Shown here one piece after another: positions 1 to 64,000 of a DNA stretch of 64,000 nucleotides. Position 1 is the first letter of the stretch, and every line of letters starts with the position of its first letter. A program made the translations under genes and the position numbers. The DNA is from Mixophyes australis (Eukaryota > Chordata > Amphibia > Anura > Limnodynastidae). Where the stretch lies: the NCBI GenBank assembly GCA_036250195.1, contig JAVHZZ010000009.1, forward strand, positions 96,581,771-96,645,770, given 5' to 3'. Below the pieces are notes generated by a model. It made no database searches. It was not told where the DNA came from and was given only the letters and a program-made list of their open reading frames with translations.

Positions 1-150
1 CCAGGGGGCAAGTCACGACTCAACAGCCTATTTTAAAGGGAAAAAATGCATACAGCCCAGTGACCCAGCCCAAGGTAGCCCACTATGGGACCGGCCCGGG
101 GGGGGCAGATGCTCCCTTGCCCCCCAGCCCAGCCTGCCCCTGATAGAGAC
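1..150. repeat. Interspersed repeat, copy 1 of 2
   Basis: This block matches 59935-60097 over most of its length, sharing the CAGCCTATTTTAAAGG and CAGCCCAAGGTAG segments and a GCCCAGCCTGCCC end. The left end is cut off by the window. The class is not identified. It shows no coding capacity. Confidence 0.6.
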
Positions 151-1541
151 AGGGTAAAGATGTAGCTTGATAGTGTTATTAGTAAATGCTAAAGTTGCAT
201 TACCCAATTTGTAAACAAAATAATAATGTAATTAGGTGTCAAACACAAGAGAGAATAGTGTCTGGATATTGTTATTATTGAATGCAAAAGTCACATTTTC
301 AATTTAAATGTGAATAAATACATACACGTATACAAATCAAATTAAATATAAACATTTTTTGTCTTGTCCTTTAAAAAACAAATTTCTTATTTGCTGCAGT
401 GGTTCAAAGGGAAACAGTTGCAATGATATACAGTATAGCCACTAGTTATTTAAGTGCTATTAGCTGGAGGGATCAATATGCAATCAGCCAATCAGAAGAG
501 GCTGATAGTCATCATCCTGACTTCGTATCGTTGCACCAACCCTTCAGCACCCGCAGGAGATACGCCTTCTAAAAGGCATATCTGTGGATGCGTCCATGTC
601 TGAGTTGCAGTTACATGAACACGCTCTTACTATACTCAATATACGCCTGCCCACCCATGTTCCTCCTCCCCAGATGCAAGTAGACATGAGTCAACGATAC
701 ACAAAAATGTATATATGGACATATGTATACCCAGTTTGGTGTGTATGTGCAGTATGAAAATGCGTATCTTATGCAAAAAGAAAAAAGTTTGTCCAATAAA
801 TGAGCCCCTATCTGAGCAAATAGGCAAGGAACCATTTGTGCCACTGACCAGATGCATCTGTTAACCATTTGGGCTCCACAAAGCAGATATTTTCTTTTCC
901 CCATATTGCTAAGTTGCCCGATCTGTGTCACAGTGCTTATAATGATTTCAAAATTATGGGTGGTTGAACAATTGAATTTATTCCAAATAGCTGTTTTACC
1001 AATTTTCATTGTTTAGTCTGCTTAAATGGAAAGGTTGTGAGCCTAAATCCCATAAAAAAAGATCTGTCTGTTCAACAGACATCTGTCCCTAGATGTCTAT
1101 TAAACACATGTTAGGTATGGTCATATTGGTCTCCCATATATAAGAAACTAAACGTTTTGCCTCGTTTTAAATTCCGAGGGCGCGCGACAGTATGATGAAT
1201 GATTCCACAGAACAGTATATAGCATACTTGCCAACTCTACCGGAATGTCCGAGAAACTCCCGAATTTCGGGTATATATATAATTTATATATACATATACA
1301 CAGTTGTTTATAATCGATATGTACAAATGCACAGGTTTCTGCTCCACTTTGGTCTATGAGATGCGGAAATTGGAACCTCACCTTTCTAGGTAACCGCACA
1401 AAGGGAGACATCTAACTAAATAACCAATACATGTTTATACATTTGTAACGGAATTTGCTGGCGCTATATAAATAAATGTTGATGATGATGCTGCACCACA
1501 CTAGTCAACCCCCCTAATGGAGAGCAGAACAGTCAGACCAG
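151..1541. other. Intergenic, AT-rich
   Basis: No gene is supported here; reading frames are short and unconserved in look. About 1222-1290 is a decayed piece of the CATACTTGCCAACT-ended MITE family that is seen intact at 33539. About 1450-1495 resembles the tail of the SINE-like repeat at 14545, with the GCGCTATATAAATAAATG motif followed by GATGATG. Confidence 0.5.
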
Positions 1542-1678
1542 AACCCCTTCTCAATAGGAATTTAAGTTTATTTACTCAAACCATATTTAAACAATTCTAG
1601 GACTGTATTAGATTATTAAATTGAATTGTTTAAATATGGTTTGAGTAAATAAATTTAAATTCCTGTTGAAAAGGGGTT
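1542..1678. repeat. Palindromic MITE
   Basis: A near-perfect inverted repeat of about 55-bp arms begins AACCCCTTCTCAA and ends TTGAAAAGGGGTT. It would fold into one long hairpin. No clear target-site duplication is visible and there is no coding capacity. Confidence 0.8.
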
Positions 1679-4131
1679 AAATACAGTGGCAAAAACAGGG
1701 ACTTACCAAAGCAAAAAAGGCAGCTGTACTAGGGCAGTACACTCACTGTACAGTCCCTGCATTGAATCCTGCACTAAAGTATTCTTTTTTTATTAATATT
1801 ATTATACAGTAAATGCTGATTCTAAAAGAATGTATGTGTGTCATAATTACTATTCAGTGTGTGTTTTAAATTATTTTATCTCCCTTTTCTCATAACACTT
1901 TTCCTCTATAAATTGTAATGCTTTGATTGTCCACTGCTTGACCGGCCTCAATTAAGAAGAAAAAGTGCCATGATCATGAGACATTCTGAACTACAGCTAC
2001 AGGAACTGTTTCAGATAAATGTGCTTTTTAATGGGAAATCACATGAAACCGACATAAATTAACACATTGTAGCAATTATAATAATTACTATTTCAGTTCT
2101 AATTATATCACACTTATGCACTATTTTCTCCTCTGCGTGCTCTTTACAGATCAGAGAAAAAGGCTGGGGCTTCTAAGAGGTTCAGGTCACAGGCAGATTT
2201 ATAAGCAAGGCACAAAAAAACACCTATTGTAAGCAGTCCTGTTATGGTTATAATGGCTCTTCCGTAATTTTTAGTACTAAGTTTGGATGATACATGAGGT
2301 TGGAAGAAGAGGCAGCTGCATCTATTTCCAGTAGGCTCAGTTGCAAAATGGCACAAATTATGCTGTATTTAAAATGTGATGTAACACTAAATACTATTTA
2401 GAGTGCTTCATCCTATTGTTTGTTTTTGGATTCCATATCACTAGTGACTGAGTGGAATCCAGGTTCAAGCCCATTAATGTAGGGTTAGCCTTGACCTTAC
2501 CCAGTAGTCGACTGGAGTTATGCTGAGCTAAGCACTGACAGTACAGAAAGTAGCGGAGGGTCAGTGTTCCGAGTGATAGACTAGCGAGAGCCATCCCGAG
2601 CTGCAGAGACACCAAATTTATTTGTGGGCATGCTGGGACTAATAGTGCACCCAACCTGAGTTTGTTGATTCAACCAGCTTAGTGAGTAAGACTGGAAACC
2701 TGATCATGTACTTGCATCCTGTGTGATGCTCCAAATCTAGTGAGAGGGAAAATGGGCATGTGAGTGGTATGGAGAACAAACTAATGTTGGGAGATCAGGA
2801 AAGCTGTTGATGTGGACACAGTGTCGGAACTACCATTGGTGCAACAGGTTTGGTGCACCGGGGCCCATTGAGATAAAGGGGCCCGCTCCACAGGGAACTA
2901 GCGAGCTGTGTGACCTGGTTCCCTCCTACCACTTCCCTGCACTGGGGCACACAGCTCGCTAGTTCCGCCATTGGGTGGACATTATAGTGGTCAAAAGAGT
3001 GACTGTCCGCTCTTCGGTGACCCGAGACAATTATTTACCTGCCAGCATGAGTAGCCAGTTTTTGAACTGTCAAAGTCCAGCACTGACTGTGCTTTTAACT
3101 CACCCAAGCCAAAGAAAAAAAATAAAAAATAAAACAAGAAACTGAAAGACATGAAATTATTATTTTTTTCTAATAATTTTTCTTTATTCTGTTTGAACAT
3201 TGTAATTTGTGATATTTCACTGATAACAGCTGCATAATGTTTCCCCATCACAGCTCGGACACAACAATTAGCTGAAGCAAACAACTGGATGGTCGTATAC
3301 TAGATATTTCATGCACTGAAGTGAGAGCTTGTTCCAGGGAACTCAAATCTAGAAAGGGAGGTAAAATGGTAGTTACATCAGATGTAAGAGTCCATATTGC
3401 TTATATGGCTATATAATAATGATAATTTATCACTAAATGTAAAGCAAAATTTAACTTAAGTTTAAAACAGAGCTGTGTATTATTTTGCTGATAGTGTCCT
3501 TTTAAGTTGAGAAAATAAAAAATAAGTGAATGTGCGTAGTTGTTCTATATGTTCACCACACACAACTACATTTGCCTCTGGGTTTCCTCAGTACTCAAAC
3601 AACCACTGAGGTGTTTTTATTACTGTGTTGTTTATCACCACCCTAAGGCACCGAGCGAGGCCTGATAAATTCAGGTAGGAGAACTACATTTTGTCTCACA
3701 AAAAGACCTTTAGGGTCCCAATACTTTAAAATGTAAGTATTCTTTTTTATTTGGCCAGTAAATTGTATAAATGATATACAAATCCATATGTCAGAATGCA
3801 TAATGAACATATCATAGAGAAACCTAAATTAGTTCAGTAGGCCCCCACGATACTTGAGTACCACCAGTTTTCCATTGATTGAACATAACAAAGTAAAGAT
3901 GTTGATAAAACACAAAGGGCAATTACCAGTGGAGGAACCTCAAGGGGTGTGGCCCCCCTGACAAGCTCCTGCAATACTCCCCAAGGCCCCCCTCTGCAGT
4001 GGGTGGCGCAGTGGCTTCATGCACCAGCAGGGCCGGCATCAGAAATTGTGGGGCCCAGTACAGATAAAACCGGTAGGCACCTCCCTGACATTCTGCTCTC
4101 TCCTACCTTTTCATCCAGCTTTGACTGCCTT
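1679..4131. other. Intergenic with repeat fragments
   Basis: No gene is supported. About 2820-2970 and 3919-4128 contain GC-richer repeat sequence (CGGAACTACC and GGGGCCC motifs) related in style to 6012-6265. The second block appears to be interrupted by the MITE at 4132. Confidence 0.45.
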
Positions 4132-4276
4132 GGGGTAAATGTATCAAGCTGAGAGCTTTCCGGCGCGTTTGAACAACCAATCAGATTCTAGCTATCATTT
4201 ATTTAGTGCATTCTACAAAATGATAGCTATAATCTGACTGGTTGCTGGAAAACTCTCAGCTTGATACATTTACCCC
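4132..4276. repeat. Palindromic Harbinger-like MITE, CTT duplication
   Basis: Inverted repeats GGGGTAAATGTATCAAGCTG and its complement close a hairpin. CTT flanks both ends (4129-4131 and 4277-4279), a 3-bp target duplication typical of PIF/Harbinger elements. The interior CCAATCAGATTCTAGCT is shared with the MITEs at 5428 and 24725. Confidence 0.8.
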
Positions 4277-5427
4277 CTTGGTGTTGCTGATGGTGTCTTC
4301 AGGTCAGTTACTGTTTGTCCGGATACTGAAATGGTGGGGTCCTGTTTGGAAAAGAGTTAGTTACTATTCATCTCAAGGGATGCAGAGCAATGACTAAACA
4401 CTAGGCCACTCTAACCCAGACATTAAAATAATAACACCCACATTTAATAATTAATCGCCTTGCGCCCAATCAGCCCAACATTAAATTAATAGTGTTTACG
4501 GTTAATAAATAAGCATCCATCTCAACCAACCCCCCCATTAAAAGTATGCCCTTTTAATTTCTACATGCATCCCTGTCTACTCTTTACAGAGCAGAGAAGG
4601 GTGCCCTGGAGGCTACAGCAGCATCGTGCCGTGCCCATACCAACATTTTACTATGGGGCCTGGCTACGCACTGTTTCTGCCCCTAGTAATCAATAATACA
4701 AAAAGTATATCTCGAATCTTGAAATATGAACACTAAGAAGAAAATACTAATTCATATATTATGAAACAATATCTTGTAATGTTTACAAATGCAAACACAA
4801 AAATTCCCTAGATGACAGAACTTTATATATTTTCAATTGTGCATTGTATCACTAGTTAGTGGATTGCCTTGTTATTGTATGTCATCATTCTGCAGTTAAC
4901 TACAATAATCCTTCACTCTAGGAGAAATAAAAAGGGACAGTTGGGAATTATGCCTGAATTAAGTCTACAGTTCCAAAGAAAAACATGTAAGTATCTAATT
5001 CCAATTTTTTTTTTAATATATGCAGGCTGGAGATGAATAAAAGAATATAGACTACACACAATTGTCTACTTCAACACTGTAACAGGAGCCTATGATTAAA
5101 GTGCGAACTGTTGCGGATTTGATCCTGTCAGGTATGTATTACCCAAGTAGTCACTGCAGGTGCTCATTATGCAGTCGCTGCATACAACAAGATAAATGCC
5201 TTAAGGAGCAAAGTGGAAACGAAAGGCATCTCACTAACCATGTAAATGAATTAGCTATTAGGACAACAAGGATTTCTGCAGATAAATTCTTCATGCCATG
5301 CACCGTGGGTGAGAAAGTGTCTACATTTTAAAGCAAAGATCCTTTGGGGGGAAGTTGTATTCTAGAACCCTGTTACCTTACATTCTATTACACATCACTT
5401 AACAGGAGAAATGTATAAAAAGATGAA
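4277..5427. other. Intergenic
   Basis: No gene or well-bounded element is recognised. About 4555-4685 is repeat-like (TATGGGGCCTGGCTACGC). The 79-codon frame at 5092-5331 has no recognisable domain. Confidence 0.4.
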
Positions 5428-5602
5428 GGGCTAGATTTACTAAGCTGTGGGTTTGAAAAAGTGGGGATGTTGCCTATAGCAACCAATCAGATTCTAGCTG
5501 TTATTTTGTAGAAAGTACTAAATAAATGAAAGCTAGAATCTGATTGGATGCTATAGGCAACATCCCCACTTTTTCAAACCCGCAGCTTAGTAAATCTAGC
5601 CC
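5428..5602. repeat. Palindromic Harbinger-like MITE, GAA duplication
   Basis: The arms GGGCTAGATTTACTAAGC and complement run almost the whole length, with GAA on both sides (5425-5427 and 5603-5605). It is a close copy of the element at 24725-24899, so one MITE family amplified recently. Confidence 0.85.
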
Positions 5603-6545
5603 GAAGTATCAGGTATAATATAAACTACATCTCAAATTTGTACTCAAGTAGTATCACAAAAGAGCAACAAAATAAAAGTGAATGCAGCAAAATGCAGCTG
5701 ATTGTTAGGCTTCACTATATAGACTGTATTTTTATTAGCTTAGCATTTGCTATGAGCAAGCTATGCTGCTTTGTATACCTCTATTCTTTGTTAGCCAGAG
5801 TATATAAAATGTAGTCAGATTATTAATTTATGCTTTAATAAAAAATGACCTTCCCATTAAAATGTCTTTAAAATTTTAAGTGTTTGATTAAGCAAGAAAA
5901 ATCACAAAGACCTAGAGACTAGGGACGAGATCTGGTGTATCTTAGTCTAGGGCTTGCAACAATATTATTACTAAACACAGAAAATGTACTTATATATTAT
6001 AGACATGATTGTAGCTAGTAGCGGAACTACCACAAGTGCAGGAGGTGGTGTGGCTGCTATGGCCCCAGCGGTGAGGGTGACATGGCAATTCCGGTCTACC
6101 CTACTAATACCCCCACTCTTCCCTTCTGAGCATGCACCAGCCCTGTGCAAGCTAAGAAGAGCAGAGTGTGAGCCTCGGTTAGATGGACGGGCATTGGCAG
6201 GCACTCCTGCTAATTATCTTGTGGGGCCTGGGGTTGCCATGTTCCGCTCTTGGTTATGCATTTCACCTTCTAACTGATAAACAATGGAAACATATTTTAT
6301 TTTTAAACTGTTAAATGCTTGATAATTGTTTGCAATATATAGTGTACAGATGACATTATTGTATATAAAAATTACTGTACAATATAGCTGTAGAGTCAGG
6401 GAATAATGATGTTGTTGCTTGTAGTTGGTGCTTTGTGAAATTACTTGTGTCATATGACTAATCTTGATAGTGTCCCATTATGGTATTTATAACTAAAGGC
6501 AAACCACACTTGAGTAGTATATGGAATTGGGGGGAATTCGCAGTG
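5603..6545. other. Intergenic with one repeat
   Basis: No gene is supported. About 6012-6265 is a GC-richer interspersed repeat that starts AGTAGCGGAACTACC and ends GTTCCGCTCTTGGTTATGC. Its open frames on both strands are only a consequence of composition. Confidence 0.45.
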
Positions 6546-6559
6546 CCCCCTATCAGAAA

Positions 6560-6960
6560 ATTAAAAAACTAGTGGGCTAAACAGTGGTGACCCGTTCCTG
6601 CCTGGTCACACCAGTGCAGGAAGAAGATAAATATCTCGAAGTACGCGCAGGAAATCGAGCACCCAATAGGAAGGCAGCGATCTATGAACAAATCATCTAA
6701 TAGACATAAACCCATGTATTTGATAAAGTCCAGGTGAAGGGGCAGTAAATGAAAGGCAGATTTGATGTCCAATTTTGCCATAAGGGCCCCGTGGCCGAAG
6801 GGTCTAACCAACCTAGGGCAGAATCGAAAGACTGGTAGCAAACTGAGCTATAGAAGGAGTCAATCGCATTGTTAACCAATTTTCCCGACGGGTACGACAG
6901 ATGTTGAATAAGGCAGTATTTTCCCACTGCCTTCTTGGGCACAACATCGACTGGGGACAA
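6560..6960 (-). pseudogene. DIRS-type reverse transcriptase fragment
   Basis: Two minus-strand frames read as consecutive pieces of one reverse transcriptase. The upstream piece has a VVPKK motif followed by LSYPSGKLVN and SVCYQSFD. After a frameshift near 6830 comes GHGALMAKLDIKSAFHLLPL, then CLPIGCSISCAYFE and FFLHW. The LDIKSAFHLLPLH and GCSISCAYFE motifs are characteristic of DIRS-like tyrosine-recombinase retrotransposons and not of L1 or gypsy. The catalytic aspartate pair motif is not reached. No recombinase, gag or terminal repeat is visible, so this is a dead internal fragment. Assignment rests on motif recognition only. Confidence 0.8.
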
Positions 6961-7735
6961 GACAAAATTAGTATGGGGCAGAGAAGGACTGGACTGAGAG
7001 TGTGTCCTAAGTGCCTTTTACAGGGGGGTGGGCTACCTTGGGCTGAGTCACTGGGCCACCTGTATTTTATTTTCCTTTTAAATGTTTCTAAAAGGATGCT
7101 AAGTCAAGTCTTGCCACCCGGGCTAAAGTTTGCCAGCCCTCCCCTGATCACAATACTTGTCAACCTCACCCTATTGGTGAGCAAATCACTCTATAAGAAC
7201 AGTGGCTGCTATAGGTTCTCCAGGTCTTAGAGTTGGCAGACCAGTATAGTAACAAGTCCTAGTAGGCATTAACATGCATGACAGGACCCAGGACAGCAAC
7301 TGGCTGGTGAGTATAGCTATAAATGTTTATACAATAGTAAAGAATAATAAATAAAGCATGAAAAATGTGTTCGATTCAAAGCAAATAGACTGACAACGTA
7401 AGTAGTGGACTACATCATGTGTATGATATGTTTTTACTTCATACCATAATCATAGCTAACAGTCTTCAGAAATGAATCTATTGTCTTATTGTTCATAACA
7501 GAGACAAGGGCTGCTACCCTCAACCCAACAACTCTTACATGAGGAGGTAACTGTTGAGCCCACAAGAAATACATCAACATATGGCCAAATCAGAAATCCT
7601 TACATATATTGTGGTCCAAAAATACATACTTACACATATGTTTTCACTTATAGGAACAACCAAGCAATATGACAGCCATGCTGTAGAGCAGGAACCTGCT
7701 GATGGATTTGTTACCTGCAGCGGAAGAGAAAGACA
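6961..7735. other. Intergenic
   Basis: No gene is supported. About 7150-7245 contains a decayed piece of the CATACTTGCCAAC MITE family (ACTTGTCAACC to GAGTTGGCAG). Confidence 0.4.
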
Positions 7736-8048
7736 CCATCATTATCATTTATTTATATAGCGCCACTAATTCCGCAGTGTTGTACAGAGAATAATTGTCA
7801 CTCAGATCAGTCCCTGCCCCGTTGGAGTTTACTAAAGTCTAAACTCCCTAACACACACAGACAGAAACACTAACTAGGGTCAATTTAATAGCAGCCAATC
7901 AAACTACTACCGGAGCACCCGGAGGAAACCCACGCAAACACGGGGAGAACATACAAACTCCACACAGATAAGGCCATGGTCGGGAATCAAACTAATGACC
8001 CCAATTTTGTGAGGTAGAAGTGCTAAACACTGATCCACCGTGCTGCCC
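7736..8048 (-). repeat. SINE-like dispersed repeat
   Basis: It holds the motif GGAGGAAACCCACGCAAAC followed by GGGGAGAACATACAAACTCC and a CACCGTGCTGCCC end. I recognise this motif set from dispersed repeats of fish and amphibian genomes. An opposite-oriented copy lies at 14545-14823. The left side carries TTTATATAGCGCCACTAAT next to a short CAT-rich tract, matching the repeat's tail. The strand is set by that tail and is tentative. Confidence 0.65.
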
Positions 8049-9480
8049 ATGTGAGCAGCTTGACCAATAGCTGCCCTATCAAACGACCCTCTAATATAAA
8101 TGGCAATTAAATGATTTTAGACTCATCTCAACACAATTTATGTAATCCTAAAGTCAGAAGATGGGGCAAATTAATTATTAAATGATTAAGACCAGTAAGA
8201 TCAGCAGTCACACCGATGCTCACACAATCATGTGCATGGATAATAATTTAGTAGAAATGACCGTGGCAATGAATGTTTTCACAGGGTCAGTGAGTGAGCT
8301 TAACTCCAATGTTATGTCGGTTACGTCACAATTGCACCACTATTTAATTTAAGTACTTACCAGTTGTCTCCGGTTCATCTAGAAGTTGGCCAGAACACCA
8401 GCAACTTCCACCACTGCTTCACCAAGGCTCAGTGTTCTCATTAGAGGTGGCAGAGGTAGAAGCCTTGGTAGCCAACTACTAGAACCCCGGAGCTCTAAAA
8501 TGAGAAAATAATAATAGTTTATTCTATTAATGAAAAACATATTTTGTTACATTTATTTTATTTACTATTATGTTATTAATAAACATTTAAATTGAAAAAA
8601 TGTTTTTATTGGCTTTCGGTGTTCTTATCCATTTGGTGGTCCGTCTCCTTTAAAAATGGTTTTGACCTGTCCCAATTAACGACGGATATACAAAAATAGA
8701 TGTGGGCTAACATTTTAATATACTGTTTATTCTAATTGCTCTGTCCTATAAATGCTTTTTCTTACTCAAATAAATAGCATATAGGTGTAGTTGGAATATA
8801 CTTATACTAATGATGACTGAAATTTGTGTCTCTTATAAGCACCTTTATTTACTCAAATAAGTAACACAATAAATGGTTTTGTAATTATTATAATTATTAT
8901 AATATACGGTCTATATTTACTGCTGCCCTGATAAAGCAGAGTTCACCAGTCTGCCTAGTGAAACACTGGTAAACATATATGGTAATCTGTGCCATTTGAA
9001 GGATACAAACAAGTATGTTTATTGTAATAGCTGTATAATTAGAGGTCATCAGTAATTTACCTTGTCTTCTGAGAGTAACAATTAAATAATTGTAGCAAAA
9101 CCTAGATGTCTTACTGAATTCTTCTAAGAACAGTATAGAAGTAATGTACTTTCAGATACTTCTTCACACTATAGAAAATTTTAAATGGACATACGCAATA
9201 TTTGTATTGATTTTTAGATATGGTGGTGTGCATTTGTTTTTGAAATTTTTAACTTTTAATGCATTTGTAATAAAAGTAAAATTTGAGCAGAATAGAAATT
9301 TTCTTTTCTTTTTTTCCCCAAATACTTTAATTATCTGTGGTGTGCGCAGTATATGTTACACAACAGTGTAGTCTAGTACAATTAGGACTATCTTGTTACC
9401 AATTGATCCTTTCAGTCTGTGTTCCCTGCCTTCTGTATTCACTTTTGCATTTTTGAACACAGTGCACACTGGACACTAGG
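8049..9480. other. Intergenic, AT-rich
   Basis: No gene, repeat boundary or RNA gene is recognised. The frame at 9144-9371 is AT-rich and low-complexity. Confidence 0.4.
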
Positions 9481-9808
9481 GGCCTGATTCATTAAGGATC
9501 TTAACTTAAGAAACTTCTTATTTAAGTCTCCTGAACAAAACCATGTTACAATGCAAGGGGTGCAAATTAGTGTTCTGTTTTGCACATAAGTTAAATACTG
9601 GCTGTTTTTTAATATAGCACACAAATATCAACTTTAAATGTCAGTGTACAAATAAGCTATCAAGTATTTGTGTGCTACATGAAAAAACAGTCAGTATTTA
9701 ACTTATGTGCAAAACAGAATACTAATTTGCACCCCTTGCATTGTGACATGGTTTTGTCCAGGAGACTTAAATAAATTATTTAGTTAAGATCCTTAATGAA
9801 TCAGGCCC
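9481..9808. repeat. Long palindromic MITE, TAG duplication
   Basis: Arms GGGCCTGATTCATTAAGGAT and complement extend about 150 bp each around a short loop. TAG flanks both ends (9478-9480 and 9809-9811), a 3-bp duplication consistent with Harbinger-type insertion. Confidence 0.85.
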
Positions 9809-10989
9809 TAGGGTAGTAATGACAGACTATGACTATTAAAGTAGAGGTACATTTTCACAGAGCTCTGTATTTTAGGGGTTCAAATTGAAAAATATATGGT
9901 AAAGGTCTTTCTATCTTACCTAACCACTTTCTATACACACTAAATTTGTTTTATTGTGTATATGGAATTTAACTGTCCTGAAGGGAAGCTGACTATATTG
10001 AGCCCTCTGTCTATAATGTCCACTGCACCACATAGTATTTACAACATCATCAGATTTGAATAGAGTAGTGCAAAAATCTAAACAAAAAAACCCCACAATA
10101 ACACTCCAGATTAACTGAGTGTTTTCAATGAAATTATTATTGGTTCTATTACAACTAATCAATAACCACAAAATGAAAGATAGTGATTGTTGAAGCAGAT
10201 TCTTACTTGTAGGGGAATCATGATCTGAGGAGAATCAATATAGAGGGGGTCATGATCTGAAAGAAAATCAATATGGGGGGAGATTCCCTCTATCCCATTT
10301 CAGTTGGGAGGTATGTCTGGAACATCCACTTGGAAAGAGTCATATCACTAATAAGGTGGTTCCTGAGACCTCACCTCCCTGCCCTGTATCACCCAGCAAC
10401 CATTGACCTTCACTGTGAGCTTATACATGCTGTGTGTGTAATAAATATGTATGTTATATTAAAATGTGTGTATTATATGCTGCATGATATGTGTTATGTA
10501 TTGTCTGATATGCATTTATTCATATTGTATGCTATGAGATAATTGTGGTGGGAAATCTTTTATAAACTGTCTAATTTGTATTGCATAAGTTGCTTTAATT
10601 AACAACATATACTGCTATAGGTAGAAATGCTAATTATCCCTCTTCTGGCAGGACAGTCCCAAGTTGAAGGATCTGCCCCACAGTCCTGCACAGTCAGTGT
10701 TTCTTTTTTTTAGAAAACACCACATGTGTAAAAGTGTCTACCTGGTCATGACCAGTCCACCTTACACCAACACCGCTACTCCAGCAACTATTCTGCCCAA
10801 ACCGTTCCAGTCCAACCCAGGAAGGAGACAACAACAGTTACTCAGGAAAAAATTATGAAGATTTTTAGTTCTGTCAACCCTCCCAGTTTTTCAGGGACCC
10901 TCAACAATTGACCTTACCTTTTAGTTTTCTAGATTGGCTAAATCTGAGATCAACATCAGCAGTCTTCATCTTCTACATCTAGAAACTGT
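9809..10989. other. Intergenic
   Basis: No gene is supported. 10195-10290 contains imperfect direct repeats of ATCATGATCTGA and AATCAATAT. From about 10640 onward the sequence may already belong to the LINE remnant that follows. Confidence 0.35.
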
Positions 10990-11660
10990 GATCACCATCT
11001 CACTGCCCTGGACAACCTAACTTGATTGTATTTCTCATTGCTCCCTTATGTTTAAGTTATTTTTCTGTGGTTACTCATTCTCAAACTTCTATTGAAGCCA
11101 CAATTTTTCACAAGTCATCTTTCTTATTATCACTTGGTGACATTATCCATAGGATGACAACACCCCCCCCCCCCCTCCCTCCTCCATCACACTTTTTATC
11201 CATGTTGGTCCCAACTACTCCTAACACTCCTGAACTTCTCTCCTGTATTAATTCTTTAAATACAATATTCTCTACACAATTACTTGCTTTTCAATCTTAC
11301 AATCATCTTTGTTGCCTCTTAATCCTTCCATACGTGTCATTCTGATTCAGCACATCACAGAAGTACAGCAAACCTTACATATTCCACACATTTCACATAC
11401 TGCTCTCCTGTCACTTTTCAAATCTTTTAAATTTGCATGTTCTGTCTATAACAAAACATTCTACTTCCTTGATCACTTCCTCTCAAACAGCCCCCACCAT
11501 CTGGCAATAACAGAGACATGGCTTACATAATCAGACACTTATGCAACTATTCCACATGGTAGTTTTAACTTCACCGACTCCTCCAGGCCTGGAAGCACAA
11601 AAGGAGGTTGAGTTGCCCACTCGGTGTGTTCCATCACTCGTGTTTCCATCTTTTTATGTA
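10990..11660 (+). pseudogene. LINE endonuclease N-terminal fragment (CR1/L2-like)
   Basis: Plus-strand frames here contain KTFYFLDHFLSN and then HHLAITETWLT (ending 11530). That is the start of the apurinic-like endonuclease of CR1/L2-type LINE ORF2, where the glutamate of ITETWL is catalytic. Past an in-frame stop the sequence still reads HGSFNFTDSSRPGS and a GG-V-VA motif, as in this family. The upstream frame (11022-11345) is in another phase and contains a proline tract from a C-run at 11163. No reverse transcriptase is present. It is a short, decayed piece, and the clade is uncertain. Confidence 0.6.
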
Positions 11661-12680
11661 AATTCATTATCTCACCCATGGCACATTAAAGAATTGTAGA
11701 ACATATTTGGCAGAAGTCACATACTTCTCATGAGTTCCTCAAAAATGCCATTATTTACAAAATAATAGCAGACATGAAAACAAAGGGTATGGAGGACCCG
11801 CTCATTAGAGAACTTACATTCTAAATGGAATGTAAGCTGAAACAAAAAGAGCTAGTTTGGCTTAGAGTGGAGATTGGGATAGTTGTGAGGGTGCATTAGT
11901 GTGAAAAGTGTTATCGAGGATAAGTTCACCTCTAAAAAAGATTTGTGTTTTCAAAGAGCTTCTAAAAATTAGTGTTTTAGCCGTAATTTCTAACCAATTC
12001 CACTTTCAAGTTAGAACCCTATATTTAAATATTGTAGGCATTGCATTTTCAATTAAAACTTATATATAGTCTTGTCACAAGATGGACATTAACTCTTATG
12101 TTTTGGTGTGTGATTACAATGATTGACAGACAACTATTGTAAAAAGAATAATACAAATCTTTATTATGAAAGTTACATATAAAATTAATAGGTACTTAGC
12201 TGTGAAATACAATTTGATTTTTTGAGAAATGTTGTGATCTGAAGAATTCCGCTGCTTAATAGGACTTCAGGATAATTTGTTGGACAGTTTTCGTCACATT
12301 CCAATTGGGTGTTGGCTTCCTAGTGACACTCCAACCCCCCGTATAATTTACAAAACTGACATTCAAATTGGTTAACATTAGATCAAAACTGTCTCCCATT
12401 GATTTACCCAAAGAAAGCATTTAGCGGTATTCATATCTTAACAACTAACGCAAGATACTTTAAATCTAATGGCGATTTTGTAAAATATCCCACTAAGATT
12501 TAGGAGGACTTTTTAACCAACTTATACCTTTTGAAAGGTTCATTCCTAAATTGTAAGCTCATTCGGGTGAGGCCATCTTTATCTTCTGTTTCTTATCATT
12601 GTATCATCATCAGCAGCAGCTATTTATAAGTCAAGCAGAAGTGCTAACCACTAAGCCACCATACTGCCTATAGTGTATGT
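11661..12680. other. Intergenic
   Basis: No gene is supported. About 12550-12680 resembles a worn copy of the SINE-like repeat, with GTGCTAACCACTAAGCCACC and an ATCATCATC tract. Confidence 0.4.
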
Positions 12681-12689
12681 TATCAGTGG

Positions 12690-12900
12690 CGCACGCAGGG
12701 GGGGTTTCTGAGTCTCCAGAACCCCCCCCCCCCCTGCGCTAACTAAGTGGCCGCTATAGCTGCACTGTCCTATACAGCAGCTGCGACGCTATCAAAGAAG
12801 CGTCCGCGGCGGTGCTGTAGTGTATACAGCACCGCCGTGGACGCTTCTTAGACAGCGCCGCGGCTGCTGTATAGGACAGCGCTGAAGAAACGGAACTGCA
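12690..12900. repeat. GC-rich hairpin repeat
   Basis: The repeat starts GTGGCGCACGCAGGGGGGG and includes a C-run. From 12762 to 12882 it forms a near-perfect hairpin with arms of about 58 bp, sharply GC-rich against AT-rich flanks. It is probably a foldback MITE. No RNA-gene signature is recognised. Confidence 0.7.
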
Positions 12901-14544
12901 GTGATACGTAATATGATGGCACTTTATAAATAAAAAATAATGACAATTAATAATTGGGACTATAAATGTTATAATGTCTCTTTAATGTATTGTATTTTAA
13001 CATATTCTATCTATATTCCAATCAAAACAAAAATGGGAAGCTGACATTATGTTCAATTTTCAGAAACACAAAGGTCTCAAACTTTAAGGGACATGAGGAA
13101 TTGCTCAATTACTATATCCTTCACTGAACAGGCTTTCAAATCCCTTCACAGAATATACTACACTCTTGTATTCTTTTACTCAGTTTACACAGAAGTAAAC
13201 CCTCTGTTTTACATTATATAATATGGTTGGGGATTTCACGCTTCAAATCACCAAAGCAATAGTCTTACTTAACATTGAAAAACATTAGTCCTTTAAAAGG
13301 GTATAAACATATTTATTTGCTGATATTGTTTAGTCACAAGAAAGTGTTGAGGTGCATCTAGAATTGTTGTTTAGGGGAGGTAGTTTCCAATACCCTCCAA
13401 TCCCAGTTGGTCACATGATCCAGCCAGTCACAATGCTAATCTCACATCTCCCACCCTGGTAGCTCACCAGTCATTGGAAATCTCTCACTCCCAGTATAGA
13501 CAGTGTTTAAACATCATAGATCTGGATTTGTTCTTTGTTGTGGGCACCTGACCAGTGTAGGCATTTGCTTGCTTAAACTTGTATTACCGCAGAGGATATT
13601 TATAATTGCCTGCTTGACTGCTGCAAGTTGTCTTCTGATGATGCACAGACTGTATACATCCACTCACAACACTGGGGAAATACTGGAAGTTGCACTGACA
13701 ATTTACAGAAACAAGCAAATGTTGCTCCCTTCATCAGACACAGAGATGGGAAGCAGACACTGCTGCTTGGGGCCACCCACACTTAGATTAGATATGAGTG
13801 CTACTTAACCTATTAAAGTCTATTAGCCAACCTCACATTGCCAGCAGTATTACCATTCACTAATGGCATGTCTCCTTTGTGGGTTGTGGATCTGGGACAG
13901 TTTAGACTAATATAAGGTATGTGGATTTTTAAACGCAATATACAGGTATTTGTGAAGATATTATATACTTTAGTAGATGATTGAGTTTACACTGCTTGTT
14001 GCTCTGTTATGTAGGTCACATTGGTTGCTTTTGCATCTAAAAATACCCTAAAAATTCAAATGATGTTTTTGAAGGTCGGGTGGTGGGGGCTGGGCTGTTG
14101 GTGGTAGTGAGCTGCTGGGTCATTTGGGTAGGGGTTGTTTGGATGATGGCCATGCCCATTGGGAAGTGATGATCATGCCCCAATCCATGGGGACCCTGAC
14201 AATTTGTTTTCTATACGACCCACAACCTTCTATTTGCACACTGTCTACAGCATTGTGCTGGACAAATCTAACAAATTCCATATAAGTCAGATATATGGGA
14301 TAATGTACCCTATTGTAAATTATAAGGATATTTGAACTCCATAATCACATGATTTATATATATTTTTAATATGTTTATTCAATATTTGAACTGATTAAAT
14401 ATTATCCATCCCCTCCACACAATACGCCAACCCACCGCCTCAGACATGAATGGTTGTCTTTTCTACTCCTCATGTAACCCTCACTATGAGTGGATGTACC
14501 AGACCTCCCTTATTTACTCTTACCTCCACACTGGACCTGGCAGT
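12901..14544. other. Intergenic
   Basis: No gene or bounded element is recognised. The 101-codon frame at 13503-13808 has no known domain and overlaps an open frame on the other strand. Confidence 0.4.
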
Positions 14545-14823
14545 GTGCATGGCCTTATCTGTGAGGCGTCTGTATGTTCTCCCCATGTTTACGTGGGTTT
14601 CCTCCGGGTGCTCCGGTTTCCTCCCACAAACCAAAAAAATACTGGTAGGTTAATTGGCTGCTATTAAATTGCCCTTAGTCTCTCTCAGTCTGTGTGTATG
14701 TATGTAAGGGGATTTAGATTGTAAGCTCCAATGGGGCAGGGACTGATGTGAATGAGTTCTCTGAACAGCGCTGCGAAATTAGTGGAGCTATATAAATAAA
14801 TAAATGATGATGATGATGATGAT
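14545..14823 (+). repeat. SINE-like dispersed repeat with (GAT)n tail
   Basis: It contains TGTATGTTCTCCCCATGTTT, GGGTTTCCTCCGGGTGCTCC and GTTTCCTCCCACA, the reverse complement of the repeat at 7736. It then has TTGTAAGCTC, GGGGCAGGGACTGATG and a TATATAAATAAATAAATGATG tail that ends in a GAT microsatellite. The simple-repeat tail gives the + orientation. Confidence 0.7.
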
Positions 14824-17800
14824 GTATGAGTCTCACATGTTAGCAAAATAGTCTGAGGATGTGAAATGCTCACCCGCTGCCTGGGCTGGACGGGAGTGCA
14901 GAGAAAATGGGGAAACCCAGTGCAGCCACTGACTGCAAGGGAGACATGTCTAGTAGCAATAACTGCAGATAGCAAGATGCATAATTGACACATTCTAATA
15001 TCAGAGATGTTTCTGAGAACATTATCAGCAGACATGAACTGTAATATATATCTATCTAGATATAACCAGATCAGAGATAGCTGTCAATCAATGTCACTGC
15101 CCATAAAATGTAAATCATAAAAAGCCTTAAAATAATATATTATAGGTGTATATACAACACTCTGCATCCAAAGAGGTTCTAGATGAAACTTACTATTTTT
15201 GCAAAATGTAATGACAAAATGTCATATTCTTCTTGAGAAAACAAAGAAATGTTATGAAAACTATTTTTAGCCTCAGAAAACATTGCACTGAAAGAAACAA
15301 TAAGGCAATTACTGTTCCCCAGATTTATTCTGGTAGATGTGGGCAAAACTTATTTTCCAGCCATGTCAGTTTATACAATAGAGAACAGTTGAAGACTGAA
15401 ATCTGTATGTGTATTATTTATTCTCTCCTTTCACTCATACAGTTTCCAGCAAGCCCTGGGTACAAACTTCCTGTAAAGAAGAACGATTCTGATTGAATCA
15501 AATGTTTTCAACAGGCGCTTTGAGATGAGTGACCCAATGTACAATGACACCCACAAATAGCTTTTATGCTATAATGAAAACTTGGCAGAAGCACAACAAA
15601 GAAACATGAAATGGAAAACTGTTATAATCATTCCGTAACTTACTCTCCCATGAAGTGCTCTGCTATATTTACACTGTAGGTTTACAATAATGTGATATTC
15701 TTTAAACGATTGTTAAATATGAAATAAAAGTTGCCTTATAAAAAATATATTAAAACAATCAGAAATATATATGTAGCCAGTGCTACAATTGCTATAGTGT
15801 GACAGAACTTGAGATTTTCTACATTGTATTTATATTTGCTATGCAGTCAATTGTAAGCTATTATTTTTCAGCCATCTCACACTTAGATAGGCTAGTGGCA
15901 GCGTCCTTCAATAGAAAGGGTCTGCTGTATAAAGGGCTCAAAACAAATCTATCACCACAATTACAAATGTATCTCCATTATTCTGATAAATCTTTAACAT
16001 ACATATTTAAGTGTAAGTAGCTCTTTCAAGCTGCATACAAATAGAGCCTTTATTGGTATAGTTATCTACCTAGTCTGAGAACGCAGAATTAATATAACTT
16101 GAAATAGAGATCAATGATCTCTGTAGGGAATTATGCACAGTATTAATAGTAAATTATGTATACACCAATACTAAGAAAATCCAGCACTTAATGATCATGG
16201 TCTGTGAACATTGATTATAGTTACTTTGGTATTGCTGTGGATAGAAGAAGCAGATATTCTACTAAAGAAAAGTGAGCCAATGTGTTTTGCAATTAACACT
16301 GACAATCCAAACACATCACAACTAAACTACTCAAGAGATCTATCATAATAGTATAGATTCCTTACATAGTCAGTGCCAAAGTGTAATGTTCACTAAAACT
16401 GTGCTCCACCTGTACTATTTCTCAGGGATCTATGATCCCTACTGCAAGTGATGTTAAAACTGCATTCACCTCATGGCTGAACAACCTAGAGAGACATAAT
16501 CAAGTATATAGCAATTAGATGTAACCATGATGAAAGCAAGAATTTTATTGAACACGTGATAGCTTCCAGTACATTGTCGATGTCACTACAGTGCAAGCTC
16601 ATTACAACAAAAAACACTAATAAAAAAAAAAAATACAGACATAACTAAAACAATAATTTTGTAATTCACAATATTTTAGAAATAAGATACACGTACATAA
16701 ATCTGAATAAGGTAGAAGCGGACATCAGAATTATTTATTCTTCATTTGTATTCCTTGCACACTTTCAAGGCTTCATGTAGGGTTGGATGTATATGCACTC
16801 AGAACGTGGGGATAAAAAGTGTGAACATCTTCAGTCAGATACATCTCAAGATGCTTCCAGATATAAAACACCAGCATATGTATCAGGTTTACGTTAGGTG
16901 TAAATCAGAGAATTAATAAATTCTATTGTCTGGCCTGGTCATACCGGATAACACCCATATGGTGATGGATGCCAAGAAACCTTTCTTGGTAGAGGAGAAA
17001 AAGGAAATCTGTAGATGTGACAAAATTCAAGTATTACTTATTTTCATTCAAACATTCCTGAAGTACACATTGTATCACTGGGGATAAACAGAGTTTTAAA
17101 AAAATGTTTGCTGTTCTTTAAATTTTCAAAATATGCTAACATTATATAAATCGGATGTCAAGAGACTGTGTATTAGCACCAGCCCTCAAGCCTCCTGAGA
17201 GAAGTATAGGCATCTGAATCGCAATTACAAGAGCCTGCCCTTACTGTTTTCGGCTTTCGCTTGCCATTCCCTCACTAGTTCCACCCCTCCAGACGTAAGG
17301 AGTTGTAAGTGTAAGATGTATGCAAATGCATTTTCTGGTGCACAAAGGTACCTCCAACCCTGAATGAACGCTTGAGCGTATATATTATTTTATTTTTAAT
17401 TGGCTCCTTGTTATACAAACCAATACTTTGCCAACATAAATGTCATGTCTTGGAATTATTCAGCAGTAAAGTATCCCTGGAAATGGTTAATATTGGCCTC
17501 TATGCTGGTTTTGCCTGCTTTCCTGCTGTAGGTAATTCCTGGAGCTTTTGGAATTTCGGCTTTTGATGACACCCAGCAGTTACAAGTTTAATGTGTGCCT
17601 AGGGACTGTCTGAATATTTAACCAGTGACAAATGTATGTTTGCTTCATGTGCATCTCTACCCATATTTTATGCATCTCAGTATTTTCTTTGCTATTGTAG
17701 CTGCTGCCTAGTACTGTGTGCTGGTACTCAGGTTACTACTAGTATTCCTGTCAGTTCAACCTTTCCAGCTTCCATTGAACCTTCACAAATTGAAACTGGA

Positions 17801-19597
17801 TCAATTTCACTGAGAAACTGTTGTGGTTTCCCTCCACTAAAACATTAACAACTTCTCTTAGTTCTCAGGATAGTTTAAGAGCTACATTTCTGAAAAGCCT
17901 TAGACTAGAAATACATAATAATACAACACGAATAGCATCCTTGCACATGTTTTATTCCTCCCCTCTGAGAGATCCAGGAGGGGCGGTGAAGCGTGAGGGT
18001 GAAAGAAATCGAGGCACGGCGAATCGCGTCATTTTGGCCTCGCCCCAGCGAAAAAATGACGAAAAAGCGCCATTTTGATGCGGGGTGCAGGGCAAAATGA
18101 CGTGATTCACTGCAAATCTCGTCATGGAGACTCGCAAGTCAGTTGGTATTAGTGTGGTAAAAAGATCAGGACTGGAAACATAAATCCAATCCCCGTCCCT
18201 AGGTGGCCAGCTCGATCACAATAAAGACATATAAATAAAAGTAAACAATAAACACATAAATACACATATGTACTATGCCCTTTAGTTCCATAGCACACAT
18301 GTTAAGTATTTTGATTTTTGATATGCCAGGTGAACTACATATATGTTTTTGTTGTACTATGCAAGCTATTTTTTTTATACTACTGCCCTCCTCATGATAT
18401 GTGCACACAAGGAAGATTTCCCATTACTAAGAACACTCCCCCACCCCCCACACAAACTAGACTCACTACAGTTCTGTGGGTTAGTTTTTGCCCGAATTTG
18501 CTTATCTTTTAATGAACATTGGCTTCAACAAAATGGCAGCTGCTATTGTTATTACTTATTGGCTCTAGTATATTGTTCCTACATACGTTTTGATTCTGTT
18601 GTTTTTCTTTGACCAGTAAAAAATAAAAATCAGAACGTTATCTGTGCTGCTCTACAGTTTCTTGGCTGTTGAGAGTGCATGAGTAACACTGTATTTTTTT
18701 ATTGGTTATGATGGAAGATTAGTATTATTAATTTGGTAGGATGGATTTATGTGAGGGAGGTTAATATTAATGTGTGTCATTTTTTGCTCTAACATACAAT
18801 ATTATAATAAAGTACATTGTACTGTTCTAATTCTATTATTGTTGCTGCAAGAGTTTTTTTGTGGTTGCATTTGGAAACCCCCCCTTGAAAAAAGTCTGCG
18901 TGTGCTCCTACTCATGGAATCTGGCCCTTCATTATGTTGGTCCAAAAATGTGGTTCTCCTTCTTTAACAGTAGGATAGCGCTATCTGACTGATTGCCTTG
19001 TTACTGCACATGTGCATGTTTGCATTGGCAGTAAAATAACACCCTTAATGTAAAATTAAAGCAGTCCCATAAAAACAAACGAGGTATGTTTTTTATACCC
19101 TAAACCTAAACCACTATGGAAGATTATAAGAAAATGTTTTGGAATTACCATTTTTCCCTGGTTTGTTTCTTTAGGCTGCACATTTTCCACAGTATCAAGT
19201 GGCTACCAAGGGGTGTCAGAAACTTGAAAATAAGAGCTTAGCCTACTGGACATCCCTTCTTGTCCAAACTGTATTTAACATTACTTGGGTTGGGGTGTGT
19301 TAACCATGTATTTTATGTCTATTGCATATTCTTAAATGTTCTCAGTTACACACATTGCTACTATTGTGTTAACATGTCCATTGCATCTATACACAGGTAG
19401 CAGGCATTACTACTCCTCTTAGACTGGTCCAGGATCATGCATGTGTGGACACTGAAGCCTCAGCAGATTGTGCTTTCTTTGTGGACTTGAAAAGCAGGAG
19501 GACATTGAGCTCAGTCACATGAATAGAGCATGGCTCAGCCGATGAGATTGCACATAGAAATGACTGAGGCCGAGGCAGTGTGGCATTGTCACATATA
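14824..19597. other. Long intergenic stretch
   Basis: No gene is supported in 4.8 kb. About 17975-18130 is a GC-richer repeat fragment (GGCGAATCGCGTCATTTTGG), similar to the interior of the MITE at 33539. The remaining frames (for example 15233-15496 and 15799-16020) are short, AT-rich and without recognisable domains. Confidence 0.4.
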
Positions 19598-19798
19598 GGG
19601 GGGAATTCAATTGGCAGCGTTACTGCCGAAAGTAACACAGCCTGCGCACTATTACCGATATTATGGTAGTAGTGCATGTTATTACCGTTAATACGGTAAT
19701 TTCAATGCCGACTTTTTGCAGAAAGCAGGGTTAAAATTACCGTATTAACAGTAATAGGTTTAGCGCTGCTTTAATCTGGGGAGAATGGAATTCCCCCC
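19598..19798. repeat. Palindromic MITE, ATA duplication
   Basis: The ends are GGGGGGAATTCAATTG and GGAATTCCCCCC, with internal TACCGTATTAACAGTAATA-type inverted segments. ATA flanks both sides (19595-19597 and 19799-19801). The interior resembles the two tandem MITEs in the EOLA intron at 39687-40122. Confidence 0.8.
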
Positions 19799-19801
19799 AT
19801 A

Positions 19802-22689
19802 GGGTGCATCTTTCTCCCACCATTTTCTTAAGTAATTTAACCCACATTGAGGTATCAGGAAGACCAGGGGTGATACATAGGGCTAACCTACAGGCAGACC
19901 AGTCAGCTGACAGGGCGAACAGAGCTAAACATTACCCCGATATTCTTACACATATCCACCACAGTCACATGTTACATGATGTAGTGAGCAGAGAGGCTTT
20001 GGAATGCCCCTCTGAGCTCTGGCCTCACCCTCCTTCTTCCCCCCTTTGCCTTCACATGACATGCTGAGACCTCTGATTGGTAGCCATACTGGCCCCCCTC
20101 CAGAGAGATTTGTAGGAGAACAGCTAAGAAAAAAATGCTACTTAAAGAAAAAAAACCTTTGTGGGGTTATTGCTTTAAAATAGAGATTTATGATAGGGAG
20201 CAAACAAGTTTAAGCCATATTCTATACAAAAACAAATCAATTAAGAACTTGTATAAAAGTGCAATGACTAAAGCAAGGGAGAGGAAATAGAGGCCAGAAA
20301 AGCAGTCAGTGCATTAAATAGTATTTCCTTTAACACACCACATCTGTCGTCCTAATTTAGATTTTCATCTCTCAGCAACTTCCCTTATTTTCTAGAGTAT
20401 GCAGTCTGTGGTGCTATTATAGTGATTTAGATGTTTGAAGTATCACATTGTACACGTTCCTAACAGGATTATTAATAAAAATAAGTGCTCTACATATTGT
20501 TACTTGCTTCTGTGATACTTAGGAATTGGGATATAAAAGCAGTATATACTTGTGGAAGGAATTGTCCTGAGTCAGTAAAAATGAACATTCTGCAATTCAC
20601 AGTACTGTACAAATACCCACTGGACTCAGCATTTATGAACCTATTTTAATGCAAGACAGACACAAAATAAATGTAAGTGATCTATAGATTTATTTTCGCC
20701 AGCATAGAATGTGCAAATTACTAAATACCTATGTTATCACTAATTGTAGATTAAATGTAATTTGCTTTTATGAATGTTGAAAAATAAAAAAAATAATACA
20801 TTTTAATCACATAGAGAAGTTGACTATTAGTTATTACTTTTTTTTTGGTGTTTTATAGCCCAGTGTTCTTTGTGTTTCATTTGTAAATGGCTAAACATAT
20901 TGCTGGTGACAGAACAGTGAACATAGTAGCATACCAAGTCAAAGTTGTCTATCAGATGGTCCAACTGCGCAATATCAGTTTTCCCAAACACAAATGGAGC
21001 ACAACACCCCTCATACTTCTCTGACAATCTTTGGTACATTCCTGTTATTAAAGTAATTCTATCGTTTTTCAAATAAGCATTGTCTAAGCGATTTCTTGTG
21101 TTTCCAAAGCAAAAACAATTTATTTAGCAGATGCCAAAGTTTTAGCAGTTCAATACAGAATATAATACAGTACAGCCGATACCAAAAATACATACATACC
21201 GCTGTGCTCGCCTGCGCTAGCTGCGCTCCGCTGGTACCAGCTTACAGTACTTCACTCCAGAATACCGTGGTCAGAGAATGACTGAAGCCAGTGCCAGCAA
21301 AGCTGTATTATATACACTCAGTGTTACAGAGAAAACAATGCAGATGAGGTGGCTTGTTTCTATTGGTCCAGGTTTCAGGAAGATCTAGTGTACTGCAGGT
21401 CATAGGCCAGTTTAAACAAAAATATCCAAAGGTGGGGGTCATCTCTCTAGGGGATGTGCTCCGACTTTCCCGCCAAGAATCAGTTTCAACTAGTCTATTT
21501 GCACTTTACAGTCTGTATCACTTTAAACATTTATTCCCTAACATCGCTAACTAGAGTATGCACTGTGCAATCTCTTCGGCGAATGAACCGGACAACTGCT
21601 GATGAATAGGGGATTAAAATGATACTAAACATGAAATAGTTCCTGCAACCTGAACTTTAATTATCACTAACGTGTACATATAACCTTAATATATATATAA
21701 CTATAACTTAAATACCATCTGCTCATAAATCACTGGGGAATGGAACCATTATAATATGAAATATATAAATAACTAAATGGGAGAGTGCGAGTGTATGCGT
21801 GCGTATTTTACCACGTGCTCGCGCCCATTGCCACGTGTTAAGTGGCATGCTGATCGCAATCGCACGGTAAAACAATATTAACCAATATACTTTCGTTCAT
21901 CCAATTATACGACTTCGACACTGTTAAAGACATCTAGATATTTGTTCCTAGAGATAAACAGAGATTGAGGGGAAAGTAACATGTTTTAGAAACAAATAGT
22001 ATATCTATATGTTTTTGACGAAAACCAATTAGGGAAAACTGATCTGTTTAGTAATACTCTCAACAGATAAACATGTTAAAATTGGTCTGCTCCCTTATGG
22101 GCCTATTTGCCATCAAGAGGCAATAGGTCTTGTTTTCTATCACCGCTTATTGCAGCGATAAAAAAAAAACACCTATGACTCCAATTTACTAAGAACATGT
22201 CACCAGGGCAGCTCCCAAGCAATACTGCCTTGTAGTGGTAATAGGACACTTACCACTTACCCACCAGTCTACAGCGCCTCTGCACACACTTGATCTGGCT
22301 TTGCCAGTTCACAAATGCGCAGTGGAATGGGTTCCACTAGTAAATGTAATGCCCCCTCCATCGCTAGTAGGTCACACCCCCTGACTGCAGATGAGGTCAC
22401 CAGATGGGCAAATTGGTTCTGAGGCACGGGCCTCACATGAGGACTGGTCAGTGGTGACGAGGAGAGCTACATCACCACATGTAGAAGTGGCCAAGCGGAG
22501 CGAACATGTCCATATATCGGCAGTTCACGTGGGAACAGAGTCTTTCATATTTCTCTTTAATGTTGGAATACCATATCACCACAATTCAATAAATACATAC
22601 CACAAGATAATTATTTTCTAGGCATGCAATAATGATCTAACTTCAATGATAGAGAATAATTTTGATAGAAAGTCTAGAAACATTATAAT
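19802..22689. other. Intergenic with possible LTR-like block
   Basis: No gene is supported. A minus-strand frame at 20827-21072 ends with a TSNMFSHLQMKHKEHW segment that faintly resembles the histidine half of a BED zinc finger, but the paired cysteines are absent. About 21080-21920 is a GC-richer, LTR-like block with AATAAA on the minus strand; no matching target duplication was found. Confidence 0.35.
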
Positions 22690-24030
22690 TTTTAGCATAT
22701 ATATTGCTCAATTTAATCTGTGTCCTCCAATATAATCGAGGGATCTTCCAACATTAAACGATTTTCATACCAAGTTGTAAAACGAAAACACTGATGAATA
22801 AGATATTGTGTAGAACTTGGTAAATTATTAATAAAACTTTCCCAAATAAGAAAAAAATTCTTAACATGAGTTTCTTTATGTAATGATGTCTCCAGCCAGT
22901 CCATCCTAAACACAAAAAATAATTTAAATTTAAAAAAAGTAAGAGAAGGGGGCTGATCAAATATCCACTGATGTAATATGCACTTTCTAGCTACCGCTGA
23001 AATAATAAGAAGTAACTTCCTACTACCTGTAGACCTTTTTTAAGAATCATTCACTCCGAGTAACGCCCATTCCGGAGTAAGTGGGCTATAATTCAAGATA
23101 TTCCAAGACATATTGATGACCCTGTCTTCAAAAAAAAATAATTTGAGGGCATTCCCACATACAGTGCACAAAAGAAGCCCTAAGAGATCCACACTTAAGA
23201 CATATATAATTTTCAGATAAGCCCATAGCATACCGACATTTGGGCAACAGGTATCCCGGTGAAAGATATTAAGGAACATCTCCCTATATAAACTAGCTGA
23301 AACTGTAGTATAAGAGTAAAATAGTTTTAAGAAGACAATCCATAGAAAGCTCCGTAAATACCAAAAGCCATCGAGATCGACCAGAGGGCACTCCCATATG
23401 ATCAAATGGTTTACGAAGAAGTCGATAATGCAGAGAAACAGTCCGACGAACAGTCAAAGGCTGTAACAATACATCATCAAGTTCATTAGACCAATCGCGT
23501 AATGTTAATTGCGCCACAATTGTAGAGACATAATGTTGAGCTTGGTAAATAGCAAACCAATGCATCATTGGTATCCCATATTTAATCCTACACTGAGTAA
23601 CCGTCATTGGTTTATACTCTGATAGATTCAATAAAGATCGAACATTGTGAATACCCAAATAAGCTTTACCATTATAAAAGGCAGGGTTCCCCAAAAATAA
23701 CGATTGGTAATAATTAAATCAAATTATTTCCGTACTGTCTTCCAAGTTATCCAGGTATACATCAGTAGAGGATTACCTAAAGTGTCCTGAGATAAATGCA
23801 AAAATGAAATGAAATCAATGCTAACCATGAAGGAATTATCTAACTGAGTATCAGTATATAGAGTAGTAGAATACAGCCAGTCTCAAATAATGCACATAAT
23901 ACTAGCCTGATTATATAGTTTAAAATTTGGGAGATTGATAGAGTCCATAAAAGACTCAGATTCCCCACACCAGGGGGCAGTGCAGAGAGACGTAATGTGA
24001 GGTCCGAAGATCTGGGATGGAGGGAAATAA
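22690..24030 (-). pseudogene. 5'-truncated L1 ORF2 C-terminal remnant
   Basis: Successive minus-strand frames give the 3' part of an L1-clade ORF2. First is INLPNFKLYNQAS (about 23945-23883). Then comes the central C-terminal region (23694-23293, including YGIPMMHWFAIYQAQ). A frame-shifted Cys/His segment follows, with C-x2-C, H and WECP spacing, around 23130-23250. The distal motif MDWLETSLHKETHVKNFF (22910-22713) comes last. Several stops and frameshifts separate the pieces, so it is older than the L1 at 25113. It is antisense to that element. No endonuclease or catalytic reverse transcriptase motif is present, as expected for a 5'-truncated insertion. The ends are approximate. Confidence 0.8.
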
Positions 24031-24724
24031 TTCCCGGGTCCTTCAGGAGTAGGCTGATGGGGGGTAACCACTTGGGCAAAGGGGAGAGACCAATGTATGA
24101 CCTCAAGATAGGAGATACCAAATAGAGAGAGGCTGAGCATTGTCTGAAGCAGCATTGTCACATTACAGTTTAATACTGAGACAAAAGTAGGGCAGAGAGA
24201 GCTAGAAACCAAGGAATGTCACGCCAGCAGAGGACGGGTTATGCAGGGCCTGAGAGCAGCGGCTGCCACATGCAGAGCAGACTCTAAATACATGCACACA
24301 CCTCCCACGTAGCTCTCAGACTGAGCTGAGAACTACATGGGAGGTGTGTGCACGTATATAGAGTCCACTCTGGATGGGGCAGATGATTTGCCAGAGAGTC
24401 CAAGACAGCCAGGAGGAGATATGAGTTCACGCTGAGAGTATCAGAGCTTTACTGCTAATCTACCATAGATGTGGGAGGTATTTTACCAGTGCAAGGAGCG
24501 TAGCTGCCCTGAGTGTCTGTGCAAGGAGCCTACAGAAAGGTTGCAGGGAGAGGTTGATATGTAAGTGGATGAAGAACCACTGTGCCCAGGAGAACATACT
24601 ATGTACTGTGATACTGATGCTGTGAAATTGAATTGCTTAAGAATAGTACAGGAGGAGATAGGGGAGATGTATTTTGGAACCATAGTTCCATAGTTGATTA
24701 ATACTAACTTCTTGGTAACTCTGA
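24031..24724. other. Intergenic with a hairpin
   Basis: No gene is supported. 24276-24371 forms a hairpin with arms of about 45 bp built on CATGCACACACCTCCCACGT and its complement, probably a small foldback element. Confidence 0.5.
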
Positions 24725-24899
24725 GGGCTAGATTTACTAAGCTGCGGGTTTGAAAAAGTGGGGATGTTGCCTATAGCAACCAATCAGATTCTAGCTGTCA
24801 TTCTGTAGAAGGTACTAAATAAATGAAAGCTAGAATCTGATTGGTTGCTATAGGCAACATCTCCACTTTTTCAAACCCGCAGCTTAGTAAATCTAGCCC
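24725..24899. repeat. Palindromic Harbinger-like MITE, TGA duplication
   Basis: Close copy of 5428-5602 with ends GGGCTAGATTTACTAAGC and complement. TGA lies on both sides (24722-24724 and 24900-24902). Different 3-bp duplications at the two copies show independent insertion. Confidence 0.9.
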
Positions 24900-25097
24900 T
24901 GAGAGTCTAATAGTGTAGCAAACATGCTAATGACCATTTAATAACTATTACCATCAACAAACTCCTCACAGAGGTAGTTTTTGGTTTAACCAATACAACA
25001 CAATACTTTTTCTGCTCTAAATCTGCAGACTCATATTTTTATTTTAAATAACATTTTTACACATACACATTCGTTATTTGTGAGTTGCATAATAATT

Positions 25098-25112
25098 AAA
25101 AGTTGTCATCAA
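25098..25112. repeat. L1 target-site duplication, left copy
   Basis: AAAAGTTGTCATCAA is repeated exactly at 31456-31470. The left junction AATT/AAAAG fits the TTTT/AA-type nick preference of L1 endonuclease on the opposite strand. Confidence 0.95.
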
Positions 25113-25496
25113 GGGGGGCGTGGCCTGGCGGAGCATGGTGTAGGTTGCAGATACCGGAGCTCCCCAGCCTGAATATCCTGATCGGACATCCTGATGACCT
25201 GTAACTCCCTTTTACCGCAATAGTTTTGTGGGGGAACTGTCCTGGCACTAGCAGAGGCAAGTTTGGTGTATGTTGGAGGATCAGGGCGGCTGTGAGAGTC
25301 ACGAGTGACCGGAGCGCTGCTGAGGCGGAACCTGTTGGCGGGGAAAAGAGTGAGCTCTAGCCGGAGAGTAAAACACTGAAATACATACTTACTTGTTCAG
25401 AGTGGGGACAGCTGGCTCTGTAGAGAGAAGATATCTGGCAATTGGAAAGGAGTGGAAGGTCAGTACTCGGGTTCCCGCCGCGAAGTGGTTTGAGGC

Positions 25497-25505
25497 GCCA
25501 TCTTG
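25497..25505 (-). promoter_or_regulatory. YY1-type motif in the L1 5' UTR
   Basis: GCCATCTTG (complement CAAGATGGC) matches the YY1 core. Mammalian L1 promoters use a YY1 site near their 5' end; here it lies about 385 bp inside the element. Function is inferred from the motif only. Confidence 0.4.
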
Positions 25506-25850
25506 GGAGAGTATTGTCGGAGGGAGACAGAGTATATACATTTCTGTATGAGTAAAGGCTCAGCTGGTAAAGCCTATGTGGTGTGGGACTGCTGTTTGTG
25601 CCACAGTGAAGAGAATACTAGGTGTATCTGAAGGTTCTACCTCTGTGAAGTGCCTGAATACAGGGGCTGCCTGAAAGTACATGTGTCTCAGTGATCACTT
25701 AACATAGTGCTTTTATCTACATTTGAGACATCCAGGGTGCTGTGGATTTGAGGACTGGGTGTTCTGCTATAACATCAAGTTTATAAGCTGAGCTGTAAGT
25801 GAATAACCTAAGAGTGCAACTATCAACATCTGGGCATAGCAGGTGCCATC

Positions 25851-26738
25851 ATGGGAAAGCACGCTGCAAGTAACACTGCTGCCAGCAAGCTGGAGAAATA
25901 TGCTCGCACTAATCCTGCTACAGCGGCAGGGGGAGCTCCTGCGTCTGAGCTGCGGGTACCCCAGTCTTCTACAGACGCAGAAACACCTGCTGATTCTACT
26001 CTTCAGGAGGTCCTGAAAGCCATTGCTGCCTCTGAAAAGAAGGTAATGGATAAAATCGGAGAAGTGCAGGTTGATTTGTCATTGATGCGGCAGGACTTTC
26101 AGAAAATTAGGGAACGTGTGTCGGAGACAGAGGCTCGCATATCTATACTTGAAGATACTACAGTCCCTTTACCGCAGAAGGTTGCCGGTCTGGAGGCTCA
26201 GATGGTGTCAGTTAGACAGAAAATGTCAGATATGGAGGGTCGCCTCAGACGCAGTAACATTCGACTGGTGGGTCTCCCTGAGAAGGCGGAGGGAAATGCT
26301 CCGGAGACATTTCTTGAAAACTGGATGATCCAGCTATTCGGCAGAGAGGAGTTCACGGCCCAGTTTGCGGTGGAAAGGGCACATCGGATCCCGACACAGA
26401 GACCACCTCCTGGTGCACAGCCGCGCACATTTATTGCCAAGATGTTGCATTATAAAGATCGGGATGCTATCCTGCGATTGGCTCGGATTAAGGGCCCCCT
26501 GATGCATGAAAACCAGAGAGTTGCTGTATTTCCTGACTTTTCGGTGGATGTGCAAAAAAGCAGAGCACAATTTCTACAGGTGAAACGTCGTCTTCGTGAA
26601 ATGCAATTGCCATATGCTATGCTCTTCCCGGCAAGATTGAGGGTGATTGCAGATGGGACTACCCTTTTCTTTGGATCATCGTCTGAGGCGACTCACTGGC
26701 TGGATAGGAGAGCTCCTAGTGGTCTTCGTCCGGATTGA
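25851..26738 (+). CDS. L1 ORF1p, RNA-binding chaperone
   Basis: An intact 295-aa frame. Residues about 48-135 form a heptad-rich coiled coil (LQEVLKAIAASEKKVMDKIG onward), which in L1 ORF1p drives trimerisation. RRSNIRLVGLPE at about 136-147 starts the RRM-like domain, with WMIQLFG and VERAHRIPT following as in Transposase_22 proteins. The C-terminal domain includes RTFIAKMLHYKDRDAILRLA and VFPDFS. The family coats L1 RNA and forms the cytoplasmic RNP with ORF2p. The length is slightly shorter than mammalian ORF1p (about 340-370 aa). The start is the first in-frame ATG after the 5' UTR (GCCATCATGG). No lesion is visible. Expression cannot be judged from sequence. Confidence 0.93.
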   Translation: MGKHAASNTAASKLEKYARTNPATAAGGAPASELRVPQSSTDAETPADSTLQEVLKAIAASEKKVMDKIGEVQVDLSLMRQDFQKIRERVSETEARISILEDTTVPLPQKVAGLEAQMVSVRQKMSDMEGRLRRSNIRLVGLPEKAEGNAPETFLENWMIQLFGREEFTAQFAVERAHRIPTQRPPPGAQPRTFIAKMLHYKDRDAILRLARIKGPLMHENQRVAVFPDFSVDVQKSRAQFLQVKRRLREMQLPYAMLFPARLRVIADGTTLFFGSSSEATHWLDRRAPSGLRPD

Positions 26739-27374
26739 AGATGCTCCTGGTGATGTATTGGTCTATTGAACTGAGATGATACCACTAAGGACTATGTGCC
26801 TTTGATAGCTATAATGTTTTGGATAATATATATCACTTGGATGTATGTTTATATAAAATTGAAATACTGTCATTAATACTGTAGGTATTTGGATACTTAT
26901 ATGTTATGTATAAGGTGATAGCATTTGAAACTGCTGAATCCTGTTGTTGGTGCTAATAGATAGGAGGGTTAGGGGAGTACTAGGGGCGAATCTGTGGGTT
27001 GGGGAGCTTCCCTTGCTTAAAGGGTCGCGGTCTCCCTCTTCTTTTTCTTTCAGTGCATATAGGTATCTCCATAAGTACGGGGAGATAGGTGTGTGCGTTG
27101 TCTAAGGAGATGAGGGATAGTTATAAGGGGATCCAGGTATGTCTGAGTTGGGGGTGGATATACGGGGAGGGGGGTTGTTTGAATAGGGTAGGGAGGGATG
27201 AGTTCTTACAATACAGTGACAAGTATGGTACTTTATCTTTATACAAATGCTTTCGGATGTTGAGACTGTCTATCTTGGTAAATGCTAATGTGGCTGGTTG
27301 GTGGCTGGGTGTCTGCCTGGGCTGGAAGGGGTTGACGGTTATGGTGAGATGCTTCATGTGTATTCCCTTGTGCT
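26739..27374. other. L1 inter-ORF region
   Basis: A 636-bp spacer separates ORF1 and ORF2. A 102-codon frame (27089-27397) overlaps the start of ORF2 in another phase, but it has no recognisable domain and is probably not coding. Confidence 0.5.
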
Positions 27375-30300
27375 ATGGCGACTGGGAAGGTGAATAAGGG
27401 GTCTATAAAAATCCTGACTTGGAATGTACGTGGTCTAAACGATAAAATTAAACGGTCTTTGGTCATATCCCAATTGAAAAAGTATGAGGCAGATGTTATA
27501 TGTTTAACTGAAACCCATTTAGTGGGAGGCAAAGTGTTGGCCCTTAAGAAACCGTGGGTTGGATGGGCATATCATGCTACTCATACGGGCCATTCTAGAG
27601 GGGTATCTCTCCTTATACGAAAGAAAGTAAATTTTATTCTGGAAGTGGTGGAGTCGGATCCATTAGGTCGATATGTTTTTGTAAGGGGCTGCTTCGATTC
27701 CAAACGTATAAACCTGCTATCAGTCTATGTCCCCCCTCCCTATAGTGGTGAGGTCCTAAAAAAGTGCAGTGATTTTATTTCTCTGTCTCCTGATACTCCA
27801 GTGATCTGCTGTGGGGATTTCAATAATGTGTTGGATTCTAATGTTGACAGGTGGAGGGAGGTGGGGGACAATACACATGCTAAGAGATCAAAGTTTGCTG
27901 ATTTGGTGGCAGAAATGGGTTTGGTGGATGTGTGGCGCCTGAGGCATCCGGCAGAGGTTTGTTTCTCATGTTTCTCCACTTCATATAACGCCTTCTCCTG
28001 AATTGATCTAGGACTTGTATCGGGGGAACTGCTGCCGGCTGTCTCTGGTGTCGCATATTTGCCAAGGGGAATTTCAGATCACTCTCCATTGATATTAACA
28101 GTTGAACTTAATGTTTCTCGAGGTCAAGCATTCTGGAGGCTTAACCCCTTTTGGTTGACATTATTACAGGATGGAAATATTTTAGAGTCCCAATGGGAGG
28201 AGTACTTTGCTACCAATGTGGATACAGCAGCCCTGTCTGTCGTTTGGGATTCCTTTAAGGCGTTTTTAAGAGGCTCTTTAATTAGAAGCATCAACTGTTT
28301 CAAGAGAGAATCTAGGCTGAAAGGCGATAGATTGGAAAAAGAGGTTGTGCGGTTGGAGGAAGTATATCTCTCTTCTCATGCGGTTTCTGATAGGATGGCT
28401 TGGTTAACAGTACAGAGAGAGTGGTCGGATTATTTGCTAGATAAATCAAGGCGTAAGTTGTTATTTGCTAAACATACACAATACTTTGAAGCAGATAAGT
28501 GTGGTAGGTTTTTAGCTTATTTGGCTAGGTCTGAAAGGGCGGCGACTGTAATGGCGGGGATTACTGATACTTTGGGTGTCGTACATACCGTGACTGAAGA
28601 GATTAGTGATGTTTTCTATACGTATTTCAAAGAGGCTTATACGTCAAGAGCTGAGTACTCAGACTCTGATTTAGATACGTTCCTGGCGGCTGTTTCCATA
28701 CCCGAACTGAGTATAGATGGTAGAGAAAGTTTGGAATTGTCAATTTCTGATGAGGAGATTGTAGCTGCAATATCATCGTTCCCAAATGGTAGGGCTTCGG
28801 GCATAGATGGGATACCCATAGAGCTGTATAAGAAACATCTGGGGTTTTTTGTGCCTCGCCTGAAGGACATGTTTACAAGTTTTAGAGATCAGGGGTGTGT
28901 GTCTCCGTCTATGTCTGAAGCCATTATAGTTCTTATCCCTAAAACGGGAAAGGATCCCTTATTTCCAGAATCATACAGACCGATATCGTTACTGGCAACG
29001 GATATTAAGATTTTAGCAAAAATTTTGGCGACACGGTTGAACCGGGTGATTAGTGAGATAGTGCATCCTGATCAAACCGGTTTTATGCCAGGAAAATCTA
29101 CGGCCATAAATCTGCGAAGGCTTGTCATTTACAGTTGCCCCATCCTCCTCCGGAGGAGGCGGTGGTGGTGTCCTTGGACGCCGCTAGGGCCTTTGACTCT
29201 GTGGAGTGGAGGTACCTGTGGGCGGTGCTTTTGAAATTTGGGTTTGGACCGTTTTTTATTCAGTGGATTAGACTTTTGTATTCTTGTCCTACAGCTAGAG
29301 TCTGTGTAAATGGCTTTATGTCCCGCCAGTTTGTTATGGGCAGAGGTACCAGACAGGGATGTCCCCTGTCCCCTGCTCTGTTTGCCCTTGCCATAGAGCC
29401 ATTGGCATGTGTAGTAAGAATGCAGCCAGATATTACTGGTTTAAGGATGGGCTGCAGGACGGACAAGATTGCCCTCTATGCAGATGATATGCTACTTTTT
29501 TTGTCATATCCTGATAAATCATTGCCAAATCTACTCCATGTGGTCTCAGTGTTCGGTAGATACTCGGGACTTTTGATTAACTGGGATAAATCTAGCGTAA
29601 CTCCGATCAAGGGAACCTGCCCTACGGGCCAAGTTCTGCAGACTTCTCTTAAATGGGTTCCGGTATTTAAATATCTTGGTATCTGGATTTCTAGTGATAT
29701 GGGTCAGTATATTCAGCGTAATGTTCAACCTCAGATTGATTATCTTAAGAGCCGAGTTGGGGTGTGGAAGCAGCTGCCACTGTCGGTCACAGGTAGAATT
29801 AATCTGGTCAAAATGATAGTTCAACCAAAGTTTCTGTATGTTTTGCAGCAGTCGCCGGTCTATATCCCCATAGTACATTCCGTTACATAGAACGTCTTAT
29901 GGCCTCTTTGGTATGGGCGGGCAGGAGGGCAAAGGTTAAACTCACTACTCTATATCGTACTCGAGGATCGGGGGGCTTGGCTTTGCCGAATCTACGGCTT
30001 TATTATTTTTCCTCCCAGTTAGCACATATTGAAATTTGGTTTAGGTCAAGGCTGGGTCTAGACTTGCATGATTTTTTGGTTTCTGAGACAGGATCTAGTC
30101 ATACACGTGTGCAGTTTCTTCTGGCCGGAAGAAAAGTTGGGAGGGACCCCCCTTTATTAATACAGGCCATGAAGGTTTGGAGATTGTCGTCCCAGATTGG
30201 AGGGGGATTGGATCTAGATCCATGCACTCCACTATGGGACAATTTGGATTTTGGAGAACTGATTAAGATGGAGGGGGCTGGAGCTTGGCGGAACTACAAT

Positions 30301-31161
30301 ATAACACACATTGGACAATTGTATGACAACGGTATATTATATTCATTTGAACAACTTCAGACACTACATGAACTACCTAGGGGTTACTTTTATAGATATC
30401 TGCAATTAAGACATGCTCTGGCCTCGCAGTTTCGGGAAGCTACCCCGAGCTTTAACGCAGATTCCTTAAGGGTGCAACTGTCAAGGTTGGGCCAGAGGCG
30501 GAAAATCTCTTTTCTGTACTCAATTTTGGTGGAAGGATCTGGCGAAGGGGGCTTGCCGGAGCTGCGATGCAGGTGGGAGGGGGACCTGGGGCGTCTTAGT
30601 GATAAGGCATGGGGTATGGTGTTATGTAGCCCAAAGGAGGTCATCACATCAATTAGATTTCGCCAAGTTCAATTTTTTCTGTTACACAGAGCATATCTCA
30701 CCCCTCTTCGGCTTTCTAAGTTCAGTGGTGGTCAGAAAGTGTTGTGTCCCAAATGTAGGAGCGAGGAGGGGGGCTTCTGGCATATGCTTTGGGAGTGTCC
30801 GCTGGTTTCATCCTTTTGGGGAGAAGTGGAGGACTGTATTAAAAGATTGGAGGTGGGAGTGATTGCCCTGAGTCCAAAGCTCTGTATATTCGGTTTAGGC
30901 CTGAACAAAAAAACTCGTAGACTCATTAGATTGCTTATCAATACGTTACTCATGCTGGCAAAGGTAGTGATAGCTAGGAAATGGATGGCACCAGAAGCTC
31001 CAACATTGAATAGCTGGATTGAACTTGTTAACGATACAGTTGGCCATGAAAGGTTCATGTATACCAGCAGGAATTTGGTGGATAAATATGAAAGAATATG
31101 GTATAGATGGAGGATATCCCCGTATGTCACGGAGGGATTGAGGGAAGTGGAACTCTCCTGA
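27375..31161 (+). pseudogene. L1 ORF2p, endonuclease/reverse transcriptase, disrupted
   Basis: About 1262 codons. The endonuclease (27375 to about 28110) shows WNVRGLN, LTETHL, SVYVPP, CGDFNN and ISDHSPL, so the catalytic positions of the APE fold are present. The reverse transcriptase (about 28900-29900) shows SYRPISLL, DQTGFMPGKS, SLDAARAFDSVEW, TRQGCPLSPALF and the catalytic LYADDMLLF. The C-terminal part has a C-x2-C-x8-H-x4-C motif near 30745-30805. Lesions are an in-frame TGA at 27999-28001, a frameshift near 29122-29127 and another near 29868-29875. The TGA sits where related proteins usually have arginine, so CGA-to-TGA decay is likely. The protein would nick DNA and prime reverse transcription in the nucleus. 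This copy should yield only truncated pieces. Confidence 0.95.
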
Positions 31162-31430
31162 TTGAAGCTTGGGACAGACATCCAGCCACCTATTATGTTA
31201 TTAAGATCAATGATTGTATCTTGTATTACCAAAGCTGTACCATTATTTCACTATATCTGGAAAAAAAAAATGTATATATCCTTACTTGGAAATGTGAATG
31301 TTAATGTTTTTTGTTTTTTCTAAATTGCATGGTGTATAAATACCTGACAATGCTTGTAACACTGTATGGGGTATAGTTGGGGGGATAGCCTACTGTGATG
31401 GGCTTTTTTGTTGTTTAAAGGAAAAAATAC

Positions 31431-31436
31431 AATAAA
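31431..31436 (+). terminator. L1 poly(A) signal
   Basis: AATAAA lies 20 bp before the short A-tract at the element's 3' end. Confidence 0.8.
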
Positions 31437-31455
31437 ATTTTACCTGATTTAAAAA

Positions 31456-31470
31456 AAAAGTTGTCATCAA
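31456..31470. repeat. L1 target-site duplication, right copy
   Basis: Exact repeat of 25098-25112. It overlaps the A-tail, so the boundary is ambiguous by a few A residues. Confidence 0.95.
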
Positions 31471-31499
31471 AAACAGTTACAGAGAACCAGCAAAGCAAT

Positions 31500-32975
31500 T
31501 CAGCAACACACAATTTTTTTTCCTGCTTGTACAAAAGAAACATATTCCAACACTGGGGGGGAGGGTGACTGACAGATAAGGGGAAGGTGGAAATTAGGGA
31601 AAGAGGGAGGGGGGCAATAGGAGGGATAATTGGGTTCAAATTAAAAAAAAAAAAACAGTTTGCAACAGGAAATCAATCCAGGATAACTCAGCTTAGTGCC
31701 ATCTTGGTATAAAAGTTGTTACTGTGGTGTGAGAGAATATAATGCTGTTTTGCAGTAGTCGGTCATCTCCTTAAATTCCAGCCAAGTGGCTGTAAACTCA
31801 GAGTTACGATTACTGGCCGATAGGGTCAGATCCTCCATGAACATATAAAAATCAATGCGTTTGAACCACTCAGACATAGTAGGAGGTGAGGGAGACTTCC
31901 AATGGACCGGGATCAGAGACTTTGCTGTATTGTTTAAATGTTTAAGGAGTGATTTTTTCTAAGAGGAAATGGGAATGCTGGACGACAGGAGCCAGAATCC
32001 AGGGTCAGTCGGCACATCCGCACCCGTGATCAATTTAGAGAGGTGTATTATGTCGTTCCAAGTAGAGATCTTAGGACAGGACCACCAGATGTGGAGTTGA
32101 GAACCTACATAAGAGTTACATCTCCAACAAAGAGGGGATACTGACGGCGAAAATTTATTTAATAATACGGGACATCTGTACCATCGTGTTAAAATTTTGT
32201 ATTGGGTTTCCACAATAGTGGTGTTTTGTGAACAGGCATGAGTAGCCATGAACACTTTTGACCAGCAGATTGGCCCAATAATCTCTTGTAGATCTCTCTC
32301 CCATGAATCTGTGAAACAAGGCTTTTGTGTGAATTTATCCTCAATGAGCAATTTGTAGATTGATGAAACAGTATGTTTGGGTGTGCTTTGGAGAGTACAC
32401 AGAGTCTCAAAAGGCATAAGCGACCTGTTGATCTTAGCTAAAATACCCTTTGAGTGGAGAAGAGAACAGAGTTGTAAATATCTCCAATGTTCGTTTGTGG
32501 GAAGTGAGACATCTGATTGGAGTTCCCCGAACTCTCGGATGATACCATTCTTGAGCAGGTAACTTAATCGTTGGGCACCTCTCTGAGTCCAAGCAGCAAA
32601 TTGACTGAACTGAAGTCCAGGTGAGAAGTCCCTGTTGCCCAAAAAGAAAGTCAAGGGGGATATAATCGTGGAAATACTTTGGCTCTCCCTAATCTGCTTC
32701 CAACAATCTAGTGTGGGCCCAATAGTGAGGTGTGTGAGTTTGGGTATAATCGGGAGTCACGGCATCAGGTGTAGTGGGGTTGGCATTCCCTCACCTTCTA
32801 TGAAAATCCACTGTTTACTTTTCACTTGTCTTGTCCACTCCAGAACTCTAGTGAGCATAGAAGCTTGGTAGTAACACCAGAAGTGTGGAGGCTGTAAGCC
32901 TTCTTGATGTCTTCGTCTATAGAGTACATCATGCTTAAACCTCGGCCGTCTACCCCCCCAGATGCAGACCAATAT
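31500..32975 (-). pseudogene. 5'-truncated L1 ORF2 remnant, antisense
   Basis: From 32972 to 31959 a single minus-strand phase reads as the L1 ORF2 C-terminus. IWGGRRPRFKHDVLYRRRHQ comes first, then HFWCYYQASML. One in-frame stop at 32757-32759 is followed by LPIIPKLTHLTIGPTLD, and later come THACSQN and LTRWYRCPVLL. The terminal C-x2-C-x8-H-x4-C motif lies in CWRCNSYVGSQLHIWWSCP. Only one stop interrupts about 340 codons, so it is better preserved than the remnant at 22.7 kb. It lacks endonuclease and catalytic RT. The 3' UTR probably runs to a T-tract near 31513. The full-length L1 sits immediately to the left, possibly inserted into this element's tail. Confidence 0.88.
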
Positions 32976-33194
32976 TTATATTTCATAAGCTTATGCTTAT
33001 ACTACCACGAAAAACTGCATGCAAGATGTAGCTTAATTTAAAATGTTTTGTATTCTACTTAACAGTCTAATTGGTACAATCTTATACATAATACAGTGTA
33101 GTAAGCAAAGTATACAACATCAAGTTTGCTCTATTAGCATAGATGATATCAGAGATGTTTATACAACACATTACATTCATTGATTGTTTTATAA

Positions 33195-33226
<32 letters not shown>

Positions 33227-33530
33227 ATCAGAATCACTGTTACCTACTGAAGTTAAGAGTGTGTGTCAGCATGTATTGTGTGGGATTGTGTAGTATGTGT
33301 GTGGGAAGGGGGGCTGTAGGAGAGGCAAAGTCAGATGGTTCTCCATCTTGACTAACTCAGAGCAAGATGGAATACAATCTTAAATATAACATAAGCTTCC
33401 ATATACACCACAGAGACTTCACAACACTATAAAACCCAAATACAATTTATATCCTATACCACTCACATATAACCATATATTCTCACATTATGTCATCCCA
33501 AGTACCTCACACAAACTCCATAATGCACAC
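32976..33530. other. Intergenic with microsatellite
   Basis: No gene is supported. 33193-33228 is a compound (TA)n(TG)n microsatellite, potentially polymorphic. Confidence 0.7.
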
Positions 33531-33905
33531 TGTAATCTCATACTTACCAACTTTCTGTTGGTCAATTCCTGGAGCCTGCGAAGGAGGTGGGCGTAACGGG
33601 GGGCGTGGCTCCAAAATGGCGTCACTTTGGAGCCGCGTAACGGGGGGCGTGGCTCCAAAATGGCGTCATTTTGGACCCGCTCCCATGACGTGATGATGCA
33701 AAACGCGTCATTTGACAGCGGGGGGCGGGGCCAAACGCCGCGATTCACCGGGAATTGCGGCGTTTGGGACTTAATTCTGCCCACTTCACTAGGAAGTGGG
33801 CAGAATTATCCAGATGTGGGAGATTGCCACACTCGCCCGGGAGACTCTCGCAAAATGCGGGAGTCTCCCGGACATTCCGGGAGAGTTGGCAAGTATGTGT
33901 AATCT
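33531..33905. repeat. hAT-type MITE with perfect 8-bp duplication
   Basis: The element proper is 33539-33897, with ends CATACTTACCAACTTTCTG and its counterpart AGAGTTGGCAAGTATG. The duplication TGTAATCT is exact at 33531-33538 and 33898-33905, which fits hAT transposition. The interior is GC-rich with GGGGGGCGTGGCTCCAAAAT repeated about 45 bp apart. Related copies are at 41209, 42232 and, decayed, about 1222 and 17975. Confidence 0.9.
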
Positions 33906-34499
33906 TCATCGTGCATTGCAGCAGCCACTACACACTATCCACATTATGCTTCTCACATTATTCCATTCAGCTACCTCACACAATCTACAACTATCTCACA
34001 TAGAAACTTGTACTTTTTATATCACGCTTCATATGCATGTGTGTAGGAGAAGATGTCTCTTCATAACATTGTAAGTTCAGATTCCGGCATGACATCCTTT
34101 ATCATATAAAACACTTAACACTATTAAATCCTTAGTATGCCCAGACAATAGTACACAGTCCTATATCAATGCATATAATATCATTCATTTCACATGCAAT
34201 CACAAAGACAAATCCCTAGAACTTCATTCATATCACAATCAAAAACTATACATATTCCATTCACACACATAATTCCATAACTTCAGTAACTCCACTCCCT
34301 TCAATTTACAGTCTCCAAAAAAATTATACTTGCCAACATGTTTAACTATGTGTGTCCAGTGAATGTGAAAGGAGATCTCAGGCCTGTGTAATGAGATTTA
34401 AAAGCTTCTGGCTCACAGCCAGAGCTGGATTACGGCTTTCGGGGGCAGGTGGCACCTATTGTCATCTTTCACAATAGAGAAAAACTATGTTATTGTTGC
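33906..34499. other. Intergenic
   Basis: Nothing recognisable; AT-rich, with many CACA and CATT runs. Confidence 0.4.
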
Positions 34500-35840
34500 A
34501 CTCATATTTCCCTTCCATGCCTCTCATTTCCCTTCCATGCCTCTCATTCCCCTTCCATGCCTCTCATTCCCCTTATATGCCTCTCATTCCCCTTCCATGC
34601 CTCTCATTCCCCTTACATGCCTCTCAGCCCTCTTCCATGCCTGTCATTCCCCTTCCATGCCTCTCATTCCCCTTCCATGCCTCTCATTCCCCTTCCATGC
34701 CTCTCATTCCCCTTCCATGCCTCTCATCCCCCTTACATGCCTCTCCTTCCCCTTCCATGCCTCTCATTCCCCTCCCATGCCTCTCATCCCCCTTACATGC
34801 TTCTCATTCCCCTTCCATGCCTCTCATTCCCCTTACATGTCTCTCATTCCCTATACATGCCTCTCATTCCCCTTCCATCCCCCTTCCATGCCTCCCATTT
34901 CCCTTCCATGCCTCTCATCCCCCTTCCATGTCTCTCATTTCCCTTCCATGTCTCTCATTTCCCTTCCATGCCTCTCATTCCCCTTCCATGCCTCTCATTC
35001 CCCTTCCATGCCTCTCATTCCCCTTACATGCCTCTCAGCCCTCTTCCATGCCTCTCATTCTCCTTCCATGCCTCTCATTCCCCTTCCATGCCTCTCATTC
35101 CCCTTACATGCCTCTCATTCCCCTTCCATGCCTCTCATTCCCCTTCCATGCCTCTCATCCCCCTTACATGCCTCACATTCCCCTTCCATGCCTCTCATTC
35201 CCCTTCCATGCCTCTCATCCCCCTTACATGCCTCTCATTCCCCTTACATGCCTCTCATTCCCCTTACATGCCTCTCATTCCCTATACATGCCTCTCATTC
35301 CCCTTCCATGCCTTTCATCCCCCTTCCATGCCTCCCATTTCCCTTTCATGCCTCTCATCCCCCTTCCATGTCTCTCATTTCCCTTACATGCCTCTCATTC
35401 CCCTTCCATGCCTCTCATTCCCCTTACATGCCTCTCATTCCCCTTCCATGCCTCTCATTCCCCTTCCATGCCTCTCATTCCCCTTCCATGCCTCTCATCC
35501 CCCTTACATGCCTCTCCTTCCCCTTACATGCCTCTCATTCCCCTTCCATGCCTCTCATCCCCCTTACATGCCTCTCATTCCCCTTACATGCCTCTCATTC
35601 CCCTTACATGCCTCTCATTCCCTATACATGCCTCTCATTCCCCTTCCATGCCTTTCATCCCCCTTCCATGCCTCCCATTTCCCTTCCATGCCTCCCATTT
35701 CCCTTCCATGCCTCTCATTTCCCTTCCATGTCTCTCATTTCCCTTCCATGCCTCTCATTTCCCTTCCATGCCTCTCATTCCCCTTCCATGCCTCTCATCC
35801 CCCTTCCATGCCTCTCATTTTCCTTCCACACCTCTTTGCA
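34500..35840. repeat. 20-bp satellite array with higher-order structure
   Basis: About 67 tandem copies of a 20-bp pyrimidine-rich unit, CATTCCCCTTCCATGCCTCT. Variants (CTTACATG, CTATACATG, CATCCCCC, CATTTCCC) recur in order: the rare CCTATACATG variant lies at 34850, 35281 and 35621. The last two are exactly 340 bp (17 units) apart and sit in the same variant context. All three forward frames stay open for 460-500 codons because the unit has no stop in any phase. Since 20 is not divisible by 3, each frame spells the same 20-residue peptide cycle with a different offset. These frames are not evidence of a gene. Confidence 0.95.
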
Positions 35841-38800
35841 TGAGACTAAAAACTGTTTCTGTTCAGCAGGACTTTGGTACCAGGGGGCCCCTGGGAGGGA
35901 CCTAGGGACCATGCCCCTCACCCTAAATCAGGCTCTGCTCACAGAATTTAAAATGTAAATGCAGGGTAGCTTATTCAGATACAGATACAACTCAGATACA
36001 ACAAATCACATTCTATTTAAGGAAACCCATAAAGAGGTTGGCATATGATGGTGCAATAGGACTCTTGCTCAAAGTCACCAGTATGTGTGCAAAAAGGGTT
36101 GTTGCTCACAACAAAAAGAAATACAAGTGAAAACAGTTGGTGGTAAGAGCTGATGCCAAAAAATGATAAAAAGCTTTTAAACCCAAATCCATAGTATTAT
36201 TAGAATACATGGAATGAATATCTATGGTAACCAAGATCAAACTTGTCTGCAAACTTTTAAGCTTACGTAAAAAATTATAAGTCGCCTGTAAACATGTAGG
36301 AATATTTTATATTAGTGGCTTTAAAAAAATATCAATAAATTGTACCAGTGATTAATATCCAATTTACATTTAGGACTTGTGCTAATGTTATGGCAATGTA
36401 GCGATTAGTATTTAGATTATAAGGTTGTAACTGGTATTTATTTTTCTTGATTTCTCATAAACTTTTCAACTCTACATTTCACTTTGTCTTTGAAACAAGG
36501 GGTCTCTTGTTTTCCTTGGGCTCCAGGGGTTAGAATAGCCATTTTATGGCCTCTCCAATCCAGACAACAACTAGGAAGTGTAATTGAGTCCCGTGTCCTA
36601 TTGGGTCCGAGGCAACTGTCATGTTTGCCCCTTTATTACAACAGTCCTGAATGCATCCACCTAGCAAAAGAGTCAGGAAAGTTTCTGTTCCAAGTTCCAA
36701 TAACTTCATAGAACTAACAAACGTACTATGTGCATACTGCAAACTATGGTTCACTGCAATTTTCTGCAAAAGGTGGCTATGGGTTCATTTACGTGAGCTT
36801 TATGAAAAAGTTGCTCACGACACAAAAACACTCATGGGAATGAACAGGCTGGCTGCAGTGTCCATAAATGAGATTACTCCCCCGAAATCTTGTGTATGTA
36901 GAAAGGAACCTTCCCTCTTTCTGATAAGCACTTGAAACTTGTATATATATATTTGTGGATGTAATTACTAGCTCTTCTATAGAAGGTCACTTGAATTTAA
37001 TACTAGGCTAAAATAGGCTGGCAAATATTAGTCACAGGATGTTAAGCGATTAAGTTCATAACGATGATGAAGTTTTGTAACTATTTCCAATGGGCTACGG
37101 TACAGAAGTAATTTTCATTTGTGTAGTGAACAGAGATTCTCTCAGTGTAATCTTGTTTCATGAACTTCAGATGGGGTTGATTAATGAACCATTAATCTAA
37201 TCTAACTTAATCTCCTAAAACTCCATCTAATTGCACTGCTTCCGTAACAAAGTAATGGCATTAGATTAAGCCTACAGCAACATGGATTGTTTTTTCAGGT
37301 TTGCAAGAAGTGTTGCATGAAGGAGCCCAAAATACAATCACCTGTTTGATCCAATTTACACCTGCAAGGCTGAAAAAACTTGTGTGGTCCTAACCCTATT
37401 AATGCAATTGGAAACCCTTCTGTGTAGCCCTTGCCTAAAAGGTGCATGTGGAGTGAACTATAAGTGTACTACCCATATATTAACCATGACTCTAGTGAGT
37501 AGCATGATAGACATCTTAGCATGCTAATTGACCCAGATAATATGCTAAACAGCCTGGGCAATATGCTAATTGCAGAAACTATAGAAGCACTGACATGGAC
37601 TGGCAGGGGATGGACAGAGCGCTATTTGGTACGCTATTAGCATATAGAATTTCCTTTGTATCTAATGGCTGGGGGTTTTCTGCTATTAACGGATTAATAT
37701 TAAGTGGCTACGCTACAGCTGAGAGAGAGAGACTTCTCCATCCTTCTACTATGTAAAACTATCAAATTCCATTTGCTCAAATTTTTCATACCACCACTTC
37801 TAAATTTTCAATTTGACCTTGACCACTATATTTTTTCTTGGCTTAATATCATGCTAATATAAAATGTCAGGAGTGCACCATACTACATTTGAGAATTAAT
37901 TTTGACATGTACAGTGTACATATCATTTGATCTGACAAGAGTGTTAATTTAACTGTTCTGCTCCATTTTAATACATTAATTTAGCGACATGCAGAGCCAA
38001 AGTAAACTTTTACCTCACTGTGTGGCTGTGCGTGCCACATTAACATATTCCCTGTGATGTCACTTTAAATACATGATTTTTAAGTTGGCAAGTCAGAGTG
38101 TGGCATGAATAATGCAACAGGCCTATCAATAATTTACATCATTATGTTCCTAAGTTAACTATGGCAAAATAATTTATGTTTTGTGGCGTGATGATACCCT
38201 TGGAAACTGTCACTACCTTCTATTTTGAGTTTTTAACATAAAATCATAATTCTCCAATCCACTAGCCTACAATACAATAGGTTCTCATAATCAGATATAC
38301 CACTTTGAACTAAGGAGCATATTTACAAATAACCACATTTTTGACACAATCATTTTCATTTCTTATTGCAATGATAAGGAATGAAAGATTGTGACTATTT
38401 CTGAAAATTGTTCTGACGGAACAGCTGTCACGATAAACGGCAATCCCGGTGAACAACTATCTTCTATATGGTCACTATCGCAAAGTGGCCACTTTTGCGA
38501 TAGTAACTGGAGGGTAGAGCAGGTAGATGCAGTGAGGGATCCCAAGATCCCTCTACCGCAATACTCTCCCCATAGGCTTCAATGGCTAACGCCATCGTTC
38601 CGACATCAAGCACAAGTTCCGAAATCCTATGATTTTTGGAACTTGGTAAATTATACTAAATAGAAACCTATGGGGACTGCTTTTGTATAATTTAACAGTG
38701 GGACTGCAGCAATTATAAATAGCTGAAATCCTTAATATTGCAGTGGATTAGGAGCTTCTTAAGTAGGCCCCTAAAGGTTTCCTGTGAGCGTACAATGAAT

Positions 38801-39152
38801 TGCACTGATCTGTAATGTTCTGTAAACCTTATTAGTTCTACAGTAATGAAGACATGTAGACTTTAGGTTTATTTATATCTTTGGAAGTTTTAAAAAAATT
38901 GTTAATCACAGCATGAAATAAATCCCAAAGTACAATAAACCTGCAACAGTATTTTCTGTGAATTATATTACGCTCAGACTTTGACAGCCTTTAATCTACA
39001 CTCCCTGTGAGAATGATGTGGCTGGCAAGGTATGCTGCAATTTGTAGTTCTACAACAGCTTGGGGTCTAAAGATTGTGCATTGCCAGGTTAAATGAAGCA
39101 GTGCATTTGTTCTCTCAATAAAGTTATACAATGTTAACATTGAACAGAAGGA
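35841..39152. other. Intergenic, upstream of EOLA1
   Basis: No gene is supported in 3.3 kb. Open frames at 36484-36935 (+) and 38391-38663 (+) have no recognisable domain and overlap opposite-strand frames. About 38310-38770 may be a decayed repeat. Confidence 0.4.
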
Positions 39153-39169
39153 CTTCTGGGAATTGTAGT
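39153..39169 (-). promoter_or_regulatory. ZNF143/Staf-type motif, likely EOLA1 promoter
   Basis: On the minus strand this reads ACTACAATTCCCAGAAG, matching the ACTACAANTCCCA core bound by ZNF143. It lies 173 bp upstream of the EOLA1 ATG in a stretch with CTCTCTCTCC tracts and no TATA box. A weaker version (ACTACAAATTGCAGCAT) lies near 39031-39050. Promoter function is inferred. Confidence 0.55.
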
Positions 39170-39338
39170 GTTCCGTTATCCAATTGTCTAGTGATCTGGA
39201 AACATTTCCGCAGCCTGTCTCTCTCTCTCCCTCTAAAACTGAGTTATGGGAAAGTGTACACTGCAATCAGCGGCAGCTTTAGATAAGTGATAAGTTGTTT
39301 CAGCCAGACAAGATATACTGCAGCGAGCTGTAGACTGA

Positions 39339-39629
<291 letters not shown>

Positions 39630-39683
39630 TAATGAAATTTTTACATTGAAAAGTCACATTTAACACATCACTGTTTTAGACAC

Positions 39684-40125
39684 ATTGGGGCGTTTTCAAT
39701 TGTGAGCGTTAACGCTGAAAAACGAGCGCTCGAAAAATATTACCGTTTATACGGTAATATTGCGCGCGAAAAGCGTTAATACGGTAGTTTACTCGCGGAA
39801 TTTCAGCTCGCAGCTCAGGGAGCAGCGAGCTGAAATTCCGCGAGTAATTACCATATTAACGCTAAGATTTTTTGAGCGCTCGTTTATTAGCGTTAACGCT
39901 AACAATTGAGTACGCCCCATTGGGGCATATTCAATTGTCGCGGATTTCCGCGGCGTTAAAATTACTACCGTTATTACGGTAGTAGTTGGCTGGATTTAAG
40001 CTCGCGGCTCAGGGAGCTGAAATCCAGCGAGGAAATTACCATTTTTTCCGCGCACTATTACTGTAATAACGTTAATAGTGCGCGAGATTTTCGGCGTTTC
40101 TGCCGACAATTGAATATGCCCCATT
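39684..40125. repeat. Two tandem palindromic MITEs in the EOLA1 intron
   Basis: Element A is 39687-39918 and element B is 39922-40122. Both start with GGGGC and TTCAATTG and end with CAATTGA and GCCCC, and both are strongly palindromic. ATT occurs at 39684-39686, 39919-39921 and 40123-40125, so the shared middle ATT serves both. The related element at 19598 shows the same TACCGT/ACGGTA interior motifs. Confidence 0.88.
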
Positions 40126-40402
40126 ATATACTATGGTATGTGTTTCTCTTCATCCTTGTCTAATATTGAGGGAAATCTCACCAGCACTTCCCAGTTTGAA
40201 CCATTGCACAGATGATGCATTTTCTACCTTTAGTCTACCTGATCCCCAGAAGTTGGCTTTCTGACATAAGCACGTTTGGTTCTACCAGTAGCACTGTTTA
40301 ATTTTACTAATGATTGCAAAACAACATCAAACACTGGTTTTCAAATCCGTCCTAGGAGGACAAGCAAATGAATCACTCATTGTCTCTTTGTTACCTAAAC
40401 AG

Positions 40403-40614
40403 GTCTTGTGGACATTGGTGATACATGGCAATGTATGGATGATGTCTCCACTGAGGATTCCCTAGAACTTGAAAGTAAAGCACTGTTGACAGGTCTCCAA
40501 GGCAAATACCTCACTGTTGTATCTAATGCCAGGTGGCTATTGCAACCAATCCCTGCAAGAGGTGCAAAAGACATTTGGGAAATGACCATACCAGATGAAT
40601 TAATTCCTTGCTGA
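40403..40614 (+). CDS. eola1: EOLA1 exon 2, C-terminal half
   Basis: It follows the acceptor CTAAACAG and completes the split glycine codon as GLVDIGDTWQC. It continues with LTGLQGKYLTVVSNARWLL, then QPIPARGAKDIW and the end PDELIPC with TGA at 40612-40614. This matches the C-terminal half of EOLA proteins, where the VISNPRWLLEPIP motif is conserved. Exon lengths 253 + 212 give 465 nt, a whole number of codons. The intron is 808 bp and is largely filled by the MITE pair. Confidence 0.95.
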
Positions 40615-40759
40615 CTTTATGGCAAGATGTCAATTACAACTGTTTTGGTTTTTTTTGTCGAAAGCATTGACCCAGATGCATTTTGGATTCAATCATCTGT
40701 CAAAAATTGGCAACATAGCAAGTCTATAATTGTAGAAATGTATTGATATCTGTCTACAT

Positions 40760-41003
40760 CAGTGATGGGCAACAGGGTCTTTCTCAGAGCCTTTACCTGC
40801 AGCCCCCCCGGCTCATTCCTGGTTTATTATCAGATTTGTATTTTATAGCTTGTAACACTTGTTTAAAATGCCAACTGATAGGTTTTTAGAGATAGTTATT
40901 TCTTTCTTTTATTAAATGTATTGTTTTAACTTATTACTGAGAATAAGGATAATAAGAGGGCTGCTCATACAGCCCCTGACGTGTATCAGGTTGTCTATCA
41001 CTG
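40760..41003. repeat. hAT-type MITE in the EOLA1 3' UTR
   Basis: The ends are CAGTGATGGGCAAC and GTTGTCTATCACTG. The flanking 8-mers GTCTACAT and GTCTACTC agree at 6 of 8 positions. The interior CTGCAGCCC and GGCTGCTCATACAGCCCC matches the non-autonomous hAT style seen at 63344. Confidence 0.8.
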
Positions 41004-41070
41004 GTCTACTCCATCTCCTTAGCCGACAGCCCCTTCCTATTCATGGAGTTTTTAATGCCTCTATAAGGGT

Positions 41071-41099
41071 AATAAACTAGTTTTGTATAAAGCAATAAA
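41071..41099 (+). terminator. eola1: EOLA1 poly(A) signals
   Basis: AATAAA occurs at 41071-41076 and 41094-41099, followed by a TG-rich stretch (AATGTTTGTTGTGTTATG). This gives a 3' UTR of about 0.5 kb that includes the hAT MITE. Confidence 0.65.
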
Positions 41100-41208
41100 A
41101 AGCGTCTTGTGCTTTAGAAATGTAATGTTTGTTGTGTTATGCCTAAAATAACAAGTTTAGCTTATGTGCAATACACAGCCATATAGGAATATGCTGATAT
41201 ATTAAAAT

Positions 41209-41426
41209 CATACTTGCCTACTCTCCTTGAATTTCCGGGAGGCTTCCGAATTTCAGGGAGTCCTCCCAGAAGAGTAGGCAAACGTCCCGGATCCTAAAGA
41301 ATGCCGAAATTCACGGCATTGAATATCAGGGGCGGGGCTTAATCACCCTCAATAAGAAGCCAACCCCCGCTATCCAATGTCCTCTAGGATCTCCCGGAGG
41401 ATAGAGACACAAAGTTGGCAAGTATG
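41209..41426. repeat. hAT-type MITE of the CATACTTGCC family
   Basis: Ends CATACTTGCC and GTTGGCAAGTATG, with internal CCGGGAGG and CCTCCCAGAAG segments. The flanking 8-mers share ATTAA only. Related to 33539 and 42232. Confidence 0.75.
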
Positions 41427-41470
41427 ATTAACTACAAACTTTGTCGCACACGTTTAGCTACCCAGTCTAG

Positions 41471-41649
41471 GGTTATAATTACTAAGTAGTGGTTCCGATG
41501 AACCGCCGATTCTCGACGTTTTGCCGTAATTTTTTAAAATGGCAATCTTATTAAAGACGAAGTCTGATGGGCTTTGGCATTTTAAAAAATGATGGTAAAG
41601 TGCAGAGAATTGGTGGTTCACCAGAACCGCCACTTAGTAAATATAACCC
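41471..41649. repeat. Palindromic MITE
   Basis: The arms GGTTATAATTACTAAGTAGTGG and complement surround AAAATGGCAATCTTATTAAA. It is the same family as 53473-53646 in the HSF intron. Its right end abuts the MITE at 41653. Confidence 0.75.
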
Positions 41650-41652
41650 CAG

Positions 41653-41824
41653 GGGGTAAATGTATCAACTGGCAATTTTTTCAACTTGCCACTATTCGGC
41701 AGTGAAAATTAAAAGCAGCAATGGCTGTAAAGGCATTGTTTTGCTTTTAAAGTCATTGCCACTTTAAATTTTCACTGCCGAATAGCGGCGAGTTGAGAAA
41801 ATTGGCAATTGATACATTTACCGC
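41653..41824. repeat. Palindromic MITE, CAG duplication
   Basis: Ends GGGGTAAATGTATCAACTGG and CATTTACCGC, with long arms. CAG flanks both ends (41650-41652 and 41825-41827). The first 15 bp match the MITE end at 4132, while the interior differs. Confidence 0.82.
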
Positions 41825-42231
41825 CAGGAGCGCATATGGCTATGTCCACAGTTTTGTTTTTATTGCAGGCTTTTGTATTTTGTAATGATATTTGACCTGC
41901 CACACCCATTTAACATCTGTCTGCTGCGTGAAGAGACAGATATAAATCGGTTTCATTTGTTAATTTTATGCTACAAAACATGTTTAGGGGCCTATTTATC
42001 AAACACTTGTATCCAGTTTTGATACGAGTGAAAATAACAAGATAAATACATATAAAAGTTTGTTTGCATCAGCATAAACAGTATGGACGTTGTGATAATC
42101 GTAGGCAGTGTATACACATTCTTATTTTTCATGTATTGTTTGCTATCCATATAAATAAGAATGTGTATAAATGAGTATAAAAAACATTCTCTTTTTACGT
42201 AGCTTTGCATTGAACAAGGATATTCTTATTC

Positions 42232-42412
42232 CATACTTGCCAACTTTTCGTGGGATGAAATCGCTATTCACTGCATTGGCTTAGGGATGCCAATTGTGTC
42301 TTTAAGTCCGCCTCTGCCCAGGATTCAAGAGGGTGTCTGCTTTCCCAGGAGTCTGAGAGGACTTGTCGAAATTCTGGACCTCTCAGACGTTCCGTGAGAA
42401 TAGACAAGTATG
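42232..42412. repeat. hAT-type MITE of the CATACTTGCC family
   Basis: Ends CATACTTGCCAACTTTTCG and GACAAGTATG. The flanking 8-mers TCTTATTC and TTTTATTC agree at 7 of 8 positions. Confidence 0.78.
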
Positions 42413-43590
42413 TTTTATTCTAGTGTACTCCAGTGAACTTATACAAGTTCATATGATTATAAAAGTGTCAGTTTCATTTGATCTAAAATCACTTCTCTTC
42501 TATTGACATATATCTTCCCATTTGTCAGTTTTGATATATCTCCTAGAGCTGGAGTACACGTTAGTGTCTACCCTGTCACTATGGTGTGCATATCACAACT
42601 ATATCCCAGAGATTGATGTTTATATAAAGTCTGCTCCATCCACACATGGCTGAATACAGTGTAATGCTACATTTCAAATTTAATTGAACTTTCTAAAATT
42701 TATTTTAAAAATATAGCACGTCCCATACCTTTATAGTAGGGTTCTCCCAAACAGCCACATAAGTTTAATAGACAACACTACTCTAAAGGAACTATAGTCA
42801 CCAAATTCCTTAAGTGCTACCCAGTCCCGTGGAACGCTGTCTCAGCACTGAGCCACCCTGTTCACTCCTACCAGCTAGGCAGGGAGAAATTCCAATGTTC
42901 TCTTGCTAATAGCTGGGACACAAGGTAACCATGTCCGCAAAGATTTTAAAAGCTGCAGACAAGCACCATCCTGGACCAGTCCAAAAGAAGCTTTAACCCC
43001 TTGTCAGTATGTCCTGAAGTAGAACACACAGTGATTGACTGAGTTCCCCCTTTTAAGTCCAACCTGGTTCTCACAGTGGTGTGCTTTCGGTGGGGTCTGA
43101 TTTCAGATAAGATGTCCCAAAGGATTGGATACCAGCTTATGTGAGGGAGGCCACTGAGCCTCCCCTAGGTCCTTGGATTGCAGCAGGCACTCTGTGGATA
43201 GTGGCTGTGGGAAGTCTTGGTGAAGAACTAAGAACACCCATTTGTCTGGCCATAGGATAACTCAATTAAGTCACTTTCAGTTAACCCCTTATTGTGTTTT
43301 TGGGGGAAAGTTGTCCTATAGCTGATCAACACTTCCTCCACAACATGGCAAATTCTAGGGGTGCCTTCAGGTGACTGTCCTTACAGCCTGAGGTAACAAT
43401 AGCTCTTAGAGGACATGTTTGGGGAATCTAGCTGTACCTAAGGAACCCACCTGATGTCATTTAAGAACAAGTAAAACAACATGTATAACAGTATATAGTC
43501 GGTTAGCAAAAGCAATTGACAACCCCTTCTGCACTTCAACATCCACTGCAGCAGTAAATACACTATTGACTAACACACAAGTCAAGACAT
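42413..43590. other. Intergenic
   Basis: No gene is recognised. About 42780-43440 is GC-richer and LTR-like in texture, but no TG...CA ends or duplication could be fixed. Confidence 0.35.
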
Positions 43591-44198
43591 AAATACAATT
43601 ATAATATAAGTGAGTTTTTCTGTCCTGTATATCCTCCAAAAGAACAAACAAAATAATACTTACATTCAAGAGTTTCTTGACAAATGATGGTTCTTCTAAA
43701 ATCTTCTAGTCCAAGCCTCGCTTTGATCATTGTTTTCCTGGTTGACGGATCCAAGTCTCGTTTTCAACATCAACCAGGACAAAAAACAATAGATACTAAT
43801 GCTAATAAACCTCAAACTAGATCACCAGTATTTCTCCCATCACACTATTCTAATAAACCAAATATATGCAGAGAATATACATCCAGGCTACGGCAGCCTG
43901 GTGATTAACACAACACCATCTATGTGCACTGGCAAGAATCAGCTCTTTGGTGGAAGTGTGATCAGAAAGAATTTCATTACCTCTATTATTTCTTGGATGT
44001 GTATATGTGAAGAATTGTCTCCTGTTTACTATTATATACAGTGCTGCACTATGTCTCTATTTGTATTTTCTTTTCCATGTAAATAACATTTTGAGGATTT
44101 GAGAAGAACCATCGTTTGTCAACAAACCCTTGAATGTAAATATTATTTTGTTTTGGGGGTAAACAGCGCAGAAAAACTCACTTATATTGTATTCGTAT
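43591..44198. repeat. Foldback element with ~110-bp inverted arms
   Basis: The left arm (43591-43705) and right arm (44092-44198) are inverted copies. Shared blocks are AATATAAGTGAGTTTTTCTG, AACAAAATAATA(C/T)TTACATTCAAG and TGATGGTTCTTCT-type sequence, with scattered mismatches. A roughly 390-bp unique interior lies between. Open frames inside (43684-43908 and 43799-44086) are unrecognised. The class is unknown. Confidence 0.7.
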
Positions 44199-45687
44199 AT
44201 AGTCGGTGTTACATTACCAGCTGAGAGGAGATATCAGCCGGGCATAACTAACACACACATTTATATCTGCTAAGTTATGCGCTACATTTTAATGTTTTCC
44301 TAGTAGTTTAGCATAGGATAGTATGGTAATATAACCTAACAAGAGCACATCCTATGGTTGCTATGGTGTCCATACGCAGGGTGAGTGTGGTGATTTATGT
44401 CAGTTTTGGCCACACATACATGTACATGTGCACCCAGGCAGATTAAACCTTGGCATCATAAGTGTAGTCAGACATTTACAGTATGTCAGATGTGGTCATT
44501 GTCTAGTCTCATTTGTCATCTCTCCTGATTGACATCTGACCTCAATTAACATGATTAATGCAAATAGGACAGTGGAGGGCATCAGTCGGCCCACCGAAGA
44601 CTTCTCCTGCGGTCCCCAGCCTGCTGCTCCCGATCTCCCTTATTCTCTGCAGCTGACAATATGAGGCAGATTCAGCTGATCGCGATGTGACACGATGTGT
44701 CTCTGGAGCAGTCTGTGGAGACACATTACCTCAGAGTTTTTTCAGCAATCTCTGCTCAGTTTCCCTCACGTCCCATACAGGAGTGCAGACAAATGAGCGA
44801 AGATTTCTTATCTTAACACCCGGCAATATGTGCATCTAAATATCGAGTATCTAAAAACCTCACGTCAAATTGAATCTGCCTCTAAGAGTGAATGGGAGCA
44901 GCTAGCTTCCTTGTCATGTGACCTCTTCTGGACATTGCAGGGAGATCACACAGCCCAACCAATCAGAGAAGGGGAGGAGTTAGTGAGGTGCATTCTGGGC
45001 TCCTGCTGTTCAGGTAAGTGTGTAGAGGTCTGTGGAGAGATGTGTGAAGAGGTCTGTGGAGCATGTAGGGAGGTCTGAGTGGTAAATAGGGGAGTTTTGG
45101 AATACATGTTGGGGGCATTTTGTGACAAGTGGTCTGAGAACATGTACAATTTAGAAGCAAGTGGGCATATGGGTACAATTGGGATGAATAATGTGTGGGT
45201 GCCAAAGTTTACTTTTGAAATTAAGTGTAACATGCGTTGCTTTTGGAAGTTGGAAGGCTACATGTGCGTGCTAGAAAGGGATCATAAAATTGTGTGGCCT
45301 AATGGAATAATGACACTGAATACTGTATATCTGTAACCATTGTTTTAGTTTTGACAACACATTCCCATATATTTAATTTATAGTATTTTCTAGATTCACT
45401 TTTTCTTATGAATATCATTTCTTGTTGGCATGCACTTTCTGCCATGTGTTAAGCAGACATGCTGTGAGGATGGCAGAATTCTTGGATAGTCATAAACTGA
45501 TCCACATCATTGAAGGATATATATAGAAGGGATTGCAGTATGGCATCATCGACAGAATGTAAGCTTTAACACTTGCTGGATGTTAGTGCATTAGCGGCCA
45601 GACAGACAGAATGTTTGTTGGTGAGGGAAAAGCTATAGGTTATGATAACTGGCAGCCAGTACTATTTGCACTGCATAAATATTCATA
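44199..45687. other. Intergenic with promoter-like and splice-like signals
   Basis: 44958-45015 holds an NF-Y-like box (ACCAATCAG), GTGCATTCTGGG and a strong donor-like CAG|GTAAGTG near 45012. It could be a first exon of an unidentified plus-strand gene, but no continuing exon was found. The 82-codon frame across it has no known domain. Confidence 0.3.
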
Positions 45688-46030
45688 TTAGCTGCTTTTA
45701 ATTTTATCATATTTAGGGATCCATCTAATGTCTGTGCTACAGTGACATTTTCTGTATGGTCTTGTAGCTGATGTGAATGACTGATTGCTTCTTAATTGGA
45801 AGGAATCGGCTTTGAAACTCTGAGACGTAGAATAGTTCTCAAACAATTCTTTTGAGGAGGCTACACACATTTGTTCATTGGTCTGGCAATCAGTCTTGTC
45901 ACAATGTTGGATGTCTTGCATTTCTTCCTCCTTCAATACCTTACCATCTACCTTCAGGACTTCAATAAACTTATTAGGACACAAGTTCTTAGTCATGGTT
46001 TTGTGATTTCTGGAGAGTCCAGTACAAAAA
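45688..46030 (-). CDS. Putative terminal coding exon, unknown gene
   Basis: A minus-strand frame opens directly after a good acceptor (TTCTTCCTTTTCAG, AG at 46032-46031) and runs about 114 codons to TAA at 45688. It includes the segments NLCPNKFIEVLKVDGKVL, EEEMQDIQHCDKTDC and YRKCHCSTDIRWIPKYDK. The codons look protein-like (GAA, AAG and GAC rich), and the frame is long for such AT-rich DNA. I do not recognise the family. No upstream exon, start or nearby poly(A) signal was found. It lies between EOLA1 and the HSF gene and could be a rapidly evolving gene or a chance frame. Confidence 0.4.
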
Positions 46031-48439
46031 CTGAAAAGGAAGAAGTTGATATATGCATTGCTATTATAACAGGAAACATCTTTAGAAAAACAATGTACAT
46101 AGTTTACAAATAAAGCTATTTTAGAAGAAACTACGTTATATGGCAATAATCATAAATTAATATGTAAATTGGAAATTTGCAGTAAACAATGATGATAACA
46201 TAGAAAATAAACATCAGAATGACGTTCCAGCATATCAGATATAAGAAACTAGATCATGGTGCTCCATTAAACATTGCTCTGTAGTACTGTAAACTGCCAT
46301 GGAAATTCTTGTGCTACAACATGGAGAATTGGGTATAGGTTTTTTGTATTTAACATACACGCTAAAGCATATTACACACCATCCACCTACCTCCTATCTA
46401 TCTGTGTAATCTATCTGCCATAAACACCTAAACATATAATCCTCTAACTCCCCACCACAATATTATTTCAAAATCATTGTCTATCCAATTTGTGACTTCA
46501 ACAATGTATTGTGCAAAACCTAAAATTCTGACAGACTCTTTGCCAAACATGGACAACAAAACACTGTTGCGTGTTTGTCTTCTGTGATTGGCTGACAGTC
46601 TGGGTACAAAATATCATATACAGATTATCCTGTTGGGCATATGGTTGATTCACATTGAATTAGGAGACTCCTTCCGTAAGAGTGAGTGTAACATACTGTA
46701 CATTAACATACATTCCACCCATTATTGTTCATAATAAAATAGGTGTCCCAGTTATTCTATAATGACACATAATACCCTCTGCATTTTTAGGACAATGGGA
46801 TAATTAATGTCTATAAGAATGTGAGGACAGTTTTAGGAAACTACTCTCTTTATAATCATCTAGAATCCATATACAAACAAAAATTGTTCCATAATTTGTA
46901 TATGCCAAAACAATCCCACAAATACCTTTTTGTCCATAGATGAAGCTAGCAACCAGCTATTTTACCCTCAAGTAAAATTATTCCACTATAGTGCTGAGCA
47001 GTGTTGTCATCTGTCAGGTAATAGCAGCTTTTAATGTAATGTAAAACAATTGAGCTACTTTTTCCCTGTTAATATCAGCCTTTGTGACCATCATAATGGC
47101 TACTGTGAAATATAGGCATGAGATTATTGCATATATTTGTTGAAATGCAAATATAGCAATTTTATAAAATATTACATACCAATACAAATAAATTGCTCAT
47201 TACAGGTCTGCATTAGGAAATATAATGACTGGACAGACGCCTCAAAATATGAGATCTAAGGAAATTTCGAATGAGCAATAAGTTCCCTCAGTTACTTTTG
47301 AGTAATTAGTTCAACCCAAAAACTGTATTCCTAATTTTATTCTGCATCGTATAATGTTTGGCAGTAAATGCTCATGCAGCTAAAGCTCTGAAGCTTTTGT
47401 GTGACGGAAATAGCGTTTCCACTTGAATGTATTTTGTCACTGTTAGAAATACAGATAACTATGAGCACAGTGATTTGGCAAAGTTCATGTTTCGGCCAAT
47501 ATCAGTGTTTTATATCCAGTAAAACAGTTTGTGAATTGGGTCTTGGGATAAACGCTGTAAATGAACCGCAAGAGGTTGAAATGGCATGAAATCAATAACC
47601 ATCTCATTTTCAATTGTAAGCTATTTAAATAGAAGGATTTGAGCAAAAGGTATTAAGGGCTGTATAGGGGAGAGAGGAAAGGGGGAAAGGTAACGGAATA
47701 GAGTGCTGAGGTGTGTTTGGGGGATGTGTGGGTGGAGAAGAGATGTGCTGTGAATAGGTTGTTACAGTAGGTGATGTGCTGGAGTAGTGTTAAAATAGCA
47801 AGATGTGGGGTAGGGAGAATTCCAGTGTGAAGATGGTGGATTTATTAGAAATAGGATGTATTTAGTATAGGATAGGGTGGGAAATAGTTATAAGTAGGTG
47901 AGAGTTACAGAGACAGTATTTGGATATGTAGTTATTTGGGTTAAGTGAGGGGTGTTGCAGTAATGATAAAGAGTAAATCAATGGAAGAATGTATCAGTGA
48001 AACAGTACATGTAGCATGCCTCTTGTTTGATTGAGAGGTATGCTCTTGTATCAGTAGCTGCTGGGGAGTGCTGGCACTATACTGACATTTGGAGGTTCTT
48101 GGGGTATCTTTTGGTGTTTGTGAATAAGCATCAGAATGTTCAAATGCAAAAATAGTATTGTGGGGTTTTGGATCCTCGAGTCTCTACATGCTGTTTGCAT
48201 AGACACGTCTGGTACAAGTCCATTTATACAGTTTATGCTATTTGGTTTTTTTTCATTCGATTTTATTAAAGAGATAATGCACTAGATTTTGTCCATCACT
48301 GTCTTTATAGGTCCTGCTGGTTTGGAGATGTTGCCATTACATGAAAACCTTCCCAATTAAATGGAAACTTTGAAGTCTTGAAACATTCTGGACTCTTGTA
48401 AGCATATACCCTGGTGGGTTGAAGTGTTGAAAGTCACAG
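46031..48439. other. Intergenic
   Basis: No gene or bounded repeat is recognised. 47640-47960 is purine-rich on the + strand (GGGAGAGAGGAAAGGGGGAAA). Confidence 0.4.
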
Positions 48440-49330
48440 GTGAAGTTTTAAATTATCATTATTCTTTTAAGGTGAAAAGGACCAGATCCACATAGATTTG
48501 AACCTTTCATCCCTGATTGATATCTATCTACTACACTATGCATCGATATATGTATTGTGAGCCTGTTTTTTAGATGAGGTAATGTGAACCACTCCTCAGA
48601 ATAGACAAATTGTCCTTTGTGCCAACATCTTGCAATAGAGAAGGCCATTTATTTCTCTGTGTCATTAAGTGATGTATTACTGGGAACCTACCTCAAACCT
48701 ATAAACCCTATAACAGTCTCTTTCTTTAAATTCCAACCATTATAGCCACGTGTCATTGAAATCTGAGGAGTCTTCGTTCACACAAGTAGTTATATCATCC
48801 ATGGTATAGTTGTCGATTCGTACATACCAGTCTTTTAGAAATGGGGGCAGAGGTTTTTCAGCGATCCCAGATCACAGCATTTCTGGTTTTGCTAAAATGT
48901 CTCAAAAGGGACTTCTTGTATTTAGTGATGGGTATTTTGTACAAATTTATAAGCCAAAAACCCTGTTCAGCTGGAACCTCACAATTCAAATAATGTTTGT
49001 AATTCTGGACAACTCCTTCCAGAAGAACTTTTTTTTGAGCACTCCCACAAAATATGTATATAACTCCCTAATGCACCACCAACATTCACCAGAGGTCCCG
49101 GAGTACATTTTATTTAGTAAGCTTGGGTGTCTGTACCAGCGTGCTGTATACATGTATTGGATCTCTACCACTGAAGCACTTATTAAACATGTGTGTGTAG
49201 TTTAGAAGTCTTTCCTCCATTTCCCTTTGCAAATTTCTCTATTCAAGCCCCATGTCCTTATAAAGAGCGGTAGTAAGCGACATGAGTTTTCTACAATTAG
49301 TATAAAAATGAGGATATTGTGCGGGTAGGA
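48440..49330 (-). pseudogene. Decayed L1 ORF2 C-terminal remnant
   Basis: The minus-strand frame 49171-48986 reads IQYMYTARWYRHPSLLNKMY, then GTSGECWWC and FWKELSRI. This is the L1 ORF2 C-terminal Cys/His region, with the second cysteine partner degraded. The frame 48648-48448 gives IARCWHKGQFVYSEEWF, like the distal helix region. Multiple stops separate the pieces. It is the third antisense L1 3' remnant in the window. Confidence 0.7.
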
Positions 49331-49505
49331 GCATACAGATTATTTTACATGTCTTGTGGCTTAGGCAAGAGGAAGCTTAAAAACCATATACACAGCGCTG
49401 GAGAGTTAATCAGAGTGGTAGACGTTGGTTTGACACAATTGCCAAATAACCAGATCGATAGCCATATGGCATATTCCAGTCACATGATCTATGCCGGCTC
49501 ATCAT

Positions 49506-49513
49506 CTAATTAC
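49506..49513. repeat. hAT target-site duplication, left
   Basis: CTAATTAC, repeated exactly at 52023-52030. Confidence 0.9.
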
Positions 49514-49889
49514 TAAGGGTGTGCACCGGGCACTTTTAGTGTTTTGGGTTTTGGGTTCTGATTAGCTCGAGGTTTTGGGTTCTGATTTGTTTTGCCAAAA
49601 CACCTGACGAAAGGTTTTGGTTCTGATTTAGGGTTTTGGGTTCTGATTTATTTTTAAAAAAGCATAAAAAGTGCTAAAATCTATTTTTTTGTTTGTTTTT
49701 CACTCCTACGCTATTATTAACCTCAATAACATTTAATAACAATCATTTCCACTAATTTCCAGTCTATTCTGAACACCTCATACCTCACAATAATGTTTTT
49801 AGTCCAAAACGTTGCACCGAGGTAGCTTTCTGGACTGCATAGTGGAGTGGGCCCGGTACCCAATTTGGTACCGTGGCCACAATACCTCC

Positions 49890-50075
49890 TACAACCATGG
49901 TACAGACCATTCATCATTGAGATCCCATCAAGTATGTTAAAGACAGACAGGGTCGAAGTGTTATTTGTTGACTTTGGAAACAAAAAAACTGTCCCTGTTG
50001 CAAATCTTCGTGCAATGAAGAGTGACTTTTTCATTTAAAGGCTCAAGCTTTCAAGTGTGGTGTTTATAAGTTATA
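49890..50075 (+). pseudogene. Captured Tudor-domain fragment inside the hAT
   Basis: The plus strand reads PWYRPFIIEI, a short linker, then RVEVLFVDFGNKKTVPVANL and RAMKSDFF, the core of a Tudor domain (W-Y-R and V-x-F-V-D-F-G-N). The frame stops at 50036-50038. After a one-base shift near 50031 the sequence continues HLKAQAFKCGVYK, matching the segment that follows the core in extended Tudor domains (L-x-x-Q-A-F/I-x-C). So at least 55 residues of a genuine Tudor repeat are present with one frameshift. Tudor repeats of TDRD/RNF17-type proteins bind dimethylarginine on PIWI proteins in germ-cell granules. The fragment is antisense to the transposase ORF and has no start of its own. The exact host gene cannot be named. 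Confidence 0.7.
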
Positions 50076-50118
50076 TTTTACTTTTGGTTTAATTTGTTTA
50101 ATTTGTTTTAATTTTGTT

Positions 50119-50979
50119 TTACTTGGTGCTCAAGGCAAATGACTGTTGGACGGTCAATTGTTTGGTGAAAGAATTAGCGGTCTTACAACTTCCCCTCTGG
50201 GAAGATGACCGACTACCAGCAGCAACAGCAGCAGTGGCAGTAGTAGGCGTACCGCTGCAGGATTCCTCAGATGAATCCCGTATTGAAGAGGAATCAGTCT
50301 GGCTGGTGACATGGCCTGCAGGACTAAATCTGATGGAGATCGTGGAGGAAGTTGACGAGGAGGGTGTTGGTGGTGTGTATCCAACAGGACCAAGGGATTT
50401 AGGTGTCCCTGGACTGATGACGATCCTAGCCCCAGTTCCTGAACTAACCACTGAACTATGAAGGTTATTTAGGTGACGTATAAGGGAGGATGTCCCTAGG
50501 TGGCCAAGATCCTTACCCCTGCTTATTTGAGCTTTACATAAGCTACATATGGCCAGACATTTGTTATCTGGATTGGGGTAAAAATAACTCCAGACAGAAG
50601 AGGTGCATTTCTTGGTCTTCTGACCAGGCATGACGATGGGCTTTTTCATCCCATGGACATCCACTTCCTTGCCACTCCGTGTCGTAAAGGGCATATTGGC
50701 AAGTTTAAGTTTCTCCTCAGATGTTTTCAATTTTCTTTTTTTACTAATTGTAGTGAACTTTTGCTTTTTGGATTTTACATGCCCTCTACTAGAAGATTGG
50801 GCATCGGCCTTGGCAGACGACGTTGATGGCATTTCATCGTCTATGTCATGACTAGTGGCAGCAGCTTCAGCATTAGGAGGAAGTGGGTCTTGGTCTTTCC
50901 CTACTTTATCCCCCAAATTTTGGTACTCCATTATATGCAGCACACGTTGTATTACAGTACTATTTTTTAAATACTGCAA
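50119..50979 (-). CDS. hAT transposase N-terminus with BED zinc finger
   Basis: An open frame of 286 codons. Residues 1-110 are acidic/basic and low-complexity, with a KSKKQKFTTISKKRKLK cluster that could be a nuclear signal. A BED-type finger follows: SSVWSYFYPNPDNKCLAICS, then LCKAQISRG and SSLIRHLNNLHSS. It holds the W-x-YF aromatic start, C-x2-C and H-x4-H ligands. BED fingers bind the transposon ends in hAT transposases. The remainder is serine/threonine-rich, ending VQQSFALSTK. The catalytic RNase-H fold and hATC dimerisation region are absent, so this alone is not an active transposase. It may be the first exon of the ancestral gene. The start is the first in-frame codon, and later ones are possible. 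Confidence 0.75.
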   Translation of the reverse strand: MQYLKNSTVIQRVLHIMEYQNLGDKVGKDQDPLPPNAEAAATSHDIDDEMPSTSSAKADAQSSSRGHVKSKKQKFTTISKKRKLKTSEEKLKLANMPFTTRSGKEVDVHGMKKPIVMPGQKTKKCTSSVWSYFYPNPDNKCLAICSLCKAQISRGKDLGHLGTSSLIRHLNNLHSSVVSSGTGARIVISPGTPKSLGPVGYTPPTPSSSTSSTISIRFSPAGHVTSQTDSSSIRDSSEESCSGTPTTATAAVAAGSRSSSQRGSCKTANSFTKQLTVQQSFALSTK

Positions 50980-51059
50980 GAACAGTGAACAATTTTTAAT
51001 AGAGTGCAGTATTAATGTTAATGGACTGCAATAATTTTTTTTAGAATATTTTTTTATAT

Positions 51060-51780
51060 TTTTTTAAAAGGATTTTTGTCGAATTATAATTTTTTTGGAA
51101 GATTTTTTAATACTTTTAAAATAAAGATGCACTTCGCAAAACAAAGCACAGGACAAAAGCACCGCTGGACTCAGCAAGGACAGAGCACTGGACTGATGCA
51201 CCACTGGACTCAGCAAGGACACAGCACTGGACTGATGCACCACTGGATTCAGCAAGGACACAGCACTGGACTGATGCACCACTGGACTCAGCAAGGACTT
51301 TTTTGATTATTTTTTTTTTATTAATTTAAAAGGATTTTTGTAGAATTTTTCTTTTTTTTTCTTTTTATGGAAGAATTTTTAATACTTTTGAAAGAAATAT
51401 GCACTTTGCAGAACAAAGCACAGGACAAAATGCACCGCTGGACTCAGCAAGGACAGAGCACTGGACTGATGCACCACTGGACTCAGCAAGGACAGAGCAC
51501 TGGACTGATGCACCACTGGACTCGGCAAGGACACAGCACTGGACTGATGCACCACTGGATTCAGCAAGGACAGAGCACTGGACTGATGCACCACTGGACT
51601 CAGCAAGGACACAGCACTGGACTGATGCACCACTGGACTCAGCAAGGACAGAGCACTGGACTGATGCACCACTGGACTCAGCAAGGACAGAGCACTGGAC
51701 TGATGCACCACTGGACTCAGCAGGACAGAGCACTGCCAAAAGCACCACTGGACTCAGCAGGACACAGCACAGCACAGCAC
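51060..51780. repeat. 39-bp minisatellite in the hAT leader, duplicated block
   Basis: Units of 39 bp (CTGGACTCAGCAAGGACAGA, then GCACTGGACTGATGCACCA) occur about 3-4 times at 51155-51297 and about 8 times at 51430-51745. Each array is preceded by the same AT-rich segment (AAAAGGATTTTTGT at 51066 and 51328), so a larger block duplicated, offset about 262 bp. Because 39 is divisible by 3, all six frames repeat in register and several stay open. These frames are not genes. Confidence 0.9.
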
Positions 51781-51844
51781 GAGAAATAGCAGGACAGAGG
51801 ACCACCTAACACACCCTCCCTCTTCCCTGATCAATGCCCGAGTG

Positions 51845-51855
51845 AAGATGGCGGC
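51845..51855 (+). promoter_or_regulatory. YY1-type motif near the hAT 5' end
   Basis: AAGATGGCGGC is a perfect YY1 consensus, about 170 bp inside the right terminus. It is where the minus-strand transposase promoter should lie. Role inferred. Confidence 0.45.
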
Positions 51856-52022
51856 GGCAAGCGGGGAATTTAAAGGTTCCGAGTATCGCGAGATCCGACA
51901 GCGGGATTATGACTCAGAGCCTCGTTTTAAGTTTCGGAATTGGCGGGAATACCCGGACAGTGCTCGGATCCGCAATGTTCGGGGGGGCTCGGATTCCAGG
52001 AATCCCAGTGCGCTCATCCTTA

Positions 52023-52030
52023 CTAATTAC
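52023..52030. repeat. hAT target-site duplication, right
   Basis: CTAATTAC, exact match to 49506-49513. Confidence 0.9.
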
Positions 52031-52450
52031 ATGACATGACATTTTATCATTTTAATTACTGGTGTCTATTTTTCTCTTTCTGCATGTCCTTTGAATTTTC
52101 TAGAACTGAACATGCCCAGTTCAGCGGAGAAAAGTAATTTTTCCCTCTGCAACTTTGTCAAACAGATCCACTCAACCCATTAATTTTAGTACAAAAAACT
52201 ACTGTCTGTACTCAGCATACTATAATGACTATTCATATTACCAAACATCTAACATTCTGTTATTACAGGGGAGAGTTTTATAGGTATTTGTTATTGTTAC
52301 TGGGCCATGTGTTATTGTAAGTTTGATGATCCTATACTAGCAATGATAAGGTGTGTTTATACATTATATATAGTCGTCTAAGTAAAAATTAGCAATACAG
52401 TGACTGATATGTAATAAAGAGCAAGAACACTGAAAACCTGAGAAACACAA

Positions 52451-52456
52451 TTTATT
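52451..52456 (-). terminator. hsfy1: HSF-gene poly(A) signal
   Basis: AATAAA on the minus strand, 37 bp past the stop codon, followed by a TTGTGTTTCTC stretch. The 3' UTR is therefore very short. Confidence 0.75.
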
Positions 52457-52492
52457 CATAAAATGTCATATGTTTAACATGATCATTTTAGA

Positions 52493-53155
52493 TCATTTAT
52501 ATAATTCCATATTTTCTTGGTCCATTTCTGGCTCCTTAGTTGGTGTGGCTGATGAAAAGGATGCTGATGCTGCGTTCTCAAAGCACTTGCAGCTTGGGCA
52601 GTCATGGTAGAAAGGACTACGCTGAAGGAAAGATTGGGCCATAGATATGACAGATGCTGCAGCCATCATATTCATTGAAAACCAGGGGTTAGAAACTGAC
52701 AGCAAGTTATCCAAATTGGACTGCAGGTCTCCTAATTCTGGATTCATGTTTGGAAATGCTGATATGGGTGGTATCATATGAGATGGAGAAGCAGAAGAAG
52801 TGGTAGTGGTAAAGTCTAGTCTGTGACTGGTATTATGGCCCATTGCAAAGTATTCTGATGGTGTTGTTGTTACTGATGATGAAGAAGTGCAGCTACCACT
52901 GATGTGTGTTGTTGGATTAAATGGTCGACGTCTTTTTCCCTTTTCAGGAACAGACTTTGGTGCGTTGTCTCCTGAGGTCACAATCTCTTCTCTATTCTCA
53001 ACAGCACACTTTTGTAGATTTGTATCCTGTCCTTTCAAGTCATGTTCTGATGAGGACATAGCTGAACCAGCTTTCTTTATACCCACTCTTCTCTTTATTT
53101 GTCTTAATAATTCAGGATAACCTCTCCGAAAATGTGCGTTTTGGTACAGCTGGAA
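52493..53155 (-). CDS. hsfy1: HSFY/HSFX-family heat shock factor, exon 2
   Basis: The last coding exon has 220 codons plus stop. It follows the acceptor TTGTGTTCCAG, and in phase 0 gives FQLYQNAHFRRGYPELL and RQIKRRVG. This is the wing and final helix of the HSF DNA-binding domain (canonical F-x-H-P-x-F-x-R-G and I-x-R). The rest is serine/threonine-rich with no clear coiled coil, as in HSFY, which lacks the long HR-A/B trimerisation zipper of HSF1/2. A near-terminal SPFYHDCPSCKCFE cysteine cluster is notable. Two AGs nine bases apart are possible acceptors; the upstream one preserves the family alignment. The frame is lesion-free. Confidence 0.9.
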   Translation of the reverse strand, partial: FQLYQNAHFRRGYPELLRQIKRRVGIKKAGSAMSSSEHDLKGQDTNLQKCAVENREEIVTSGDNAPKSVPEKGKRRRPFNPTTHISGSCTSSSSVTTTPSEYFAMGHNTSHRLDFTTTTSSASPSHMIPPISAFPNMNPELGDLQSNLDNLLSVSNPWFSMNMMAAASVISMAQSFLQRSPFYHDCPSCKCFENAASASFSSATPTKEPEMDQENMELYK

Positions 53156-53472
53156 CTGGAACACAAGGACACAATTTTAATATAGATTTTTCAAATATAT
53201 TTCAATCTCATAATAAATGTGAAATCAGAATATAATGGACAATGCCGGTTACTATAACCACTAAATATGGTCTATATTTGCTTTTGGTTATAGGATGGTA
53301 GCAGCATGAATGCACTTGAAGCTTAACAATTTACAGAAATGGGAGTGACCTTACTGTAACCTGCAGAGATCTCTGCAATGTATCTTTTGATATACATGGT
53401 ATTTTGCTTGTAAGTATGGTAACTAACCCATGATCAGAACATGTTAGTAAAATCCACATATAGATAGAATAG

Positions 53473-53646
53473 AGGTTATATTTATTAAGTGGCGGTTCTG
53501 AAAAACCACTGATTCTTAGCAGTTTTCCATTATTCTTTAAAACAGCAATTTTATTAAAGACAAAGCCCATTGGGTTTTGTCTTTACTAAAATTGCCATTT
53601 GAAAAAGATATGGTTTTTCAGAACTGCCGCTTGATAAATATACCCC
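53473..53646. repeat. Palindromic MITE, TAG duplication
   Basis: Arms AGGTTATATTTATTAAG and TTGATAAATATACCCC, with TAG at 53470-53472 and 53647-53649. Same family as 41471-41649. Confidence 0.8.
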
Positions 53647-54316
53647 TAGGTATGTTTATAACTAAAGGGGAATTACCCTGTGATATTTTTTCTCTAGCTG
53701 TCACAGTATTTCAGTTGGGATCTGACTCTACCCTGTGCTGATCTGTCAAGAGTTCCCCAGTGACTACCAGAGACAACTCTGTTCTGATGAGGCATCTATT
53801 TGGGGCTACATTGTCAGCCATTACTCTCCACTAGATACTGTAATGTGGGGATCAATTCACACTTGGGCAGATATATAATTTTTTAATAATGGGCTATATT
53901 ACATCCCATGTCAGTAGACTCCTGCAGTGTTGCCCTGATGCTGCCCTATCACTCTTTCTGTACTGTTGACTTAAGAGCTGTTACACTATCGTGTCATCCC
54001 ACTTTTGTAGAGAAAAACTGGTGCAAAAACCTACAGGCTGGGACTGAAAGTGCCAGTAGCTTCCTGATTGATTGTGCTGCCCTTCTCCATGATGCTAACC
54101 CAATGGGAGCCAGAATCCACAATCATTACTATCCTGAACCCCCTTGTTATTCTCCTCCTGTTCCATGCAGGTGGCCCCTGGGTGTAGGTAGCAGTTACTA
54201 TAGAACCTTTTAGGATATTGGTTCAGGAATACAACATTACACTGTCCATTTTATTAAACAGTAGCCAGTGTTCACCATCACACATTTCTGCTACAGACCA
54301 TATATACAGTATAGAA

Positions 54317-54464
54317 CAGTGATGGCTAACCTGTGACACTCCAGGTGTTGCGAAACTACAAGCCCCAGCATGCTTTGCCAGTAGATAACTAGCCGATAGC
54401 TGGCAGAGCATGCTGGGACTTGTAGTTTCGCAACACCTGGAGTGTCACAGGTTAGCCATCACTG
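54317..54464. repeat. Palindromic hAT MITE carrying ZNF143-type motifs
   Basis: The arms CAGTGATGGCTAACCTGTGA and complement span 148 bp. The flanking 8-mers GTATAGAA and GTGTAGAA agree at 7 of 8. Each arm contains the ZNF143 core in opposite orientation (ACTACAAGCCCCAGCATGC and GCATGCTGGGACTTGTAGT). Confidence 0.88.
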
Positions 54465-54773
54465 GTGTAGAACATGAAAGGAAGCACATTATTATTAGCT
54501 GTAAATATCTCCTGAAAGATAAAGTAGCACTGCTATAAAATAAAACACAATAAATATCCAGCTTTTACATTCAATCAGTAGAATGGCTGGATCTTTCAAA
54601 ATATCTGATGGATAGTTATTATATTCAACTTTTTTTTACGTAGAAAAGTAGGTACAAGTAATGCAAACTTATCCCCTGGCTCTTTTTACTACAGATATAT
54701 CAGATATTCACTATTTTTAATACATAAAATTATTGCAGTAAATTAAATAAATAAGCATTATATAACAGTTTAC

Positions 54774-55343
54774 CTTTTTAAATTCTGCAGCAATTTCCTC
54801 CTCAGCTAGGAATTCTGTGAGTGAGGCGGATCTTTGAAATTCACGTCGAACTTTAATGAATCCATAAATATTCAGTTGCCGTATAAAAATTTTCATACAA
54901 TCGGTTTCGAAAATTTTGAAAGGACCTGTTCTCTCTAGAACTTCAGTTTTAAACAGTTCCTTATTAACCATAATACAGATACCATCGTCATCCCACCGAA
55001 TAGATTTAAAATGATCACTTTCTACAATCTTCCACAGTTTACTAGGAAAGTTAAGGGATGAAAAATCTCCCAGGACTGAGTCCTCATTTAAAAGGAACCG
55101 TGACTTTTTCACAAATGGCTCATCAGCCAGAACTTGTGTTGTCTTCTCTTCCATTTCAGGCTCGATATTTAGGATTTCATCAACTGCCTGATCATCTACT
55201 GGAGATACTGACGGCATTATGGATTGCTGAGAAACCTCTTTTGAGTTTGTCATCATTATTTGATCTCCTACGCATGCTGATTCTTCTGCAGAAGGATCCA
55301 TCTCTAATCTTGAATATGGAGAACCCTGATCATGTGCAGTCAT
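54774..55343 (-). CDS. hsfy1: HSFY/HSFX-family heat shock factor, exon 1 (DNA-binding domain)
   Basis: 190 codons from ATG (55343) to the donor AAG|GTAAAC. Residues 1-95 are acidic and serine-rich. From residue 97 the HSF winged-helix domain reads LNFPSKLWKIVESDHFKSI, WDDDGICIMVNKELF and then the recognition helix IFIRQLNIYGF at about 152-162. FIRQLN-x-YGF is the HSF signature. The sequence then gives EFQRSASLTEFLAEEE, a feature of the HSFY/HSFX branch and not of HSF1-5. Exons 1 and 2 make 410 aa, against 401 aa for human HSFY1. Mammalian HSFY is testis-expressed and nuclear. A heat-inducible role is unproven. This single gene may represent the common ancestor of mammalian HSFX and HSFY. Confidence 0.92.
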
Positions 55344-56597
55344 CAGACATAGCTCTCATACATCTATAGCATTAAGATGCTGGGAGATCAATGAGGAATT
55401 CTAGAGCACCCCAGTAAGTATCACACATACATATTACATCACAAAGGACCTCAGTTGCTAGAAGGTTACTGGCCTTTCAGTTATGTTTTCTTAAAGGCAA
55501 AGACTACTATTATTGCACCTCTCTGTATGCAATAATACACATGCAACATCTATTTCCATGTCATCAACAAAATTTAAAATATGTAGTTATTCACCATCTA
55601 TCTTAACTTAAACCCATCTGCCATTAATGTAAATTGACAAACATAAGTTCTCAAGGCTTCATCCAACCTGAAATTCTACTGTTTTTAAATTGTATTTGAT
55701 CAAAGAGGAATAATATTTTAAACCAGAGTTTTAACCTTCTTGAACTGTGACCCAGGCTCAGTGACAGCCAAATTCCTCTGGGTCCCCTGTGTAAAATAAG
55801 AGCAGCTTTATGTATGTTTAAGTATGTGTACATTTGTAGATACTATTGTTTTGTTGAAATATTTAGAATGTACTATTGTGCACTGTTTTGTATTGAGTAA
55901 GTGTGTGAGGTCACCAGTGTGAGGTCCGACTGGGAACCTGACCCCCTAAAACCTGGCCAGGATCCTACTGGACCACCCGCCTTGGTTTCATCCCATTCAG
56001 TACAGGGGTGTCCGAATGCATAACCGGCAGACAAACAAACAGACCAATGATTTTTATATATAAGATGGTGCATTTTTCTGATACAATTTTACATTATTTG
56101 TCCTTACCAAATTAGCAGCTCTTGTAAGATATTGCATTGGTTGCATGCATGCTAACTATTACTATATCGCTACTAAAAATATATTTTTAAGGTTTATTCA
56201 CCATTTATCTTAACTTAAAACAATCTGCTATTAATGAAAAGTGATAAACATAAGTTCTCATGGGTTCGTCTAAACTGAAATTCTACTATTTTTTAAATTG
56301 TATTTAATCAAAAAGGCATTTTTTTAAACTAGAGTTTTAAGCTTCTTTGACTGATGCCCTGGCTCAATGACATAACCAAATGCCTCTGGGTCCCCAGTGT
56401 AAAATAATAGTAGCTTTAAGTATGTTTAAGTATGTGTATATTTGTAGGTACTATTGTGCACTGCTTTGTGTTGTGGTAAGTGTTTTATTATCAGGACAAC
56501 CTTGAATATATATCTTTAATAATATAATATTTGTTTAGAAAATCTTCCTATACGTTTCAGTAATATTATTAAAAATTTTGGTGGAAAAATCACTATA
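55344..56597. repeat. Direct duplication upstream of the HSF gene
   Basis: 55588-55906 and 56193-56484 are diverged direct copies in the same order. Shared blocks include TTATTCACCAT, ACATAAGTTCTCA, CTGAAATTCTACT, CCTCTGGGTCCCC and TATGTTTAAGTATGTGTA. They start about 605 bp apart. They may be a local tandem duplication or two copies of one repeat. Nothing coding is seen. Confidence 0.75.
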
Positions 56598-57600
56598 TAT
56601 CCTGAACCATGGCTCATCTAATCATTTGTTTATCATATATATATATATATATGATAATCAAAAAGTGATAATAAACAAATATATAAATAAACATAAACAA
56701 AACACCTCCACAAATATGTGTTGCAGCCAAGTCTCCAATATCGGATGGTTAGATCGAAAAAGGTATCAAAATGATAAGTTATGGAAGGACGGCGCCTTCA
56801 GGTGTAAGAACAGATAATTGTGTATATATAGTCAGTAGGCTCAAGGAGTCCAGAGAACATAAAGTCCCGAGAAAAGAAGTAATGCAGATGGATATCAGCA
56901 TAGAGCAGCAAATAGCAGCAAATCAGATGGTCTACATATATTGTAGTATGAGACATTGTGCAGATTAATAGTATAAAGTAGTATGCGTACCAGAAATAAG
57001 TAAAATAACAGCTTATCTGTATATAGGCTCCTCAGTCATCCCAGGTGGTGATTTCCTTTGCTCGCAGAAACAAGATGTGAATATAGTATGTTCTATTAAT
57101 AACTGCTGCATCACTGCTCAATAGTAGGAAAGATATAAGAAAGCCATATGGTGTAGTATTTTTGCATACAATTTATTCAGCAGATTAACACTATAAAATG
57201 CAAACTCACAATGAAGATAATAAATATAAGCTTATCTGTATAATATACAGGCGAGATCACTGGTGGTCATATCCCTGGAGGTAGTTAAAGATGTCCCTCT
57301 AAAGGCTCCATACAAAAGCTCAGGGAAGGGTGATATCTTAATTTGTTACTCCCAGGGTAAATCAGTGAAACAGGGCCTCAGATAGTACAGTTGTGGGCCT
57401 CAATGCGTTTCGTTCAGTTTGAACTTCATCAGGAGGAATTAGGTGATGTTAAAAACTATACCCTTTATATAGGGGTGTGTAGTGCCATTTTGCGCTAAAA
57501 TTGCTGGTCAAATGACGTCACTGCGCATGCGCAGGTCAAATGACGTCACTGCGCATGCGCAGAGCGCCGCCGAGCGGCTTTTTTTTTTTTTTTTAATAAT
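56598..57600. repeat. Composite repeat block ending in CRE/NRF1 tandem and poly-T
   Basis: It begins with a 35-bp copy of gypsy integrase sequence (56598-56632, identical to 58694-58728), followed by a TA microsatellite. Around 57390-57480 is GGGCCTCAATGCGTTTCG, then GAACTTCATCAGGAGG, a motif I associate with amphibian dispersed repeats. It ends with two 28-bp GC-rich units and a T-tract at 57579. Confidence 0.5.
57506..57561. promoter_or_regulatory. Tandem CRE plus NRF1 motifs
   Basis: Two exact 28-bp units (57506-57533 and 57534-57561) each contain the palindromic CRE TGACGTCA (57513 and 57541) and the palindromic NRF1 site GCGCATGCGC (57523 and 57551). This looks like a mobile-element promoter. 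Activity is inferred. Confidence 0.5.
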
Positions 57601-58169
57601 AAAACCTTATGGTGTAATTAGTACATTTCTTCCTGATAATTGTCATCATATAGGTTTATATTATTTCCATCAAAGGTGGAGATAAATCATGTAAGTTGTT
57701 AAACCATCTGCCTCAATTTCGAACAATAGAGAATTCATATGATTGCGGACCTTTAATTAAACATTCGTCATTGTCTGCTATATTTACATAGCAAAATTAA
57801 CTACCATTAGCCTCCCCTGCATATCACTCCTAAAATCTCCAAGTGAATTCAGCCTAATTAATAATGAAGACTAGCAGGATTTTCTTGGTATAACAATAGA
57901 GGCAATTCACTCTGTCTGTTAGGTTTCTAAGTATCCTTAGCCAGCTATATAGTGAAAATAGTAGGTGAGATAGACTACTGGTTGTCAACCTCTCTAATCA
58001 CAGACTCACATCTACAAATGATCATAATTTCTACCTCTGAAGGAAGATCAATCGAATTTCGGTGACAGGAATTGATTACTAACTACCTGTAATGATTCTT
58101 ATTCGGGATTGGGCAATATCACATAATTATATTTGTTCCTGATAATTATCATGTAGGTTTATATTATTA
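57601..58169. other. Non-coding, possibly LTR-related
   Basis: TTCCTGATAATTGTCAT with TAGGTTTATATTATT near 57630 is partly repeated near 58137, about 507 bp on, next to the end of the gypsy frame. That could mark LTR sequence, but no TG/CA ends or duplications could be fixed. Confidence 0.3.
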
Positions 58170-59406
58170 CAGTCCTCGATTTTTACTGCTCCTATGGTTG
58201 TGGATGTATGGGTTTCCTCCACCCATGACTTTAACAAGATAACGTGATAGACTTGCCGTTTTCGTAATCTGCCGAGATGCCGTACCTGGTAATTGACTAG
58301 TCCTACGGCCTCTATTCACTCATAAGGGCCTTGCCAATGTGCGTACAATTTGCACTTTTGAGTTGGTACCAGAACAAGCACCTTGTCACTTGGGTTGAAG
58401 GTGCGTAAGGTGGCTTGAGTGTCCTAACCCTTTGTTTGCCATCCCTGTGCTTCTGTTAGATATTGCTTTACCAACGGATCGATCTGTTATAGTCGATCAT
58501 ACAATTGGGCTACAAACTGTATTGCTTTTGGCTCCTTGGGTCTCTGCAGTGCTCACCCTTCTTTGAAGATATCCAGAATTCCATGGGGGTTGTCTCCCAA
58601 ACAGAAGCTCAAAGAGACTGAATCCCTTTGATGCCTTGGGCACCTACCTTATCGCAAATATGATATAGGGTAACAGGGTATCCAAATCTCTTTTATCCTG
58701 AACCATGGCTCATCTAATCATTTGTTTAAGAATCCTATTAAACCACTCAACCAACCCGTCGGTTTGCTGGTGATAAACCAAGGTCTGTAGTCCTTCTACC
58801 CCTAGCAATTTACACAACTCCTTCATTAGATTTATTTTGGAATTCCAAGTTGAGTGTACATTAATAGTAACTCTTTTGCATTAGTACTTGATTTAAAATT
58901 CTGTAGAGGGATTACCTCAGGATATCGTGTAGCATAATTAAGAACTACCAATACATATTGATGTCCTCATGCAGAATTTTCCCAGGGACCCACTAGGTCC
59001 ATGACAATTCGTTCGAATGGAACTTGAATTATAGGGTGGTACCAGGGGAGCATGATAGTCTGGTTTAGTGGCATTCCGCTGGCATACTGGGCAAGCTTGA
59101 CAGTATCCCTTGACTGCCATACGTATTCCTGGCCAGTAAAACTTCAGGAGCACTCGATTTTGAGTCTTCTTCTCAACCAAATGTTCCCCCAGTAGGTGTG
59201 TATGTGCTGTTGCTTATACAAAAGCCATGTGTACCTGGGGCACAAAGAGTTGATTAACTAATTTCTTCTGCACCACTGCTACCCTATATGGTAGATCCCC
59301 TTTGATTATAAAATAGCATTTTCTCCCCTTGCCGGTCTTTCAGACTTCCATACTTTATTCACTTCCACCACATATTTATCATTTAGTTGGTCCCACACAA
59401 AGTCCT
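58170..59406 (-). pseudogene. Ty3/gypsy integrase remnant
   Basis: The minus-strand frame 59180-58938 has the H-H-C-C zinc-binding module of a chromovirus/gypsy integrase. It reads VEKKTQNRVLLKFYWPGIRM, then GYCQACPVCQRNATKP, with the two histidines lying just upstream (TAHTHLLGEH) past an in-frame stop. Downstream, frames with stops still read as the integrase core and C-terminus: GWLNGL, KASKGFSLFELLFGRQPHGI, DKVLVLVPTQKCKLYAHWQGP. These match the gypsy LFGR-x-P and L-x-x-W-x-G-P features. Many stops and frameshifts make it inactive. The part farther upstream seems displaced past 61237 by an inserted element. Confidence 0.82.
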
Positions 59407-59853
59407 GGGGGTAAAAACTTTTTCAGTGATTTTCTCGGGCAAGTTTAAAGTCGCCAATGTATTAAGCGGCGATTTGACATAAAATCGCCTGAAAAGTGTT
59501 TCTTTCAAAATCGCCATTCTCAAAGTCGTTACGAATCGCAGTCCAGACTATTTGCACTCTAGCTATACAAATCGCCAAACGTGTGAAGCTGCGATTTTGC
59601 AAACTCGCCCGAATTTGAATTGAAAATCGTCAGAATCAACACTCTGCTTTCTGTAGACGAGATTAGCAAACACATCACTGTTAGACTTCTAGTCATTTTT
59701 TAAGTAAAGTAAGTAAAGTTTAAGTAAATCATGATTTATGTTTTAGGGGACAAAAATGTTTATAAATTAGCTTATGGGCGATAAATTATTTTACGAATAA
59801 ATAGGTTGTGCAAATTTCTGTAATGTTTTTTAATCAGCCTACAGTATGTGCTA

Positions 59854-59888
<35 letters not shown>

Positions 59889-59934
59889 TTTAGTTATAAA
59901 GCATCAACATGTTACATATTAATGTACATTCATG

Positions 59935-60097
59935 CAGGGGGTCTGGCAAGTTTTAGCCCGGGGGGCATGACCCGACTCAGCAGCCTATTTTAAAGGAAAA
60001 AAATGCAGGTGGCCCAGTGATCCAGCCCAAGGTAGCTCACTATGGCACCAGCCTGGGGGACAGAAGACCCCCAGCCCAGCCTGCCCTTGATTGAAGG
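59935..60097. repeat. Interspersed repeat, copy 2 of 2
   Basis: Matches window positions 1-150 (CAGCCTATTTTAAAGG, CAGCCCAAGGTAG). It is complete here, nested in the 1.8-kb element. Confidence 0.65.
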
Positions 60098-60690
60098 GAT
60101 CATGACACAAAAAATTAATTGCAATGAAGTGGAACAGAAGGTAAAAATGGGCTTGGCCAAATTTTTACAATAAAAAAGAGGTGTGGGGAACTGTTGATAC
60201 TTAAGGCAGCAGAATAACTATTGTAGCTGCTGGTGAATAAAGTTCTTGTGGCTGTTTTTAGCCATCGGCATTATCATCCTCTGACAAAAACAGGCATTGG
60301 TGGCTGGCATTTCTGTGCTTCATCTGTATGCATCTACCTATTTGCTTGTTTAATTTAGAGTTGAATGTAAGTGCTTTAGAATATTGTAATTTTGTACTTT
60401 TTGTAAGATGTGTTGCACTGCTCATATGCCCAAATTGCACCATTATTTTCAGATGGGTGCATCTAACACTTGCAGCGTCTTGCACTACGAAAGGCAGATA
60501 AGGGGCATTCAGGTACAATTATATTATAGTATAGTAAGCGGCATTAGATGCACGATAAGCAACCCTTCCCCTTGAGATGTATCTTATTTTGACATACACA
60601 TTTATTTGAAATATGTCCCTTACCAAGGGCAAATTCAACTCCTTCACATGATGGGTGCAAATTTCAGTAATGAATACATATATATATATA

Positions 60691-60966
60691 TTTTTATTTT
60701 ATTATATTGGCTTACTATCTAATAACCAGTGGAGCAATATTTTTTTTGCTCATGATGTCAATATTTCCAGATGGGGACACCATTTAAACTATATACTTGT
60801 GATACTACAAGGGCTCATGTGCATGCTGACACTTGTAGTGCCACAAGTATGTACCTTTAATGGTGTCCCTATAAGGAAATATTAAGTATTGCCACATCAT
60901 AATAACATAAATATGGCTCCACTGGTGATTAAATAGTAAGCCACTGTAATATAATAAAAATAAAAA
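60691..60966. repeat. Palindromic MITE nested in the 1.8-kb element
   Basis: The arms are TTTTATTATATTGGCTTACT with ACCAGTGGAGC and their complements. They close over ACTTGTAGTGCCACAAGTAT-type central repeats. Confidence 0.75.
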
Positions 60967-61236
60967 TCCCTTACATATAATCATTAATTCATTCTATTTT
61001 GACTAAATAGCTCAAACATGTTTTTATTTCTGTTAAATCTTGGGCGACTTTCAGTTTCTGTTGAAACTCGGGCGAGTTTGTGTTTTATCTGGCATGAATA
61101 GGTGTTTTAAAATGGACACATATCGCCAGAGATTGTATTTTGGAAAGTCACAATTGCACATAAAATCGCCGGTGATCTCTCGCGATTTGCAGCAATTTTA
61201 AATCGCTGAAAAAAGTTGCTTGATAAATTTAACCCC

Positions 61237-63343
61237 TGGAGGGATACAGTCCTCGATATTGAGGACCAATCTTCTCCACCCCCTGGCAAGCTTTCTATTT
61301 TATTCCAACTTTCTCAAGCCAGGACTTTTCCTTCCAGCCTTCTGGAACACCTAGTTACACCCAAAGCCTGGTATCCACCCCAGTGGTCCCAGTATAATGT
61401 TTGGGGTTCTTTAAGAATTCTCCCAGTTATAACAAATTATTATATAACCATAGACACATACACAATTACCAAATAAAGTTTATTTGAATAAAAAAATACT
61501 CCCATAAATTCTTCTACTCTACTTTTATAATTGTATTCCATTAAATAAAATAAAATCTTATTTTCTTTTATGGTTTCACGCTTTATTGTATGGATTAAGT
61601 TGGATGCAAAATAGAAAGATTTTCATTTAAGGGTGGTGCATCAGATTTTAAAGCTGCAATCCCACATACTCATTTTTTATTCAAACAGTTTTGTAGCTGT
61701 GTAACAGGAATATGATTATAGAAGGGGGAACACGACTGAACCAGGAATAGGCGTCAATGTATATTGGGAAAATTATCTGGGAAGTTCTATGTATGCTTTG
61801 AGAGGAGGCTTTGTGCCCACATTTAACAGAAGGTTAAGAAAAAGATTTGGAGGGATGAGTATATAAAATATATTCAATACTTCCATTATGTTTGAGTGGT
61901 GCTAGGCAGACATGCTCCCATCGCGACATTGCCCCCTTTTGACTCGGCCACGTCCCCCACCTAAAGTAGCAACATCCCCATCTTGATTCCAAATATTGGA
62001 ATAAGGGGGAGATATGATAGCTTGTTATTGTGCTGTGCCAATTGTCTTTTCTGAAAACAAAAGGGCCACTGGTGTAGGAGACAAGCATGATATATATCAG
62101 CTTGGAACATAAGTGTGATGGGGTCACAGGTACAATGATATATATGTATATAATGCTGGTCATTGTTAGTTATGCTGCTTGCTATCATTCAACAAGTATC
62201 ACAACTCCCCTACAAATGTTTATCTGACTCACAAATGGATTGTTATGAAATTACTGACTTCCTTCCATTTTGAGAAATGTGTCCAGACCTGCCATGGTGG
62301 CTAAATCCTCTGGAATCATTGTAGTATGATTGCTTGGCTTTTTCCAAACATGGCTTAAACAAAGCATATCTAACATGGGCGAACCTAGTGGAAGTGGGAA
62401 TAGCTCATTTTTCTGCACATTGGGCGTAATATGCGGCCAAAAATGCGCACACAAAAATAATACATTTCAGCCCATATGCTGAGTCGCACACAGTGAGAGA
62501 TGCATCCAGCTCTGTATCAGTAACATATGTGCCAGGTTTACAGTAGGTGTACATGCAGCCGCATACACAGAACCAGATGAAAAGTGCAATTAAACTTTGT
62601 AAACATTTGTTTTCATAGGGAAAAACGCATTTGCTATTTGGCTTCATATAGTACAGTAGATATAACCTTCCTTCTCGCCTGAAATCTCAATCAGACAGTG
62701 GTTAGCTAGTCCTGGCGATCATCATAGTCAATGTGTATTTTCAGCAGCCCCTCGGCTGTTCAAATAATATGTCTGTAAAAGGAAAATCTGAGTCTGTGGT
62801 AAGGTTGGCATCAGCTTGCAATTCTAGAAACACGCCATTACTGTACCCAGCCTAAGATAGAACGCCCCTCCCCTCCGTGGTCACACCCTTTTCAGGTGCA
62901 GAGATGTGGATGCAGTGGATGCATGCAACTCTGCATAGGTGTAGGTATTTTTGCATTTTTTATGGGCATGTGCAATGCAAAATCATGTAATATACGTTAT
63001 ACAGATGGGTGTATATTCAGCTCTGCAGGAGACCCATTATTTCTGTAAGAAACTTTTTTAACAATGGTGCAAAAGTTCAGTAACCTGTAGTATTTTCTAA
63101 TTTGCATTAGTTGATTAGTTGCTATGGATTGCTACATGTTTGTACTTTGTTTCTAAATAAACTCTGCTGAGTTGCAGGAATATGTGTGCACACCTGAATT
63201 TTACATAGTATGTAAAATTTTAAACATTTTTACAAACTGACAAACTGTTCAAAAAAATATTTTATTCTGTTTATAAAATTAAATTTAAAAGCATCTAAAA
63301 TATAAAAATGGTGTTGGTTGTAATGTACCAAGATCCACTTGAC
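61237..63343. other. Intergenic; possible gypsy continuation at left
   Basis: 61237-61480 on the minus strand reads LPGGGEDWSSISRTVSLQ into the gypsy frame across the inserted element. This continuation is tentative. The rest shows no gene or bounded repeat. Confidence 0.35.
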
Positions 63344-63754
63344 CAGTGATGGGCAACAGGAGGCCTGCAGGCTGCTAGCAACCCAGTAAGTCTTTATCTG
63401 CTTGTTCTGTGTCCCTCTATAACCTATTTCCTGATTTATGTCAAGACTGAACAGGAGTAGCCAGCTTCTGCATCACAAGGCCTACTCTACACAACACATG
63501 GAGATGATTAGATCTGGGTGGTCACTGGTCATCCCAGTGAATGAAGCAGGTGAGCAGGTATGAGTGGAACATTGTGTAAGAACTTTAGAGTACATGTGGA
63601 GTCTGATGGTATGTGGTAATCTGAAGGCACCTGGGGTGGCAAGGTAGATTTGGAGCTGGTTTTTATTACTTAATTTAAGGGTACTGGGCAGTCCTATTGA
63701 AGGTTGGAGGATCCATATGCTGCCCTTGATGTGTAATTGTATTGCCCATCACTA
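63344..63754. repeat. hAT-type non-autonomous element
   Basis: Ends CAGTGATGGGCAACAGGAGG and ATTGCCCATCACTA are inverted. The flanking 8-mers ACTTGACC and ACTTAGGC agree at 5 of 8. Same end family as 40760-41003. Confidence 0.72.
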
Positions 63755-63829
63755 ACTTAGGCTGTACCACATATATAACATATAAATGCCTAGTGACGTG
63801 TGTGAAAAAAAAAAAAAAAACAAGCTGCA

Positions 63830-63843
63830 GCGCCACCTGCTGG
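63830..63843 (-). promoter_or_regulatory. CTCF core motif
   Basis: The minus strand reads CCAGCAGGTGGCGC, fitting the CCASYAGRKGGCRS core. It follows an A-tract at 63805, so it may belong to a retroelement tail. Occupancy unknown. Confidence 0.4.
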
Positions 63844-63854
63844 GCAGAGTTATA

Positions 63855-64000
63855 CACTGACCTATATATTTCTTGAAGGAGAAGTGACAGTTGGGAGTGG
63901 TTGGTGGTTGCCAGGGGTGACAGTGGGGAGTTTTTAACACCTTAAGTAGCTTGATGAAGGATGTGGCGATGAAGATGAAGGATGAGGTGATGGAGAAAAA
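63855..64000. other. Window end, non-coding
   Basis: Nothing is recognised beyond GATGAAG/GATGAGG imperfect repeats at 63953-63995. Confidence 0.4.

Follow-up and report, generated by a model that had tools for sequence, protein, structure and literature searches.

A hAT transposon family in the genome of Mixophyes australis carries a fragment of the host gene TDRD6. The fragment lies antisense to the transposase gene, has the same junctions at many places, and is also present beside unbroken transposase frames. One internally deleted copy is found in the window, which is the whole stretch of 64,000 nucleotides analyzed here, and the donor gene was located elsewhere in the same genome. The TDRD6 piece was captured, probably during repair, and spread together with the family, and the fragment itself is most likely a passenger.

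The element of the window and its Tudor fragment

The window element has imperfect terminal repeats (TAAGG[G/A]TG.GC) and lies between exact 8-bp target-site duplications, as the sequence-only reading had reported; duplications of this length are a mark of the hAT superfamily (Table 1). Sequence comparison shows that sibling copies elsewhere have the same ends and different duplications. A further mark of the superfamily, a BED zinc finger together with a C-terminal dimerization region, is present in the full-length sibling copy L023. The window copy retains BED alone, and no hAT dimerization region was found in its BED open frame (50119-51063) by Pfam search. It is without the transposase body that lies between two 37-bp stretches in L023. 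The 39-bp minisatellite upstream of the BED frame is strongly variable in length among siblings and is far larger in L027. No further copies of the element were found in the 64,000-nt window at E values up to 1e-3, and a viral-contig pattern scan of the window gave no match.

Table 1. Coordinates of the hAT element of the window and its parts. FL positions are those of the L023 element, counted from the left.
Feature	Position	Strand	Basis or remark
hAT element of 2,509 bp with an internal deletion	49514..52022	- (by BED ORF)	duplications, terminal repeats, ends of siblings
Target-site duplication CTAATTAC, left	49506..49513		exact, 8 bp
Target-site duplication CTAATTAC, right	52023..52030		exact, 8 bp
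Hairpin unit, 14-nt arms	49847..49880		TDRD6-like stretch begins 13 nt away
Captured TDRD6 fragment, part of an extended Tudor domain	49894..50067	+ (sense)	Pfam, PDB, TDRD6 alignment of the L023 copy
Open frame with BED zinc finger, N-terminal transposase part	50119..51063	-	zf-BED, E 1.3e-10
37-bp stretch	50120..50156	-	twice in full-length copy L023 (FL 745-781 and FL 2842-2878), 33 of 37 positions alike
39-bp minisatellite, upstream of the BED ORF	51141..51770 (51141-51298, 51430-51770)		inside the hAT element

The sequence-only reading had described a Tudor frame (WYR...VEVLFVDFGN...LRAM), continued as HLKAQAFKCGVYK after a one-base shift and antisense to the BED-finger frame. Both parts are present in that arrangement, and the shift lies near 50033. 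The placement on the plus strand also holds, and only its span of 49890..50075 is slightly wider than the stretch that is alike to the source gene. The single-frame ORF at 49826-50035 (+) matches Pfam TUDOR with an E value of 3.3e-6 and 27.6 bits, the cut-off being 23 bits; with 58 residues joined over the shift, the E value is 1.8e-10. About half of the Tudor profile is covered, from position 68 to 118 of 121. Among solved structures (PDB), the top match of the joined piece is TDRKH (E 3.5e-6), which was dropped as a source after the TDRD6 donor had been found. Protein searches with the 58-aa piece gave no match, probably because the candidates were limited by length, and no match came from an NCBIfam profile search.

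Other features were recognized in the window. Two minus-strand open frames, 52493-53176 and 54720-55355, resemble two exons of a heat-shock-factor-type gene, which may be HSFY-like. The upstream exon at 54720-55355 matches HSF_DNA-bind (E 2.1e-17) and the frame at 52493-53176 resembles the last exon; the hAT element inserted beyond the stop codon of the latter, at a distance of about 470 bp. A LINE-like element occupies 25812-31158 (+), with Exo_endo_phos at 27348-27998 (1.4e-15), RVT_1 at 29072-29887 (1.9e-23) and 28002-29231 (2.2e-9), and a sub-threshold match to an L1 RNA-binding domain ahead of these frames. The fragment of an integrase zinc-binding domain at 58941-59213 (-; Integrase_H2C2, 4.7e-14) is probably a retroelement remnant. 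The region 34402-35955 (+) shows long open frames in all three plus frames with SMPLIPLPCLSFPFHASH-like repeats and constitutes a large minisatellite, and a near-threshold ASCH match is found at 39339-39629 (+; E 0.00076, 20.6 bits, cut-off 21.2).

The donor gene and the sibling copies

The genome from which the window comes (3.126 Gb) was searched for the donor and for further copies. The protein search, with 150 of 17,947 first-look candidates scored and 150 matches listed, located the donor at C3:33633790-33633960 with 86% amino-acid identity, inside an open frame of 1,774 residues. This frame (L051:1443-6764) contains seven TUDOR stretches and is 99% identical to TDRD6 of Mixophyes fleayi; among 120 of its 289 relatives, from frogs and other vertebrates, most are named TDRD6. 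The fragment of L023 is identical to TDRD6 of the same genome in 161 of 175 aligned columns (92% at the DNA level) with one gap, and both breakpoints fall within the single 1,774-residue frame. The earlier proposal that part of a host piRNA-pathway gene had been transduplicated is thus borne out, the gene being TDRD6 of the germ-granule and piRNA machinery. In mouse, MIWI interacts with TDRD6, and TDRD6 is required for compaction of the chromatoid body, as described in PMC11194079.

Among the best 40 matches to the TDRD6 proteins compared, identity with the fragment is 88% for Mixophyes and 70% for Hyperolius, the next best, which places the capture in the Mixophyes lineage. At six positions the present TDRD6 base never occurs in 62 aligned fragment units. 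Four of these change the residue, and the fragment residues there (I, T, E, A) occur in TDRD6 of other frogs, so at least some of these differences arose in the host gene after the capture.

A DNA search with the fragment, in which 40 of 1,707 first-look candidates were scored, gave at least 45 matches of 95-100% identity, and the left end of the element is common to most of the 20 loci retrieved in this way. Both flanks of the fragment were seen at the same junctions in 25 of 29 aligned units, the other four being two tandem pairs, and all 29 share the absence of one particular base from the T run in the Tudor frame. The spread by element copies that had been anticipated from the window alone is therefore found at many places. 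An unbroken transposase frame of 923 residues is present in two of the 20 longer loci, L023 and L027. L023 measures 5,120 bp between exact GTAAATTG duplications, its frame matches both zf-BED (6.9e-11) and Dimer_Tnp_hAT (5e-15), and its fragment follows the stop codon of the transposase at a distance of about 290 bp, in antisense. Since siblings with 923-codon frames carry the fragment, a capture of the Pack-TIR kind has become part of an element of the L023/L027 type that, judged by its frames, is apparently autonomous. With a strict end pattern, the 20 long sibling loci gave ten pairs with exact duplications, one with a single mismatch (L025) and nine without a pair; the end pair of L027 was not found within the stretch retrieved. 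Tandem fragment units occur in 12 loci, spaced about 227 bp where both are whole. Tandem units within single elements were noticed in L045 (1501-2125), L013, L018, L041, L044 and L048.

The frequency of the fragment was estimated in copies picked by a different part of the element, with 1.2 kb of the transposase gene as query. A total of 40 out of 3,318 first-look candidates were scored, leaving 39 copies without L023's own place. The fragment is present in at least 32 of these 39 and antisense to the transposase in all 32. In 19 copies a fragment match 0.8-1.3 kb downstream on the opposite strand was matched by eye with the fragment-search matches; 501-bp windows of the other 20 revealed the fragment in 13, antisense in each. 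L062, L064, L071 and L072 have other transposase-like patches in its place and L065 has minisatellite sequence, while the window retrieved for L058 stops short of the place and that of L055 matched nothing. The patches of the former four resemble FL 2725-2798 and 3024-3062. In this hAT family, filler DNA seems to gather in the 3' region. L027 is also among the 39 and is the sole one of them checked for an unbroken frame.

Patches resembling the transposase gene of the same element are also found in L023. Its hairpin unit, the equivalent of that in the window, is similar to this gene (FL 469-530 to FL 2676-2737, 77% over 62 bp), the two 37-bp stretches are 89% alike, and another patch, similar to FL 2031-2110, occurs in some copies. 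The hairpin, with 14-bp arms 13 nt from the left breakpoint, has a folding energy of -19.5 kcal/mol in L023 (z -3.9; none of 200 shuffles as good) and -13.5 kcal/mol in the window copy (z -2.5). The patchwork filler and the hairpin fit template switching in repair, as PMC8277862 proposes for multicopy Pack-TIRs. On this view, a hAT ancestor acquired about 175 bp of the central part of host TDRD6; the piece probably served as filler while template switching mended a break in the element. From then on, as part of an apparently autonomous element, the fragment would have occupied the interval that separates the left end from the stop codon of the transposase, antisense to this gene, and would have multiplied along with the family at a great number of sites. 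The part of the transposase gene that the window copy and its kin have lost is bordered by the 37-bp repeats, so a deletion between these repeats seems likely; this later event would have given rise to the small fragment-bearing copies, including that of the window. No pre-capture copy was found among the copies compared, so the repair mechanism is inferred, as is the order of events.

Strand, divergence and possible effect on TDRD6

The plus strand of the window is sense to TDRD6, and the minus strand, that of the transposase, is antisense to it. The strand logic of the sequence-only reading, in which plus-strand transcripts act against the host gene, is thus inverted: it is RNA from the transposase strand that could pair with TDRD6 mRNA. 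Exact runs of at least 21 nt to TDRD6 are found in 41 of 42 fragment-picked units and in 18 of 19 units of transposase-picked copies, and runs of at least 30 nt in 34 of 42 and 6 of 19, respectively.

Copies picked by the fragment differ by 0.6% on average within it and by 2.9-6.4% in seven other stretches. An unusual conservation of the fragment was considered and rejected, because the low value came from copies picked by the fragment itself. In the 13 transposase-picked copies compared, which are those absent from the fragment-search matches listed and so lean the opposite way, the mean difference among 15 full-length units is 3.4%, versus 2.1% in the adjacent stretch. The true divergence of the fragment probably lies between these values. 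The tandem units of L041, L044, L045 and L048 (two to three each, one per copy having been picked by the fragment) are 93.9-98.4% identical to L023, which is inside the range that UTR and transposase sequence of that set of copies spans against L023 (92.6-99.5%). Variants among the units number 62 nonsynonymous to 12 synonymous, compared with about 4.1 to 1 expected by chance. Neither this ratio nor the divergence in transposase-picked copies gives, as far as the tests reach, any indication of selection at the protein or DNA level.

The fragment is best read as passenger DNA, the most likely of the explanations considered. Some observations go against it. Of the transposase-bearing copies examined, at least four fifths retain the fragment, 12 loci have it repeated in tandem, and exact runs of at least 21 nt to TDRD6 persist in most units; nothing requires a passenger to keep such features, though recent spread explains them. 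Moreover, the left end (FL 1-296) is 83.3-97.0% identical to L023 in distant copies and the fragment 93.4-100%, although the fragment itself was the basis for picking these copies. A possible effect of the fragment is antisense interference with TDRD6. It could act as a counter-defence, in which RNA from the transposase strand, as dsRNA or as a piRNA source, would lower TDRD6 in the germ line, so that transposon control or chromatoid bodies are weakened and the element is favored. The antisense orientation in all 19 places cross-matched by eye and in all 13 retrieved copies with the fragment, the exact runs to TDRD6, AATAAA signals past the fragment on the transposase strand of L023 and the rice precedent of CACTA transposons with miR820 against OsDRM2 (PMC3459959) agree with such an action. 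However, the transposase-picked copies show no excess conservation, at least four of the 39 hold other filler in the place of the fragment, and two ATTAAA lie between the stop codon of L023 and the fragment, so the transposase mRNA may end before it. We regard the counter-defence as improbable. The same low expectation applies to its fullest form, an autonomous vertebrate hAT with antisense TDRD6 in the 3' part of its transposase unit, whose germ-line RNA would turn the piRNA machinery or a dsRNA response on TDRD6. If the fragment is passenger DNA, whatever its antisense RNA might do to TDRD6 would be incidental.

A plus-strand product was also considered, in which the fragment would formerly have encoded a small Tudor peptide of the element serving as a decoy. 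Ten of the 62 units are without net frameshift relative to TDRD6, and five stop-free full or nearly full-query matches lie in open frames of 107-138 aa among the matches listed. Yet the other 52 units are frameshifted, the variants are neutral in their nonsynonymous to synonymous ratio and only about half a Tudor profile is encoded, which makes a decoy very improbable. An unrelated nested insertion or a chance resemblance is refuted almost beyond doubt by the donor match, with its 92% DNA identity over 175 columns, and by the junctions common to many elements. Both outcomes that could have overturned the earlier interpretation, namely the failure of a Tudor-family match and siblings without the fragment owing to an unrelated nested insertion, were checked and did not occur.

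Comparison with known gene captures

The element can be compared with the Pack-TIRs of animals. Across 100 animal genomes, Tan et al. 2021 counted 370 of these, of which 208 are hAT and four multicopy (PMC8277862). In a frog, hAT-N8_XT carries 291 bp of the CAPSL 5' UTR on three chromosomes (PMC8277862). As in the Pack-TIRs described there, TIR ends and target-site duplications surround a non-TE host-gene fragment whose parental copy lies elsewhere, here TDRD6 at C3:33.63 Mb. There are also several insertions with distinct duplications, for which template switching has been proposed (PMC8277862). In contrast to the four multicopy cases of that source, the fragment occurs here in at least 149 scored places besides the donor, with tandem units counted apart, and also in copies with an unbroken transposase frame. 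Plant Pack-TYPE elements are described as non-autonomous (PMC8903248); by analogy this applies to the window copy, but not to siblings with 923-aa frames. The case is a host-gene capture by hAT of the Pack-TIR kind, distinct in its high copy number and unbroken transposase frames.

Turmoil-1 of C. elegans is another animal transposon with transduplicated host protein-coding sequence (PMC2572040). There the captured sequence is in the inverted terminal repeats, whereas here it stands behind the transposase gene and derives from a germ-granule gene. In rice, OsDRM2 is lowered by miR820, a small RNA that has been tested and whose site co-evolves with it (Nosaka et al. 2012, PMC3459959). As in the rice case, a DNA transposon family here has sequence matching a host silencing gene. 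The fragment is complementary to that gene on the transposase strand, whose transcripts may or may not reach it. Unlike miR820, the TDRD6 case is known from DNA and its fragment shows no constraint, being at least as diverged as the adjacent stretch with a neutral variant ratio. The titles and abstract openings listed from the gene-capture and Tudor/TDRD6 literature, with most subscription journals outside this scope, contained no report of a TDRD6 capture by hAT.

Captures by animal DNA transposons are mostly single copies in the survey of PMC8277862, and here one belongs to a highly repeated family with an intact-looking transposase. The family offers copies at various degrees of divergence, a natural series that can be compared with the living donor. 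The captured piece comes from a germ-granule and piRNA gene and provides a concrete, testable case for feedback of gene capture on host defence. If the antisense reading were true, it would be an animal counterpart of miR820, aimed at a germ-granule gene.
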